From Parietichytrium sp. I65-24A (lineage: Eukaryota > Sar > Bigyra > Thraustochytrida > Thraustochytriidae): a stretch of DNA of 64,000 nt. Shown in pieces: positions 1 through 64,000 of the stretch. Position 1 is the first letter of the stretch, and the number at the start of each line of letters is the position of its first letter. Below the pieces are notes generated by a model. The model was not told the DNA's origin, ran no database searches, and was given only the letters and a program-made list of their open reading frames with translations. The DNA is taken from assembly GCA_012862575.1 (NCBI GenBank), contig BLSF01000049.1, forward strand, positions 124,001 through 188,000, read 5' to 3'. Made by a program: the position numbers and the translations under genes.

Positions 1-152
1 GAACGCGTTCATTGTTCCCCAGCCCAGAAACACAAAAAGGAAAAAAAGGAAAAAAGGAAAAACATCGTGGGTAGCCTCGCGCTACTCAAAACCTTACCAA
101 CCCCCAACCCATTTCAAACTCTCACTTTTTCAAAACTCCTTCTCTTTCTCAT

Positions 153-172
153 TCTCTCTCTCTCTCTCTCTG
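153..172. repeat. CT dinucleotide run in leader
   Basis: A pyrimidine (CT)n run lies about 50 bases upstream of the first ATG of the HIRIP3-like gene, in its presumed 5' leader or core promoter. Similar short repeats precede many starts in this window. Confidence 0.8.
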
Positions 173-225
173 CGAGTATACTCGGCGACGTTGTCGGTGT
201 ATGTCGGTGTCCTCGCAGACCCTAA

Positions 226-1317
226 ATGGACAGCGATGCCTTACGCGGGGCAGTGGTGCGCGCCGTAAGCAGCATCAAAGACCTGGCGTCCGTCAAGCTG
301 TCGGATCTGCGGCGGTCGGTGGCAGAGGATCTGGGCGTGGAGGATGTTGAGCTCAAAGCGTCCGCGCTCTTCAAGGAGATGGTCGGCGAGACGTTGCAGC
401 AGCGCACGGGCGAAGAGATCCTCAGCGCCAAGAAAAAGAAGCAGGGAATGAGGCCCTCGAAAGCGCGGGACGATGACGATGATGAAGAGGATGACGATGA
501 GGATGACGAGGATGATGATGATGATGATGAAGATGATGATGATGATGGGGCGGCCGTTAAGAAGAACAGGAAATCGGGGCAGAAGAGGACTAGCAAAGAC
601 GGTGGGAAGAAGAAAGCGTCTTCCAAGGAGCTGCGTGCTTTGCAAAAGTTCGTGACTGCCGTGGGAGTAGGTCCTGCCATTTATAGGGGAATGCCTGCAG
701 ACCCAGCCAAGCGCGCGGCCCAACTATCGGAGAAGCTCAAAACGGAATTGGGGTTCAAATTCAAAGGGCTCGTGCCGACTCCGCAGGAACTCGCCTCCGC
801 CAAGCGCAAGTACGAGAAGGCCAAGGACATGGAAGGCATCGACACCAGCAACATCATTGACGAGGTTCAAGATAGACCCCGCCGAAGGGCCGCTGCCAAA
901 GTGTCCTCCTACAAACCACCTAGCGACAGCGAGGAATCCGACGCCGAGGGAGAAGTTTCGGCAACTGGCGATTTGCCAGAAGGCAACGAAGACGGTAGCG
1001 AGGACGAAGATGAGCAAGACGAGGAGAGCGAGTTCGAAGCCGAGAGCGACGTTGAGGTGGACGCCCCAAGCGACGATGGCGAAGAGGACGAGGAGTCTTT
1101 CGATGACGCCGAAGACAGCGACGATGAAGAGAAGCCTGGCCGTAAGAGAAAGAAGAGCCCAGTAAAAAAGAACAAGGCACCTGCGAAGAAAACAAAGAAG
1201 GCGAAGAAGGAGCCAACTCCAAGCTCAAGGAAAAAGGTCGCAGCACCTCCCAAAAAGGCGAAGAAGATTAAAAAAAAGGTTTTGTCCAGTAGTGAAGAGG
1301 AGGAAGGCGACTTTTAG
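226..1317 (+). CDS. HIRIP3/CHZ-like histone chaperone
   Basis: Predicted nuclear acidic protein of 363 aa. Residues 1-60 resemble a DEK-C-like helical module. A run of almost pure Asp/Glu follows at about 85-107. Residues 137-210 match the conserved HIRIP3 block (LRALQKFVTAVGVGPAIYRG, then a Leu/Lys-rich helix and a basic stretch). The C-terminal part has a second acidic region (about 235-305) and a Lys-rich tail with SSSEEEE, a likely CK2 substrate. HIRIP3 proteins bind histones H2A-H2B through a CHZ motif and interact with HIRA; function here is inferred from domain order and the conserved core. Single exon, first ATG used. An antisense poly-Ser frame opposite the acidic run is a shadow. 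The acidic and basic tails alone would be uninformative, so the call rests on residues 137-210. Confidence 0.7.
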   Translation: MDSDALRGAVVRAVSSIKDLASVKLSDLRRSVAEDLGVEDVELKASALFKEMVGETLQQRTGEEILSAKKKKQGMRPSKARDDDDDEEDDDEDDEDDDDDDEDDDDDGAAVKKNRKSGQKRTSKDGGKKKASSKELRALQKFVTAVGVGPAIYRGMPADPAKRAAQLSEKLKTELGFKFKGLVPTPQELASAKRKYEKAKDMEGIDTSNIIDEVQDRPRRRAAAKVSSYKPPSDSEESDAEGEVSATGDLPEGNEDGSEDEDEQDEESEFEAESDVEVDAPSDDGEEDEESFDDAEDSDDEEKPGRKRKKSPVKKNKAPAKKTKKAKKEPTPSSRKKVAAPPKKAKKIKKKVLSSSEEEEGDF

Positions 1318-1756
1318 AATGACACGAATGGAGTATAATTTCGTTGCGGTGACCTCCTTCGCGACACTAGCCCTAAGTGCTTTAAACTTCGGAAGAGAGT
1401 GACGGTTTCCTTTTTCTCCTACAATTGGAAGCGAACACCACTCATCATGCCTGGCCTTCTCGGAAGATCTCGCAATTCAGCTCACTTAGGCCACCTGTAC
1501 ACGACACAGAAAAATACAGCACTGATTTGTTTTCTATTTACTCACATTTAGCCACTATCTGAAGAGCAAGAGCGCAAGATTCCAGTATACTATATGCAGT
1601 TCCATCAGAGCCAACGCTTGCTGTGATGGGGCCGGATGGGCGGAAGCTCTTTCGTATTTAAAACAAGAAAAGTTCAAGCATTTCTATGCACAATCCGCCC
1701 AGACTTGAACCCATGCGCTCGCTCTTTGCCCAAAATCCAAAAAGCGTTCAAACATA
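1318..1756. other. Convergent intergenic stretch
   Basis: About 440 bases separate the convergent ends of the HIRIP3-like and RPC8 genes. I see no gene; it presumably holds both 3' UTRs. Confidence 0.6.
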
Positions 1757-2488
1757 TCAAGCAGAGTCCCCGGCGTCACCTTCCTCGGCGTCCTCCTCGG
1801 TGTCCCACCAGTCAAAGAGACCTAAGAAGTTCTCGCCCATGCCACCCATAATCACCATTGGAGCGACGTCTTGTACTGTGCGCAGGACCTGTTCTGTGTT
1901 ATCTTTCTCGAGGCTGAGCCTATCCAGTTCCCGCTCCACGTCCTGGTCCTCCCTAAAGGAACCAAACTCAACACTTTTCACCGTGAACCGCACCTGGTTG
2001 TTCAGCTCAATAAAATACCCCTCGTCCGCCTCCTGCGACTGACGCCCACCGCCGTCCTCATCGCCTTGGTCGCCATCAAAGTACTTCCACGCCCAATGCG
2101 CAGAGACCCCGGCAATTCCCTCCTTAAACTCCGACGGCTGGGGAAGCGACGCTGCTGCAACGTACACATTATCGAAAAAGCCCAAGCTGATGCGCACAAA
2201 ATGCCGAGTGATCTGCGAGATTCTGCCCTCCAAAATCTCCCCCACGAAAGGCTTGAACACCACCATCTCGAACTTGACATCCGTGTGCGCTGCGCCGTCG
2301 CCTGGGTAAATGTGCGAATCGTTCTCGGCCACCAGCTCGAACAGACACACGCACAGCCCCACCCCACGCACCACGCGGTTCGCGTACTTGTCCTCTATCA
2401 GCTTGGTCAGCACCGCGCGACGGTTCTTTCCTTCAAAGTACTTTGGCGGAATTCGGATCGTGTCCGTCATCTCATGCACGAAAAACAT
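1757..2488 (-). CDS. RNA polymerase III subunit RPC8 (RPC25)
   Basis: Protein of 243 aa, homologous to yeast Rpc25/human POLR3H, the RPB7-like stalk subunit of RNA polymerase III, which acts in initiation on tRNA and 5S genes. The N-terminus (MFFVHEMTDTIRIPPKYFEG) matches the family start almost residue for residue, so the ATG at 2488 is chosen over an upstream in-frame codon. Next come the RPB7-N fold (VGLCVCLFEL, then the PGDGAAHTDVKFEMVVFKPF block) and the S1-like OB domain with SLGFFDNVYV. The C-terminus has the family hallmark GLFDWW followed by an acidic tail. An acidic insertion (about 145-165) and a Glu/Asp-rich helix (about 190-205) make it slightly longer than the human protein (about 204 aa). 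Convergent with the upstream chaperone gene. Confidence 0.95.
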   Translation of the reverse strand: MFFVHEMTDTIRIPPKYFEGKNRRAVLTKLIEDKYANRVVRGVGLCVCLFELVAENDSHIYPGDGAAHTDVKFEMVVFKPFVGEILEGRISQITRHFVRISLGFFDNVYVAAASLPQPSEFKEGIAGVSAHWAWKYFDGDQGDEDGGGRQSQEADEGYFIELNNQVRFTVKSVEFGSFREDQDVERELDRLSLEKDNTEQVLRTVQDVAPMVIMGGMGENFLGLFDWWDTEEDAEEGDAGDSA

Positions 2489-2514
2489 CTTTCCTCTCCT
2501 CTTACTTTTATGCT

Positions 2515-2571
2515 CCTTCCCCACTTCCCCACTTCCCCACTTGCTCACTTGCTCACTTGCTCACTTGCTCT
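2515..2571. repeat. Tandem CTTCCCCA / CTTGCTCA array
   Basis: Imperfect 8-bp units shift from CTTCCCCA to CTTGCTCA; the array starts 27 bases upstream of the RPC8 ATG. Confidence 0.85.
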
Positions 2572-3010
2572 TAATTAGTTAATTATTCCCTTCCTCAGTT
2601 GCTCCTTCCCGTGGTCCCACTTGCTGCTTCTCCTGCCGCCTCGCGCGGCGTCTCCCACCAGCGAGGACACTTTGCGTATGCTCGCGGACGGCAATTCGAT
2701 CTTCCTCCTCCCGTGTGTGTGTGTCCTCGCACAGCCCAGCTGTGTGCCCTATAGTTTGTGCTAATCGACTGTTACTGAAGAGGTGTGGTGGCAAAGAGAG
2801 CAAGCTAGATTCGTCTGTTTGGAGAGGCGCCGTGCTTTGCGATGCGAGAAAAGGAACAATGAGCCTGTTCTTTTGGATGTTATGCAGACAGATAGCCGTT
2901 TGGATAACTCCGCTTGGCTAGTAGGGCAGACTAAATACCGGATAAGGGATAGGCGAGCGGATAGCACTTTTCGTAAGCTTCCGGTCAACGGATATAATAT
3001 TGCCAATGAA

Positions 3011-3059
3011 CATTGATTTCATTGATTTCATTGATTTCATTGAACATTGAACATTGAAC
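3011..3059. repeat. Tandem ATTGATTTC / AACATTG array
   Basis: Three to four 9-bp units followed by three 7-bp units sharing the ATTGA core, in the divergent intergenic region. Confidence 0.85.
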
Positions 3060-3498
3060 AAGAACAGAAGAGAGAGACAGAAAGGGGTTGTTATGCGCTC
3101 ATCAGTCAATCGAAAGAGGTGCTCTGCTTTTGCCTTTTTGGCGCACTAGTAGATGGTTCCCATTTCCCATTTCTCCCATTTCTCATTTGTCATCTTTCGT
3201 TTTTCATTACGTACTCCTCCCGCTTCCACCAACCAGGCGAGCGGAGATGAAAAAGACAACGATAACACCTCAGACAGACACGCTGCGAATAATAAATAAA
3301 AAAGAAAAGAAAGAAGGGAAGAAGAAACAGCGCTTTTACTTAGTAGCGAGAGAATGCGTACATGCAGATGCCACGAACGTATACTAGCTCAAGCCGGCCG
3401 CAACCGAAGCGCAACCGTCTGTGGAATCGTTGCGCCTGCGGAGTAAGCTAGAGGCGGCCGTGTGTGGGTGTTGAGTGCGTGAGTACTCGCAGTCCGTG

Positions 3499-3508
3499 GT
3501 ACCGGTAC
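3499..3508. repeat. GTACCGGTAC palindrome (copy 1)
   Basis: Perfect 10-bp inverted repeat between RPC8 and the carboxypeptidase gene; one of five in the window, all intergenic. Confidence 0.8.
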
Positions 3509-3860
3509 AAGACGAGACGGTCTCGCCAAGTGTCTCGTGTCTCATGTCTCATCCACTCATCAACTCATCACCCATCGACCATCGTCCATCAAACACAGCC
3601 GTGCTTGCCGCAATTAAACGATGACAAGGTCCCTTCGCTCACTGAACAGCGAGTGTAATCTTTGGATGAAAGAAGAGGTTTATTTTCCCTTTCTTTGTCT
3701 CCCGGTCTAACTTTTACGAGGCTAAGGAAAAAAAAACTTTGGGGAAACTGTGTTGGGCTTTAGAGTTAGGCAACAACAGAATACTAACGACTAACGTGCA
3801 AGTTCTACTCTACGCCGTCCAAGTTGTGCCGAGATTCGCAAGGACAGAAAGGCGCTCACA

Positions 3861-3900
3861 GCAACTCACAGCTCATAGCTCATAGCTCATAGCTCGCAGC
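3861..3900. repeat. Tandem CTCATAG array
   Basis: Short 7-bp units (AGCTCAT-type) about 130 bases upstream of the carboxypeptidase ATG. Confidence 0.8.
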
Positions 3901-4032
3901 GCAAAGTGCGAGGCGCCGCACAGGAAGACGGACCGAAGGGGCCGTGGTATGCTCGCGCTGTTGGCGTAGGTTGCGAGCATTGCGCAGCGCGAAAGACACG
4001 GCGCAGGGGAGCGCATTGCGCGGACGGGCAGG

Positions 4033-7000
4033 ATGCCCGGGTCGAAAGCAGACGCTGCATACGGAAACCTGCTTTTGAACGCCAACAAAACGGGAGCGTT
4101 CAACACCAAGACTATTCAGATCCTGAGCGCACTTCACAACCTGACATTGGGAAAGCTCGATGCTGTGACGGAGCAGAACGCAAAGGAGTGCCAGGAAAAT
4201 TTGGCCGCGCTTTGTGTGCTTTCCAGGAAAGCTGCGGCGAAATCAATAATTTTGCGATCGGTGACCAAGATTCTACTCTCCGTATTCTCAAAGTACAAGG
4301 GATCATCTCTGACGTTGCAGAGCGCGTGCGATCTGGTGTGGAGTTTGGCGTACCATGACTCCACTGTGCAACAATCCTTCTCGGAAACCGGGGTGAGCTC
4401 GGCCGTGTTCGACTGTGCGAAAAGACACCCAAACCACCTGACGCTACTCAAGAGTGCATTTGGCGCAGTTTCGAGTCTCTGCCGGCATCCGCAAAACCAA
4501 TCTATTGCCTTGAGGGCCAGCTTTGTGGGCTTCTTGCTTCAAAGTCTAGGCAACAAGGAGTTTGAGGACCCTGTTCTTCTGCAATACACGCTCGACGCAA
4601 GCGCATCCGTTTGCCATGCTAACGAAGAGAATGGCAAACATTTTTTGGAGGCTGGTGGCGTGAATGCCGTGGTACAGCTTCTACACAGGCACGCAGAAAA
4701 TGTGGCAAACGTACGGTCGGCGTGCATTGTATTGGTCGTTTTGCGCGACCGGAGTGGCGGTCCTCACAAAATAGTTGAAGCTGGAGCCGTGGAGGCCCTT
4801 CAGCGAGCAATTCAGATCCACACTGCAGTCCCAGATCTGGAACATATTCTTTGTGCACTGATGGGTCAACTACTCCGCGAGGTCCCTTCAATGGTAAACA
4901 AGCTCATCCAAGACGGGGGTGTCATAGCCACGTTGGAATGCCTGAGGAGCAACCCAACGCACTACTTTATAGTGGAGGCTGCATGCCTAATATTGAGCGG
5001 CTGTTGTACGGCTGCACTTAAAGAGCAGAGTCATATGCTTGGCCCGCTGAAACAACTCTTGAACACACAAGTTTGGAGTGGCCTAACCGAAGTTCTTTGC
5101 AAACCTCCCTCGCAAGTCCCAAAACAGTACGTCTACGTGTCCGCATTGAAGGTGATTGGTCAATTCTGCAAGGTAGCAGGTGCAAGCGGGATCAAGAATC
5201 TGTTGAAAGACAGCCCCGTCTTGCTGCAAATTATTCTTCGCCTGACATCTGAGATTGACTCTGCTCTGGCTCAGCAGTACACATTCGCGCTCGACTCCCT
5301 GCTCACGAGCGATACCATTCAGGCGCTCGCACTTGCTATAGATGCATTCGCGTATTGCTGGATCTCTGGTGCGAAGAGCGAGTCGGCATCCCAGGTAGTG
5401 AAAGCGTATGGTCTCGTTCAAGCGCTGAACGATGACCCCTACGCTCTACTATTTTGGAGCAAAGTTTCTTCAAACTTTCTATCTCTTGGAGAGATGCAGA
5501 GAGTTGCAAAAGGTTCTCAAAGCCGAATTCACGAGCTTGAGAAAGCTCGCAAAGAAGGAAAGCACCGCACGGACGCTGGCGTGCTCACTCAAACACACGT
5601 ATTATTTTCGCTACTCACTGGCCTCCTCCTCTCTAGAGAAGACCGGAAAGTTGCCCCGGATCTGCTTGATCAGGATCTTTTCTGGGGCGAAGTCGCAGCA
5701 TTCGCTCTTGCTTGGCTCCGCGATCTGCGAAGTGTGGAGCACTTTCAAAAACTATATTCTAACAATCAAGAGGTCGAGAAACTCTGTCTCAGAGCCATGG
5801 TCTCAGTCTTGCAATTTCTGGCATGTACCCTTCATAAGGAGCGCCATTTTACGCTTCGAAGCATGGCCGGAAATGGCGGAGTAACCTTGATATTGCAGCT
5901 TCAAAAGGTCATTTCTCAGCTCGGAAACTCGGGACGTCCGAGTACGGCTTCAGACGAAGAAAATCGAGAATCTGCTGCGGAGATCGCACAAGGAGCTGGG
6001 GCAGAAACTGAACTTGGGCTGCTCCGCAACGTTGCCCACGGAGCAACTGCTATCATTCTAAAGTTAATTGGGGCGGGAAACTCCCCGGTTCTTCCTGCAA
6101 AACCCGGCGTTGAGCTCCTTTCGAACGCTTTTGCAACTGTGTCCAACGAAATTCGCGCCTTGGAAGAGGAGAAAATTCGAGCGGCTGAGATCGCCGCCCA
6201 AGCAGCACAGGCACAGGCAGAAGCAGAAGCTGAGGCGCTCAGAGAAGCAGAGTTGGAGGAAGAGCAGCGACGTTTGAAGGAGGCAGAGGGAGGGGTCGAT
6301 GCATCTGATGGAGATCCTGCCAAGCACAAGGGGCCCAATGACTCGCAAGAGAATGACCGCGACCGCTTTGACACGTCGGGAGCAGGAGAGACTTTGGACG
6401 CAACTGAGGACGACAACGACGACGACGGCTGTAATGATGACTCTGACGCTGATGAAAGCGACGATGAAGTGCCTGCCACCCTCGACTACACCGGCGCAGA
6501 CTCGAGCGGGCAGTCGGAAGAAGCCGAACAAACAGCTGCCGAACCTGATGATGAGAAGGCATGGTGCAAGCCGTTTGTCAGACCAGAAAATCTGATGGCT
6601 CAAGCCCGATTTGTTGCCGAAATCCCTGAGCTTTTGCATGATCTGGGCAAGGAAAAGCTTGAGGCGTGTCTTCCAAGCTTGCGACGATCTGACTCCGGAT
6701 TGACTCCTCGGAGCTCTCACAGACCAAACTCTCAAGAGCGCAGATTAGTTTATGATTGGAGCAAGCTCGGAGGAGAAGGCACTGGAAGAGCTCGTAGCGC
6801 AATTGTCACCCCACGGGTTTGCCGTGGAAGCTCTGATCCGGTGCAACAGGCGTCAGAAAAGTCCTTCTTACTATCTTCAGTTGGTTCGTTTCAAGGTTCG
6901 CCTGGCTCTGAGGAGCACTTTCTTCGGTTCGAAAGCAGGTTTGAGTCTGGGAACCTCTCCCAAGCCTTTAAGGCTGGCGACAGGGAGTACGACTTGGTGT

Positions 7001-8919
7001 TGCGGTCTGACCTGCACACCAGGTCGCATCATCAGTGGTTCTACTTTGCGGTCACAAACACGCACTCTGCATCCGACACGGGGCCCGTAGAATACAAGTT
7101 TAATTTGCTGAATATGTCCAAGCCAGGCTCGATGTTTTCTATGGGAATGCAGCCAGTTCTCTATTCGTTAAAGGGCGCGCGCGAGCGAGGAACCGGTTGG
7201 AGACGAAAAGGAACAAACATTTCTTACTTTGCAAATGATTATGAGACGCCTGCCAACACAGGTAAGAACTCAGGTGGGCATTACTACACATTGAGCTTTA
7301 CGATGGAGTTTGAAGAGCCCGGTGATGTATATTTGGTGGCAATGTGTTACCCATACACGTATACCCAGCTCCAGCGATTCTTGACTCGCGCTTGCAGCGC
7401 TGACCAGAGCGACATTTGTCAGCGCGAATTGTTGTGCACCAGTCTCGGAGGCCTCCGATGCGACCTTCTCACAATCACGGACATGTCCTCTACAGCAAGC
7501 GAGATCGCGGCAAGGCCAGCCGTTGTCTTTTCAGCGAGGGTGCACCCCGGAGAAGTTGTGGCGAGCTACATGATGGAGGGCACGATCAAGTTCCTCCTGG
7601 GTGAGAGCGCGCTCGCAAAGCTTCTGAGGAGCATATATGTGTTTAAGGTCGTTCCCATGCTCAACCCAGACGGTGTATATCACGGAAACTCGCGCGTTTC
7701 CCTATCCGGCTGCGATCTCAATCGCGTTTGGTCTAAACCAGAGCCTCACATATTTCCGACCGTATATCACACCAAGCAGATGATAAAGGAGCAGATGGCT
7801 TCGAGAAAAGTGTCCTTGTTCGTGGATTTTCACGGGCACTCGAGGAAGAAGAACATTTTCATCTACGGAGTGGAGTACAAGAAGCAGTCGCTGAATACGC
7901 TGGCCAGTGATCTGTATGGAAACCCAGTTCGTCAATTTCCAAGGCTCGTCGCCGAATCTGCTTTCAGCAGCTCGATCTTCTCGCTTCCTGACTGTTCTTT
8001 CAATGTGAGCAAGTCGCATGCTCAAGCAGCTCGTGTTGTGGTCGCTAGAGAGCTGGGAGTTCGCGCAAGCTTTACAATCGAAGCTTCTTTTTGTGGCGGC
8101 GGTTCCGGCACACTGAATACCACGCTACAAAACAAACACTTTAACGCTGCCCATTACGGTGAACTCGGGGCGGGGATATGCGATGCGCTCTTGAAGCTCA
8201 ACCATTCCAAGCTTTACGCTGCGATGCTTAGCTCGGTTCCCAAATTTGCAGTGTCCTCCATCAGCAATACTTCCTTACATAAGCTCCTTGTTGCCGCTGG
8301 GGAGAGGTCAATCAGCTCCAACAATAACAGTAACAACCATGCTGCCAACACTGGCTCGACTTCGAACAATAACCCCGGCGCCAATCACGCCATCAGCCAA
8401 GGTGGCGGCGAGAGCACCATTCCGTCTGTGCCAGGAACGAAAGACAAGCCACCAGCCCAGTCAAGTGGGGCTTCTTCTTTGTTTGCGACGGTGAAGAAGC
8501 GTGAAAAGATGAAGCTTGATGCACTCCCAGCCGGTTCGAAGCGAAAAATTGCAGTTGCAGCTGTTCAAGGACGAATTAAACCTCGCAGCAGCAAGCAAGC
8601 CCAAGTCATTCCCCTAAGTGTCACAGGTGCTGCGGAAAGTTCTGTCCCGAGCCCTTCAAAAGGAGGAAACAGGTCTCTGATGCAGGAAGCTGGATCAAAC
8701 TGGTCACTCCCGGAAACAGAATCGGACCCTCCCGCGGAGGCGACGTCCAAGAAGAAGCTCCAGAAGCGATTGCTGCAGAAACAAGCCAGCACATCTGGCC
8801 TTGACCCAAGAACCAAGGGAGAATCCCCAGATGTGCTGACGAAAACAAAGGTTACGGCCTCTTCGACAAATTTGAGCACAAAGAGATCGTCTACTGGCAA
8901 TAAATTACCTCTGGTGTAA
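4033..8919 (+). CDS. Cytosolic carboxypeptidase (CCP1/Nna1-like, M14)
   Basis: Very large single-exon protein (1628 aa) of the AGTPBP1/CCP family, zinc carboxypeptidases that remove glutamates from polyglutamylated tubulin and other proteins. Residues 1 to about 640 form helical armadillo-like repeats. About 690-830 is an Ala/Glu/Arg helix followed by an acidic stretch. About 940-1130 is the beta-rich CCP N-domain. The M14 catalytic domain follows with visible active-site residues: HPGE (His1171, Glu1174), DLNR (Asn1230, Arg1231), DFHGH (His1267 as third zinc ligand) and the catalytic FTIEAS (Glu1350). A Ser/Asn-rich, basic tail (from about 1440) is probably disordered. ARM repeats N-terminal to the peptidase are the CCP1/CCP4 layout. 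Its enzymatic counterpart, a TTLL5-like glutamylase, lies about 30 kb away. Substrate preference cannot be read from sequence. Confidence 0.93.
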   Translation: MPGSKADAAYGNLLLNANKTGAFNTKTIQILSALHNLTLGKLDAVTEQNAKECQENLAALCVLSRKAAAKSIILRSVTKILLSVFSKYKGSSLTLQSACDLVWSLAYHDSTVQQSFSETGVSSAVFDCAKRHPNHLTLLKSAFGAVSSLCRHPQNQSIALRASFVGFLLQSLGNKEFEDPVLLQYTLDASASVCHANEENGKHFLEAGGVNAVVQLLHRHAENVANVRSACIVLVVLRDRSGGPHKIVEAGAVEALQRAIQIHTAVPDLEHILCALMGQLLREVPSMVNKLIQDGGVIATLECLRSNPTHYFIVEAACLILSGCCTAALKEQSHMLGPLKQLLNTQVWSGLTEVLCKPPSQVPKQYVYVSALKVIGQFCKVAGASGIKNLLKDSPVLLQIILRLTSEIDSALAQQYTFALDSLLTSDTIQALALAIDAFAYCWISGAKSESASQVVKAYGLVQALNDDPYALLFWSKVSSNFLSLGEMQRVAKGSQSRIHELEKARKEGKHRTDAGVLTQTHVLFSLLTGLLLSREDRKVAPDLLDQDLFWGEVAAFALAWLRDLRSVEHFQKLYSNNQEVEKLCLRAMVSVLQFLACTLHKERHFTLRSMAGNGGVTLILQLQKVISQLGNSGRPSTASDEENRESAAEIAQGAGAETELGLLRNVAHGATAIILKLIGAGNSPVLPAKPGVELLSNAFATVSNEIRALEEEKIRAAEIAAQAAQAQAEAEAEALREAELEEEQRRLKEAEGGVDASDGDPAKHKGPNDSQENDRDRFDTSGAGETLDATEDDNDDDGCNDDSDADESDDEVPATLDYTGADSSGQSEEAEQTAAEPDDEKAWCKPFVRPENLMAQARFVAEIPELLHDLGKEKLEACLPSLRRSDSGLTPRSSHRPNSQERRLVYDWSKLGGEGTGRARSAIVTPRVCRGSSDPVQQASEKSFLLSSVGSFQGSPGSEEHFLRFESRFESGNLSQAFKAGDREYDLVLRSDLHTRSHHQWFYFAVTNTHSASDTGPVEYKFNLLNMSKPGSMFSMGMQPVLYSLKGARERGTGWRRKGTNISYFANDYETPANTGKNSGGHYYTLSFTMEFEEPGDVYLVAMCYPYTYTQLQRFLTRACSADQSDICQRELLCTSLGGLRCDLLTITDMSSTASEIAARPAVVFSARVHPGEVVASYMMEGTIKFLLGESALAKLLRSIYVFKVVPMLNPDGVYHGNSRVSLSGCDLNRVWSKPEPHIFPTVYHTKQMIKEQMASRKVSLFVDFHGHSRKKNIFIYGVEYKKQSLNTLASDLYGNPVRQFPRLVAESAFSSSIFSLPDCSFNVSKSHAQAARVVVARELGVRASFTIEASFCGGGSGTLNTTLQNKHFNAAHYGELGAGICDALLKLNHSKLYAAMLSSVPKFAVSSISNTSLHKLLVAAGERSISSNNNSNNHAANTGSTSNNNPGANHAISQGGGESTIPSVPGTKDKPPAQSSGASSLFATVKKREKMKLDALPAGSKRKIAVAAVQGRIKPRSSKQAQVIPLSVTGAAESSVPSPSKGGNRSLMQEAGSNWSLPETESDPPAEATSKKKLQKRLLQKQASTSGLDPRTKGESPDVLTKTKVTASSTNLSTKRSSTGNKLPLV

Positions 8920-10680
8920 AAGTTCTTAATTTTGTTCAAAAGAATGAATATTACGTAGTCACTGTCAGTCGAAGCAGTTTCGGCCTCCATTCAAAACCAG
9001 TGTGAGGCGAGTGGCTTTCTATGCTTTGCCTGAGCTGTTCGCTATCGCGGCGCAGTTTTCCATAAACGGCCGTTGTGTCGTCGCTTGAATGTGTACTTCT
9101 TTCTCTGGCCAGCCCATTACGCACTAAAGGCCCCAGCAGCGCACGGCGCGAATGAGAGGAAACCAACGTTGCACCCTTCGAAACCCAGCAGATTACGAAT
9201 ACTACGAAGATCGCTTCGGCGGCGCTCGTTTGTCGCGGCGGCGTCAGAATGAAATCCTCTGGTGAACTCACCAAATTTCAGAAAGCTGGGTCCTTTTTCA
9301 ATCCGCCCTCGAGGGCCGGAGCGCACACTCTCGCAAAGACGAACTCACACTTCACACCTACCTTTTCGCCTCATTCTTGGGGCCAGAATGCCCGCACAGC
9401 CCTGCAGGAGAGAAACTGCGTTGTCTCGCGAGCCCTGCCGTCTGTTGGTCTGCTGGTTGCTCTGGGACTGCATCATGTCATCATGCCATCATGATACCAT
9501 GGCTTCATGACCATCTCCGGAACGGGGGATGGGAAACGTGGAAACTTGGAAAAGGAATATTAAACTAGAGACTCCCACTTTCCCCGCCACTCCTGTTTCC
9601 CCCTGGAATCGGTTGATCAACGAGGTGGCGGGATTGGAAGGTGGGATTTCAGAATCACGCGAGCACTTGACAAGTGCGAAGGTGTGCGCAGCTCTTTTCA
9701 ACAGTTCCAACCTCTGCCTTTCGTGAGTTGGGACCGCGACGGGAACTCTCTCTCCAATGCCGCTCATGCGGAGATTTCTGGATTGATGGTGTGGATTGGC
9801 TTTACCTACGTCCCTCCAGGTATTGAATGAAAGAAGAAGAAATCGAAACTTTCTGTTTTTGGCTTGAGCTCCCTCTCGCCGAGCAGCCTTTTCGGTGTTT
9901 ACTTTTTTACTTTTTTATTCTCTGTTTAAGAAACAGCAAATCATTTTGTTCTGAAAGATTCAGAAAATTCAGAATTCAGAAAATTCAGATTTCTGTCTGA
10001 GCATTTGAGAAAGTTCTGTGATCTTTTTCGCTACTTTAGGTGACATTTGAACCGCTCACTCTTAGTGCTGCCTCTAAACGGAGCGGTACGCACACTCATT
10101 GTTTACTTTAGTTGCTAGAGCCGTTCCATGACAGTGTGCGCCTTACTACAGATACTGGCAGGATTATGGACCTGCATTAAAGTAACAATAGGACCGGGAG
10201 AAGTGTGCAGTTTGGTCCATTGAATCGCTAAAAGTCACTAGTCCAAAATATAACAGAGTTGTTGTAGACAGGTGTGCGACTGGGGATTCCTAAGGCACCT
10301 ACCTATGCATATGGAGTATCATGCACTATGAGGCTACTCAAATTATTGGAAAATTTGGTGATTTGATTGGCTGTGATCTGGAAAAAAGTGGCCGTCGTAA
10401 GAGTGAAGAATGCAAAAGCAGAGCACGTTCGCTTATACAAACTTTGATCTTCCTTTGAAATCTAATGCAATCTTTGCAAATAAACTCTCTGAAGCGCAAA
10501 GCAGGCGGCCGTGCACTCCTGAGCAGACATCTGGGTTGCCGTGAGATTGCGCTCCCACTGGCTCTCGCCAGAGATCGATCATCCAGCTTATCGATCGATT
10601 GATCGTCATGTTTGCACCGTCCGTCCTTCTCGCGATGAGCTTACTCAGAGAGTTCCAAGCATTGAAACAGATATTTCCTT

Positions 10681-10702
10681 ACTCACTGTCAGTACTGTCA
10701 GT
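10681..10702. repeat. CTCACTGTCAGTACTGTCAG motif
   Basis: Doubled ACTGTCAGT core, merging into GTACCGGTT. Related copies occur at 8959, 10924, 20365, 33091, 51947 and 62676, all outside genes. Confidence 0.55.
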
Positions 10703-10960
10703 ACCGGTTCGATTCTGCCAAGGCTTCGTCAGGACCATTGAAGGCGGGTCTGCAGCGGAACTACCGTTTGTACTATCCACGGTGGTAGCACTCCACCGTG
10801 TGTACAGTGAGACGGAGTGAGAGAGATCAATTCCAGACCTCCTATCACGCGCAGTAGCGATGCTGGTATCGGTAGCGTTCGGTGAAAGTTCCAAGTCGGA
10901 ATCGGTCGCACTGTATACTGAGCACTCACTGTCAGTAAGTTTGGCTGGGAGAAGGTATTT

Positions 10961-11002
10961 CATTCATTCACTTATTCATTCATTCACTTGTTCATTCACT
11001 GT
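10961..11002. repeat. ATTC/ATTCACTT tandem repeat
   Basis: Interrupted CATTCATTCACTT units in the gene-poor region, ending in another CACTGTCA core. Confidence 0.8.
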
Positions 11003-11846
11003 CAATTCTTCACTTGGCGGCGGCGGGGGAGACCTGGGAGAGAGAACAAGGGGTTGAACAGGTTGAACTTGAACTCGTAACAGAAGGCTCCCACACCCCA
11101 AGGAGAGAAGAGGAAGACAGAGACAAGTTTGGGGTTCGAGGATTGCACCCCTGTTAATTACAACAGTCTTCAGGGTTCAGGAGAACAGGAAATTGCCTTG
11201 CAAAAAGAAGACTTACACAAAAGTGAAAACTAGGAGAGCAGTTCTGAGTACGCTGACTACTAAGTGGTCAATTGAGACAGCACGAGGAGCCTTCCTAGAG
11301 CTCTGACTGAGTGTTACGAACACGAGACTAGTATTATGAAAGAGAGGAATTGCGAGCTATTGTGAGTTGAGAATGCGTATCACGGTCCAATGCTCTTTGT
11401 GCTCTCAGACTCTGTGCACGGAAAAAAAAACCAGCCTCCACTCGCGTAACAGCGCAGCTCATCAAGCTCATGCTGGAGTCTGATTCTGAATTAATTCTGA
11501 ACCTGGAAACTAACAGTGATAAGAACAGGTCAGAGAAAATGCCAAGAAAAAAGACAAAATACAACATTCAACACATGTAAGCTTTCACGTTCTGTTTCAT
11601 TTCACTCACACGCCATCGCGCGCCGCTTTTTGGCATAGCATACGCCTATCCTTATTCCTAATTACGCAAACTTGTGTCTACGAAGCTCTAGGACTGCTCT
11701 TTTCATCGGCTAAGCTCGAGATAGATACTTCTAAGTTAAAAAGTGGCTAGATGCAAACCACTCGCTATCACTACTAAGCATGCGTCCAAATTGGAGTACT
11801 GAGTACTAGTAGCGCGAGCTTTCCCTATCCGTTTCCTTAAACTACT

Positions 11847-12086
11847 CTAATTCATAGTGTTGTCAACCAAGAGGAAGATGGCATAGATGATGAATAGAAG
11901 AGGCATTAGTCCTCCGGCGACCATACACAATGGCCTCCTTAAGGAAGGCTTACCACCGCAGTAGCCGACTGAGGAAATAGCGAGGGAATATATGCCCTTA
12001 CAGTAGGGTCTTCTAGCATTGGAGCAGTTTTTTTTTCCGGAGCTCCAGACATCTCCAGACACTCCAAACAAGTTTGTGAGGCGCAA
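11847..12086 (-). CDS. Possible small tail-anchored membrane protein
   Basis: Weak candidate of at most 79 aa. The last about 25 residues contain one clear hydrophobic helix (GGLMPLLFIIYAIFLLV) ending a few residues before the stop, as in tail-anchored proteins; upstream lie two Cys pairs. The exact 5' end is unclear and a short intron could lie between about 11950 and 12060. It matches no family I recognise and may be chance. It is divergent from the phosphodiesterase gene. Confidence 0.2.
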   Translation of the reverse strand: MRLTNLFGVSGDVWSSGKKNCSNARRPYCKGIYSLAISSVGYCGGKPSLRRPLCMVAGGLMPLLFIIYAIFLLVDNTMN

Positions 12087-12177
12087 GTAAGGGCCTTTTT
12101 AGCTTCCTAGAGGCCCTTAGGCTCGGTTGTGAGGGAGGCAGACGGAGGGGCCGGGAAGACAAGAGAGAGCGCCTACA

Positions 12178-12217
12178 GAAAGAAAGAAAGAAAGAAGGAA
12201 GGAAGAAAGGAAAGGAG

Positions 12218-12255
<38 letters not shown>

Positions 12256-12262
12256 CAGAGAC
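12178..12262. repeat. Purine-rich GAAA/GA tract
   Basis: GAAAG units grade into GGAA and then (GA)n, giving about 85 bases of nearly pure purine upstream of the phosphodiesterase gene. Confidence 0.85.
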
Positions 12263-12420
12263 ACAGAGACCACAGAGACAAGGAGAGCATAGGAGAGCGA
12301 GGAGAACGAGGAGAGGAGAGGATCATCGCCTCTCCTGAAACAAGCAAGAGCGCTCTGTAGACGGTCGCCAGACGCAGTGCGGCGTCTCTCGGTCTGCGAG
12401 CCATCCGCCCTCACAGACAG

Positions 12421-12463
12421 TCTCACACTCACAGTCTCACAGTCTCACAGTGTCACAGTGTCG
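12421..12463. repeat. TCTCACAG tandem repeat
   Basis: About five imperfect 8-9 bp units, roughly 450 bases upstream of the phosphodiesterase ATG. Confidence 0.8.
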
Positions 12464-12911
12464 CGCTGCCAGACTAACACCGGCGACCATACTTGCACTC
12501 ACCTACGCTCACACTCAGCAGACGCGATCCCAGCTCTGCAAGCTCTGCACTTGCCTCCTACACTCTCATTCTCAACGCTCACGTTTTCCACTTTTTTATT
12601 TCATCACTCAGTGAGCCAGCCGAGCTTTCGCCCGGCCCTCTCTCTGGGTTGCACTGGGTTTTTGTCTGCTAGGCCCACTGTTGCAGTCGATCCGCCAAAG
12701 TGGTGCGCATGTATAGAGACAGCAAAGTGGACGGTTAGCGTCAAGGAGTGGGCATTTGAAAGGAAGACAAGCAGGACTGAAAACGAAAGTGGCGACAGAA
12801 CCGAAATAGGTTGCGGTGCTCAAACGAGAAGTGGTCTGCGAACCGCGCGCAAGAGGGCTCGCATATATTGAGAATTGGTTGGGGGATCCGGACTTTGAAG
12901 TAGGCGAGGCC

Positions 12912-15900
12912 ATGTCACAGCAACGCAGGCGCAGGCGGAGCTCCTGCGCCAGCAGCGTGGGAAGCGTGGTGGAAGTACCTGTGGTGGATGAGATGGAGAT
13001 GCCCAATGACGACGGGTCAGAAACTGGCTCGGAGCCATGTAAACTGGGCGGCGAGGACTCGGTGCAGCCGGCGCCGTTGACTTGGCAGCACTCAACGGCG
13101 GAGTGCTGCGTGGATAGTTTGGTAGAATACTTTCTTGCCGTTGCGACAGTCATTTTCACTGTGGATTGTTTTGTCAACCTTGCATTCGCGCTGCACACAT
13201 ATCACAACGCGTGGATCGTCCTGACCTTAATTAATGCGGTGGTCCTTCTTCTGTTTACGGTTGAAGTGCACATGAGGTGGTTTGCGTTTGGCAGGTCATA
13301 TATCCTGGTGGTGTCGAACCTCATGGAGCTCATACTAACAAATTCCATTTTAGGGCTTACAATCACGTTGTGCTACCGTCTCTTGCTGCCGAGCCCAGAG
13401 TTGGAGTGGGACGCCTTGGTCAGCGTGAATGCTTTGTTCAGCCTCTTCTTAATCCTTCTGAGGCTTCGAAGGTTTCAGGATGTTCTTATTGGCGCTTGGG
13501 CGTGGGCGCTCTTGCAAGGTCGCACGTCTCAGCCTGATCGCAAACATTCATCGGACAACGTCCTGGAACTTCTCCGACGCATTCGAAGAAAGTACCCATT
13601 GACAGTCAGAGAGGCTCAAGAAATCAACTGGGCCTGTTTTCTTATCGCCACGAGAAAGCTGTACAATGGTGCTCCGGAGGATGCTACGGGCCAGCTTCCA
13701 TCTCTCTTTGAGGGGCTCGATGAAGAAACCACCAATTGGTTGTTAAATACTTACACAAACGTAGAGGTGAACAACAGGGGTGATAATGGGCAACTTCCGC
13801 CCTCTCCGCTAGCACAGCGTGGTCAGACCAAATCCCTTTCGGGGTCGCCATTCGGAGAAGAAGAGGAGGACGACGAAGAAGAGTTTGACCTTGCGGCGTG
13901 CTCTGACTCGGCTCTCCTCGTTCACTCCGCATCAAGTTCCAGCGAACCTGATTCCGAGGATGCTGCAACCACAGATTCACACCCAGTCAGTGCCGTGGTG
14001 GAGCTCTCTTCTCTCAGACGATCTGGCGAGGACCTTAACAGTGCAGCCGACCAAAGCGGCGCTGCATCAAGGAGGTCATCTCCTCTTCTTTCTGGGCTAG
14101 AGTCTGGCAATGGCCTCACCGCCATGCGGGGCCTGGAACTTGAGCCTTTGAAGATTCCTTTCTCCAATGTAACGCCTATTCCCGAAGGAAATCGTATCAA
14201 CTCGGCTGCGTCATCACCCAGCGCATCAAGGAGGAAGAGCATGACTGGGCGACTATTAACCCCGCTTCGTAGAGCGTCCGGTGGGGCAACAGTTGATACA
14301 ATCTCCGATGGCGAGGTCTTCCTTGACCTCAAATGCAGCCCGGATGGCAGGTCACCACTAACGGAACCCCCGAACCCGTCAGTCGGAAGGCACACGATGG
14401 TGTCCAGCGGGCTCATTTTGCAGGACATTGACGACATTAGAAACTATTTGCTCCTCCACACCGATCTTCCCATGGCGAGGGAGATGACAGACGGAGCTGA
14501 CGCAATTCAGCCGTTGACGGCGCGACATGCGGACGACAAGGACGCTTTCAACTTCGAAATGGCACGGTTCGAGGACCTCGACGATGAAGACCTCGAGGAA
14601 ACGGAGATCACTGGTGGCTCTCCTCCCAGCCGGAGGCTAGGCAGGGGCGGCCCGCGTAGGCACTCCAGATTAAAGCACGCCAGGGCAAGAACCTCACTTT
14701 CTAATCAGGCTGGAACCGCAAGAAAAATTAGAACCCTTGCTGAGCATGCGCGGCTGCGGTCTATTCAGTGGAGTCAAGATGATCTTGACCGCATCAATGC
14801 CCAGATGGACGAATGGAATTTTGATGTCTTTGAGGCTAACGAGTACTCTGGCGGAAGGCCCCTGTCGATGGTGCTTTTTGGGCTCATGCGGAAAAACAAC
14901 ATGTGGCTGACGTTCCCCACTTTTCGCAAGGACACCGTGCTCTCTTTCGTAACATCCATCGAAAACGGTTACAAGGTGGAGAACCCTTATCACAACCGTG
15001 TGCACGCTGCGGACGTGTTACAGACGATGCACTACTTCTTCACGCACGATATCCTCCACAAAGTTGTGTCACCGGTGGATATCCTCTGCTCGTTAATCGC
15101 GGCGGCGATCCACGACTTTCAACATCCGGGAATGAACAATTCTTACCTTGTTGCTACTGGGGACAAGCTCGCCCTTAGGTACAATGACCGCGCGGTTCTG
15201 GAGCACATGCATGTCGCGGCTGCTTTTCAGCTCATGCGAACAAAGCGGTGCGATATTCTACGGTGCGTTGGAGACGCAGAAAAGTATCTCGAGTCTAGAG
15301 AAACGGTCATCCAGATGGTGTTAGCAACGGACATGTCACATCACTTCGAAGGCTTAGAAAAGTTCAGGGCGGAGGTTGTGCAGTACTTTGATGAGAAACT
15401 GAGCAACTCGCGCAAGGTTGGCGTCACGGGCTCGAGCATAGACTCAATATCCGCTCTCAACCTTGCTCCTTCCAAACTTTCAATTGACGTTGACCCTTCC
15501 ACAGAACACTCTGACCTCCCGCCGATTTCGGTCAGGAGAACCTTGCTCAAGACGTCGCTTCATTGTGCAGACGTCTCAAATCCGGCAAAAAGCCCAAAGC
15601 TCTGCCAACAGTGGGCGACGCTTGTCTTAGAGGAGTTTTTTCAGCAAGGAGACAAAGAGCGTGAACATGGCTTGAAAATATCAACGTTTATGGACCGGAA
15701 CAAACCTGCTCTGCCGAAGTGCCAGATTGGCTTCATCACGATCATCGTGAAGCCCTTGTTTGCAACCTATTGCCAATTTCTCACGTCTTTGAAACCGCAG
15801 GTCGATTGGTGCCTCACAGCCAACTTGGCGCATTGGGAAAAGAAGCAGGCCGAGGAAGAGGCGGCGCAGGCGAACCAAGCTGGCTCTCCGCCCCTCTCGG

Positions 15901-16172
15901 CTCAGTATGCGCAACCAAGCCTTGGAAATAAGCGCACTAGCTTTCGATTTGTGAGTGGCCTCAAATCTTCCCTGACAAGGTCCCAGAGTAGTGCGATTCC
16001 AACTCCAATTATTCCTCCAAGCCCTGGAGCAAAGCCTCGAAAGCAGAGGGTCAGCGGAACCCCGCAAATCCTAAGTGGCGGTCTCAGCTCTATCGACTCT
16101 CAAAGCCCGCCATCGTCAAAATTGCTGCAGCGTTCCAGAACGGACTGTGCCATTGACGTCGGTGACTTATGA
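12912..16172 (+). CDS. Membrane cyclic-nucleotide phosphodiesterase with voltage-sensor-like N-terminus
   Basis: Protein of 1086 aa from the first in-frame ATG; the open frame further upstream lacks one. A basic, acidic N-terminus precedes four hydrophobic segments at about 72-95, 97-122, 127-155 and 170-195. The second reads FTVEVHMRWFAFGRSY, resembling the F..E...R pattern of voltage-sensor S2; the third has NLMEL where S3 usually has N..D; the fourth ends LILLRLRRF with clustered Arg. Residues about 210-640 are mostly low-complexity, probably disordered. The class I PDE domain (about 645-990) has HNRVHAADV (694-702), HDFQHPG (734-740, metal ligands), DMSHH, HCADVSNPAK (884 on) and the nucleotide-binding Gln at 938 in KCQIGF. 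It should hydrolyse cAMP and/or cGMP at a membrane. Voltage control is inference; only two or three S4-like Arg are present. Confidence 0.88.
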   Translation: MSQQRRRRRSSCASSVGSVVEVPVVDEMEMPNDDGSETGSEPCKLGGEDSVQPAPLTWQHSTAECCVDSLVEYFLAVATVIFTVDCFVNLAFALHTYHNAWIVLTLINAVVLLLFTVEVHMRWFAFGRSYILVVSNLMELILTNSILGLTITLCYRLLLPSPELEWDALVSVNALFSLFLILLRLRRFQDVLIGAWAWALLQGRTSQPDRKHSSDNVLELLRRIRRKYPLTVREAQEINWACFLIATRKLYNGAPEDATGQLPSLFEGLDEETTNWLLNTYTNVEVNNRGDNGQLPPSPLAQRGQTKSLSGSPFGEEEEDDEEEFDLAACSDSALLVHSASSSSEPDSEDAATTDSHPVSAVVELSSLRRSGEDLNSAADQSGAASRRSSPLLSGLESGNGLTAMRGLELEPLKIPFSNVTPIPEGNRINSAASSPSASRRKSMTGRLLTPLRRASGGATVDTISDGEVFLDLKCSPDGRSPLTEPPNPSVGRHTMVSSGLILQDIDDIRNYLLLHTDLPMAREMTDGADAIQPLTARHADDKDAFNFEMARFEDLDDEDLEETEITGGSPPSRRLGRGGPRRHSRLKHARARTSLSNQAGTARKIRTLAEHARLRSIQWSQDDLDRINAQMDEWNFDVFEANEYSGGRPLSMVLFGLMRKNNMWLTFPTFRKDTVLSFVTSIENGYKVENPYHNRVHAADVLQTMHYFFTHDILHKVVSPVDILCSLIAAAIHDFQHPGMNNSYLVATGDKLALRYNDRAVLEHMHVAAAFQLMRTKRCDILRCVGDAEKYLESRETVIQMVLATDMSHHFEGLEKFRAEVVQYFDEKLSNSRKVGVTGSSIDSISALNLAPSKLSIDVDPSTEHSDLPPISVRRTLLKTSLHCADVSNPAKSPKLCQQWATLVLEEFFQQGDKEREHGLKISTFMDRNKPALPKCQIGFITIIVKPLFATYCQFLTSLKPQVDWCLTANLAHWEKKQAEEEAAQANQAGSPPLSAQYAQPSLGNKRTSFRFVSGLKSSLTRSQSSAIPTPIIPPSPGAKPRKQRVSGTPQILSGGLSSIDSQSPPSSKLLQRSRTDCAIDVGDL

Positions 16173-17267
16173 GATCCCCCACATCAGAATTAAACTTCTT
16201 CGTGTAGAATGCCGTTTCTGTTTTACAATGTGTTTTGAAATAGAAAAAGTTAAAATTGAATCGGCAAATATATCAAACTTTGTTTACAAGTTCTTTCTGT
16301 GTCAAGTTCATCGGCTTTGTTAGATTTCATTGCATCCCGAGTGTCGTGCCGTTCCATACTCGTCGCTGACAAACCTGGATCGTGATGACAGAACTTGAGC
16401 TTGAACGCTCCCTTTCGTTCTTATATCGACTCTGCGGCCACAACATAGCCGTGGTTGCAGCAGTCCGAAACTTTGTGGCCCCTAATTTAAATGTTGGCTC
16501 CAGCTTTGTTGGCTTTGAATTGGCGACCGCCAGCACTCACAGCTAATACGGATAACTGAACCATTCTTGTTCTGTCTGTTCTGCTCTGCACAGAATCGGC
16601 ACAGTCACATCAGTGAACTGGAATTGAGACTGTGTGCTTGTATGCCCCAAGTCTCGGGTTGATCGAGTCGAGCACGCAAAATGACGAGACCCACTCGCTT
16701 CGCAATTGACAATTCCATGCAGACGAGGCAAGCCAAAGAATTCCTTCTTCTTTTTAGTGTTCCTACTCTTTCAAAACGAGCGAGGGATTTGTAGATCACA
16801 TCCTCGTCGCTCACTCGCGGCACCACATCCCTTCGGCGCGGATCTATTCTAACTCCACCTATTTAAAACATTAGCACCCGAGAGCAGCGCGGCGGATGGG
16901 CCATCTGCTAGCGCGCCACATACGCTGGCGGGTAGGACTTGACCACGTCTCCGAAAGTCTCCAAAACATACGCAGACTAGCGACTACGGTAGATAGCTGC
17001 CTAAGGCGGATGGACGTGCCATTTGATGATTTGATGTTTTGTTTTATGTGCAGACTGAAAGGAGTCAAAGGAGCTCCAGGTTGCAAGTGTTTGCTGTGTG
17101 GAACAAAGCCGGAAGGCTCTGCAGATTCGAGTCGGAGAGCAGAGCGGGAGAGTAGACCCGGACGAAGAGGCGGATCGAGGGGCAAAAGGACAAAGCCTTT
17201 TCGTCGGAGGGCGTCAGAAGCAGACCCGGAAGCAACCTTGCGAGGCAAAGAAAGCCTTTGCACGAAG
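16173..17267. other. Intergenic region and possible 5' extension
   Basis: About 1.1 kb between two same-strand genes. The frame of the downstream 7TM gene stays open from an ATG at 16896, which would add 124 Arg/Gly-rich residues with no recognisable domain. I prefer the signal-peptide-like ATG at 17268, so most of this is probably UTR and promoter. Confidence 0.5.
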
Positions 17268-19001
17268 ATGAAGTACTTGCAGCGCTCGAGCGTGGCAGCG
17301 TGCTTGCTGCTTGCGCAGCTGGCAGTGTCTTTGCCGGCACTGCGAGGCGAGAGGAGCGATGAGGTGTCCCTAAGGAGGCTGAAAGACGCGGTGAGGGAGG
17401 CGGGATTGGCGTCAGCCTTCGGACAGGTTGGAGCAATGCTGACGATAATCGCGGGAGCTGTCGTGCTCGCAAAGAGGAACTCTCCGGTTTTCAAGTACTC
17501 TTGCTGGAACACTTTCGTCCTGCCTGGACTTGCAGTGCTTCTAGCACTCAACATCGCATCCGTGCTGACGGCCATAACCGAAGCAGAAGTGTGCTTGCCA
17601 TCTCTTCAGATTCTCACTCTTGGAACGTCGCTTCTGAGCTCGCTTGCAATGGTAGTCATAGTTCCAAAAACGAAGGGAATGGCCGCCGACGTTAACGTCC
17701 GACGCGCGGTGGCCATTAGCATACTCATCGTGAATCTCCTTGTCGTCCTGTTGCTCGTCATCGCGTCCACCGACGGTTCACCAGCTTCCATCCAGCTTAG
17801 TGGATGCCGCCTCTACTTTTCTTCGGTGAACCCATATCTAAGCTGCTTATACTGGTTCTGCGCAATGATTTGCCTTGTTACGCTGGGCGCTGCAATATAC
17901 AATGCAAGAAGGCCATCCATCGCCTACGAGGGGGCCGCAACAATTTGCCTCCTCATTGCAGCAACAGCGCCCATTGCTTTTGTGATTGCTCTGCAGGTCG
18001 GACGGCCAAAGATATCATCCGATGCTTCACACGAGATTTTTGCTGGACTCAATTTTGTCACCACCGTGGTATTCATCGTGGGGTTTGTGCTCTTCAAACT
18101 TTACAAGTCAAGCATGTCTGAGCGCGAGGTTTGCCAAGCTCTGCAAATGTACAGCCGAAAGACAAGTGGAAGCCTCGGATGGGCGCCCCAGGACGGCGGG
18201 CACAACCTCATCCTCGACACAAATAGAAAATACAGTTGGGCCGCAGCAGGATCTCTGCGCGGAATGAGCCCAAAGGGAGACAAAAGCAAGAGGAAGTTCA
18301 TGGACGACTTTGAAAGCGAGAGCAAAGCTGTGTCCAAAACCATTACTCCTCACGAAGAAGCCGTCGTGCACGTCGACAGTGCTGCCGCTCTGAAGGCAAC
18401 GGTCAAGCTACAAGCTGTCGCTCGGGGCCGTAGCACTCGTCAGCGAACCGAAAATTTGTTCAGATGGAATCCATCTTCAGAAAAAGCATCTTCCGCTGGT
18501 TTGGAGACCACGTCTCAGAACTCGTCGGACGCTGTTGTGCAAGGGGCTGTCACGAAAGTGCAAGCTATCCATCGCGGGAACCTCACTCGTAAAGCGCTCA
18601 ACTATGTGAAAATGCAGTCGGCTAAAGCGGCGGTGAAAATCCAAGCTCTTCACCGCGGCAATCGAGCTCGGAAAGAGTTTAAGACTCGTCATGATATTCT
18701 TCACGGTGGGAGGCTCAGAGAGAATCTTTCTCTCGAGCAAACGCCAGTGGCCGAAAATGCTCAACTAGATCTAAGCCCTCCGTCAAGCCCCTCTAGCGCG
18801 GCCAGTTCAGGAAGCTCTGGAAAGTCAAAGACTCGTTCTGCTGCCTCCCAAATCAGGGCAAAAGTTCAGAACGTACGGTTGCCCAAGCTTAACCTCAAGA
18901 GTCTTGCAAGAGGAAGAGGAAGATCACACAGTGGTGGATCGAAGGAAGCGAGTGAAGACCATGAGGGCACGAGCGCAACCTCTAATTTGTCTGTAGTTTA
19001 G
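17268..19001 (+). CDS. Class C GPCR-like 7TM protein with IQ motifs
   Basis: Protein of 577 aa if it starts at the ATG giving MKYLQRSSVAACLLLAQLAV, a signal-peptide-like segment. An in-frame ATG at 16896 is the alternative (701 aa). Seven hydrophobic segments follow (about 45-290). Loop motifs fit family C (GABA-B/metabotropic) receptors: KRNSPVFKYS after TM1, a Cys before TM3 and another in the second outer loop (SGCRLYF), and a YNARRP...YEGA stretch between TM5 and TM6 like the family K/R..P...NE motif. The extracellular N-terminus is only about 30 aa, so there is no Venus-flytrap ligand domain. The cytoplasmic tail has three IQ-type motifs near 375-395, 427-445 and 453-472 (KLQAVARGRSTRQR, KVQAIHRGNLTRK, KIQALHRGNRARK), predicted to bind calmodulin. 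Calcium-regulated signalling is inferred. Confidence 0.7.
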   Translation: MKYLQRSSVAACLLLAQLAVSLPALRGERSDEVSLRRLKDAVREAGLASAFGQVGAMLTIIAGAVVLAKRNSPVFKYSCWNTFVLPGLAVLLALNIASVLTAITEAEVCLPSLQILTLGTSLLSSLAMVVIVPKTKGMAADVNVRRAVAISILIVNLLVVLLLVIASTDGSPASIQLSGCRLYFSSVNPYLSCLYWFCAMICLVTLGAAIYNARRPSIAYEGAATICLLIAATAPIAFVIALQVGRPKISSDASHEIFAGLNFVTTVVFIVGFVLFKLYKSSMSEREVCQALQMYSRKTSGSLGWAPQDGGHNLILDTNRKYSWAAAGSLRGMSPKGDKSKRKFMDDFESESKAVSKTITPHEEAVVHVDSAAALKATVKLQAVARGRSTRQRTENLFRWNPSSEKASSAGLETTSQNSSDAVVQGAVTKVQAIHRGNLTRKALNYVKMQSAKAAVKIQALHRGNRARKEFKTRHDILHGGRLRENLSLEQTPVAENAQLDLSPPSSPSSAASSGSSGKSKTRSAASQIRAKVQNVRLPKLNLKSLARGRGRSHSGGSKEASEDHEGTSATSNLSVV

Positions 19002-19096
19002 ATTCCAGTTTCAAACCGATCCCGGGAAGATTAGCACTTTGCGTTTGGCGAGAACACACGAAACCTAGTAGTTAGAACCGAAAATTGATATCGCAC

Positions 19097-19102
19097 AATA
19101 AA
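19097..19102 (+). terminator. Candidate polyadenylation signal AATAAA
   Basis: AATAAA about 95 bases after the stop codon of the 7TM gene. Position is plausible for cleavage and polyadenylation; whether this organism uses the hexamer is unknown. Confidence 0.35.
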
Positions 19103-19273
19103 ATACAACAGCATAGATCATTTTTTCTTTGTACAGGCAGTACCTATGATGTTCCAAGCGGAATATGAGAGAAAGGCCACACGAAAAGCTTGTAGACCGT
19201 GACCCAAACGGACTGACCGGAAGTCCAAGAAAATTTTCAACAAAACGTCTGCACCAAGGCATAGTAATTAGGT

Positions 19274-19949
19274 TCATATGTTGAACCGCATAGAGGTCGG
19301 AGGACCTTTTGATAGCAGAGACGTCAGCAGGCCGCCTTCCTTGGACGGAGTTTGGAGCGTTGAAAACTCAAAGTTAAAAATCACATCACCCCCCTTTTCT
19401 GATGACCGAAGTTTCGGAACGTGATGTATTTCGTTTGCCAGCAACAAGATGCGAAACAAATTTGATCTCAACGTCAGATCGCTCGAGGCCGGCTGCAACG
19501 CGCCGTGGTTTACCACAACTGGGATGACCCACTTCTCCCACACGACTTTTTCATCCACAGCGCCTCCAAACCCAAATAGCGAGTTCTTCTTCCGAATCTC
19601 GAAAAATGAGAGCACCAGCTCTCCCCGGTACAGATCCGGCCCCACTAGCACGAGCGACTTGCAAAATTTTTCTATGGCTTCGTCCACGGTCAGCTCCACG
19701 AAAGTCTCTCCACAAGTGGCGTAGCTGAGCCCAGGAAACTTCTCCAGGGCCACTTGCCGGGGCTCCACTTCGCCTAACGCCCTCGACAGCAGTATGGTGT
19801 GCGTGATCGCCTCTAGCGCCTCCTTTACCTGCGACCCTTGCACCTCCTGCGCCGCCGTCTGGTCAGCCTCCCTCCCTCCAAAGCGCCACACCCACAGCCG
19901 CAGCCACACTTACCAGCACGTTCAGCAGATGCTGCACGTTGTTCGCCAT
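19274..19949 (-). CDS. ATG101: Autophagy-related protein 101, spliced
   Basis: Two exons encode 202 aa: 19914-19949 (12 codons, MANNVQHLLNVL) and 19274-19846, split by a 67-base phase-0 intron (19847-19913) with GTAAGT donor and GGCGCAG acceptor. Joined, the N-terminus reads NVLEVQGSQVKEALEAITHT, aligning with human ATG101 (LEVSVEGRQVEEAMLAVLHT); reading exon 2 from its own upstream frame gives an unrelated start. Other family landmarks are LSFFEIRKK, VWEKWVIPVVV and HHVPKL, plus the C-terminal TSMRF. ATG101 is a HORMA-fold partner of ATG13 in the ULK1/ATG1 initiation complex and is absent from budding yeast. In human ATG101 the WF finger recruits downstream factors; I see no obvious equivalent, only LFGFGG nearby. 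Convergent with the 7TM gene, leaving 272 bases between stops. Confidence 0.93.
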
Positions 19950-19971
19950 CCCCTGCAGAATGCTATCGCCC

Positions 19972-19994
19972 GTACTCTGTACTCTGTACTCTGT
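19972..19994. repeat. GTACTCT tandem repeat
   Basis: Three 7-bp units starting 23 bases upstream of the ATG101 start codon. Confidence 0.85.
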
Positions 19995-20020
19995 GCGCTC
20001 CTCTCGTTCTACCACTGAGT

Positions 20021-20064
20021 GTGGGTACTGTGGGTACTGTGAGTACTGTAAGTACTGTGAGTAC
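20021..20064. repeat. GTGGGTACT / GTGAGTACT tandem repeat
   Basis: Five units of about 9 bp with a conserved GTACTGT core, adjacent to the GTACTCT array. Confidence 0.85.
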
Positions 20065-20513
20065 ACTCACTCGGAGTGTCTGGAGAGACACGGAACGTTA
20101 CGGAACGCTCTCCTATGTCTTGCTACGTTTGGGCGTGACAAATTAGTTCATGGTCATTCATGGGAAGGGGAGTGAGTGCAGTGCGCGTTCTCTTCGTGCT
20201 GGTTGTTTCTCTTTATTTTATGTCAATTGATTTCAGAATTCAGGTTTTTGGATTGAAGTTGAGCGACAAGGAATGCTGAGTGCCGTGAAGAGAAAGGAAA
20301 ACTCCACCGTCAGCTTCTTTCTGTTGGACTCGGATGGGAGAACGTGTAGTGCGGTACACTTAGTTACTCACTGTCAGAACTTTATGTATTTTTGTTTTTT
20401 GTTGGTTTGTGTGTACTACTAGCGAGCTTATATAGTCTCTGACGGTAAAAAGGCGAGCCTCCAAGCCCCCACCCCACTACCCGTCCGGCGGGGTCGCCGC
20501 TGCTCGCCACCGC

Positions 20514-20594
20514 GATGATGGATGATGGATGATGGATGATAGATTATGGATGAGGGATCATCGATGACCGATGACCGATGGTAGATGATGGATG
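20514..20594. repeat. GATGATGG tandem repeat
   Basis: Imperfect GATGATGG and ATGACCG units over about 80 bases, roughly 470 bases upstream of the TRP-like gene. Confidence 0.85.
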
Positions 20595-21063
20595 GAATTT
20601 GGACGGACGGATGGCCACAGTTAGTCACAAGGCATCGCGGTGGGACTGCTTGCTGTTGGTGGGCACCACAGCCCTACCTAATCTCCATAGCCAGGGCTCT
20701 AGCCCACTCCGTGGCTGTTTAACGTTTTCGCTAAGCTCCAACGGTCGCCTCTTGAACAAAGAGACAACAAATGAGACAAAGAGATCACATCGCTACAGCC
20801 GAAACGTCAAACCAGATAACTCTGTGAACTGAGACAACCGAGACAATTGAAAACTCGAATACAAGTGCTGAGCCATCTGCATACAGCCGACTCGCAGAGC
20901 TCGCCAAGGTCCGTCAGCTAAACAAACGCTGCTGGCTGTGGCAAGTGCGGCTCCAAGTGTCGGGCTGGCGGACGGGGAGGTCGAAAGCTTGTTTGTGACT
21001 GTGGGCTTGCGGGGCGCTCGGCCGGCAGCCGGGCCCACTGCACCAAGTGTGCAAGCAGGGACG

Positions 21064-24000
21064 ATGGCGACTCTGGACGAGCAGGAGCAGAATAACAGCC
21101 TGCATGAATGGTTTAAACATAAGAAACTGAGGCCGCTCTCGGCGTCAAGATGGGACTCGCCGGCTGCACTGGCGAGGTTTTTAGAAGACAGGGGCTGCGA
21201 TACGTCGCATTGGGGATACGAAAGAGAGAGCAAGAGCGTGGAGTCGCTCTTCAGAGAGCTAAAGTCTTACTCTTGCTCGCTTTGCGAGATCATTATAGAT
21301 GCCGAGTCAAACAGCGAGGCGCTCAATCAGGCGGACGCGCAAAATCGAACGCTAGTACGCTGTGTCACGTCGCTACGTGTTCGATTTGTCGATAACGAGG
21401 CGGTTAACAAAGGAAACACGTTATTGCAGCAAGTTTCAAAGAAATCAGGCCAGCAAATGCTCACCTCACCATCGATCAGGCTCAAGATTGCCGAGCCTCC
21501 GTTTAAAGCTGCTGAGCGGCTTTTGTACAAACTGAGTGGTCTATCAGTCCGGCGCGAGAGATCTAGGTCGAATGCTCGCCGAGCTTCTTTATCCGAAAAA
21601 GGCGTCCAGTACCGCCCTTTGCAGTTTGATAATCCTCTCGAGTATGAGTCACTTTCCTCCACGACCTATCCAACCTTGACAACGGTATATCGAATCAACG
21701 TTCTCACGCTCTTCCTCAAAGAGAGTTTTAGCGGAGCGCTTCAAATTATTAAAAGTGGTGCGAGTAGCCGAGGCAAGCGATTGGACTGGTATGAACCTGC
21801 TGTTGCGCGATCAGCCTTCTCTCATGTTGAAGTCCAAGACCAGCTTCTGAGCGCTGCAGAGCGAAAGAGAGACGAGTCAAGGAAAAGCGCCATCGCATCG
21901 TTCAAGGGCGCGAGTAATCAGGAACGCCGCGGCTCGCGACAAGATGGTCACGAAATTTTAGATGCCGGGGCAAATCATACCCTAATTCATTTAACTCACT
22001 CCCAACGATACACCGGGCCAGCCTCCGTTGCAGGGCATTCGTCAAAATTGCACCAAGAGTCGGTCTTTGCAGATTTTGTGGAAAAACTCCAAAGATTTTT
22101 CGAGCAGCAACGGCTTGCGCGAGCAGTAGAGTTCCTGAAAGCAATAGATTGGTGGAAGGAGATGCCAAAAGAAGAAAGTTCCGGATCAGGAGGTCAAGGT
22201 TCGAATTTGCCTGAAAAGGAGTGCCAATCGGCAAAGCATACAGGGTTATACGGGAATTTAACCCCCCGGCTGATTGAGCGAACCAAGACGATAATGCCCA
22301 AGCACCTTGCAACAGAATTTAAGACAATGCTCAGTGGCAGCCGTTCTGCGACTCCTGGAAGCTCTTATTTCAAACGAGTGCAGACGAGCTTCCAGATTCA
22401 TACTGTTTTCCGCGCTATGTCTTTCGATATGCAGGGCGAGTTGTACCCACTAGCTGATTGCCAGTGGTTCAAGCATATTCAGAGCTGCCGCAAGGGCTCT
22501 TTTAACAAGAAAGCCGCGAAGGAGCTCACGATCAATACACTGTACCTGTTCTATTTGTGGTTAGAGAAGGCGGGACTCGAAACTCAAAATTACCCGGAGA
22601 ATGTGTTTCGCAAACTCTGTCTGGAAACTATTGACGAATCCTCTGAGCTTCTGTTCCATCAACAAACAAGGAAACTAGAGAGGGTATTGCGTATCGCCAA
22701 AGTCCTCATATATGACAGGGGCGCCGATTCCGTAAAGAGCACGCCTGCAACGGACAGAGAAGACTTTTTAGAGGTTCCTCCGGAGTTCACGAAAAGAATC
22801 GTCGTCCAAAAGATTTTCAAAAAGCAGAATGAAAGTGGAAAAGACTCCATTGAGATGACATTTCAGTTCGTAATGAACAAGACGGCAAAGGGGAGTCAGT
22901 ATATGCAAAAGGTGGTGAAAGACGTGGTAAACTCCAATCTCAAAAAAGCAATTTACAGGCAGGATGACGAAAGTGAGTATCACTCTGATAATCCTGAAAT
23001 ACAGTCGATGTACATGCTGGAGCCCAAAACAGAGGTCAACGTTTCCAAATCTTACCCTGGGTTGCTTAGTCGCTACTATTTGCATCATTTCTGGGTTCGG
23101 GTCGGAGGCATCCCAACGGATACAAATTTTTGGACCGTGGAAGAGAAAGACGGTTTGAAGACAGTTTGCTATTGGATGTGGACGGACAACGTCCACACAG
23201 ACATATTCGATCATCGTCCAAGGATGCTGGAGCACACGGTGAAACAACAAATTTGTGATGAAAATGCAAAGCACTTTATGGAAATTGCATTGCCTCGTAT
23301 TGAGGGACAGAAGAGTAAAACGCAGACTTTGCTACGGCCTCAGCTGTTGAAGCGCAATTCGTTAAAGGAGGATGTACAGGAGAGCTATGTACGTCTCTTC
23401 ACAGGCTTGATATCCGAGGGATGTAAGACGGATGACTGGCAACTCGTCGCGTACGCAACGAAAGAATTACTCCACCGAAAACGAAATCAGGCGCTCTCCA
23501 GTCCTGAGGAAAATTTTCTTCTTCCGCATCTCATTCGTGCTCTGGACCAAAAATCCTGGAACTCTGCACGTGCTCTGCTGGACGAATACTTCAAAATTGC
23601 GACCTGCTACATACGAGACGGTGAGAGCCTAGACCATTCGCACAAGCGCAAGAGAAGGGAGACGTTGATTAAAGTTTACAACACCGTCTTATGCATTGGC
23701 TCTCTGATTGACAACCTCCAGCAAAGCGTCACAATGAAAAATTTGCTAGTGCGCGACAAAGTTGAGCGGAGCTCGGCAGCATCGCTTTGTATTTTACCAG
23801 CCATAGCCCGAGGCCACGCCAACATGCTCCGGTTTCTGCTGAAATTAGTTCCGCATTTTGTCAATGGGCCTTTCTATCCGACTTTCGAATCCTCCCAAGT
23901 GCCGGGATGGGAAAATGCAGAAAGTGTACGCAAGAGTCTTGGCCTCAATTCGTGGATGTTGAAGGCGCTGACGTCTACACGCACGTCTACAAAGCGTAGG

Positions 24001-26553
24001 CAAGACAGGAAACAAGATGCAGAACAAGATGCCGAGCAAGATGACGAGAAAGAGCCGCAGGAAGATGCCAACCTGGCTGGCCTGGAACTGGGGCTATTCA
24101 TTCCCGGCTTTGCCGACAGGATTCTCTCCCCGGTGGAAGAAGGAATAGGGCACAAAAGCTACAGTGCGATCTTAAAGAGTTCGTTCAAGACATTTCTCGG
24201 ATCTCTGAGGCGAGGACAAAGCAAAGTTTACGCAGATGAAAAGTCATCAAAGAGACTGACATGCCCGGAGCGCTATGTTCCGTTCGGATGGGAGGGTCTC
24301 TTGAACCACATCTATCCTGCTAAAGAGCTAAAGACGTCGAACCTTCTCGACGCGAGGATGACTGACGTCCTTGGCGTTGCTTTGAGCGCTTGCCCGCCTG
24401 ACACTCCTCTGTTTGTCAATTACCTGCAGCTCTATCTTTCGTCGATTGTGTTTGTATGTTGGAACGACAACACAGTGTTTGGATACGAGCTAGAGTCCAA
24501 GCGGATGATCATTCGCTTGCTCGAAAACTCTCACTTCTCGTTCCACGTTGCCCTGCTTATGACGCAGCAACTTCGCCGGCTGTCAAGGAGTAAAAGCTAT
24601 TACAGCACCGAGCTGACAGTTCTGCATGATTGGATGAATACGCAATGCGAGGTGATGCTTTCGATGTGCAGTTCACAAGAGGAGGCCAATGCGATTTTGT
24701 TTGAGCAAATCAGAGTCGAGTCCGAGCTGACGACTGATTTGGTTTTTTCTGATGCGAAGAAGTCTTCGAAGGTGAAACACATAGAGCATTTTGAAAGGCA
24801 GGCGAGCTCAGAGACTTCGGCGCTGTACTTGGCAGTGCTCTGTAAAGTCGAGAGGGTCGTAGCTTCGAACTGGTTTCAGGGGACAAACGAGAAGCGCCAA
24901 TGGTTTTACGAATGGCATCGCACCGACATGTTCCCGCAGGTTTATGAAGACGTTGCGAGCTCCTCCGTGTCAACACTGCTGATTACCTTGATGCTCTTCT
25001 TAGAGCTCATCTTCATGATGCCGGTTTGGTGCGCCGCTCCTTTTTCAATGCAACTCAGCAAATGGCGAGATCGTCTTGCGATTAATTCTGCGTACTTCAA
25101 ATTCCTCAGCCACACCATGCTGCATTTGGCATTTGTGCTTTACTTGCTCGTTTTCGTCTCCTCGCCCGGTCCAATGAAGGCTTCGAGCCCATATACCGCG
25201 CCTGAGCCTCTCAGTTTCCAGGAGTTCATTTTGTATTTCTGGGTATTAGGTTTAAGTTCTTCTGAGGTTCAGGCGATATATTTTGACCCGCGTAGCTACC
25301 TTTCTAGCGCGCTTAATTTCGTTGACGGGGTCTACCTGGCTTGCTTCTTGGCCGCATTTCTGTTCAGAAATCTTTCCCTGCACCTTTCAGAGGTCGAGTC
25401 TGCGGCTGGATACAACGAGACAGCGTCGGAGACGCTTGACTGGTTTGGCGAAGATGGAGATTGGACGTCATATGCGGCCGCAAGCATCTCAGAGGTGTTT
25501 CTGGCGCTTGGTGCAATACTGGCGGTGTATCGCACGGTTCATCTGTGCAGCTATCATTCTGGCCTTGGGCCTCTCTATGCTTCGATCAGGAAGATGTGGG
25601 TCGACATATTCCTTTTCAGCTTCTTGCTCATCGTCTTGCTCGTCGGGAACAGTGTAGCTCTTGCTTTCGTGCTGCGTAGATATGCAGGTGATGACGGGAA
25701 CTTTATGCACAGCGCTGAAGAGACAACGGTCATGGAGAGCGGGTTGCTGTCACCATTTCTCATCTTAATGTCGAGTATGTTCAGTGGCGAACTGCCTGAC
25801 GAATTTATTTCTCTCACTCAGACGGATCTCGTGATTTGGTACATCGTTATCATCTTTCACTTGATGACTGTTTCAATCGTCCTTCTCTCTCTCTTGATTG
25901 CCATGATGAACCGAACCTACGAAGAGACGCAGGGCGCAGCCAAGGTGGTTTATCTCAACGGACGGATGGAGCTAATCAAAGATTACGCATGTCTGCCCGT
26001 CGTTCCTCCGCCATTGAACGTCATCACAATACCTTTTGAGATTCTCGCGCTTGTGATAAACCACTACCGCTTTGGCAACAGCCGCGCGGTTGGCGGAGCG
26101 CACAGGGACGGCGCACTCGGCGTTCAAAAGGGTGATGGCTTCGCCGTCCCGATGAGGGACGAGATTAAGAGCAAGAGAAAGTATCAGGTGAATAATTCGA
26201 TGCGGAAAATTCGATGCACGGTTATGAGACGATATTTTGTGAAGGCCAGAGCAGAGCTAGGTATGAACAGTGAGTGCGCACCTGACAAGCCATCTAATGA
26301 TAATATACACGAGACTGATTACGGGTGGTGGACTTCTGATTACGGCGGTCATTCCAGCAGCACAGCGCATCGGTCTTTCGCAGCAAGCCCAGCAGTTTCT
26401 GAATACCTCAAAGCAGCTGCAGATGCTCGCCGGCGCGCTGAAGCTGATTTTGATGAAGACGTTGGCGTTGACGACGAGGAAGAGGACGAAGATGAAGACG
26501 AAGACGAGGAAGGGATGGATGCATTGGACGAGGATCCAAGCGCGAGCTGTTGA
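21064..26553 (+). CDS. TRP-family-like cation channel
   Basis: Giant single-exon protein of 1829 aa. The start is the first in-frame ATG (MATLDEQEQNNSLHEW); the frame is open 126 bases further only through GTG. The C-terminal third carries an ion-transport domain: six main hydrophobic segments between about 1299 and 1620, a pore-helix-like LLSPFLILMSSMFSGELPDEF (about 1560-1580, interrupted here only by position) and S6 ending in SLLIAMMNRTYEETQ, which matches the LLNxLIAMMxxTY signature of TRP channels. No regular S4 Arg ladder is seen, consistent with TRP. A basic segment with dispersed helices and a very acidic tail (about 1790-1825) follow. The first about 1290 residues have no family I recognise: no clear ankyrin repeats and no TRPM SLOG pattern. 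Likely a non-selective cation, perhaps calcium, channel; subfamily and gating are open. Confidence 0.8.
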   Translation: MATLDEQEQNNSLHEWFKHKKLRPLSASRWDSPAALARFLEDRGCDTSHWGYERESKSVESLFRELKSYSCSLCEIIIDAESNSEALNQADAQNRTLVRCVTSLRVRFVDNEAVNKGNTLLQQVSKKSGQQMLTSPSIRLKIAEPPFKAAERLLYKLSGLSVRRERSRSNARRASLSEKGVQYRPLQFDNPLEYESLSSTTYPTLTTVYRINVLTLFLKESFSGALQIIKSGASSRGKRLDWYEPAVARSAFSHVEVQDQLLSAAERKRDESRKSAIASFKGASNQERRGSRQDGHEILDAGANHTLIHLTHSQRYTGPASVAGHSSKLHQESVFADFVEKLQRFFEQQRLARAVEFLKAIDWWKEMPKEESSGSGGQGSNLPEKECQSAKHTGLYGNLTPRLIERTKTIMPKHLATEFKTMLSGSRSATPGSSYFKRVQTSFQIHTVFRAMSFDMQGELYPLADCQWFKHIQSCRKGSFNKKAAKELTINTLYLFYLWLEKAGLETQNYPENVFRKLCLETIDESSELLFHQQTRKLERVLRIAKVLIYDRGADSVKSTPATDREDFLEVPPEFTKRIVVQKIFKKQNESGKDSIEMTFQFVMNKTAKGSQYMQKVVKDVVNSNLKKAIYRQDDESEYHSDNPEIQSMYMLEPKTEVNVSKSYPGLLSRYYLHHFWVRVGGIPTDTNFWTVEEKDGLKTVCYWMWTDNVHTDIFDHRPRMLEHTVKQQICDENAKHFMEIALPRIEGQKSKTQTLLRPQLLKRNSLKEDVQESYVRLFTGLISEGCKTDDWQLVAYATKELLHRKRNQALSSPEENFLLPHLIRALDQKSWNSARALLDEYFKIATCYIRDGESLDHSHKRKRRETLIKVYNTVLCIGSLIDNLQQSVTMKNLLVRDKVERSSAASLCILPAIARGHANMLRFLLKLVPHFVNGPFYPTFESSQVPGWENAESVRKSLGLNSWMLKALTSTRTSTKRRQDRKQDAEQDAEQDDEKEPQEDANLAGLELGLFIPGFADRILSPVEEGIGHKSYSAILKSSFKTFLGSLRRGQSKVYADEKSSKRLTCPERYVPFGWEGLLNHIYPAKELKTSNLLDARMTDVLGVALSACPPDTPLFVNYLQLYLSSIVFVCWNDNTVFGYELESKRMIIRLLENSHFSFHVALLMTQQLRRLSRSKSYYSTELTVLHDWMNTQCEVMLSMCSSQEEANAILFEQIRVESELTTDLVFSDAKKSSKVKHIEHFERQASSETSALYLAVLCKVERVVASNWFQGTNEKRQWFYEWHRTDMFPQVYEDVASSSVSTLLITLMLFLELIFMMPVWCAAPFSMQLSKWRDRLAINSAYFKFLSHTMLHLAFVLYLLVFVSSPGPMKASSPYTAPEPLSFQEFILYFWVLGLSSSEVQAIYFDPRSYLSSALNFVDGVYLACFLAAFLFRNLSLHLSEVESAAGYNETASETLDWFGEDGDWTSYAAASISEVFLALGAILAVYRTVHLCSYHSGLGPLYASIRKMWVDIFLFSFLLIVLLVGNSVALAFVLRRYAGDDGNFMHSAEETTVMESGLLSPFLILMSSMFSGELPDEFISLTQTDLVIWYIVIIFHLMTVSIVLLSLLIAMMNRTYEETQGAAKVVYLNGRMELIKDYACLPVVPPPLNVITIPFEILALVINHYRFGNSRAVGGAHRDGALGVQKGDGFAVPMRDEIKSKRKYQVNNSMRKIRCTVMRRYFVKARAELGMNSECAPDKPSNDNIHETDYGWWTSDYGGHSSSTAHRSFAASPAVSEYLKAAADARRRAEADFDEDVGVDDEEEDEDEDEDEEGMDALDEDPSASC

Positions 26554-26611
26554 TTTCTGTCAATCGCCGAGCCTCGACCTCTGTGTCAAAATCAAAATTT
26601 TAAAAAGAGTC

Positions 26612-26617
26612 AATAAA
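26612..26617 (+). terminator. Candidate polyadenylation signal AATAAA
   Basis: AATAAA about 60 bases after the stop of the TRP-like gene, a suitable position for a 3' end signal. Confidence 0.4.
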
Positions 26618-26684
26618 GCCCAGTTTGTCTCCACTGTCCAACGACTTTCCTGTCTACTTTGCTTGAGTTTAGCCTTCCCTCCTT

Positions 26685-26704
26685 CTTTCCTTCCTTCCTT
26701 CCTT
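26685..26704. repeat. TTCC tandem run
   Basis: Four to five TTCC units in the region downstream of the TRP-like gene. Confidence 0.8.
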
Positions 26705-26852
26705 GTCATCTCTGCAGCGTGTCAGCTATCATTGAACCTTGCTCTGCCCTTCTCCCGCAACTTCACGCCGATGCGAAGTGCGAAGAGCCATTTGCCAAGC
26801 CTCAGAGTGCTGTCAGATACTGTCAGATGCTGTCACTTGGCAATACACGCAG

Positions 26853-26877
26853 GTACCGGTACCGGCACCGGTACCGT
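26853..26877. repeat. GTACCGGTAC palindrome (copy 2, doubled)
   Basis: A perfect GTACCGGTAC (26853-26862) is followed at once by the near-copy CACCGGTACCG, forming overlapping palindromes upstream of the glucuronokinase gene. Confidence 0.8.
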
Positions 26878-27059
26878 AACTGAGTGTGAGTACTGGTGCA
26901 TACTGGTGCCAGTACGAAAGAAAGGCGGTGCTGCTTGCCACAGGTGTGCGACCACCAGGTACGATACGTCGCTGAGCGCTCTTCCGTCACCACAGTACGG
27001 GTAGTACGGGGCCCAGCAGCTCTCGGAGGAAGGAAGCCGGGAAGGGGAGAAGACGCCTG

Positions 27060-27113
27060 CATCGAGTGTATCGAGTGTATCGAGCGTATTGATTCTGTCG
27101 AGTGTGTCGAGCC
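27060..27113. repeat. ATCGAGTGT tandem repeat in leader
   Basis: Five to six 9-bp units (TCGAGTGT core) ending 24 bases before the glucuronokinase-fusion ATG. Confidence 0.85.
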
Positions 27114-27136
27114 TTTCGCTCAGCTGGAGAGGCAAG

Positions 27137-29161
27137 ATGATCTGCGTTCTGCTGTGTGCAGGAGTGGACACTGCGTTGGAGCACGACTTGCAGGACGATC
27201 CTCGCCTCCGCAATGTCCCTCGCGCTCTGCTCCCTGTGGGCGGGAAACCCATGCTCTCGTACTGGTGGGATGCTGTGATGGCCACGAGAGAGGTGCTGAG
27301 CGTGTACATTGTTTGCAACGCCAAAGCGTACAAGCACTTTGAGCGCTGGGCAACTGCGCACGGAATCCCGACGGCAAATGTAATCAACACCGGCGCCACG
27401 TCGGCCGCGAACAGCCTAGGGGCCGCAAGCGACTTGCAGCTCGCGCTGCGCAGGGCAAAGGCGGAAGGCATCCAGATTAAGGAGGCGTGCGTGGTTGCAG
27501 GGGACTCGCTTTTCTTCAAGGAGTTTGACCTTCCGCATATCATCGGATGCTTTCGCCGGATTCAAAAGCAAGAAGCAGCCGCCGCCGCCGCTGCAGCAGC
27601 ACCTGTTGCTGCCCAAGAAGAGCAAGCGGAAGTTAGCTCTCCTGACAGTGTGCTGGAGGCTGTTGAGCCAGTTCGAGGTGCGGCTTCGCTTGTTCTTTAT
27701 TACAAGCTAGCGGCAGACGAGGATCCCGCCACGCGAGGGATCGTGGAGATTGACTCGGTGAGCAAACGCGTGACTTCATTTAAAGAGAAGCCAAAAGACC
27801 TTCCTTCCGGTGAGTCTCGTCTAGCTTGCCCGTTATTTTACATTCTAGACGAGCCGGCGCTTGATTTGTTAGCAGCATTCAGCGGTGCCAGGGTGAGCTG
27901 CGGGAGGTTCTTGGAGACTGCGTGCGAGAAAACCAACTTTTTTGGACTTCGTCTGCCTGGTGCCTTTAGCTTGGTTGGCAATAGCGCTGGAATAGAAGAA
28001 TATCAGGAGCTCAATGTCAAATTCGGAGGAGGCTCTGTACACCACCAGCTCATGAGTTCTGATGCTTCTGTTGATACCACAATTTGCACCCCGACAACCC
28101 AGGGCCGGCAAGTCTTGACAGACTTTCAGTCGCTTCCCAAGTCGTGCCACTCCAGGACGTTTGCGAGAGTTGGCGTTTTGGGCAACCCAAGCGATGGTTT
28201 CTTTGGAAAGACGTTGGCTGTGACGATTGAGAACTTTTACGCAGAAGTTTGGGTGTCCGAGTCTGAAACACTTTGTATTGAGCCGCATCCGCTCTTCGAC
28301 CCGACGGAATTTGGGTCGTTAGGAGACTTGTACTCGAGCTGCCTCCGCGACGGGTATTTTGGCGGCGTCAGGCTCTTGCTCGGCACCTGCAAAAAGTTTT
28401 TCGAGTTCGCTATTGACAAAGGAATCGTCCTGCCGAAGCGGAATTTTACTGTGAAGTATGACACGAACATTCCTCGCCAGGTCGGTCTGTCTGGGTCATC
28501 AGCAATAGTCACCGCATTTTTTCGTGCTCTCATGGAGTTTTATGGTTTGACCTCCGATGACATACCAAAAGCAATCCAACCAAGCTTTGTTCTTAGTGTT
28601 GAAATGGAGGAAATGGGGATCCAGGCAGGTTTGCAAGACCGCGTCGTTCAGTGTTACGAAGGCTTGGTTTGGATGGACTTTGACAAAGAGCTTTTGTCTT
28701 CACGAGGTTATGGCGTATATGAGAAGCTGGACATCTCATTATTGCCGCGCGGGCTTTTTATTGCCTATCTTGCCGAGCCTTCTGAGAGTGGCAAAATTCA
28801 TTCGAATGTCAAGCAGCGCTGGTTGCAAGGAGATGCTCAAGTAATAGATGCGATGACGAAGTTTGCAAATATCGCCGAGGAGGGCACTAAAGCGCTTCGA
28901 ATTAAGGATGTCGAGACTTTCGGCGCTTTGATGAATGCCAACTTTGACTTGAGGCGCAAGCTCTACGGCGATGAAGTAGTTGGCGCAGCAAACATACGCA
29001 TGGTGGAACTTGCACGCAAGCACAGCGCTTACTGCAAATTTCCTGGGAGCGGTGGTGCTGTCCTTGGGCTTGCCACCGATGCAACAGATCTCCGTGCGTT
29101 GCGTATGGCTTACGAAGATATGGGATGTGTCTTCACCATCGTTGATCCCATCGAAAAATAG
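27137..29161 (+). CDS. Nucleotidyltransferase-glucuronokinase fusion
   Basis: Protein of 674 aa starting MICVLLCAGVD, which opens a Rossmann-like sugar nucleotidyltransferase domain (to about 330) with VPRALLPVGGKPML and the VVAGDSLF strand. An Ala run sits at about 145-155. From about 340 a GHMP kinase domain follows that closely resembles plant glucuronokinase: RVGVLGNPSDG, YDTNIPRQVGLSGSSAIV (phosphate-binding loop, about 442-459), AGLQDRV, MDFDKE and the C-terminal KFPGSGGAVLGL. Plant glucuronokinase makes glucuronate-1-phosphate, which a separate pyrophosphorylase turns into UDP-glucuronate. The fusion suggests both steps in one chain, as in fucokinase/GDP-fucose pyrophosphorylase. The signature Lys of the transferase loop is replaced by Arg (PRALLP), so the first domain may have altered activity. 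The ATG at 27137 is preferred over an upstream in-frame one at 27089. Confidence 0.85.
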   Translation: MICVLLCAGVDTALEHDLQDDPRLRNVPRALLPVGGKPMLSYWWDAVMATREVLSVYIVCNAKAYKHFERWATAHGIPTANVINTGATSAANSLGAASDLQLALRRAKAEGIQIKEACVVAGDSLFFKEFDLPHIIGCFRRIQKQEAAAAAAAAAPVAAQEEQAEVSSPDSVLEAVEPVRGAASLVLYYKLAADEDPATRGIVEIDSVSKRVTSFKEKPKDLPSGESRLACPLFYILDEPALDLLAAFSGARVSCGRFLETACEKTNFFGLRLPGAFSLVGNSAGIEEYQELNVKFGGGSVHHQLMSSDASVDTTICTPTTQGRQVLTDFQSLPKSCHSRTFARVGVLGNPSDGFFGKTLAVTIENFYAEVWVSESETLCIEPHPLFDPTEFGSLGDLYSSCLRDGYFGGVRLLLGTCKKFFEFAIDKGIVLPKRNFTVKYDTNIPRQVGLSGSSAIVTAFFRALMEFYGLTSDDIPKAIQPSFVLSVEMEEMGIQAGLQDRVVQCYEGLVWMDFDKELLSSRGYGVYEKLDISLLPRGLFIAYLAEPSESGKIHSNVKQRWLQGDAQVIDAMTKFANIAEEGTKALRIKDVETFGALMNANFDLRRKLYGDEVVGAANIRMVELARKHSAYCKFPGSGGAVLGLATDATDLRALRMAYEDMGCVFTIVDPIEK

Positions 29162-29332
29162 GCCTTCGGCGAGTGAAAGACTCTATTTTTTCCTTCTTTT
29201 TTACATTTTTTTAAATCTTCAGAGTTCGGGGAAGGGAGAAGGACGACTTACAGAGCAATGGAAGATTGTAAGGAAAAGTGTGTGCTGAATGGTTGAAATA
29301 TGATAATAGAATTGGAGCGAGAGCTACTTTGT

Positions 29333-32300
29333 CTACACGGCGAGCTCAAGGGAGTCCAAGAGCCTCGACTGCAACGCCGCCTTGTTGCCAAGCTGCGATA
29401 GTGATCGCGAAGATAGTTCCTTCCTCAATTGGGAGACTTTCATGTTCAAAACAGCATCTTTTGAGAGCGCTTCGTCGTGTAAACTGCTATCGCCCTCATC
29501 CTCCGATGAACCTTCCTCTTCATTTGAAACTGGTGCAGTTTGGTTCTTATGAGTCGACTCTTGTGTTGCATGTTGATTCATCTTGTTGCTAATCTCCATG
29601 AGCCCACCGCGCTGGGGGATCTCCTGGTTGGAGGTCTGTTTGCTGTGAAATTGACCATTCTCCTGATTTTCGTCAGAGCAATCGTTCTCTTCCTCGGCAG
29701 GTTCGTCCCTGTCCTTGCTTTCTGAGGACTCTTCGTCCGCCATCGAGCTCTCGGTTATCACACTCGTAAAAGACGCGGGATCGAATTCCTCCCCTGCCTG
29801 AGCTTTTGCGGCCCTGTAGTTGAGCAAGATAGTCTCGTGTGGTAGAGTTTCTGGTATGGCCTTTTCAAAGCTGTATGGCTTCTTTTTCGGTGTTGTGCAG
29901 GTGGGAACATCATGGGTGAGATCCTCGGAAACATACTTTTCGCAGCTCGACTTTAGAGCGAGGGAGCTCTGCGTGACGGTGCGGCCAAAGCCGGAAAGCG
30001 CTTCGCTTTGCTCTTCGACACGTGATTTGCTCTCGTTCATACCAGAAACATGAGAAGTTTCCTGCGACTCGCAGAGCGACTTTGCACCTGCAGTGTTCTT
30101 CTTGATACCCTCGTCAGACTGCTCTGCCATGGCGTGAATCTTGTTGACATGGCCGCTGATATCTGCCTTGGACTCGCCAACAGTTTGCAACATGTTGTCC
30201 TTGCTGTTCACCGCAAGTTGCTTTAGGTTCTGCACCCTCTCTCCTAGCACCTGCAAAGCACTGTTGCACACCTGGCTGGATCGCTCTACGTTTTCGGAAA
30301 TCTCATCTACTCCACCCTGCATGATCTCAGCAATGGAAGTGATCTTTGCTTCCTGGCTTTGGCACCAATCCTTGGATGCGTTTACGACATCGCTTACGGT
30401 CTTCTTGGTCTCCAGCTCTGATCTGAGAACCACCTGAACGGACTTCTCGCAGCCCTGCAGAGTCTGTTCTCGCATGGTGTCCAAGTTCGTCTGCGCCTCG
30501 GTCTTGAAACCCATCAGCATGCTTGAGAACTGTTGAAGTAGTTGCTGGGTGGCTGCTTCAATTCGCTCTCGCTCTCCGGCGGCATAAGTCTCAACACGCT
30601 TTGCCTGTTCTTCGAGCGCCCTGCGGCTGTCCTCCGCGTCTTTGCTGATCCGCTTGTTCAAAGTTTCAAGCATCGTACTGTTGTTCCGAGAAAACTCAAG
30701 GACGCTGCTCTTAGACTCGTCCAGAGCGGAGTGCAACCCAGCAACATGCGATTGAAGTTGTTCACGCTGTGCGACGAGAATCTCCCCGACGAGCTGGGCG
30801 AGTGGGGCGCGAATTTGATCCTCTGACTGAGCAAGGTGAGAGGTCATCTCGTCGCTCGCCCCAACAGCCTTTTGCTGGAGCTGCGCAAAATTCGCGAGCG
30901 CATTGTCTTTCAGATTATCGACACCATCTTTGGTGATTTTGCCGAGCCCATCGCTGGCATCCTTCCCAAGCTTGTTCACGGCGTTCAAAATCTCTTGCGT
31001 CTGTTCGCTGTGCTGCTTCAAAATGGTTGAGAGCTGGGCATTCAATTGCGCATGGTTGTCCAGCTGCGCCTTGACAAAAGAGTTGGTAGATTCTGACATT
31101 TGCTCGAGTTGGGATACGGAGTTCTTCTGGTACAGCGCTGTGGCAGAGTTGTTGTGCTTCTCCACTTTATCTTTGCGTGCAATTTTGTCATGCAATTGAG
31201 AGATATCAGCTTTGGCGTCGTTAAGCACTCCTTGAAGGTTGCTCGCCTGTGCCTGAAGTTTCTTCTCTGTTTGTTGGTGCGCGCGCAACAGCACCAAGGT
31301 TTCTTCAAGCTCCACTTTGGCTTTTTCCAGCTCGTCCTTTGCCAGAGCAAGAGCCTCCTTGGCCTCCTCAAGCTCGGCTTGTGTCTCCGCGAGAGATTGC
31401 TTGACCTCCTCGAGCTGATCCTTGGTGTCGGCAAGCATGTCTTGCATGTCTGAGAGTTCGCGCTGGCGAAGATCAAGCATGTCTTCCAGTTCCTCGATTT
31501 GACTCTTCTGACTCTCAAGATTCGTGACCATCTCGTTGTAGCGCCCTTCATCCAAGAAGACACCGTCCTTTGCTCTGGCCATGGCGAGTTCCTGGCGAAG
31601 GCGTTCCAAATCTTCCGCATACTCCTTGATCATTGCTCGACGAGTCATTCTTTGATTCGCTTCTGGCTTGTTCTTGATGCTCTTTGCGCGGCTTGCGTAT
31701 TCAAGCGTACTAAGGGTCTCATCCAAGCACTGTACAGACGGGGCAACGGTTGCGATGATGCATGTTTTCGCTCGGCCACCAAGACTTTCTTGTAGAAGAC
31801 GCGTCAGCTTCGAGTCGCGGTAAGGGACGTGGGGAGTTTTCTCCACCAATGCGCTGATTACACGCCCGAGAGTCAACAAACTCTTGTTGATGTTGCCAGC
31901 TTCCCTCGCGCGCTGATTTTTCGCGCCAGACCTCCCAATGCACTCTGATCCTGCCAAGTCCACCAAGTTGAGCTTGCCGACCTTGAGAAGGTCCTCGCCT
32001 TCTGGAGTAGTTTCGCGCATGTGAACAGTCATCGTAAATATGCAATGAGATCTACTAGATGCTTTGTTGAGCTTGGTTTCTCCCACCTGGCGCTTTGCCA
32101 TCGCCTTCTTCATCAGATTGAGGATGTCATCCGGCGATTTGACCATGACTTCTTCAAGGTTTTGACAGAACACACTCGCGTTTACTTTGCTCTTGTCGTC
32201 GATAATGCGAAGCTTGACGTCATCGGTGATGGATAACAGATCCTGCAGCTCTTCGTTGTAGAGTTCGAGAAAGGAGACCTTGACGGTGTACTCCGCTCCT

Positions 32301-32716
32301 TCGAGGGCTTCCAACGACTCAAAGATGGTAATGACAGCACGTGGAATCATTCCCATCAAATCTGGATCATCAACGTTGCCCTCCATGGTGTGAGTCTTAC
32401 CAGTACCGGTCTGACCATATGCAAACACCGTGCAGTTGTATCCGAGAAGAACTTCGTCCACGACTGGCTTGATTGCAGCTTTGTAGACCTCTGCCTGCGT
32501 GGAGTACTGCCCAAATACCATGTCATAGCTGTACTTTTTCGACCCACGCTTGCTTCCGAGGTTCATCGAAACGGAGACCTGGTTTCGCTCTTGGTCACAA
32601 GTGACCAGCATCGGGGTGTTGGCTGCTCTCTCCTCTGCGTTCAAAGGGCGAGACCTGACCACCACCTTGATGTGGTCATCCTTGGTCTTGCTCGCATCCT
32701 CTGTTGAGGCGCTCAT
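29333..32716 (-). CDS. Kinesin-5 (BimC/Eg5) with C-terminal SAP-like motif
   Basis: Mitotic plus-end motor of 1127 aa. The motor domain (about 14-355) has VVRSRPLN, the P-loop GQTGTGKT (101-108), switch I NKASSRSHCIFT and switch II LVDLAGSE. A neck and coiled coil follow (about 365-520), then a long helical stalk rich in Gln/Asn/Ser. Near residue 940 is the BimC box DVPTCTTPKKKPYSF, whose Thr-Pro is the expected CDK1 site that targets kinesin-5 to spindles. The acidic tail ends in an LRKELSSRSLSQLGNKAAL segment (about 1090-1124) fitting the SAP consensus, a DNA/RNA-binding helix-turn-helix not usual in kinesin-5. Kinesin-5 forms bipolar tetramers that slide antiparallel spindle microtubules apart. 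Convergent with the glucuronokinase fusion, 171 bases between stops. Confidence 0.95.
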   Translation of the reverse strand: MSASTEDASKTKDDHIKVVVRSRPLNAEERAANTPMLVTCDQERNQVSVSMNLGSKRGSKKYSYDMVFGQYSTQAEVYKAAIKPVVDEVLLGYNCTVFAYGQTGTGKTHTMEGNVDDPDLMGMIPRAVITIFESLEALEGAEYTVKVSFLELYNEELQDLLSITDDVKLRIIDDKSKVNASVFCQNLEEVMVKSPDDILNLMKKAMAKRQVGETKLNKASSRSHCIFTMTVHMRETTPEGEDLLKVGKLNLVDLAGSECIGRSGAKNQRAREAGNINKSLLTLGRVISALVEKTPHVPYRDSKLTRLLQESLGGRAKTCIIATVAPSVQCLDETLSTLEYASRAKSIKNKPEANQRMTRRAMIKEYAEDLERLRQELAMARAKDGVFLDEGRYNEMVTNLESQKSQIEELEDMLDLRQRELSDMQDMLADTKDQLEEVKQSLAETQAELEEAKEALALAKDELEKAKVELEETLVLLRAHQQTEKKLQAQASNLQGVLNDAKADISQLHDKIARKDKVEKHNNSATALYQKNSVSQLEQMSESTNSFVKAQLDNHAQLNAQLSTILKQHSEQTQEILNAVNKLGKDASDGLGKITKDGVDNLKDNALANFAQLQQKAVGASDEMTSHLAQSEDQIRAPLAQLVGEILVAQREQLQSHVAGLHSALDESKSSVLEFSRNNSTMLETLNKRISKDAEDSRRALEEQAKRVETYAAGERERIEAATQQLLQQFSSMLMGFKTEAQTNLDTMREQTLQGCEKSVQVVLRSELETKKTVSDVVNASKDWCQSQEAKITSIAEIMQGGVDEISENVERSSQVCNSALQVLGERVQNLKQLAVNSKDNMLQTVGESKADISGHVNKIHAMAEQSDEGIKKNTAGAKSLCESQETSHVSGMNESKSRVEEQSEALSGFGRTVTQSSLALKSSCEKYVSEDLTHDVPTCTTPKKKPYSFEKAIPETLPHETILLNYRAAKAQAGEEFDPASFTSVITESSMADEESSESKDRDEPAEEENDCSDENQENGQFHSKQTSNQEIPQRGGLMEISNKMNQHATQESTHKNQTAPVSNEEEGSSEDEGDSSLHDEALSKDAVLNMKVSQLRKELSSRSLSQLGNKAALQSRLLDSLELAV

Positions 32717-33830
32717 CTCTCCCCGGCTCTCTCAAAAGTGTTCTTTCTCCTCGCGTATACCTGCGTGGCCTTGTGCCTTGTCGTTCTCTGCTCCCCTTCG
32801 TCGGTCTCTCGCGGTTTTTGCCGGTCCCTGTCTGTGTCCTTCAGTCTCCTCGTGCTCGTGTTCGCAAAACGCCGCTGTGGTCTGCACCTCACATGTCAAT
32901 CGCCAAGCGTTCGAGTGTGCCAAGCCTGCCAAGTGTGCCAAGTGTGCCAAGCGTGCCAAGCGTGCGGGTGACTGACTGACTGACTGACTGACTTGACTGA
33001 CTGTGACTCAACCACGGGCGAAACGGGCTGCCCGAAACCGTGGCTAGGACTGCTAGGACTCGTTATCTCCCGTTCTCACTCTTTACTCATTACTCGCTGT
33101 CAGTGCAGTAGGACTCTACAGCTAGAACGACCAGCCCCGACCACGTGAATAATGTGAATGCAGATGGCCGCTGGGTCTTGCTGGGCCGCCGCTGTGCCAA
33201 ACCTTTCCACTCTTTCCACAATCCGACGAGGCGTTTCAACTCGTGTAGGACCAAGGAGAGGCGTGGAGTATGGGGAGTATGGGGAGGTTGAAGTTGGCTC
33301 TTTTTGGGTGTGATATTTTCGATGGCCGGGCATCTTTATCGGTTTTACCCCTCTCTGACTTTGTATGGGACTGGAACTTGATCTTACTGTGCCGGTAGTA
33401 CTAGTACTCGCTGTCATCCAAAACAGCTACCGCGTACTATATCTGTAGTTGGCAAGAAAATTGGTCGAGTAACTGTCCTCCTGAAAAAGTGCACCTCGAA
33501 CTCCTAAAGGTTGGTATCTGGGTGCTAACTTTGCAATAACTTCCATCCAGTTTAAATTTTTAGTAGTGGAAACTATGGTGTAGACATCAGGGATGACGTC
33601 ATTCCTGGATCTTGTATGTCAGCAATCGTCAGCATCGTGAGATTCAGCATTTCAAAGCTCGCATCTCCTTTTAGAATGCACTTCGAACGGATGGCCTGAT
33701 CTGAGTAACATCCTCACGATGTAACTTGAAAGGGCGCAGCTTTGATGCCACACACATTGTCTGCACAATCAACGCTCAGTACAAGTCTATGAATACAAAA
33801 TGAAGGCAACGAGTTGAAATGGTGTACTCT
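32717..33830. other. Intergenic region with tandem arrays
   Basis: About 1.1 kb between two minus-strand genes. It contains GTGCCAAG and ACTG arrays in the kinesin leader and two CTCGCTGTCAGT-type motifs (33091, 33405). No credible gene. Confidence 0.6.
32916..33000. repeat. GTGCCAAG and ACTG tandem arrays
   Basis: Six imperfect 9-bp units (GTGCCAAGC) pass directly into seven ACTG/TGAC units; about 200 bases upstream of the kinesin ATG. Confidence 0.85.
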
Positions 33831-35405
33831 TCAAGAACGGTGTCTTTTGTGGCTCTTCTTTGTCTTGCTCTTCTTCTCCGACTTGTTGCTCTTTTTCTCC
33901 TTCTTGTACTTTTTTCTGTGTTTACGGCGCGAGTGAGAAGAGTCAGAGCTGGAGCCTGAACTTGAGTAACTTGGACTGCGCCTTCTTCGTTTCTCTAACG
34001 TGTGCCGATCACCTCTCTCTCGCATTTCTGAAGAGCCTTGATCATCATCGCTGTCAAGTCTTCGCCTATGTCGAGAGGAGGCATGGTCTCTGCTCCGACT
34101 TCTGCTCCTCCTGTTGCTGTGGTGCCTATCGTAATGGTCATTGCGCCGCTCTCTTTCACGGTCACGGTCTTTTATTTCCGAACGTGACGGGCGTTCCCCG
34201 TATTCCCTAAGAGAGGTATCCTTTTGTCGAGAAGATCTACCTTGATCGAGTGCGTCCTGGCGATCAGCGTAGGCGGCTCTATCCTTCCCACGGTCTCTAG
34301 ACTGGTAATGATGGCCGCGACGAGTATCGTCCCTCTTGTCTAGAGGACTGCGATTCCTTGAACTATGGCTGTGCTGTCGATCGCCGCTATGCTGATCATA
34401 ACGGGGCATTCTGGTGTTGCCAGAGCTGTACTGCTTCCAAAGCTTGGCAACGGACTGACTAAAGTCCACTTTGATTCGACGATCGTCAACAAGGACATTG
34501 TTCATGCGGAAGTACGCCTCTTCACACTCCTCAGCCGAGGCGAATTCCACGAAGCCATACTGAAGAGACTTGCCGGTCTCGCGATCACGAATCACCTCGC
34601 AAGACTTGACATCTCCATATTTGGAGCAAATTACCTCAAGATCATCGCTTTCAGTTATTGGATTGAGCTTGCAGATGAAGAGCACATTCTCAGGCGGCTT
34701 CATATCCGCCTCGGGAAGGTCGCCCATTATTTCGAGCGCAACAGCCCTCGCAGACATTTCCTTTGCCTTTTCCCTCCGTTCACGCTCCAGGTCCGTAAGC
34801 CCGGAATCCTCATTCAAATTTTGGCCAAAGCTTATTCTCTCTTCAACTTGCTCTTGCGGATGTTTGGCCACCTTTGGAGACTGTGGGGGAATGGGAAGGC
34901 CTTCGGGGTCTTCAAATGGGTCGAGGAGAACTGTTGTGCTCAAAATTCTCACGTCGCGAAACGGCCTCCCGTTCGCGTCCACATGCAGCTCGGCAATTTT
35001 TTCCACCGCATCTTCCATGCCCTCCGCAACTTGGCCGATGACAGTCTTTTTGCCATTCAGGTGCGACACGCTTGAGCCATCCAAAGTAATAAAGAAGCGT
35101 GACCCATTCCTCACGTCCGTGTCCATACAGACTAGCCCCCGGCGATCAAGGGGGAGGCTGGGAGATATTTCATTGGGCAGCTCTGCCTCCCCCAGTCCCG
35201 TGGCATTGTACAGGGAAGCGCCGCCACGGCCGGTGCCGGAAGGATCGCCCGAGAGTATCCACTCCGGCGTCACCTGGCAGATCAAAACGCCACTGTAATA
35301 CTTTATCTTGCATAGCTTGAGGAAGTTAAAAGAGTTGCGAGGACATTCCTTGACATAGAGGTCCACCACCAGTGGCCCCGCGCTAGTTTCAAGCAGCACT
35401 GACAT
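33831..35405 (-). CDS. PPIL4-type cyclophilin with RRM and RS tail
   Basis: Nuclear peptidyl-prolyl isomerase of 524 aa, homologous to PPIL4. The ATG at 35405 gives MSVLLETSAGPLVVDLY, matching the family start; an upstream in-frame start adds 16 Cys/Ala-rich residues coded by a CACACGCAG repeat and is rejected. The cyclophilin domain (1-165) has NFLKLCKIKYYSGV and GDPSGTGRGG. The linker carries the family sequence GDLPEADMKPPENVLFICKL, leading into an RRM (about 235-312) with YGFVEF (RNP1-like) and DDRRIKVDFSQSVAK. The tail is rich in Arg/Ser, Lys and Asp and ends KKSHKRHRS, as in splicing factors. PPIL4 associates with the spliceosome and in vertebrates activates the ATPase PRP2. The active-site Arg is not obvious, so isomerase activity may be weak, as reported for relatives. 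Divergent from the TTLL gene. Confidence 0.93.
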   Translation of the reverse strand: MSVLLETSAGPLVVDLYVKECPRNSFNFLKLCKIKYYSGVLICQVTPEWILSGDPSGTGRGGASLYNATGLGEAELPNEISPSLPLDRRGLVCMDTDVRNGSRFFITLDGSSVSHLNGKKTVIGQVAEGMEDAVEKIAELHVDANGRPFRDVRILSTTVLLDPFEDPEGLPIPPQSPKVAKHPQEQVEERISFGQNLNEDSGLTDLERERREKAKEMSARAVALEIMGDLPEADMKPPENVLFICKLNPITESDDLEVICSKYGDVKSCEVIRDRETGKSLQYGFVEFASAEECEEAYFRMNNVLVDDRRIKVDFSQSVAKLWKQYSSGNTRMPRYDQHSGDRQHSHSSRNRSPLDKRDDTRRGHHYQSRDRGKDRAAYADRQDALDQGRSSRQKDTSLREYGERPSRSEIKDRDRERERRNDHYDRHHSNRRSRSRSRDHASSRHRRRLDSDDDQGSSEMRERGDRHTLEKRRRRSPSYSSSGSSSDSSHSRRKHRKKYKKEKKSNKSEKKSKTKKSHKRHRS

Positions 35406-35420
35406 GGCTCTAGCGTCAGC

Positions 35421-35475
35421 CCACGCAGCACACACGCAGCACACACGCAGCACTCACGCAACACACACACAGCAG
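35421..35475. repeat. CACACGCAG tandem repeat
   Basis: Five to six units of about 9 bp passing into (AC)n, beginning 16 bases upstream of the PPIL4 ATG. Confidence 0.85.
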
Positions 35476-35848
35476 GGTGTTCTGGGCTGCGTGAGGGAGT
35501 GGTGGGTGAGTGCGCCAAGTAGGTGTTCTTGTTGTTCCTGACTACAACTCGTTTTTAGAAGATATCAATACTGCTGGCATAGTAAGGTCGTATTCACATG
35601 TATTCACTCATGAAAGGCTTTCGTAATCAATCATGTGTTCTTCTCCACTACTCTGACGTATAGAGTACTACGCTGTGGGGGCCTCAGGCTCAGGCTCAGC
35701 TGGCAGGCCTGGCAACGGATCACTGTGCTTTTCAGAACATAGTTGTCGATAGAGTGCTCTTCAACATGGATGATTAGTCTTGACAGTGAGTTGTGAATTG
35801 GCTTTCGAAAAATGACAGCTAAAGACAGGACGACTGTCATTCGGCGAA

Positions 35849-35895
35849 GACAGAGAGACAGACAGACAGACAGACAACAGACAGAGAGAGAGAGG
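35849..35895. repeat. GACA / GA tandem repeat
   Basis: About six GACA units followed by (AG)n, ending 35 bases upstream of the TTLL ATG. Confidence 0.85.
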
Positions 35896-35929
35896 ACGAG
35901 ACAGCGCAGGCGCGCGGGGAGCAATCAAG

Positions 35930-37735
35930 ATGGAGCGCGAGGAAACAACAAAGGCACGGGCGCGCATGCCCAAGTTGAGCAAAATGAAGCTCCCGCTGCG
36001 GAGGTCCAGTAAGGTGATTGCCATCGCGGACGCTGACAAACCGTCATCGGCAGCATCGGGCAATAATAACAAACCGAAGGCCACAAGAGCGCGGAGAATC
36101 GAGTTTAAACCCGTAAAGAGCCTCGACAGTGTAAAGTTAATGAGCGAGGACGCTCGAATGCAGTTAGTGCCCACAAGCCAGAGAACAAACATGCCAAACC
36201 ACGTTTCTAGCTGCACTTGCCCACAGTGCAGGAAGGCCAGGAGGCAAAGTGAAAACGCACCTGTCCAGTTGCGCTACAAGGCAGGAATCCGCCTCATTGA
36301 AGCAACGATGGAGAACAACAATTTCATTCGCACAAATAAGGACGACTGGAATGTGCTGTGGGTGAGTGGGTCCCTAAAGATCACTATATTCCAGACTTTG
36401 CGCAGGTTCCAGAAGGTGAACCAGTTTCCACGCACATATGAAATCACGCGAAAGGATCAGTTGTGTCGCAACATTACACGCATGCAGCAGATTCACGGAA
36501 TGAAACACTTTGACTTTGTTCCAAAGACCTATGTACTCCCCGAAGATCGGAACATATTCGACGAAGAGGTACGAAATGTGTTCTTGAACGGAGCTCTTGA
36601 CGCAAAGAGGGCGAGTTCCGAAGAGAACAACCTCTGGATAGTGAAGCCGGCTGCAAGCGCTTGCGGTAGAGGTATCTTCGTGACGGACAATGTGGCTGAA
36701 ATTCCGACAGGAGGAGGCGAGGACAGCAATGTCATTGTGTCTCGCTATATTTCGAATCCGTTGCTCTTGGACGGACGCAAGTTTGATCTTCGCATTTACG
36801 TCGGAGTTACTTCATTCTCTCCTCTGCGGATTTTTATTTATGAGGAGGGCCTTGCTAGATTGACAACGCAGCAATATAGCAATGACATCGACTCTCTGAA
36901 GAACCGAATGGTTCACCTAACGAATTATTCTGTTCAAAAGTTGAGCGCTGACTTTGTACAAAACAACAGCCCAGAAAATGAGGCAGGCGTTACGGAGAAC
37001 GAGGCTGGAGGTGTTAATGGAACTAAAAGTTCGAGCGAAAACGGTTTGCCCAGTGCAGAGGGATCGAATAAGTGGTCACTGCATACCTTCCGAGCGCGGC
37101 TCGCACGAATGGGCCACGACGTTGACGCAGTATTTAGGTCTATCGAAAGTGTCATCGTTAAAACCCTTATTTCTATAGAACCGCAGGTTGTCAGAGCGAT
37201 GGATATGCATTTGCGGCATCCATCGAGCGCATTTCAGCTCTTTGGGTTTGACATTCTCATAGACGAAAGCCTCAAGCCATGGCTCTTGGAAGTAAATCTC
37301 GGGCCGTCCCTCTCTTGTGACTCCTCTCTGGACCTTAATGTCAAGAGCTCAATGATCGCTGATTTGTTGACTTTGTCTGGAATTCAAGCAGTGGACATGC
37401 AACGGGAGCGAATCAAGGAGGACTTCAGCGCTGGGCAACGGAATGAGGGTGCACCAGGCGCACGTGGCGGCGGTTCTGTGCCAATACCATCTGCTCGAGA
37501 AGCAAGCCCGGCTGTGCTAAAGAAGTACGTCAGGCAGCTGCGTGATGAGCAAGGTAGGTGCGGAAAGTGGAAGTGCATTTACCCGACGCAAACTTCATTT
37601 GTGTACGACCGATTTTTTGATAAGAAAGGGCTCAATCAAGCCATCGTTCAGCATCTTAGTGCAGCGACGTCAGAGTCAGACAAAACACGGATCGCCAAGA
37701 AGCTCACTCGCGCAAAAACGACGGATGGACTGTAG
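35930..37735 (+). CDS. Tubulin polyglutamylase, TTLL5/TTLL4-like
   Basis: ATP-grasp ligase of 601 aa, adding glutamates to tubulin side chains or other targets. A basic disordered N-terminus (1-75) with a CTCPQC pair precedes the TTL domain (about 115-480). Family motifs: NVLWVSGSLK, WIVKPAASACGRGIF (ATP lysine, about 236), VSRYISNPLLLDGRKFDLR, YEEGLARLTTQQY, MVHLTNYSVQK, NKWSLHTFRARL, FGFDILIDESLKPWLLEVNL (about 438-457, metal-binding Glu/Asn) and the DLNVKSSMIADLL helix. These agree best with TTLL5 and TTLL4, initiating or side-chain glutamylases. An Asn/Glu-rich insertion (about 345-380) splits the domain where TTLL5 has a short loop. The basic C-terminus (after 540) could be the microtubule-binding segment. 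The CCP deglutamylase in this window would oppose it. Confidence 0.93.
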   Translation: MEREETTKARARMPKLSKMKLPLRRSSKVIAIADADKPSSAASGNNNKPKATRARRIEFKPVKSLDSVKLMSEDARMQLVPTSQRTNMPNHVSSCTCPQCRKARRQSENAPVQLRYKAGIRLIEATMENNNFIRTNKDDWNVLWVSGSLKITIFQTLRRFQKVNQFPRTYEITRKDQLCRNITRMQQIHGMKHFDFVPKTYVLPEDRNIFDEEVRNVFLNGALDAKRASSEENNLWIVKPAASACGRGIFVTDNVAEIPTGGGEDSNVIVSRYISNPLLLDGRKFDLRIYVGVTSFSPLRIFIYEEGLARLTTQQYSNDIDSLKNRMVHLTNYSVQKLSADFVQNNSPENEAGVTENEAGGVNGTKSSSENGLPSAEGSNKWSLHTFRARLARMGHDVDAVFRSIESVIVKTLISIEPQVVRAMDMHLRHPSSAFQLFGFDILIDESLKPWLLEVNLGPSLSCDSSLDLNVKSSMIADLLTLSGIQAVDMQRERIKEDFSAGQRNEGAPGARGGGSVPIPSAREASPAVLKKYVRQLRDEQGRCGKWKCIYPTQTSFVYDRFFDKKGLNQAIVQHLSAATSESDKTRIAKKLTRAKTTDGL

Positions 37736-38102
37736 CTGCACAACATGAACTTATATACGTTGGTATGCGTTCGCAACCTCGGAGAATTAGCAGGTGTCGA
37801 ACCTTAGGAGGAAAATATTAACAATAACTTCGTATGTTCCACAGCTTGATTTTCTGCATTTTTTGATTCAATCCCAAAAGCAGAGAAGAAGACACAAGAG
37901 CAGGAGACAAACAAAAAAAACGTTTTCGTATTTGGTCGAGTAATGGGTTTCCGCGAAAATAGTCCACATTTTATGAGCCTTTATTATCCGCACGAACGAA
38001 ATTTGAAAGAGAGCTGTACATGCCATACCTAGACCAGCGAGGACCGCTCACAAAGAGAATTAAAACCTCTTTGAAAGCAGTGTTGTGGCAATCACTGGAT
38101 TT
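37736..38102. other. Convergent intergenic stretch
   Basis: About 370 bases between convergent TTLL and RING genes, AT-rich, presumably 3' UTRs; nothing else seen. Confidence 0.65.
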
Positions 38103-39362
38103 CTACTTGATGAACTCCTCCAGCGCGCCGTACCTGTTGGCGGAGAGAGGGTCATCAAGAACCTGCCATGGGGCTACGAGGAGGTAGCGCTGAGAAGTAG
38201 CGTCATCCCAACCGCAAAGCTCTTCTTTGATGATAGAGCCATTTTCATCGTAGTATTTAATTTTGCCCCAGATGATTCTATCGAGCGTCTCGTCAAAATG
38301 TAGAATCCACTGTGATCTACCTGGGAGTAAGTCCCAGTCCGATTCGCCAAATAGCTCGCCTTTGAATGTTCTCGTCTCGGGATAAAACTTGTAATTTTCG
38401 AAATAGAATCGAGATGGGTGGTACCCGTTCAGCGAAGAGACGTCTAAAAAGGAGCGATTAGCTCCAAAGTGTAAAGAGAGCCTTCCGAAGTGCACTAGAG
38501 GCAGTTCGCTCCACAACATGGTCTCCACTACCGTGGGGTTAATTCCGAGACCCCAGCTTCCTAGCTCCCCAAGGCTCTTGACGATTTTCTCTGCCATGTC
38601 GGACTCGTCTGGGCTAGGCACACGGACGTATGAGTTGCCGTATATGGAAAGCTTGAGACGCCTGTAGTGCAAATCTTTTAATTTGTTCCCACCGAAGCGA
38701 CGTTCTCGCATATACCCGTCCTTACGAAACTGTGTTACCTTTCCATCCATAATCCTCTCGAATCCTTCGTCGAAATTGAGGACGTAGTCTAATCTTTGAA
38801 TGCCGCGGAATGAATTCGGGGACCAATCGATGACCCCGCGAAACTCTCTCGTCCTGGCGTCGTAGGACCAACCCGGTTCGAACTCCTTTCGGGATGGAAG
38901 CTTCGCACCGTTCTCCAAAGACCATTTGTCCGGGATGACCTTTGGCTCGTAGGCCAAATAGCATCGATTCCTCTCGAAATGCATGCTTTCCAAACCAATT
39001 TGACCAAATTGGATGAAAACTGTTCCAAATATTGTGTTAACGTCGAGATCCCGGACAGGCTCACGCAGGTCACTCCAAATTGAGCCATAGTAGGACAAAG
39101 GTTTGTTGCATGTCATGCACGAGGGCTTTCTGTCCGCAGAGCGAAGTTGGCGCTCGATGCAGGACCGGCAAAAGCGGTGCCCGCAGTCAGTTTTACAGAA
39201 CTCGGCACCGAGCAGATCTCCACACATGGGGCATTCCCCCGACACGGGTTGCGCGAACCTGCTGTTGCGCACCACGCTCTGCACCCTGCGCGAGCTGCTG
39301 CGGCCGCTGCTGCTCGTGGTGCGGCTGAGCGCCTTGCTCACTCGTCTCAAGCTCCTGCGCAT
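38103..39362 (-). CDS. RING-finger protein with duplicated C-terminal module
   Basis: Protein of 419 aa. I start it at the ATG for MRRSLRRVSKALSRT; the longer frame (to 39485) is translated from an AACAAGGTA leader repeat and gives a spurious hydrophobic start. After a basic Ser/Arg-rich N-terminus comes a C3HC4 RING at about 44-85 (CPMC, CGHRFCRSC, CMTC), suggesting E3 ubiquitin ligase activity. The rest (about 100-419) holds two similar beta-rich modules, each with a HFxxNR(C/S)(Y/F)L strand, a Y/F-x-F-x-P/Y-x-TR-x-F-(K/R)G strand and a closing LxFDExxxRI(M/I)xGK...(D/E)G strand. I do not recognise the module; a lipocalin- or calycin-like beta fold is one guess. Substrate unknown. Confidence 0.75.
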   Translation of the reverse strand: MRRSLRRVSKALSRTTSSSGRSSSRRVQSVVRNSRFAQPVSGECPMCGDLLGAEFCKTDCGHRFCRSCIERQLRSADRKPSCMTCNKPLSYYGSIWSDLREPVRDLDVNTIFGTVFIQFGQIGLESMHFERNRCYLAYEPKVIPDKWSLENGAKLPSRKEFEPGWSYDARTREFRGVIDWSPNSFRGIQRLDYVLNFDEGFERIMDGKVTQFRKDGYMRERRFGGNKLKDLHYRRLKLSIYGNSYVRVPSPDESDMAEKIVKSLGELGSWGLGINPTVVETMLWSELPLVHFGRLSLHFGANRSFLDVSSLNGYHPSRFYFENYKFYPETRTFKGELFGESDWDLLPGRSQWILHFDETLDRIIWGKIKYYDENGSIIKEELCGWDDATSQRYLLVAPWQVLDDPLSANRYGALEEFIK

Positions 39363-39439
39363 GCTGTGTCCCGTCTCCGTTTTGCTGTGGCGAAACCCTG
39401 CTCGAAGAAATGTAGCGCATGCCACCTTGTGCAGACAGG

Positions 39440-39467
39440 CAAACAAGGTAAACAAGGTAAACAAGGA
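39440..39467. repeat. AACAAGGTA tandem repeat
   Basis: Three 9-bp units upstream of the RING gene; translating it produces the false N-terminal FTLFTLF peptide. Confidence 0.85.
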
Positions 39468-41260
39468 ACGCCTAGTCGAAAGCATAGTTGATCACTGTAA
39501 ATCCTAATCCTCCATTCACCCCTGTCTCTAGCCTTTCCTACTGGAGAGCTGGGAGGGGTACGTGTGCCTACACTACTAGTTTAGCGGCCGCTGGTATGCG
39601 CCCTTAGCACACCTCGTGCAAGTACCACGTGGTGGTCTAGTTGTCTCGTTAGCGCTGCCTGCACCAGTGCTAGAGTTCACTCGCTCCTACTCCTGCCCCT
39701 ACCTCTGGATATACCGCTCGATTTAGAACTTCCCAGTGGTGCACACATTGCCCTGGCATCACTTACTAAGTGGGTTTTTCGTGAACGATCGATCGTTGTA
39801 TATCGTTGTCAGCTTGCTCAGCTGAGCAAAACCCTTCCATTCCCCCCCTTCCCCCACTCTTTCCACTCCCCTTTCCCCCTTTTCTTCTCCAATCCTTCCC
39901 CTGCAGAGCACTTGTTCTAGTACCTTTTTTTTAATGGACACTGAAGCCGCCTCGATCACTTGCTCCCTCATTATCACCCAATCTTGATCAATCAACTAAA
40001 AGCAATTCATCACATCAGAAGGTTCGTCGACAAGAATCTTCTGGCAGCCTCAGCAAATTCAATGTGCGACCTTGTGCTGGCCCCGGCAGAGCGGACCGAA
40101 TGACTGACCAGTTTTCTGCATCATCAAGCAGCTTGTCAATGCAGACAGATGCAGGCAGGCAATGATTTGGAACCGATTTCCTCTCGTTGTCCCCGGCCCT
40201 TACATTGACTGGGAGAGAGAAAGAGAAAAATCTACCTGGGTTGTCGAGAATGGAGTTCCAGATCCATTTCAATTACTCTGTTTGGGGTAGGTGTGCGATC
40301 TTGTTTCCAACTTCCCTCTTTCCAATGAACATCATCTTCAATGAACATCATCATCGTCAGCAATACCGGTAGTACCTGTACTGAGTATCTACCAGGGGCA
40401 CTTAGACTGTGCCCCAATAGCTCCGTGAGTAGTCAAGATGTAGGATTCTCATGAGCACTTTACTGTAGATGATAGATATATAGTGTATCTGTAAACGGTC
40501 TTAAGGAGGAGGAAGAACAAAAAGAACGTCGACTGGGCAGTTCTTGGAAGAGTTCATTTCGTTCCCTGGACAGAACAGTTCGTGGTGTTCGTGTAGATTC
40601 GAGCAAGCAAGACTTGGCCGTTTTTCTTGTCAATTTGAACGAGGTGAGGTGAGCTGATATGAGCTGACGCAAGGACTAAGAAGTCGGGAGTGTTATGATG
40701 CCAAGGTGCTCAATCAATGAATGAAAACATCGGTTCGGTTCGGGCAGAGTGGAGACCAAAGGAACAGAGAGGCAAGAGTGGCAAGAGGCTAACTAACCCC
40801 TGTCTCTACAATTCAAACAATTCAAACAATGCAAACCACATTTGACACTCCAGTTTCTCCAAACACTGCGAAATCAGCGCTGATCAGGTGGGCCGCTTTT
40901 GCCACAGCCAAGGATCTTTGAAAGGGTTTTGAGAGTGATCTGTTGATCTTCTGTTGATCTGTTCTGAGAGACTGTGTACGGCGATGGTAAAACATAAAAC
41001 ATGGTAAAACTGCTGTGAAACGTGTTTTTAAAAATTCAATCAAAGAGTCATCGGTTGTTTCACTCCTCCACTGCACTTGTACGTTTGAAACTCTTAGTCG
41101 GGCCCACTGCCGGTGCCATTCCAACTATCGTCGAGTAGCCTCCGAGACTAGCCACTCACTATGAGACTTGGCGCAGGCATAGTCAGACCTCCCGATAGAA
41201 GAAGCATTGCTCGGTGCCAGAAGTAGTGATAGTGCTGTTGAAATGTGAGATTAGACTGTG

Positions 41261-41289
41261 AGATGGTCATAGATGGTCATAGATGGTCC
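41261..41289. repeat. AGATGGTCAT tandem repeat
   Basis: Three near-perfect 10-bp units about 220 bases upstream of the SPIRAL1-like ATG. Confidence 0.85.
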
Positions 41290-41510
41290 ACTGTGAACTC
41301 GGATGATGAAAGATGAAAGACGCTGGAGCACGTCTTATCCAGACTCGGTTCACAGTGACTGCGAGGAGTGCAAGTAGACGAGCAAATCTGCGCCAGCGAC
41401 ACCAGCAGCTCCAGCAACTCCAGTAGTTTTATCTCGCGCAGAAAAAAAGCGGCCGAGCTTCTTCCCAGGAACCTGTGGAAGGGACAGTCTAGTGACGGAA
41501 GGGAAGAACG

Positions 41511-42464
41511 ATGGGAGACTCTTGCAACAGAAACAATCACATTGGGGACAGGTCCAGCACTCGGACTTTCCACAGCACCGCAAACCACCACTCAAGGTCT
41601 GGGTGGAGCATTGGTTGGGCGGCGGAGCCGGAGGCTGCTCCGAGAGTGTCTGCAAACAAGTTTGCGACCGGAAGCAACCAAAATGCTGGCAACGTGTTGA
41701 CTGACCGTCCAACCACCCGACTCCACGCTCCACCTGGTGGCCACTCGACCATCTTTGGAACGGACGATGCGCCTGCTGATCGTGTTTCTGCCAACCGCTT
41801 CGCGACTGGAAGTAACCAGAATGCCGGAAATGTCCTCACCGACCGTCCTACAACCCGCTTGCATGCTCCGCCAGGTGGTCACTCCAATATCTTTGCGACT
41901 GACGATGCCCCAGCCGAGCGGGTTTCCGCAAACCGCTTTGCAACCGGTAGCAACCAGAACGCAGGCAACGTGCTCACAGACCGCCCAACGACTCGCCTCC
42001 ACGCGCCCCCAGGTGGCCACTCCTCCATCTTCGGCGGAAACGACAGTGGCCCAGCCGATCGCGTCTCTGCAAACAGGTTCGCAACTGGAAGCAACCAGAA
42101 CGCTGGAAATGTTCTTACGGACAGACCAACCACCCGCTTGCATGCTCCTCCTGGCGGGCACTCCAACAACATCTTTGGAAACGAGCCAACGTCTTACTCA
42201 ACGTCATCTTCATCGCACCGCATGGAAAGAAACAATTCGAGCGGCTACTCGAGAGAGGAGTCGTATCCTGCCACTAAGGCCCCCATTGTTGACAAGACGA
42301 ATATCCAATCTAGTGCCCATGACTCGATGCCACGCGGGCAAAAGGTATCAGCGAATGCATTCGCGACTGGAAGCAACCAGAATTGCGGGAATGTGATCAC
42401 CGATCGCCCAACTACCCGTGTCCACGCTCCACCTGGCGGTCACTCGTCGGTTTTTTTCGGCTGA
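41511..42464 (+). CDS. SPIRAL1-like microtubule protein with five repeats
   Basis: Protein of 317 aa dominated by five copies of a 39-40 aa unit at residues 45-83, 91-129, 137-175, 184-223 and 278-317. Each reads like SANRFATGSNQNAGNVLTDR followed by PTTRLHAPPGGHS.IFG. This matches the C-terminal motif of plant SPIRAL1 (GQNxGNF.TDRPST.V.APPGG.SS), a small plus-end microtubule protein that controls cell-shape anisotropy and has one C-terminal and one degenerate N-terminal copy. Here four units are in tandem with short TDDAPAD linkers, then a Ser-rich spacer (224-277) and a diverged last unit carrying the Cys (NQNCGN) seen in plant SPIRAL1. The N-terminal 44 residues look arbitrary; an upstream exon or later start is possible. 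Microtubule binding is inferred from the motif. Confidence 0.82.
   Translation: MGDSCNRNNHIGDRSSTRTFHSTANHHSRSGWSIGWAAEPEAAPRVSANKFATGSNQNAGNVLTDRPTTRLHAPPGGHSTIFGTDDAPADRVSANRFATGSNQNAGNVLTDRPTTRLHAPPGGHSNIFATDDAPAERVSANRFATGSNQNAGNVLTDRPTTRLHAPPGGHSSIFGGNDSGPADRVSANRFATGSNQNAGNVLTDRPTTRLHAPPGGHSNNIFGNEPTSYSTSSSSHRMERNNSSGYSREESYPATKAPIVDKTNIQSSAHDSMPRGQKVSANAFATGSNQNCGNVITDRPTTRVHAPPGGHSSVFFG
41643..42179 (+). repeat. Coding tandem repeat, about 138-bp period
   Basis: Four in-frame copies of the SPIRAL1-like unit. They differ mainly at synonymous positions, so the protein motif is conserved by selection rather than by recent DNA duplication alone. Confidence 0.85.
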
Positions 42465-42920
42465 GCTGACGTTATATTCCGCGCCATGAACACTTTTTAT
42501 CTACGGCGTTCAGAATGAACTGGATCGTCTATGTCGTATATAGTATAGTATAACACGAAGACTGACAACCGAAATAATGAAATGATCTGGAAATCGAAAT
42601 TTATCTTCTTTTCGCCTCCCCCCCCCCAAAAAAAAAAATAAAAAAATTGGCTTTGGTAGGACATCTCGGAATCTCTCTGCTTGGCTCTGAAAAACTTAAT
42701 GAGTTCTAATCGCCTGTCACAAAGGGGAGATTTGAATACTACAAAAATGAATGAAACAAAAATGAGAACTCAAGCACGCTCGGTCCGCGGATTCGCCGGG
42801 CCATTTTGTGCGCAGATGCTCATAGAGACCTAACAGTAAAGCACAACATTTCGACAAGTCCAAGAGCTCCATAACGCAGTGGAGGCCAATATCTGCCTGT
42901 TATATCGCAAATCAATTTCA
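42465..42920. other. Convergent intergenic stretch with poly-C/poly-A
   Basis: About 455 bases between convergent genes. A C11-A11 homopolymer junction lies at 42617-42647. No gene. Confidence 0.65.
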
Positions 42921-44225
42921 TTAAAGTGCATCACTCTCCGACAGCACTTGTCGAATTGGAGGTATAAACTCCTCCTTTCTAGAGAGTCGCGGGCTCGTAA
43001 TGAATGTCATGCCGTCAGTTCCGGGCAATGATTCGCCTTCATTCCCTGGGAACCCTCGTTTCAAAATGCCGCAAGTTTTGAAGTCTGGGCACACGACCAC
43101 AGAATCTTTGCGCTCGATGTTTACAATTGATATGAACATTGCATCAAGCACCTTTTGATCCATGATTTCGGGCATGACGTGCTCGACTAGTTCCCTCAGC
43201 TTTGCTTCCTTCAAGAAAGTCTCAAAAAAGGGCGACGCAGTTTCAATTGTTCCCCATCCCACATGAACCTTGCCGGATTTCGTTCGAAGTGAGTAGCGCT
43301 TAAAATCTGCAAGAGCGATCTCCGATAAGGTCATGCCCGTCATGTTCGCCTTTGCTTTAAACTGTTCGTGTGCAAGCTCATCGATAAGCTTCTCCAAAAC
43401 TGCAGGTTTTAAATTCGAACCAAGAACCTCCTTCTTATTCCCTCCGCGCCGCCAAAACGTTCTTTCCGCGAGCCAGGTGCGGACTTTAAGATCCCACAAA
43501 GTGGAGGTAGGACTTTGTACGTTCAGCGTGTCACTCAAGAGACCACCGAGAAGCAAACCCGCGATAGGTGGAGGAAGCCATGCTTCGTGCTCCAGAAACA
43601 AAGTCGCAATGACGGTCGAGCACGATCCCCACGGCCGGATAGTCATATAAACAGGCTGCGGAACGATGGTAGGTTCTTGGCTTAGCGCATGATGATCGAA
43701 GATCCCCATTATTTTAGTAGCATTGAAGATCTTGGGTCTTTGCTCATAAGCGTTGTGGTCCACAAGCACGAAGTGCTGTCCGGAATAGGCATCCTCGAGT
43801 TTTTGTATTGGAGCGATGTTGAAGTGCTCAAGAAGGAACTTGGTTTCATGGTTAAGTTCTCCTGCATGCATCGCCGTGCCATTGAAGAGGAAGGCGCCCG
43901 CAACTGAGCTCGCAATGCTGTCCGTATCTGGGACCAGGTGGCCTGAAAAAACAACATCGTCACCAAAAAACGGCAGAGGCGGCATAAATTTGAGCGGCAA
44001 GCCCTCATTTTCAGAAGCTTTCTCGTGCTTGGCCACCTCTTCCTGATGCTTCTTTTCGAGCTGCTTTTGGTATTTTTCTTGTGCTGACATTGGTCTAAGC
44101 AAACCAATCACGGCCTGGCCGCCCACCACCGACAAAGGTTCGACAGCATCATCAGCTCCAGTCCATAAAGCTACTGCAACAAGGCACAAACAGGCGATAA
44201 GTAGCACGACTTGTTGGTCGCGCAT
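42921..44225 (-). CDS. Family II (DHH) inorganic pyrophosphatase, secretory type
   Basis: Protein of 434 aa with a clear hydrophobic signal or anchor at the N-terminus (VVLLIACLCLVAVALW, about 6-21), then a Lys/Glu-rich spacer to about 75. The DHH catalytic domain has the metal-binding set of Mn-dependent family II pyrophosphatases: GHLVPDTDSIAS, LVDHNAYEQ, GIFDHHALS and PWGSCSTVIA, then GLLLGGLLSDTLNVQSPT. The DHHA2 domain ends in SRLSRKEEFIPPI, corresponding to the substrate-binding SRKKQ motif of Bacillus PpaC. Family II enzymes hydrolyse pyrophosphate and are typical of bacteria and archaea; most eukaryotes use the unrelated family I enzyme. A targeting sequence suggests ER, Golgi, vacuole, cell surface or plastid-like lumen. 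Bacterial ancestry is inferred. A related DHH exopolyphosphatase is less likely given the SDTL and SRK motifs. Confidence 0.87.
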   Translation of the reverse strand: MRDQQVVLLIACLCLVAVALWTGADDAVEPLSVVGGQAVIGLLRPMSAQEKYQKQLEKKHQEEVAKHEKASENEGLPLKFMPPLPFFGDDVVFSGHLVPDTDSIASSVAGAFLFNGTAMHAGELNHETKFLLEHFNIAPIQKLEDAYSGQHFVLVDHNAYEQRPKIFNATKIMGIFDHHALSQEPTIVPQPVYMTIRPWGSCSTVIATLFLEHEAWLPPPIAGLLLGGLLSDTLNVQSPTSTLWDLKVRTWLAERTFWRRGGNKKEVLGSNLKPAVLEKLIDELAHEQFKAKANMTGMTLSEIALADFKRYSLRTKSGKVHVGWGTIETASPFFETFLKEAKLRELVEHVMPEIMDQKVLDAMFISIVNIERKDSVVVCPDFKTCGILKRGFPGNEGESLPGTDGMTFITSPRLSRKEEFIPPIRQVLSESDAL

Positions 44226-45388
44226 ATTTTAAGAAGCGAGCCCACCTCAAGCTCAATACTTGAACTTTTGCGGACAAATTCGAGCCACGAAGAACTTTTC
44301 AATCTTCACCCAAGAAGAGTTTCTTGGAGGCGGCGCGGGGAGGGAAAGTTTGAAGCCACTTTTCACTTGACAAAGGGGTGCTGGGAGACGCCTCCACCTT
44401 CAAAACCCAGGTGAGGAAGAGCGTGTCAGTCGCTCTGGCTTTGTGTCTGTGTCTTGCTCTAGCGATTGGAGGTCCTCTTGGGCTGGTCAACGAGGTATTG
44501 CTGAGCTGCGTCAGGTGGTGCTCTATCGACAAGACGCCGCGCCTGCCACTGCAGAAGATTCTGTTTGACGCGAACCCGAATTTTGTCGTTGCACACTTTT
44601 GTCGGTTCCGCACATACCCAAGGCCACACACACACACAAACACAAACACTGCACACTGCCGGTTTGTCTCAGGTGCTTTTCAAGCAGCACACAGCAGTGT
44701 CCGACTTGGTCGTACCGGAACAGGTAAACAGGCAGCGAGACCTACTAGGAATCGGTAGACAGTGCGCTACACGGACATCGGCGATCTTTGATCACAGACA
44801 GTCAAGACAGTATGTCGCGGCTAAAACGAGATCCAAAATCGTAACACGATTGAAGCAAAAGCAAGAGCAAAAGCGGCTTCTTCTTCATGGAGCGGACGGA
44901 ACATTTGTAGACTTTTACTACATACAGATCGAGCTTTTGGCGAAAGGGGCCAGTTCGCTGAGTAGTGCGGCTTCGAACGTTTTTATAAAAACAAACGAAC
45001 TCTGTCCCGACTTGCATTGTCAGGATTCACAGTCTTGAGAACAGAACACGGGGACAAGCTTAGCTGGACTAGGTAAGCGTGTCTGGGTTTGCTCAGTTTG
45101 CTCTGTTTGCTCGCTCGGACTCTACCCTTGCGTGTCCGACAAGTAGGCTACTGGTAGCCGCCCTCCACTTGCTAGCTAGTGGCTACTACAAAGATAGTGA
45201 AAGAAGATTGGGAAAGGCCAAAATGGAAGCGCAGTGGCAGCAGGTTGGGAGAAGCACTCGCTGGAAACTGAGCAGACCCGAAACATCAGAAGTCGGAGGA
45301 GATCCACAGGTGCAGGTCCCGGCTCTCAACAGGAGGAAAGCATAGCGCGTTGGCTGCGGGACTTTCAAAGTTCAAACGATAAGGAAGA
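44226..45388. other. Divergent intergenic region
   Basis: About 1.2 kb between the pyrophosphatase and the acyl-CoA ligase, with a CA-rich run at 44624-44649. Plus-strand frames at 44378-44758 and 44565-45038 match nothing recognisable; the second begins only with TTG. Neither is called. Confidence 0.55.
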
Positions 45389-47364
45389 ATGAGGCCGGCG
45401 TGGAGGAGGGCTTCCTCAATACCTCACAGGCAGTTCAAGTTTACGCGCTCCATTCAGTCCGTAGTTTGGAAAGACAATGTGGCCTTCTCTTCCCACCCAG
45501 AGGTGGACCACGAGATGGCTCGCAGGTATCGATTCACGGAGTTTGTCATGGAGCACTTTGACAGGTACGGGGACAAACTCGCTATAGTCGACGGCGTGAC
45601 GAATGAGAAGCGCAGCTATGCTGACCTCATTCATGATGTAAATGCTATCGGAACTGGGCTACAGAAGGATTTCAAGCTTCAAAAGGGGGGAACTATTGCG
45701 CTGATGTCGCCAAACCACGTGGACTTCTTTGCTTGCCTTCATGGTGCTGCAAAACTGGGGGCAGTCATCACCCCGATTAATCCGAGTTATCTCGCCGAGG
45801 AGGTTACCAAGCAGCTGATCAGCAGCAAGGCAGAGATCCTTATCTCACACCCTGACTGTGTCGAGGTTGCAAAGGAAGCTGCGGCCCAAAAGACCAAAGA
45901 GACTTTCACGCCATGCGAGGTCATCACCCTGGACAACGAAATAGCGGAGTTCAGATCCAGGGGTGGTCAAGAGTTGCCACCGACTCCTGCTGACCCGGAC
46001 TCCACACTGTACCTGCCATATTCATCGGGCACGACAGGTCTTCCAAAGGGCGTGATGCTCACGCACTCCAACTTGATTTACAATGTCCTACAAAGTGACG
46101 AAGTGGAGTGCAAGTACTACGAGAAGGATGAGGTCGTCATTTCCCCGCTGCCTAATTTTCACATTTATGGATTTCTGTGCAGCTGCCACAACCCCGTGGT
46201 ACACGGAGTCACTACAGTTACCATGAAGAGGTTCGACTTGAAGCGCTTCTGCGAGCTAATTGAGGAATACAAATGCACCCGAATGCATGTCGTTCCACCT
46301 ATCTTGCTAGCGCTGTCCAAGTCCCCTATCGTGGACGACTATAACATGAGCAGCATGCGTGTTGCGGTCAGTGCAGCTGCCCCGCTGGGCAAGGATTTAG
46401 CCGATGCTGTGACGAAGCGGATTGGATGCACCGTCAAACAGTATTGGGGCATGAGCGAGCTGAGCCCTCTGTAAGTTTTTTGTTTTTCTGAAACCCCGGA
46501 GCAACTTCTGATCGAGGATGAATGCTGACCGAACGTGTACGAACAACTTTTTTGATTGTTGATAAATATTGACGGCGCAATTTACGATTTAAAGTGGAAC
46601 TGGTAAGTGATGTACCCACCCCTCGCAGCTTCACCGCCGTTTTCTATTCTCACTGACAAAGCGTTTTCTGATGTAAATTTGTGTTTATGAATATAGGAAA
46701 CACCGATGAGCATGTCAAACCAGGCAGTGTAGGACCGCCAGTTTCGAGCTCACAAGCAAAAGTTGTAGACCCTGAGACTGGTGAAGCTCTAGCTCCAAAT
46801 CAAGAGGGCGAGCTGTGCATCAGGGGGCCACAAGTCATGAAGGGATATCTGAATGCACCTGAAAAGACCGCAGAATGTCTCGACCAAGTAAGTTAACATG
46901 TGAAGTTGTCAATCGGAGCACACGGAGAGCACTGACATGAGATACTCGTCATTCTCAAATTTCAACAGGACGGGTGGCTCAAGACCGGTGACATTGCAAT
47001 TATTGATGACCATGGCTTTATTACGATTACAGATCGCGCAAAGGAGTTGATCAAGTTTAAAGGTTTCCAGATTGCTCCCGCTGAGTTGGAGGGTGTTCTT
47101 TTGTCTCACCCAGAAATTGTCGACTGCTGTGTGATCCCCATTCCTGATGATGTTGCCGGCGAGCTTCCTCGAGCATATGTCGTTTTGAAGGACAAAACAA
47201 GCCAAATTACAGCTGACGAGATTGCCGAATACGTCGGCGGAAAGGTGGCAAAGCACAAACGGCTCGGAGGAGGAGTTATGTTTTGCGACAAAATTCCGAA
47301 AACTGAGTCAGGAAAGATCTTGCGCCGACAAGTTGTCCAAATGGACAGGGATCTCGAGCATTGA
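45389..47364 (+). CDS. 4-coumarate:CoA ligase-type acyl-CoA synthetase, four exons
   Basis: Spliced model of 558 aa. Exons: 45389-46470, 46595-46602 (8 nt), 46697-46887 and 46969-47364. All three introns (124, 94 and 81 nt) have GTAAGT donors and AG acceptors. Across the micro-exon the protein reads [20 protein letters not shown], matching the family's GMTELSP...PGSVG block; joining exon 1 straight to exon 3 reaches a stop within five codons. Motifs: the AMP-binding loop [65 protein letters not shown] and the catalytic Lys region [11 protein letters not shown]. The Arg/Ser-rich N-terminus ([20 protein letters not shown]) resembles a mitochondrial presequence. It should form acyl-CoA via acyl-AMP; the acid is not predictable. 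Convergent with peptidyl-tRNA hydrolase. Confidence 0.9.
46595..46602 (+). other. 8-nt micro-exon in acyl-CoA ligase
   Basis: TGGAACTG lies between an AAAG acceptor and a GTAAGT donor. It supplies the bases needed to keep frame between exon 1 (ending phase 2) and exon 3 (needing one leading base), coding Leu-Gly-Thr-Gly in the conserved SPLGTG stretch. Inferred from frame, splice sites and family alignment; no transcript seen. Confidence 0.75.
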
Positions 47365-47573
47365 GGCGCTATGCTGCTCGAAGACCTGCGCCAAAGGGAT
47401 GTGAAGTCAGGGCGATATAAGTTACAAGGACCCCAAAAACGCTTTGCTTTATTTCTGTCAAAGCGAGGGAGAGTTAAAAAGAATTCTATAAACTAAGGTT
47501 TCATTCTCTCGCTCGACTACTTGAGATCGAGAGGTTTCGTTTTGCGTTTGCGCTCGCGCTTGCGTCCACCTAG

Positions 47574-48203
47574 TCAGAGCAGTTCATCGCTCATCTTATT
47601 CAAGAGTTGAATGCTTTCTTTAAGGGGGAGCCTGTCTCTCTCTTCCGGAGTCATGGACTCCAACACAAATTGCGCGACCGCATTCTGAGATCCCTTCGGC
47701 CTCCCGATTCCGATCCTCAACCTTCGAAACTCTGGGGTTTTGAGACTGTTGATCATGGAACGTATTCCATTGTGCCCGTTGGCGCTTCCACCGCTCTTGA
47801 ATGATATCTTGCCCACCGCCCGCTCAAGATCATCGTGGATAACAACTAAGTTTTGTATTGGCCCGTATTTCCTCGTGGCTGCCAAGCCTGCTCTTCCGCT
47901 CTCGTTCATGAATAGCTTTGGTTCAATTAGTACAAATTTGTCATCTAGAGCAACTTGCAAGTCTCGAGAGACGTTCTCCCAGCTTAGCTTTCGCTCTTTC
48001 GCCAGCTCACGAACTATATATGTGCCTACAGAGTGACGTTGCAGTGGACTTCCAAAGTTCCCCAGGCCAATAACAATCAAACGCTTCCCAGTCATCTCCT
48101 GGTTTTGAACGGAGACCGGGGATGTGGAGTCTAAGCTTGTCCGCAGCAGCGCGAACGTATGGCGCAGGTAAGTTTCCAGACCAAGCCTGACCGCGTTTCC
48201 CAT
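47574..48203 (-). CDS. Peptidyl-tRNA hydrolase, bacterial (Pth1) type
   Basis: Enzyme of 209 aa that frees tRNA from prematurely released peptidyl-tRNA. After an extension of about 38 residues (MGNAVRLGLETYLRHTF, possibly an organelle-targeting helix) the Pth fold starts at KRLIVIGLGNFGSPLQRHSVG. Catalytic and binding residues are visible: the Asn of GLGN, the His of QRHS, PKLFMNESG, the Asp of IHDDLE and GHNG with the paired His/Asn. GIGRPKGSQNAVAQFVLESM and the C-terminal helix complete the family. In eukaryotes Pth1 homologues usually act in mitochondria or plastids, and the extension fits that. ATG at 48203 used. Confidence 0.93.
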   Translation of the reverse strand: MGNAVRLGLETYLRHTFALLRTSLDSTSPVSVQNQEMTGKRLIVIGLGNFGSPLQRHSVGTYIVRELAKERKLSWENVSRDLQVALDDKFVLIEPKLFMNESGRAGLAATRKYGPIQNLVVIHDDLERAVGKISFKSGGSANGHNGIRSMINSLKTPEFRRLRIGIGRPKGSQNAVAQFVLESMTPEERDRLPLKESIQLLNKMSDELL

Positions 48204-48394
48204 GTCACCTCTCTCGTCGCTGTCCCCAGGACCCCGTCTCGCAGACTGACGGTGAGTAACATGGTACGGCGTTGTAAGAAACGGCTAGGGTTTAGGGTCT
48301 AGTGGCAGTCAGGACGGAGACAGCGGCTTGCTTGCATAAAAAAAGTGGGAGCGGAAGAAAATGAATCAATAAATTAGTCGCAATGTGTGTTGGC

Positions 48395-50380
48395 TTAAAT
48401 CTTGGATTGCGTTTTGAAGGCAGCATACATTTCTTGGAATCGGGCCTCGAATTTCTCCTTGGCGATTTGACGCTTGAGCTTGAACGTAGGCGTCAAAAGG
48501 CCATTCTCAACGGTGAATTCGTCAGTCAAGAAGATGTCTTTGGGGATCTCAAAACCGTGGAGGTTTGCGGACTTGCCTTCCGCCTTGATGGATGCCATAA
48601 TCTTCTCCTTGAGAGCTGGATCATCTCTCTTCAGGCCCTGTGCCTGCATAGCCTCCGGATCCGGAACAACGGCTGCAAGGAGAAAGGTCTCAAGACTATC
48701 ACCATAAACAAAGCTCTGAAGGATCAAAGAGCTCCTGGAGAGCACATTTTCAATTTTTTCTGCAGCGACATACTCTCCCTGAGCTAGCTTGAAGATGTTC
48801 TTCTTGCGGTCAATAATCCGGAGTTTGCCTTCCTCGGTCCAAAGGCCAATATCACCAGTGTGGCACCACCCGTCAGAGTCAATTGTTTCTGCAGTCTTCT
48901 CTTCCATCTTATAGTAGCCACTGAACACGTTCGGGCCACGAAAAGCGATCTCTCCTCTTCCCAAACACTTGGACCCGTCGGAGTGAACGGTGTCCTGAGA
49001 AGTGTAACCCATATCCGGAACATCGATCAGACGAATTTGGTTGCATGGAGCTGGGACGCCAACGTGGCCTGTGGTGGTGTCACTCACCAAAGTGAAGGTG
49101 ATCAACAGAGACGATTCGGTTTGCCCATATCCTTCTTGGAGAGGGCAGCCGAAGAGAGCGCGCAAAAAGTCAAGCACGTGCCCAGCGATTGGTGCACTGC
49201 CAGTCATGGCCAGGCGAAGCCGATCAAAACCGAGCCTCTTGCGCAAAGGGCCAAACACGACGCGGTCCCAGATTGGGTGGATGTACTGCCCATTCCGGAG
49301 ACCAGCAATCTTGGCGGAAAGAGCTTTTTGAAAGAGCCATTTCTTGACTGCACCGGACTCATCCAATCCTGTCAAAATTTTGTCATAGACGCGATTCAAG
49401 AGGCGAGGAACAGAAGGGAAGATCGTTGGGCGGAGGGCCTGGATGTCCTCCAAGATTTTGAGGGTATCGCCCTGATAAAAACCAATTCTACCTCCTCCGT
49501 AAAGCACCGAGAGCATGATCGCACGCTCAAAGACATGCGGAAGAGGGAGATAACTCAGATGCACGTCATCGGAGAACATATCCATTCCAAGCGGCATCGA
49601 AGATGCCAGGCAGGAAAGCAGCCCTTGGTGGAGTACAACAGCTGCCTTGGCATCGCCGGTGGTTCCGCTCGTGAAGCAGAAGAACGCGATATCGCTGCCC
49701 TTCGGAAGGTTCGTTGGAGAAGGCGATTTTTTGCCGGCTTCTTCAACTTCTTCCATGGTGTACACAGCCAGATTTGCCGCCTGTCCTGCTTCTTTGGCCT
49801 CCTTGATCTGAGAAGGCGAGAGAAACTTGGAGTCCATCAGAATCGCAGCAGAGAGGATTCCAGTTTTGCCTACTTCGACGACCTTGGAGAATACCTCGAG
49901 TGAGCAAAATACGGTCTTCAACTCGGTCAAGCGCACCGCATACTCGAGGCCATCTGGAGCCAGAGTATCATACATTGGTACTGGGATCAAGCCGCGGCTG
50001 TAGCATGCCATGTCGCCGATCACGTACTCAGGGCAGTTCTTGGCATAAAAACCAAGCAGCTTGAGCGAGTCGGAGTTGGGCGGGCACAGATCCAAGTTGA
50101 CAAGACCACTGCCAAAGTTCTGAGCCCGGTCAAAGGCCTCCTTGTAAGTCTGCCATACGTAGTCTCCTGCAACTCCATTCTTGTCGATTGGCCTCCGGCC
50201 AAGGCAGGGGCTGTTTGGGTACTTTTCGGCCGAGTTTTGAAAGACTTCGTAGACGGTCATGAGCCCTTTGACACTCAATAGCGGTCCGCTTGGATATCCG
50301 CAGCGGCGGATTGGGCCGAGACCGCGCTCAGGCGACGCGCTGCCCTTGAGTTCAATGCTCGCTGGAAACTCTTCCGCCAT
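48395..50380 (-). CDS. Long-chain acyl-CoA synthetase (ACSL/LACS type)
   Basis: Protein of 661 aa from the ATG giving MAEEFPAS; nine further open codons upstream start only with TTG. ATP-dependent activation of long-chain fatty acids to acyl-CoA for lipid synthesis or beta-oxidation. Motifs: FCFTSGTTGDAKAAVVLHQG (AMP-binding loop), LSYLPLPHVFER, GGGRIGFYQGD, the LTGSAPI-type AMTGSAPIAG, EGYGQTES, GEIAFRGPNVFSGYY, DGWCHTGDIGLW and the fatty-acid signature region LRIIDRKKNIFKLAQGEYVA. Length and motif spacing match ACSL/plant LACS rather than the 4CL group. There is no N-terminal TM anchor. The C-terminus ends Gln-Ser-Lys-Ile, close to the SKL-type PTS1, so peroxisomal import is possible but unproven. 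It sits tandem with peptidyl-tRNA hydrolase (191 bases apart). Confidence 0.94.
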   Translation of the reverse strand: MAEEFPASIELKGSASPERGLGPIRRCGYPSGPLLSVKGLMTVYEVFQNSAEKYPNSPCLGRRPIDKNGVAGDYVWQTYKEAFDRAQNFGSGLVNLDLCPPNSDSLKLLGFYAKNCPEYVIGDMACYSRGLIPVPMYDTLAPDGLEYAVRLTELKTVFCSLEVFSKVVEVGKTGILSAAILMDSKFLSPSQIKEAKEAGQAANLAVYTMEEVEEAGKKSPSPTNLPKGSDIAFFCFTSGTTGDAKAAVVLHQGLLSCLASSMPLGMDMFSDDVHLSYLPLPHVFERAIMLSVLYGGGRIGFYQGDTLKILEDIQALRPTIFPSVPRLLNRVYDKILTGLDESGAVKKWLFQKALSAKIAGLRNGQYIHPIWDRVVFGPLRKRLGFDRLRLAMTGSAPIAGHVLDFLRALFGCPLQEGYGQTESSLLITFTLVSDTTTGHVGVPAPCNQIRLIDVPDMGYTSQDTVHSDGSKCLGRGEIAFRGPNVFSGYYKMEEKTAETIDSDGWCHTGDIGLWTEEGKLRIIDRKKNIFKLAQGEYVAAEKIENVLSRSSLILQSFVYGDSLETFLLAAVVPDPEAMQAQGLKRDDPALKEKIMASIKAEGKSANLHGFEIPKDIFLTDEFTVENGLLTPTFKLKRQIAKEKFEARFQEMYAAFKTQSKI

Positions 50381-51165
50381 GTTGCTCGCGTGTTCTCGCG
50401 TCGTCAAGGTTGTCTTTCAGTTGCACGACAAAGGTCGAGCAGAGTGCACCGCTAAGCTTCTCCGCTTCCGTTCCGAAACTGCTTGACTGCTTGCGACACA
50501 AGCTCGCAAACTCCTAACTTGGAGAAAGATATGGGGCAGGTCAGAGGGATCAGAGGGGCGATGAACTTGTAAGTGCAAACCCACGCCAGGTAATTCGAGG
50601 AAAATAGTTTTCCACAGGTAGAAGGAGGGAGCAACTACCGTTCGGGGTAGAGTCCATCCGCCTACATGGACATAGGAGTAGGAGGCGTTTGTTTGGGTGA
50701 ACATACTCATCATCAACCACACCAACTGCGCAAAGGTTCACGTAGAATTTTCTAGCTGGGTTTAGTTACACAGTCTGGTAAGAGGTGGGAAGCGGTGGGG
50801 CGTTTTCTTCATACACTGGCAGTGAGGTTTAGTATCATGTCATGTGTTGACTTTTCATCCAAATTCCATTTCACTTTCAGTTCAAGATGTTGCCACTGCC
50901 TATCACTGCCTAATGTGAAAGACGGTGCTCCCAGTGCTGCCAGTTGGCGCTGCAAGATTTATCCATGGGTATCGGTACCACAGGCAGTACTAACTAGCTA
51001 AAACAAACTCGTCGATCCGCTCGTACTCTGCTGTATATGGTATAGAGTTTGTATACTCGGTCTACTGGGAAGGGAAGATTTCACTACTCGATTCAGTAGG
51101 GACGGCTCAGGTACTGGACTTTCCTTAGTCACTTCAAAAGGACGTAGTACTGAGCAGCTTACTGA

Positions 51166-51175
51166 GTACCGGTAC
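51166..51175. repeat. GTACCGGTAC palindrome (copy 3)
   Basis: Perfect palindrome preceded by TACTGA, in the gene-poor region upstream of the acyl-CoA synthetase. Confidence 0.8.
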
Positions 51176-51791
51176 GGAAGAATTTAGATCCATTGTGATC
51201 CACAATGCGCATCACAGGTTGTCACCATGAGAGACTCCGATGGCCTCCAGCGCAGGCGAACGACAGTGAGCAGCTGTAATCGGGACTAGAGTACAGTGCC
51301 ACGCAGTAGGAGATCTTCGAGCACACACACTCATGTGGTTCTGTCTTTTCTGCCATGCGCATTCCGGCTGGAGGCCGTGACACTCAGCTGAAATTGTTCT
51401 CGTTGAACCTGTTCAGTGAAGATAGAAACGCAAGCACTGGAATCAGTCTCAAGGGCAGCAGCTGCTGCGAGATTTTGGTTCCAGCGTTGAGAATCGCCTA
51501 ACCTCGGTTCAGGCCACCAAGTTGGGTATGAATTATACTGGTTCTTGCACTTAATTGGAGTTCAGATGAACCAATAGACTTGCGAGTGTTTTGAGTGTTT
51601 GAGATAGCCAAGAGCAAAACACTCTTCGCCTGTAGCGAATGATGAGGAGACGTTGAAGCGTGTCATTCCAAAATTTTGACGGATCGATCAATTTTGTTCC
51701 ACGAGAGTTGCCTGGACGGACGAAGAGGAGAAAGTGCGAATTGAAGAGGTTGATGAAGAAGTTGGAGTGCAGAAAAAGGTGATTGTCAATT

Positions 51792-51881
51792 GTCATTTGC
51801 AATTTGCAATTTGCAATTTGCAATTTGCAATTTGCCATTTGCCATTTGCAATTTGCCAATTGCAATTTGCCATTTTCAATT
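51792..51881. repeat. ATTTGCA tandem repeat
   Basis: About 12 imperfect 7-bp units (ATTTGCA, ATTTGCC) over 90 bases, downstream of TBCB. Confidence 0.9.
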
Positions 51882-52310
51882 TGGTGTTCTTGTTTGTGTT
51901 CTGCTGCTTTGCTGCTCTGTTGCTCTACTACGGCAGGGGTTACAGCTACTCACTGTCGTTCGCCCCCGCTTGAACCGCTGAATCGCCCAAACTGCCCAAA
52001 CGCTTCTCTTCGATACCTTGATGAGGAAGATATGAGAGCTCTTTTTTTTCGAAGTTAGTAAAGAAGCTTCATTGATGAAGAACCCCAATACTGGGTGGGA
52101 TTTGATGAAGAAGCGAAGCACAAGCTGGCAAGTTTGAAGAGCACCAACGTCCCCTCGACAAGTTTTGTCATGCAATCATCAACAAAGGCTCACTTCACAT
52201 TTTTATTTCACACGGCTAACTCTTGAATCGATTTGTTTGCGCAGGCAAACTCAAGTATAAAAAAAGGCTTGATATAATTTACACGCTCTGAAGCGAGCGG
52301 AGAGGAACGA

Positions 52311-53251
52311 TTAGATTTCGTCTTCATCTGAAGATTCAAGTTCGGCGAGAGGGTCGAGCTCTGGAAAATCGCCGACCTCGCACTTGTCCGGGCGAACGAA
52401 AGCAGCATGATTAGGAGGGCACTCGAAGAGCTTGTCTCCGGACTTCTTGATGGTCCCGTCTCCTTTCCCGAGGGGCTCATCCAGATGCACGCCTACCCAG
52501 TATCCATTTCCAATGCCTTCGTTTGCTCCGGTCCAAGCTACAAATCCGCGTCTATTCCCAGGCTGTACCTGGCAGCGGTCTCCGATCTTGAACCCGGCAA
52601 CGTCTTCCGGGCCAGGAGGAGTTAAATTCTTTGGTTCCCTCCTGTTTTCTGGCAAGAATGTCCAGTAGGGATCCTTTTCCCTCATCATCTTTTTGTAATT
52701 CCGCAATGAGTTTTCTCTCTTTTCATAGTCCTCGTCAGACATCATGTACTTTTCCACGAGATTCACGTTTTCAAGCCCACCATCTTTGGAGAACGACCAT
52801 TGGTCAGTGTCGACAATATGAATTTCCATGCCACTTTGCACTCCAAAATAGCCAAGCATCCTGTCATCCGGAGTCAACTCGCAAAGCGTCTGTCCATCTT
52901 GCTTAAGCATCAGCCTTTGAAATCCTGCAGCAGTTCCACCGTGGCGATACAAACGATCCTTGATGGCGCCAATGGTGGAGTGCAAATCCATGCGGATCTC
53001 CGGCCATTGCTGCTCAAGATTTGAATGTGTCACCAGAACTGCAACGGTTCCTTCTGCGAGACTTTGGAACTGCAAATGGTCTTCCATTCGCACGTATTGG
53101 TTGAGCGTGTTCTACAGCCGACAGAAAATTCCTTGTTAGTTGGAGGCATTCACGTCGCAGCCACAGTCCAAAGGAGACTGCGGGGTGGTTAGACCCGCGC
53201 AGGTCCGAAGCTTCCAGCTTCCTGTGAACTTACCATATCGAGGGCCGCCAT
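52311..53251 (-). CDS. TBCB: Tubulin-folding cofactor B, spliced
   Basis: Two exons encode 272 aa: 53234-53251 (six codons, MAALDM) and 52311-53111, split by a 122-base phase-0 intron (53112-53233) with GTAAGT donor and TGTAG acceptor. Exon 2 has no suitable upstream ATG, so the joined start MAALDMNTLNQYVRMEDH is preferred. Residues about 25-105 form the ubiquitin-like domain (VAVLVTHSN, PDDRMLGYFGVQSGMEIHIV). A helical linker has EKYMMSDEDYEKRENSLRNYK. The CAP-Gly domain (about 180-255) has GDRCQVQPG, GYWVGVHLDEPLGKGDG (the canonical GKNDG has Gly for Asn) and FECPPNHAAFVRPDK. The C-terminus, VGDFPEL ... DEDEI, is the family's EEY/DEI-type tail. TBCB binds alpha-tubulin and with TBCE drives heterodimer assembly and disassembly. 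Confidence 0.95.
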
Positions 53252-53433
53252 CTTGTCGGAAAGAAGGGAATGTGAGAAATCACGGCGCACGGGGCGTTAG
53301 GCTGTCGGGGAAAGTGCAACCACTTGGGTTTCGAGCCGGATCTGCTCCTGTTGATGTGCTCTGCGGTGCTCTGCGGTAGTCTGCGTTGCCTGACTGCTCC
53401 GAGTCGGGGACTGCTGGCGGTCAATGTGTTGAG

Positions 53434-53453
53434 TGTTTGTTTGTTTGTTTGTT
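53434..53453. repeat. TGTT tandem run
   Basis: Four to five TGTT units about 180 bases upstream of the TBCB start. Confidence 0.8.
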
Positions 53454-54100
53454 GTACAACTCTCTCGTGTCTCTGTGGTCTCTCTCAAACGCGGAAAGAC
53501 AGAGTCGGGCGGTTTTTCCAACTCCACTTCTTCAGCTGAGCCATTAGGCCTCATTGATAGTCCTCCGCTACAACCCTTACAAATCTCCGTGCACCTCCGT
53601 GCTCAAACAGAGCTAAAGTTTGGAAACGCATAGTACTACTACCGCCTATACTGTGCTAACAGCTAGTAATCACTAGGTCACCGAATTACCTCGCACGGTA
53701 CTACTGGTACCAATGTTTAGCAACTGCTTATTCTGGAATGTGGACCTTATTCCTATCGGTGGCCAATAGATGTCTTTACGGAGACCAAACTTGGGACACA
53801 CTGAGTTCGGCTAGGCAGCCACTAAGGACTAAACGGACGCCGGCGGAACAAGTTTTATTCGCCGCGTTCCGAAGGTTTGGCTGGCCGTCTCCGAGCGCGA
53901 ATGGAGGGCATATTTTGACGACTTGAAATGTACTAGTATGCTCGGTGCGGAACGTATTTTGCTGGTGTGACTAGCTTTGGAAAGCGTCGTCTGGAGCCTT
54001 AGGCGCACGGATGGTGCTATGGGTAGTTAGTGCGAACAGTAGGGCTGCTGTGGGGGTGGCAGGCAACCTGTCATTGTGGTCTTTGTTTTCCTTGTCCTGA

Positions 54101-54125
54101 CTCTTGCTCTTGCTCTTGCTCTTGT
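54101..54125. repeat. CTTGCT tandem repeat
   Basis: Four 6-bp units about 130 bases upstream of the pescadillo ATG. Confidence 0.85.
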
Positions 54126-54253
54126 AGCTCTGTGCGTGACACCTTTCGTCGTCTCCAAGCGTGCAAGTGCGCGAAAGAGAGACAGGAAGGGCATACGGCT
54201 TGCGGAGGCAAGGCAGGCGGGCACGCGGGCAGGCGGGCACGCGGGTAGGCAAG

Positions 54254-56578
54254 ATGGGCACGCGGGACAAGAGGAAGACGGTGCAAAACTCCACGTTTTC
54301 AAAACCGGTGAAAAAAAAGAGCGTCAAGACCAAGGCCCTTGACATCAACTCCAAGCGCCGCCTGGCAAAGTTCGGAAAGCGACAAAAGAAAGGACATGAA
54401 GGTGTTGCCATTCGCTACATCACGCGGCCAAAGGCTTGCAAGAAACTGCAAGTGACGGTCAAGGACTTTCGTCGTCTGTGCATCCTCAAGGGAATCTACC
54501 CGAGGCAACCCAAAAACAAAAAGTTTGCGAATAAAATCTGCTTTCATGTGAAGGACATTGCCTTCTTGGCTCACGAGCCATTGCTGCGCAGGTTCTGGGA
54601 CATCAAGGCTTTCATGAAGAAGGTCCGCCGCGAGCATTTCCGCAAGAACCACTCCGATGTGAAGCGCATGCTTGCAAATGAGCCCACTTACCAGCTGGAC
54701 CATTTGGTGAAGGAACGCTACCCTTCTTTTGTGGACAGTCTTGCTGACTTGGATGATGCGCTCTGCTTGATCCATCTTTTCGCAAACATGCACAAGGTGG
54801 GATCGATCGATGCCGAGCGGACCGCCACTTGCCTCAAGTTAACCCGTGAGTGGCAACTGTACATTGTCCTTTCACAGAGCTTGCGCAAAGCGTTTGTTTC
54901 AGTCAAGGGTATCTATTACCAAGCTGATGTCTGTGGAGAGACCATCACCTGGATTGCTCCGCACAAATTTTCACAGAATGTTAGCAAAGATGTGGACATC
55001 AACGTCATGTCAACCTTCCTTGAGTTTTACGAGGTGCTCTTGGGCTTCGTGTTGTACAAACTGTATAACAAAATTGGCATGCGCTATCCCCCTAAGCTGG
55101 ATATGGCGCTAGACAGCTCCGGTGCTCATTTGGCATGCGTCCAACCGGAGCGTTTGACATTGACAAACGGCGAAGACACCATCGAGGCGCAAGAAGAAAT
55201 GTCTGAGAACTCCCAGAAGGATTTGGCTGCCAAGTCCGCTGTACAAGCAAACAAGAAACAGAGTATTCAGGAAAAGAAGAGCCAATCTCGACTCAACTCT
55301 CTCTCTGCCAAACTTGGCAAAATTGCCCAGGAAGATGCTGAGGAATTGGAGCAAGCCAACCTACAGGGCGCGGGAGCTGATGCTCTTGCCGAGGACGAGG
55401 ACGAAAAGAAGGTGTTTGGCGATAACGAGCAGCTTAAAGAGATTGATGAAGCGGACAAGCAGAGGGCTGCGGAGTGCAATCTGCTGAATGGTCTCACCTT
55501 TTGGGTTTCTCGCGAAGTGCCTTTGGAGCCTCTTGAATTTGTTATCCGTTCATTTGGTGGGAAGGTGTTTTCCGACGAGACTGGCCATCAACCGACTGAT
55601 AAGCGTATCACTCACTTCATTAGTGACAGACCAAATCCAGCGAAGGTGAACGAACATTGCGACTACATTCAGCCACAGTGGGTTTTTGATTCGGTAAACT
55701 TTCGCCTTCGTCTCCCAATTTCCCGCTATGGCATCGGTGCAGTGCTACCCCCACATCTTTCTCCATTCGTCAATAATGAAGCTGTCGGTTACAAGCCAGA
55801 GTACCTGGAGGAGATCGAAAAATTGCAGTCTGCCGCTGGCATTGGTTTGAATGCAACCCCAAAGTCGGTCATGCTTCGCGACCTTCATCAAGGCGAAGCT
55901 GTCCGGTCGAGAGACGCTTCAGACGAGGAGGGAGAAGAAGACGTTGACGAGAAAATGGACAAGTTGGCAGATGAGTTGGCAGATGAGCTTGATGGTTCCA
56001 AGAAACGCAAGAGAAATGAGCAGTTAAAGAGCTCCAAGGAGGATGAAGAGGATGATGACTCAAGTGATGAGGACGATTCTGATGCAGATGAAGCGGAGGT
56101 AGAAGAAAAGGCTTCTGAAGATGAGGACGACGACGAAGAAGAAGAAGAAGAGGACGACGAGGAGGCAGACTCTGAAACTGATAAAATCGCTAGCTCGGCG
56201 CAAGAAGACGAAGACAAGCGCCCTGCAAAGAAAGCAAAAGTTTCCAAGGCGGCGCCCAAGGAGGAGACCTTTATTCCTGCAAAGTCATTTGATGGCCCGA
56301 AGAAGGGCTTCTTCTTCAAACGCGGTCCGCAGGGCGTAGGGTACTACGCAGACACCAATGCAAACCGCGCAGTAACGTTTAATCGCAACAAGGTTGTCAG
56401 CAACCGCCAGAAGCGAATGGCCAACAAGGAGGAAGAATACGATAGAAGAAAACTTCTTATGACTGGCAAAGCACGGAGACTTTACAACAAGATGCAGCAT
56501 GGTATTGAAAAGCGACAGAGAAGCGCCCAGAGGCTTATGGACAAGAGGGACCAGATCAAGAAGAAGAATAGGAAGTAA
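54254..56578 (+). CDS. PES1: Pescadillo homologue, ribosome biogenesis
   Basis: Nucleolar protein of 774 aa, subunit of the PeBoW complex (PES1-BOP1-WDR12; yeast Nop7-Erb1-Ytm1) needed for 27S pre-rRNA processing and 60S assembly. The ATG at 54254 begins MGTRDKRKTVQNSTFSKP, just ahead of the conserved ITRPKACKKLQVTVKDFRRL, LCILKGIYPRQPK and the pescadillo N-domain (about 30-290). A BRCT domain lies at about 409-502 (GLTFWVSREVPLEPLEFVIR, FGGKVF, YIQPQWVFDSVN). A long acidic Asp/Glu/Ser stretch (about 560-645) and a basic C-terminus (NRQKRMANKEEEYDRRK) complete it. Longer than human PES1 (588 aa) through the acidic linkers. Single exon; the TBCB gene is divergent. Confidence 0.96.
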   Translation: MGTRDKRKTVQNSTFSKPVKKKSVKTKALDINSKRRLAKFGKRQKKGHEGVAIRYITRPKACKKLQVTVKDFRRLCILKGIYPRQPKNKKFANKICFHVKDIAFLAHEPLLRRFWDIKAFMKKVRREHFRKNHSDVKRMLANEPTYQLDHLVKERYPSFVDSLADLDDALCLIHLFANMHKVGSIDAERTATCLKLTREWQLYIVLSQSLRKAFVSVKGIYYQADVCGETITWIAPHKFSQNVSKDVDINVMSTFLEFYEVLLGFVLYKLYNKIGMRYPPKLDMALDSSGAHLACVQPERLTLTNGEDTIEAQEEMSENSQKDLAAKSAVQANKKQSIQEKKSQSRLNSLSAKLGKIAQEDAEELEQANLQGAGADALAEDEDEKKVFGDNEQLKEIDEADKQRAAECNLLNGLTFWVSREVPLEPLEFVIRSFGGKVFSDETGHQPTDKRITHFISDRPNPAKVNEHCDYIQPQWVFDSVNFRLRLPISRYGIGAVLPPHLSPFVNNEAVGYKPEYLEEIEKLQSAAGIGLNATPKSVMLRDLHQGEAVRSRDASDEEGEEDVDEKMDKLADELADELDGSKKRKRNEQLKSSKEDEEDDDSSDEDDSDADEAEVEEKASEDEDDDEEEEEEDDEEADSETDKIASSAQEDEDKRPAKKAKVSKAAPKEETFIPAKSFDGPKKGFFFKRGPQGVGYYADTNANRAVTFNRNKVVSNRQKRMANKEEEYDRRKLLMTGKARRLYNKMQHGIEKRQRSAQRLMDKRDQIKKKNRK

Positions 56579-56941
56579 GAAAATTAAATGCTCTGTTTTT
56601 TTCCAAATAAGAGACCGTTTGCTCACTCATATTCACATCTCGTGCCTCATCTGTATTTTTTTCCTAAAAAGCCGCGGTAGCTTCGAGTAAATCCTGCCCT
56701 CGACTCGTGGTCCCGATGGAACTGCCGGGCTAAATCCTTCTCGGTCTTCAGTTGTATTGAAGACAATCGGTACTCCAAGAGCGGCTGGGCCAAAGGCGCA
56801 CAGAACAGGACAGGACAGCTACTACGGTGCTGCAAGTATGGACTCCAATAACTGCACAGGACTCTGTCAAAAAGGAATAGGAGAAAAGCAAAACCGTACC
56901 ATTGGAAAGGCAGTACCGGTACAACAAGTACCAAGATAATT
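56579..56941. other. Convergent intergenic stretch with palindrome
   Basis: About 360 bases between convergent pescadillo and M18BP1-like genes, including a GTACCGGTAC palindrome about 20 bases from the M18BP1-like stop. No gene. Confidence 0.65.
56913..56922. repeat. GTACCGGTAC palindrome (copy 4)
   Basis: Perfect palindrome followed by ACAAGTACC, between the two convergent genes. Confidence 0.8.
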
Positions 56942-58480
56942 TCAGAGACACACTTCATCCAAAACACTATCATCGTCATCGTTGCTGTCGTCGTCATCGT
57001 CCTCATCTGAAAATTCATAAGCAAACTTGCTCATGTCAAAATCCACTTTGACCGACCCGCCTGGAGTAAGCTCGCCACGTGCACCATTTTCACGAACTGA
57101 AACTTTACCACAATTTTTTGACGTTGGCAAAAGTTGGTGTCCTGATTCGTTTTCGACCGCTTTCCCCTTTGATGTGTTCTGGCCGGTGGCTTTGCGGCGC
57201 TTACTAAGTCCGGCGATGTAGTAGTCCATTTTGTCGCGGTCGACTTGCTCGCGTTCATCATGATCAACAGACCTTTCCTCGAAAAGCTCTTCTTCCCTAC
57301 CATTCTGAGCTCCTGGAGTTGAGTCGCAAACCGGCGTCGGGATGCCAGTGTCAAAGTCAAAATTGCTTAGGGCACGAGACTGGGCGTTCATTTTGCCGCG
57401 AAATGGAGTGGACTCGAAAACATCATCAGTGCAATTTTGCTCCGATGCCTCAAACGCTCGTCTCACTTGTTTTCGGAACTTGGCAGTACCTCGACCAGCA
57501 GGTTTGAATGGCGAGCTTCGCATGGGTTGCTTTTCCGCTTTACTCTTGGCTTTATGCAACTGTTTCGCCCCATCCAGCGGAACGAACACCCGACACCACT
57601 GATTGTAGCAGTCCTGTGCAGTGCGTGTGCCGACCTTTTCAGCAACAGTGTCCCAAAACTTATCTGCCCTAGATATACATGTTGCGTGAGCTCTACGGAG
57701 CCTCCGGAGCTCGTCTGCCTCCCACGGCAACCCGGAACGTAACGAGACCGAACCCGTAGCAATATTAAATTGCGCGTCGATATCTTCCAGAATGTTATTT
57801 TGTTCTTTCGTGTCTACATCATCAGGATTAGCCTTGGACACAAAAGCAACGTCATCTTCTACTTTGATAGCTTTTGTATCCACAAGTGGTGACTCTGAGT
57901 AGGTTTTCCGTTTTCCACGCGGACGTAGAACTCTAACCCCTGGCGAGCGAGCTTTACCAACGCCTTCGTTTCGAGTTTCAAGTCTCCTCTTTACCTTTGC
58001 CGCATCGGTGCCCTCCTCTTTCAGGCTTGCCACGACCTCCCGTTGTGGAACTGGCTCTTCAGCTTTTGACTTGACACCTTTAGGCTGTATCTGGCCGGGC
58101 TGAATCTGGTCACATGTAGTTGAGTTGACATGATTCTCCTTGTCTGCGGCAAGTGGTTTGCTTTTCTTTGCCTCTTGTGTCCTCTCGGCATGAAGGATAG
58201 TTTCCCATTCTTCTGGGAACCCCTTTTCAAACTTTTTTGCAATGTGGCGAGGCAGTGCATTGTGGTCATGGTTTTCGAAATGATAAGAGCCTATCAGCTT
58301 ATACTTTGACCCAGATGCCGTTTCCATCACCCGTGCTGAATTGCGGCGAACAAGTACAGAGCTATGCCATTGCTGCTTGAGGCGCTTGCCATCGGCGTCC
58401 GTGATGATTCGAACGCCTTCCACGATTACCTTGCTCTTGCCTTTGTAAGCCCACTTTACGTACCAGCGTGACAGCTCCAT
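56942..58480 (-). CDS. M18BP1/KNL2-like centromere protein (SANTA + SANT)
   Basis: Protein of 512 aa. The ATG at 58480 starts MELSRWYVKWAYKGKSKVIV, exactly where the SANTA domain begins; the frame upstream (38 residues) is Arg/Cys-rich and ignored. The SANTA domain (about 3-95) shows WHSSVLVRRNS, the ETASGSKYKLIGSY core and the ...ALPRHIAKKFEKGFPEEW end. A disordered middle leads to a SANT/Myb domain (about 245-300: LPWEADELRRLRRAHATC, FWDTVAEKVGTRTAQDCYNQ). This SANTA-then-SANT order is specific to Mis18-binding protein 1/KNL2, which licenses deposition of the centromeric histone CENP-A after mitosis. I see no clear CENP-C-like motif, present in plant and many animal relatives. The C-terminus is very acidic (DEDDDDDSNDDDDS). 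Convergent with pescadillo. Confidence 0.82.
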   Translation of the reverse strand: MELSRWYVKWAYKGKSKVIVEGVRIITDADGKRLKQQWHSSVLVRRNSARVMETASGSKYKLIGSYHFENHDHNALPRHIAKKFEKGFPEEWETILHAERTQEAKKSKPLAADKENHVNSTTCDQIQPGQIQPKGVKSKAEEPVPQREVVASLKEEGTDAAKVKRRLETRNEGVGKARSPGVRVLRPRGKRKTYSESPLVDTKAIKVEDDVAFVSKANPDDVDTKEQNNILEDIDAQFNIATGSVSLRSGLPWEADELRRLRRAHATCISRADKFWDTVAEKVGTRTAQDCYNQWCRVFVPLDGAKQLHKAKSKAEKQPMRSSPFKPAGRGTAKFRKQVRRAFEASEQNCTDDVFESTPFRGKMNAQSRALSNFDFDTGIPTPVCDSTPGAQNGREEELFEERSVDHDEREQVDRDKMDYYIAGLSKRRKATGQNTSKGKAVENESGHQLLPTSKNCGKVSVRENGARGELTPGGSVKVDFDMSKFAYEFSDEDDDDDSNDDDDSVLDEVCL

Positions 58481-59286
58481 CGTGCTCTTTCCTGCGCAAA
58501 TAGAACGGAGGACGCAGCTGCTATTTCCCAGCGCCGAAGGAACCGTTTTTGGAAGCCGCCTGACACAAGAGTCGTAGCTTCTCTCCCTGTGCAAGACCAG
58601 TTTTTCTTTGAAACGTGCTGAAGTCTGACACAGAAGACTGCGTCGCTCTCCTCAGCCCGCCGTTTCCGTGGTACTCGCGTAATGTCAGTTCTCAAGAAAG
58701 CAACCCAAACCCCAACTGATGCATCGAGACACGGGCTCTTGCCTTGAGGTGTCCTCACAGTCCTCGCGCTCACAGTTGCCCATGGGCCCCTCCAGCAACA
58801 ACAGTAACACCAGTACTGCTCGCTTTTAGTTGCTCTCGACGAGGATAGTTTAGCTAGCTAGAGTTTAAAGCTACCAAGAGTAAGAATCGCGTACAAACCG
58901 GCGTAGTAATATTAATAGTACCCAGCGATGAAGGAATTTGAATTTGGTACTCAGTACCAGTGGTAGCTTGGATTAGGGTACCTGGAGTGGCCAAAAGTGG
59001 TGTTCCCTTCAACTGCGAAAGTACTCTTCAGGACGACAGAGACATTAGAGACATTAGAGACATGCAAAGACAGAAAGACGGAAAGTGAGCACTGGCTGCG
59101 CTGTGACTAGTACGCGCGCTTTCTGAAATCGCTGTTGCAATCAGCAAACCGCCAATAAAGACCCTTCTGAGTGGATGGCGCACTGTTCTGAAGGGCTCCG
59201 GCTTTGAGCACCGCTCGGATTCTGTTTTCCAGTACACTGGGTTGCAAGCACGGTTTAGTGAGCATACTCGCCAACGAAAAGCTACG
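58481..59286. other. Divergent intergenic region
   Basis: About 800 bases with a GGTACTCAGTACC inverted repeat near 58949 and a GACATTAGA array at 59041. The downstream gene's frame is open from 59242 through TTG only. No gene seen. Confidence 0.6.
59041..59062. repeat. GACATTAGA tandem repeat
   Basis: Two and a half 9-bp units about 225 bases upstream of the orphan gene start. Confidence 0.8.
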
Positions 59287-60372
59287 ATGCGGGCAGCAAA
59301 GGCGGTGTGGCGCGTGATATGGCACAGCCTTTGCTATATCGCCAGGCGCTTGCGCAATCTGGTGATGAAGAAGCGCAACACGGCGGATCCACAGGTTGCT
59401 CAAAACGAGCCAGTTACCAGTGCAAATTCTGCATACCCGATTGGCGAACCTGATTATAGTCGGAGCGCCCTTCCGAGCTCAGAAGCAGTAATCGATATCG
59501 AGCCGTGTTTAGGTGATGCTAATGATGCGAAGCTCTCACCAAAGCGCTTGGTGGATGGTTCTGCAAATGACACAGCATACTCTCAGCTGAATGGCTCTGG
59601 ACAAGAGGCGATTTTAGCCTGTGACGAGGTGGAAGTGTGCGTCATTGATGATGCCCACCAGGAAATGACACTTCCTTCTAGTAATGCTGATCCCGCAGCT
59701 CAGACTTTGCGTTTAAGCCTGAGCAATCCAAGTTCTCAAAGCCTGAGCCACAACCCGTCAAACCCTGTTGACTTCGTTGTAGGTGAGAACCAGCAGCCTT
59801 CTGAAAGCAGTTGCGCAGCCAGCTCTGGGGTTGAAGGCGAGGCAGGACCAGTCACGGACGGCGATGTGCCGAGAGATATTCCCAGCTCCACTCCTTGCTC
59901 TTTAGTAAATGACAGCAAGGAAGAGAAATTGGTGGAGGACGCTGTCGAGCTACATCGTGGTGCGGAAAACTCAAGCAACTCCACATTAAATCGCTACCAA
60001 ACTCCACCGGTGGGAGTTGACGGCCCACCTTCTTGCAGCCTTTCCAAAGGTCGAGCAAAAGCCAACACAGAGTACGCTTCGCCCCAAGCAGGGGTGTCAG
60101 ACAGGCCCGGGGCGACCGTTACACCGCGAGATCCGCGCTACAGAAGGCTGCACGACCCAGATGCGCCAATCCGCTTGATGCAGCGGACGTTTTCATCTCG
60201 ACTCAATAGCGCCCTAAAGCACGAGGAACAAAGAAAGCGGCAGCGATCAGTGAAGGGCTCTTCCTTGGGAAAACTATCATTTGAATGCCCTGATCAAGAG
60301 CTGAGCAATCAGTCCGCAAATGCGACGTCTCATGAGAATAAAGAGAACACTCACTCGATCAAAACGCTTTGA
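59287..60372 (+). CDS. Orphan protein with amphipathic N-terminus and KEN box
   Basis: Protein of 361 aa from the first ATG (MRAAKAVWRVIWHSLCYIAR). I do not recognise a family. The first about 30 residues form a basic, aromatic, amphipathic or membrane-dipping helix; the middle (about 35-265) is Ser/Asn/Pro-rich and probably disordered. A more ordered basic segment near 285-340 reads VTPRDPRYRRLHDPDAPIRL and QRTFSSRLNSALKHEEQRKR. The C-terminus holds HENKENTH, a candidate KEN degron for APC/C-mediated turnover, and SLGKLSF. A cell-cycle-regulated, membrane-peripheral protein is a speculation only. Full-length open frame and codon use like its neighbours support it being real. Confidence 0.6.
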   Translation: MRAAKAVWRVIWHSLCYIARRLRNLVMKKRNTADPQVAQNEPVTSANSAYPIGEPDYSRSALPSSEAVIDIEPCLGDANDAKLSPKRLVDGSANDTAYSQLNGSGQEAILACDEVEVCVIDDAHQEMTLPSSNADPAAQTLRLSLSNPSSQSLSHNPSNPVDFVVGENQQPSESSCAASSGVEGEAGPVTDGDVPRDIPSSTPCSLVNDSKEEKLVEDAVELHRGAENSSNSTLNRYQTPPVGVDGPPSCSLSKGRAKANTEYASPQAGVSDRPGATVTPRDPRYRRLHDPDAPIRLMQRTFSSRLNSALKHEEQRKRQRSVKGSSLGKLSFECPDQELSNQSANATSHENKENTHSIKTL

Positions 60373-61462
60373 GGTCAAGCTGCCAAAGGTTTGCTTGTAT
60401 TCTCGGATTGGAAATATGTATCAAAGAAGGTAGTAAAACACCGAAAAGTGTCTGAATCATGATCAAGCGTACAGAGACGGTATGACTCTTTCCAAATCTG
60501 TGGATACTTATCGACTGGCGCATTGGCGTTTCTATGTGTTCCTCAGATTTTCCATGATGCGAGTCAGAAATCAGCTGCTAAAACATTTTCATTATCTTAT
60601 TACTTTGATTTGCTTTTTCTGTCAGGAGCTTACGTTTTCCCAACCTCTGCGTCTCTTCTTCTTTTTCCCCTCTGCGCTGATGATGACTTTAAGATCTTGG
60701 CAAGCATGTCGAGATTATGCAAGTACAGTTGCTCCGCCATCTGACTTGACAAGGTAGCAATTTTCTGTTCCAAAATTTTGATGGCCGTACGAAGAGACTC
60801 GAGTTTTTCGATGGTCGCAAATCGGATGGGAATGTATAAGAGGTTTTTGGCAAATTTGTTTTCGATCAAATTATCATGCCCCTGCTTCTCCTCCTGTTGC
60901 AAAAACGCAATGACTCCTGGTTCTTCTTGACAAAAATGCCGCAAAATCGAAATTGCCCTGAAGAATCTCACGGTCCAAGAAACAGACCACCAAAGGTCCA
61001 CACACAATGTCGGCAACAGCTCGGCAGCAACAGCAACAACAGGTGTCATCTACTTCTACGCCGCAACAAGCACAAGGGAGAAGGAGGTTGTCGGACTAAT
61101 GGTTTTCACGGGAGTTGAGATCCGCGACGCAGTTGAGGAGTACACTGCGTGGGGACAGACGGACATCACGTCAAGCCCGTCACCAAGCGAGCGAGTCCCT
61201 TGCAGCAATGAACAGAGTTTGCTTCATTTGTTCGAAATCGGTTGAAAAACGACGGTGCTCCAAGTGCTCTGTGCGTGTGGTGCGGTGCGCGACGACACAA
61301 CGTGAGGACGGATGAGATGACAAGGGTTGTTAGCTCTTGGAGGGGCAAAACGACAGATGATGGGGTAGCTGATAGCAGGCAAGTACAAAGGATAAAGAAC
61401 CTGCAAGTATCTTTTCTTTCATCTCCATTCTTTCTGGAGGAGGTTTGGCACAAGTTGCTGAT
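60373..61462. other. Mostly unassigned stretch
   Basis: About 1.1 kb between the orphan gene and the eight-TM gene. It holds one doubtful minus-strand frame (60630-61049) and short plus-strand frames, one Cys-rich (near 61205-61315) without a complete zinc-finger pattern. No other gene supported. Confidence 0.5.
60630..61049 (-). CDS. Possible small coiled-coil protein
   Basis: Weak candidate of 139 aa. The N-terminal half is hydrophobic (VAVAAELLPTLCVDLWWSVS, then RFFRAISILRHFC). The second half looks like a coiled coil (TIEKLESLRTAIKILEQKIA, AEQLYLHNLDMLAKIL) ending in a basic QRGKRRRDAEVGKT. No family recognised. The start may be an internal exon boundary, since AG precedes the ATG. Composition of the helical half is gene-like. 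Confidence 0.35.
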   Translation of the reverse strand: MTPVVAVAAELLPTLCVDLWWSVSWTVRFFRAISILRHFCQEEPGVIAFLQQEEKQGHDNLIENKFAKNLLYIPIRFATIEKLESLRTAIKILEQKIATLSSQMAEQLYLHNLDMLAKILKSSSAQRGKRRRDAEVGKT

Positions 61463-62609
61463 CTAAAGGTAGTCTGCCCGATATACTGAGTCGGCATCTG
61501 TGATCATCACAAGACCCATAAATAGGGTGAGGGCGATTTGAACCCCATTGAAAAGCAGAACTACTGCGCACATGATGGAAAGTATTCCTATCTCCTCCAA
61601 ATAAGTGCTCGACAGAGCATCGTCCCCAGCGTACTGATCCCGTGTCTTCCCGCTTGATATCAAGAGCGCCAGCGAAGAAGCGCCAGAAAACAGCTCCGCT
61701 ACTAAAGCAATTCGAATGTACCAAATAAGAGGCTGATATCTGTGGTGCCGTCCTCCAATGATCCCGAGGATAGCTGCCAAAGTAGAGACACCACTCCCGA
61801 CAACCATGCCTAAGATTGACCATTGAATCGTTGGGATGAGGGTAAAGGGCGGAGATCCTCGCTCGGGAAGGTAGTTTTGAACGTAAAACAATAGAGAATA
61901 TAACATCCCACCAATTCCGAACAAGAGGACCAGAACGGAGGATCCAACGACAAATTTACTTGCAGCACCAGGTGCGCACCAGGACAAGTTTTTCGCGTAA
62001 ATTGATTTACCGAATGGGTCGATGCATAACAGGGATAAAACGACCAATGTGAGCAGAAAGATGAGAGCTGCGGCAACTGTAAGAGACAAGGACATGTAAC
62101 CGAAAGACTCTGAGAGAAGAACGCCTTCGTCTCTCAGTTGCAAGTCGAGTACTGCCATTGCAATCACTTGGAGGACACTACAAATCAAACAGGCTAGTTT
62201 CGTTCCGGAGGGTCAGTCAGCCCCCAATCCTTCTCGAGATTCATATAGACAGGCAGGCGCCTGGAATGCGTCAATGTGCTTTGCCAATTTGGGCAAAATC
62301 CGGAAACTTACTCAGCATGAACGCGAATAGAGGGCCGCGGTATCGGTAAAGCACGCCATACCAGCCAACAAAAGAGACCACAAACATAATCACCGTGAAG
62401 GTCAGGGACGCAGCATAGGCAGGGACGACCGCAGATGTTTTCGGAGTGCCTGAGCTCGATGCGCTTTCTGCAGCCAGTTCACTTTGAACCGCTGTTCCCC
62501 ATACGTATGAGCTGAGGATCAGGGACCCAAGTGCGAGAATCCCGACACAAGCTACAACCATGTAAAGCGAAGCAAATAAGCATCGGACGCTCATAAGAGG
62601 GCGGCCCAT
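61463..62609 (-). CDS. Eight-TM protein made of two four-TM halves, spliced
   Basis: Two exons encode 342 aa: 62312-62609 and 61463-62193, split by a 118-base intron (62194-62311) with GTAAGT donor and ACTAG acceptor, phase 1. Joining restores the third membrane helix, GPLFAFMLTCLICSVLQVIA, which either exon alone would cut. Eight hydrophobic helices fall into two sets of four. The halves look duplicated: VSFVGWYGVLYRYRGPLFAF in the first corresponds to LAAILGIIGGRHHRYQPLIW in the second, each between the same helices. The first half faintly resembles a tetraspanin, with a polar 30-residue loop after TM1 but no CCG motif. I do not recognise the family. Likely a multi-pass membrane protein of unknown role. 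Confidence 0.72.
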
Positions 62610-64000
62610 TTTGCGGCCCTCAAGCAGCCGCCAGCAGCTGTCCTCCTGTCTCCCAACCGCTTTCGAGCTGAGTGAGACTCACTGTCACGGCAAGAAATGT
62701 TCTTGTCAGTTGCAAGATAGTGTGCCACAATTTCCGTTATGCTAGCTAGCTCTACAGGACTACTGAGGCTTTTGTTACGAAGCTTACTTAAAAAAATCTA
62801 TGTGGCTTCGTTCAGTTCCAGCGAGTGCGAACGATACAGAGCTGCGGCTGTGGGCTTCTGATTGAGTAGCCAAGATCTCGTTAGAACTGGGAACCACCGG
62901 CAGCTCCGCACCTTGTACTTTGCATACAATCCATATCTTGTCATCATGATGATAATCAAAAGAGGAGGCCGAATCCGAACCAGCAGAGCGCGAATGATAA
63001 GTGCTGATTGATGATGGTTGGGCTCGGAGGCACCATTTCTGGCCAGAGTGTGATTGAGTTGTTTTCAATTAATTGCACTCCAGGACGTCCCTGCTTCACT
63101 CACACCCACAATTATCCAACCCAATCCTGATCAGTCGGATTGAACGGTTCTGAGTCTGCTTTTCATAAAAGAAGTCTGGTTCGTCGGTTTAGGGGCTTTG
63201 GCTGAAGATTCATCTATCATGCAACAATCGATTCGTTCATTCCAATCGGTAGAAATCATTCTTCTGCTCATTGAATGAGCCGGCTGGGGAGAATCATTTC
63301 TCTTCTTTTGACCGAGCAGACATTCTGAACGAACAAAGTCTCAGCAGTCCTCGCTTTTGGAGTTCCAGCAATGCATTATCTGAAATAGGGCGGCTCTCTT
63401 TAGCTTCGCAAGAACTGAATAACAGGACAGTCTCTCCGGTTTTGCTTCAAATGCCCTCTATCAATCAAAATAAGACGTCGAAATTTGCAGTCCAATGAGA
63501 ATGAGCAACTTTCGAACCAAAAAGTGAGTAGCCAATAATTGTTTTATCTCTCACCCGAATAGCCAATAAATCAAATTTCTTGGAAGTGCCCAAAATCAAG
63601 TTCCAGTTCCTCCAGCTATGCCTACGGTTCACTAACAACCTAAGCTCCTTACTATCCTTTCGACCGTGTACTCTACAATGCTTAAAATACAATCCCAGTA
63701 AATCGAGGCAGTTTCAGAGATTAGAACAGACTAAGTTACAGATAGCAAGCACACATAAGTACTGGCTTTATACTTTTCGCCTATTTACTAGGCGGGTTCT
63801 ACAGAGGCTATTGTGTAAGAAAGTAAGACTTCTTAACATAGCGTGTTGTACAAAGCACAACTGACAACGAGTACCGGTACTGAGTACCAGGATAGAAGTG
63901 GTGGTTGTTTCTACTCAGCACACACCCAGGATAGTACCGGTTCTTATTGCGCTGTCACGGTCTGCCAGAGTCTCAACCAAAAAATTTAGAGGTCAAAAAA
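62610..64000. other. Unassigned right end of window
   Basis: About 1.4 kb, AT-richer towards the end. A CTCACTGTCA motif (62676), a GTACCGGTAC palindrome (63871) and a half-palindrome (63934) are present. Minus frame 62784-63068 starts after a stop with only TTG, and plus frame 63271-63498 starts near an ATG but matches nothing; either could be an exon of a gene beyond the window. None is called. Confidence 0.5.
63871..63880. repeat. GTACCGGTAC palindrome (copy 5)
   Basis: Perfect palindrome followed by TGAGTACC; a second GTACCGG lies 63 bases on. Confidence 0.8.

Follow-up and report, generated by a model that had tools for sequence, protein, structure and literature searches.

The stretch of DNA analysed here, a 64,000-nucleotide window of the Parietichytrium sp. 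I65-24A genome (contig BLSF01000049.1, positions 124,001 to 188,000 of the forward strand), contains at 12912..16172 a gene whose product is, on balance, best explained as a membrane-bound class I phosphodiesterase (PDE), probably cAMP-selective, with a four-helix N-terminus that appears to derive from a voltage-sensor domain (VSD) and would represent a reduced or modified sensor. ORF analysis placed the whole gene in a single open frame on the + strand, as are all features described below. The frame is uninterrupted from 12810 to the stop codon at 16172 and, counted from its first ATG at 12912, encodes 1086 amino acids. By hydropathy, hydrophobic segments were located at aa 66-84, 101-119, 131-149 and 167-185, and the helices assigned to them are S1-like (~aa 66-90, 13107..13181, which includes D85), S2-like (~aa 101-125, 13212..13286), S3-like (~aa 131-153, 13302..13370) and S4-like (~aa 167-201, 13410..13514). 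The S2 assignment also draws on VSD profile alignments, the S3 assignment on a profile of S2-S3 and the S4 assignment on an alignment.

The catalytic part of the protein was identified by a Pfam match to PDEase_I (PF00233) on aa 693-965 (14988..15806; E 1.2e-78), the sole Pfam match up to E 10. The metal-binding His and Asp residues and the invariant Gln that define class I PDEs are all present (HNRVHAAD, HDFQHP, ADVSNP and QIGF). The closest PDB matches were two chains titled only Phosphodiesterase, followed by PDE4B, and PDE homology detectable in the PDB begins at ~aa 622-626. Hydropathy, Pfam and motifs thus agree with the preliminary description, which had reported four hydrophobic helices N-terminal to a complete class I PDE domain. 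We take ADVSNP to resemble the motif of cAMP-type PDEs under the specificity rule; judged from its residues, the catalytic domain is probably an active PDE of cAMP type.

To compare the N-terminal module with VSDs, ORFs and profiles were drawn from the 42.5 Mb genome (172 contigs) of the same organism. Its gene content marks this genome as eukaryotic, and omega-3 PfaA, a thraustochytrid marker, fell below its cut-off when looked for. The own-genome ORF set has 574 entries, among them duplicates from overlapping loci. A combined pattern, F..[ED]...[RK] followed after 8 to 20 residues by N..[DE], chosen after the preliminary description had pointed to these S2 and S3 residues, was found in 25 of the 35 VSD-containing ORFs and in three of the 532 other ORFs, with seven entries (copies of the window protein and the L001 ORFs) set aside. 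Of 50000 block shuffles of the module, 20 had the pattern, as did 60 of 50000 full shuffles. Using a broad VSD profile made from 14 own-genome seeds, both copies of the window frame were recovered, at E 3.1e-4 and 4.9e-4, among the 574 ORFs, ranking above six real channels excluded from the seeds, while every non-channel ORF lay at E >= 1.9. The 165-aa module was then set against 5000 full and 5000 block (helix-by-helix) shuffles of itself. Its broad-profile score was reached by none of the full and one of the block shuffles, and its score with a channel profile by none of either kind. An enzyme-linked VSD profile gave a weak result (real score reached by 15/5000 full and 46/5000 block shuffles), and an Hv1-like profile did not recognise the module, its 1.9 bits being equalled by 482/5000 full and 879/5000 block shuffles.

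The alignment of the broad profile to the module covers S1 to S3 only. A narrower S2-S3 profile, made from 41 own-genome VSD rows with a cut picked after the first alignments had been inspected, gave the segment 21.6 bits, a score reached by none of 5000 shuffles (maximum 12.7 bits). The same profile scored 20.4 bits on the trimmed 165-aa domain and, with E 4.6e-4 in a set of 574 sequences, 15.2 bits on the protein at full length. In an E. coli K-12 control set of 563 ORFs (51 with four or more predicted helices; 405 helices), the best score among whole ORFs was 5.1 bits, and 12 other own-genome PDE ORFs scored at most 1.2 bits, L043 being excluded from the latter control because it holds a VSD. 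Taken together, these comparisons indicate that the module is very probably a VSD by descent, as regards S2-S3. Homology of S1 to VSDs is supported by position and partly by alignment; the register of this helix is unsure, since profiles built later gave an additional domain alignment in which S1 was matched to S2.

Other searches were less informative. With phmmer against the own-genome ORFs, the channel L029 came first (E 0.017) and an antisense non-channel ORF second (E 0.063), and hhalign of the module returned a probability of 14% (P 0.0019), so that these pairwise comparisons are only suggestive of VSD kinship. The Pfam Ion_trans search put forward in the preliminary description gave no match on the module up to E 10. 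This absence is weak evidence, because hmmscan also missed Ion_trans in two other proteins, L048 and L044, which another Ion_trans search matched. No VSD structure was found by phmmer with the N-terminus against the PDB; the best match there, an adrenergic receptor (E 3.6), was dismissed as chance. Searched against its own genome, the N-terminus matched nowhere else up to E 10, and scans of viral and prokaryotic genomes for close relatives gave none; 2 and 13 stretches carried a short pattern, and none of them was confirmed. Two single-sequence AlphaFold models were not confident (pLDDT 48.6 and 55.6); the second has four long helices, and Foldseek on this 161-aa model gave seven matches up to E 10, none of them at E <= 0.001. 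The even number of helices, the basic first 20 residues and the basic S2-S3 loop fit an N-in/C-in arrangement, in which both termini and the PDE are predicted to be cytosolic. The stretch before S1 (aa 21-64), with 11 acidic residues versus one basic residue, is unhelpful to the N-in topology.

The key residues of the module were compared column by column across 42 own-genome VSD rows, some of which are near-duplicate or partial. In these rows acidic residues make up 100% of the S2 acidic column and 98% of the S3 column, and basic residues make up 81% of the S2 R/K column and 93-95% of three S4 columns. The window protein has the Phe and Glu of S2 and the acid of S3 that make up the charge-transfer centre (F115, E118 and E139), and R122 is also kept. 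The S2 motif F115..E118...R122 lies at 13254..13277 and the S3 motif N136..E139 at 13317..13328. The S3 acid is a glutamate, versus an aspartate in most VSD rows; a glutamate also occurs at this position in L045, a small pore-less VSD protein. The preliminary description had located an S2 pattern (F115TVEVHMR122), an acidic S3 motif (N136LME139) and a basic S4 cluster (R184LRR187), and the sequence has all three at the places noted. Its broader claim of a voltage-sensor-like module holds as far as S2-S3 homology, from the profiles, and the charge-transfer centre, from the residues, are concerned.

In S4 itself, the basic residues in register are limited to R184 and R187, with D190 standing in place of a third (RLRRFQD), and a run of three or more basic residues at three-residue spacing was not found in the window protein. 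An S4 profile made from 40 own-genome rows did not recognise the helix (-0.8 bits, equalled by 3740/5000 shuffles), as anticipated by the caution in the preliminary description that S4 might be degenerate, and the S4 region was left unaligned in the profile alignment. In a MAFFT alignment that included the window protein as a row, R184 and R187 paired with the first two S4 arginines of Hv1-like proteins, as R..R..D. Two in-register arginines together with an in-register aspartate lead us to expect a small gating charge, and the module is for this reason best seen as a reduced or modified sensor.

Between the end of S4 (~aa 201) and the PDE lie ~420 residues, if the PDE is counted from the start of PDB homology, or ~490 if counted from the Pfam start. 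Much of this is a Ser- and acid-rich linker (aa 300-630, 13809..14801) that, from its composition, is probably disordered. Ahead of it, at aa 269-285 (13716..13766), is an LDxxTxxWL motif that resembles stretches in five other own-genome PDE proteins. These five sequences, picked by eye, were used to seed a profile for which, once the seeds and their copies are set aside, the window protein was the best match (E 0.019-0.026; domain E 0.045-0.067). A search by regular expression placed the motif N-terminal to the PDE in 3 of the 13 other own-genome PDE ORFs. The motif presumably resembles the autoinhibitory helix of PDE1- or PDE4-type enzymes. Up to E 10 the genome has one match to PF08499, the PDE1-type N-terminal region, which lies outside this gene, and a six-sequence profile of the motif run against the PDB found no PDE, only I-CeuI (E 0.26); with these two results, an autoinhibitory role stays tentative. 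The WL motif is a possible coupling element, and the sole candidate to which the analysis points.

The genome provides a setting for such a protein. Its PDEase_I matches number 16, spread over 14 frames, and its Ion_trans matches at E <= 0.001 number 98. In L048 a VSD with a full S4 is joined to a class III cyclase, with a further hydrophobic segment ahead of the cyclase, and in L043 a PDE-like domain is followed by a VSD and then a cyclase. By eye, in a catalytic alignment from which the L009 row was left out, the His and Asp positions that bind metal are missing from the PDE-like part of L043. There are thus at least two further genes that combine VSD parts with cyclic-nucleotide enzymes, and the window PDE, the VSD-cyclase and the PDE-like/VSD/cyclase fusion may possibly form a circuit. 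A tree of 12 PDE cores, with one starred fork, says little. Another own-genome PDE, L014, has an N-terminus with six helices and a weak AC_N match (E 0.0085).

On our reading, the four-helix module would place cyclic-nucleotide breakdown at the membrane, and a small conformational bias may reach the PDE by way of the S4 extension and then the WL motif. S1-S4 domains of TRP channels respond to lipid or ligand; the module described here might respond weakly to voltage, or instead to a lipid or ligand. Voltage sensing by the module would be weak, modified or lost. A PDE governed by a working voltage sensor, in which R184 and R187 pass F115, E118 and E139 as the potential changes and the S4 extension and WL motif gate the enzyme, seems to us rather unlikely. 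In its favour are the intact charge-transfer centre, the pairing of S4 with the Hv1-like S4 of this genome in the MAFFT alignment, and the presence of the VSD-cyclase and the fusion of a PDE-like domain, a VSD and a cyclase. It also has a precedent in part of PMC6392501, where TMEM266, a functional voltage sensor, and likewise EAG and ERG channels, carry an in-register acid after the S4 arginines; against this, TMEM266 retains three arginines (PMC6392501, same part) versus two here. The S4 helix, however, fails the S4 profile and is not aligned by it, and it lies more than 400 residues away from the PDE. The two in-register arginines, the acid in register with them and the long linker weigh against actual voltage sensing, which, though possible, is not the favoured reading. 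The wider scheme, in which this two-arginine S4 PDE and the VSD-cyclases would let membrane potential set both the making and the breaking of cyclic nucleotide at the same membrane, is put forward tentatively and is doubtful on present evidence.

It is improbable that the N-terminus is a plain four-helix membrane anchor that merely resembles a VSD, with RLRR as a common positive-inside flank to its final helix. RLRR does come after 17 mostly apolar residues (aa 167-183), in the manner of a stop-transfer flank, and other own-genome PDEs, for example L014, bear different membrane N-termini. Nevertheless, an anchor of this kind would not account for the S2-S3 profile score, given its shuffle and E. 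coli controls, or for polar residues in S2 and S3 at VSD spacing. We consider still less likely, to the point of being very improbable, a proton or cation pathway of Hv1-like type, derived from a VSD and with a PDE attached. The hydrophobic S1 with D85 and the pore-less S1-S4 layout would suit it. The RxWRxxRxxH of S4 that, in the relevant part of PMC10377628, is shared by protist Hv proteins is present in the three Hv1-like ORFs of this genome and absent from the window protein, however, and the score with the Hv profile was as low as given above.

Several known systems share part of this design. In voltage-sensing phosphatases (VSPs) a short linker lies between S4 and the enzyme, a phosphoinositide phosphatase; the window protein has instead a class I PDE, a very long linker and two in-register arginines in S4. 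In the choanoflagellate rhodopsin phosphodiesterase a rhodopsin takes the place of an S1-S4 module as the sensor joined to the enzyme. Each is nonetheless similar to the window protein in plan: passages of PMC10651576 and PMC10377628 describe a pore-less S1-S4 coupled to a cytosolic enzyme in Ci-VSP and its relatives, and a part of PMC8774190 describes a membrane sensor fused to a PDE. The stramenopile and alveolate fusions of a VSD with guanylate or adenylate cyclase, such as Phytophthora PPTG_13136, likewise combine a VSD with a cyclic-nucleotide enzyme (PMC12223298, in part). These VSD-cyclases make cyclic nucleotide whereas the window PDE would destroy it, and it is L048 that has a layout similar to the Phytophthora cyclase. 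In CAPE (PDE-multi-helix-cyclase), a class I PDE is likewise found in a multi-pass membrane protein, and part of PMC8115329 reports fusions with the domains of CAPE from Saprolegnia and from stramenopiles related to it. Unlike in the window protein, the PDE of CAPE is N-terminal and a cyclase is present, and L043 resembles CAPE more closely; the word "voltage" is absent from the main text of the CAPE paper (PMC8115329). Like the window protein, TMEM266 has a pore-less S1-S4 whose charge-transfer centre is intact and whose S4 carries an acidic residue in register; it differs in its three S4 arginines, predicted disordered C-terminal tail and lack of an enzyme (PMC6392501, in part).

Among the matches listed from the open-licence PMC literature, judged by title and the opening of the abstract, no VSD-PDE fusion was found. 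The portions consulted of the VSD reviews PMC10651576 and PMC13095418 place VSDs in channels, proton channels, VSP and the sperm Na+/H+ exchanger, with protozoan cyclases that have a VSD also covered in PMC10651576, and the word "phosphodiesterase" is absent from the main text of both. The VSD enzymes described in parts of PMC10651576 and PMC12223298 act on phosphoinositides by hydrolysis or produce cyclic nucleotides. With a VSD-derived domain on a PDE, the reuse of voltage sensors would reach the off-switch of cyclic-nucleotide signalling as well. The window protein would also be a natural test of the minimum number of S4 charges in an enzyme-linked sensor, and it might serve as a scaffold for placing the breakdown of cAMP under voltage control.

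The S1 region of the window PDE protein (window 13062-13200) also aligned weakly, at FTVD, to the S2 part of the voltage-sensor domain (VSD) profile built from the organism's own voltage-sensor sequences. This hints that the region either contains a repeat or has an unsure helix register. Adjoining the PDE gene is a gene for a multi-helix protein (window 16896-19001), recognized by its approximately eight hydrophobic segments and an IQ motif match. An Ion_trans protein of 1871 aa (window 20938-26553), identified by domain match, exhibited a weak polycystin-type match. Two proteins of tubulin-modifying types, i.e., a cytosolic-carboxypeptidase-type peptidase (window 4033-8919) and a tubulin-tyrosine ligase family protein (window 35930-37735), are also encoded within the window; their co-occurrence may be a coincidence.

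Elsewhere in the genome, the nearest analogue seen for the S4 of the window protein, as judged by eye, was a pore-less VSD protein of 320 aa (L045:2247-3206, + strand, on contig C30), which has a glutamate in S3 and a reduced S4. The S4 of three Hv1-like ORFs (L046, L047, and L049) carries RxWRxxRxxH, with L049 matching Hv1 structures. A Na/Ca exchanger (L044:2091-4280, + strand, on contig C108) gave Pfam matches to Ion_trans (E 4.7e-15) and, twice, to Na_Ca_ex, with its VSD-like segment sitting between the two exchanger halves.

Amongst the other PDE proteins, three very long frames, i.e., L010 (517-8325, + strand), L017, and L021, possess cyclase domains N-terminal to the PDE, a layout based on Pfam for L010 alone and judged by eye for the other two. 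Another PDE (L014; 982-4050, - strand) has an N-terminus of six helices, which matches AC_N, the membrane portion of adenylyl cyclases, weakly (E 0.0085).

VSDs were also found joined to class III cyclases. A 1497-aa frame (L043:924-5414, + strand, on contig C31) comprises, in order, a PDE-like domain, a VSD with a full S4, and a class III cyclase. From its sequence, the PDE-like domain has apparently lost its metal ligands. The domain order is that of CAPE. A protein that combines a VSD with a class III cyclase (L048:2398-5169, + strand, on contig C27) resembles Phytophthora PPTG_13136.
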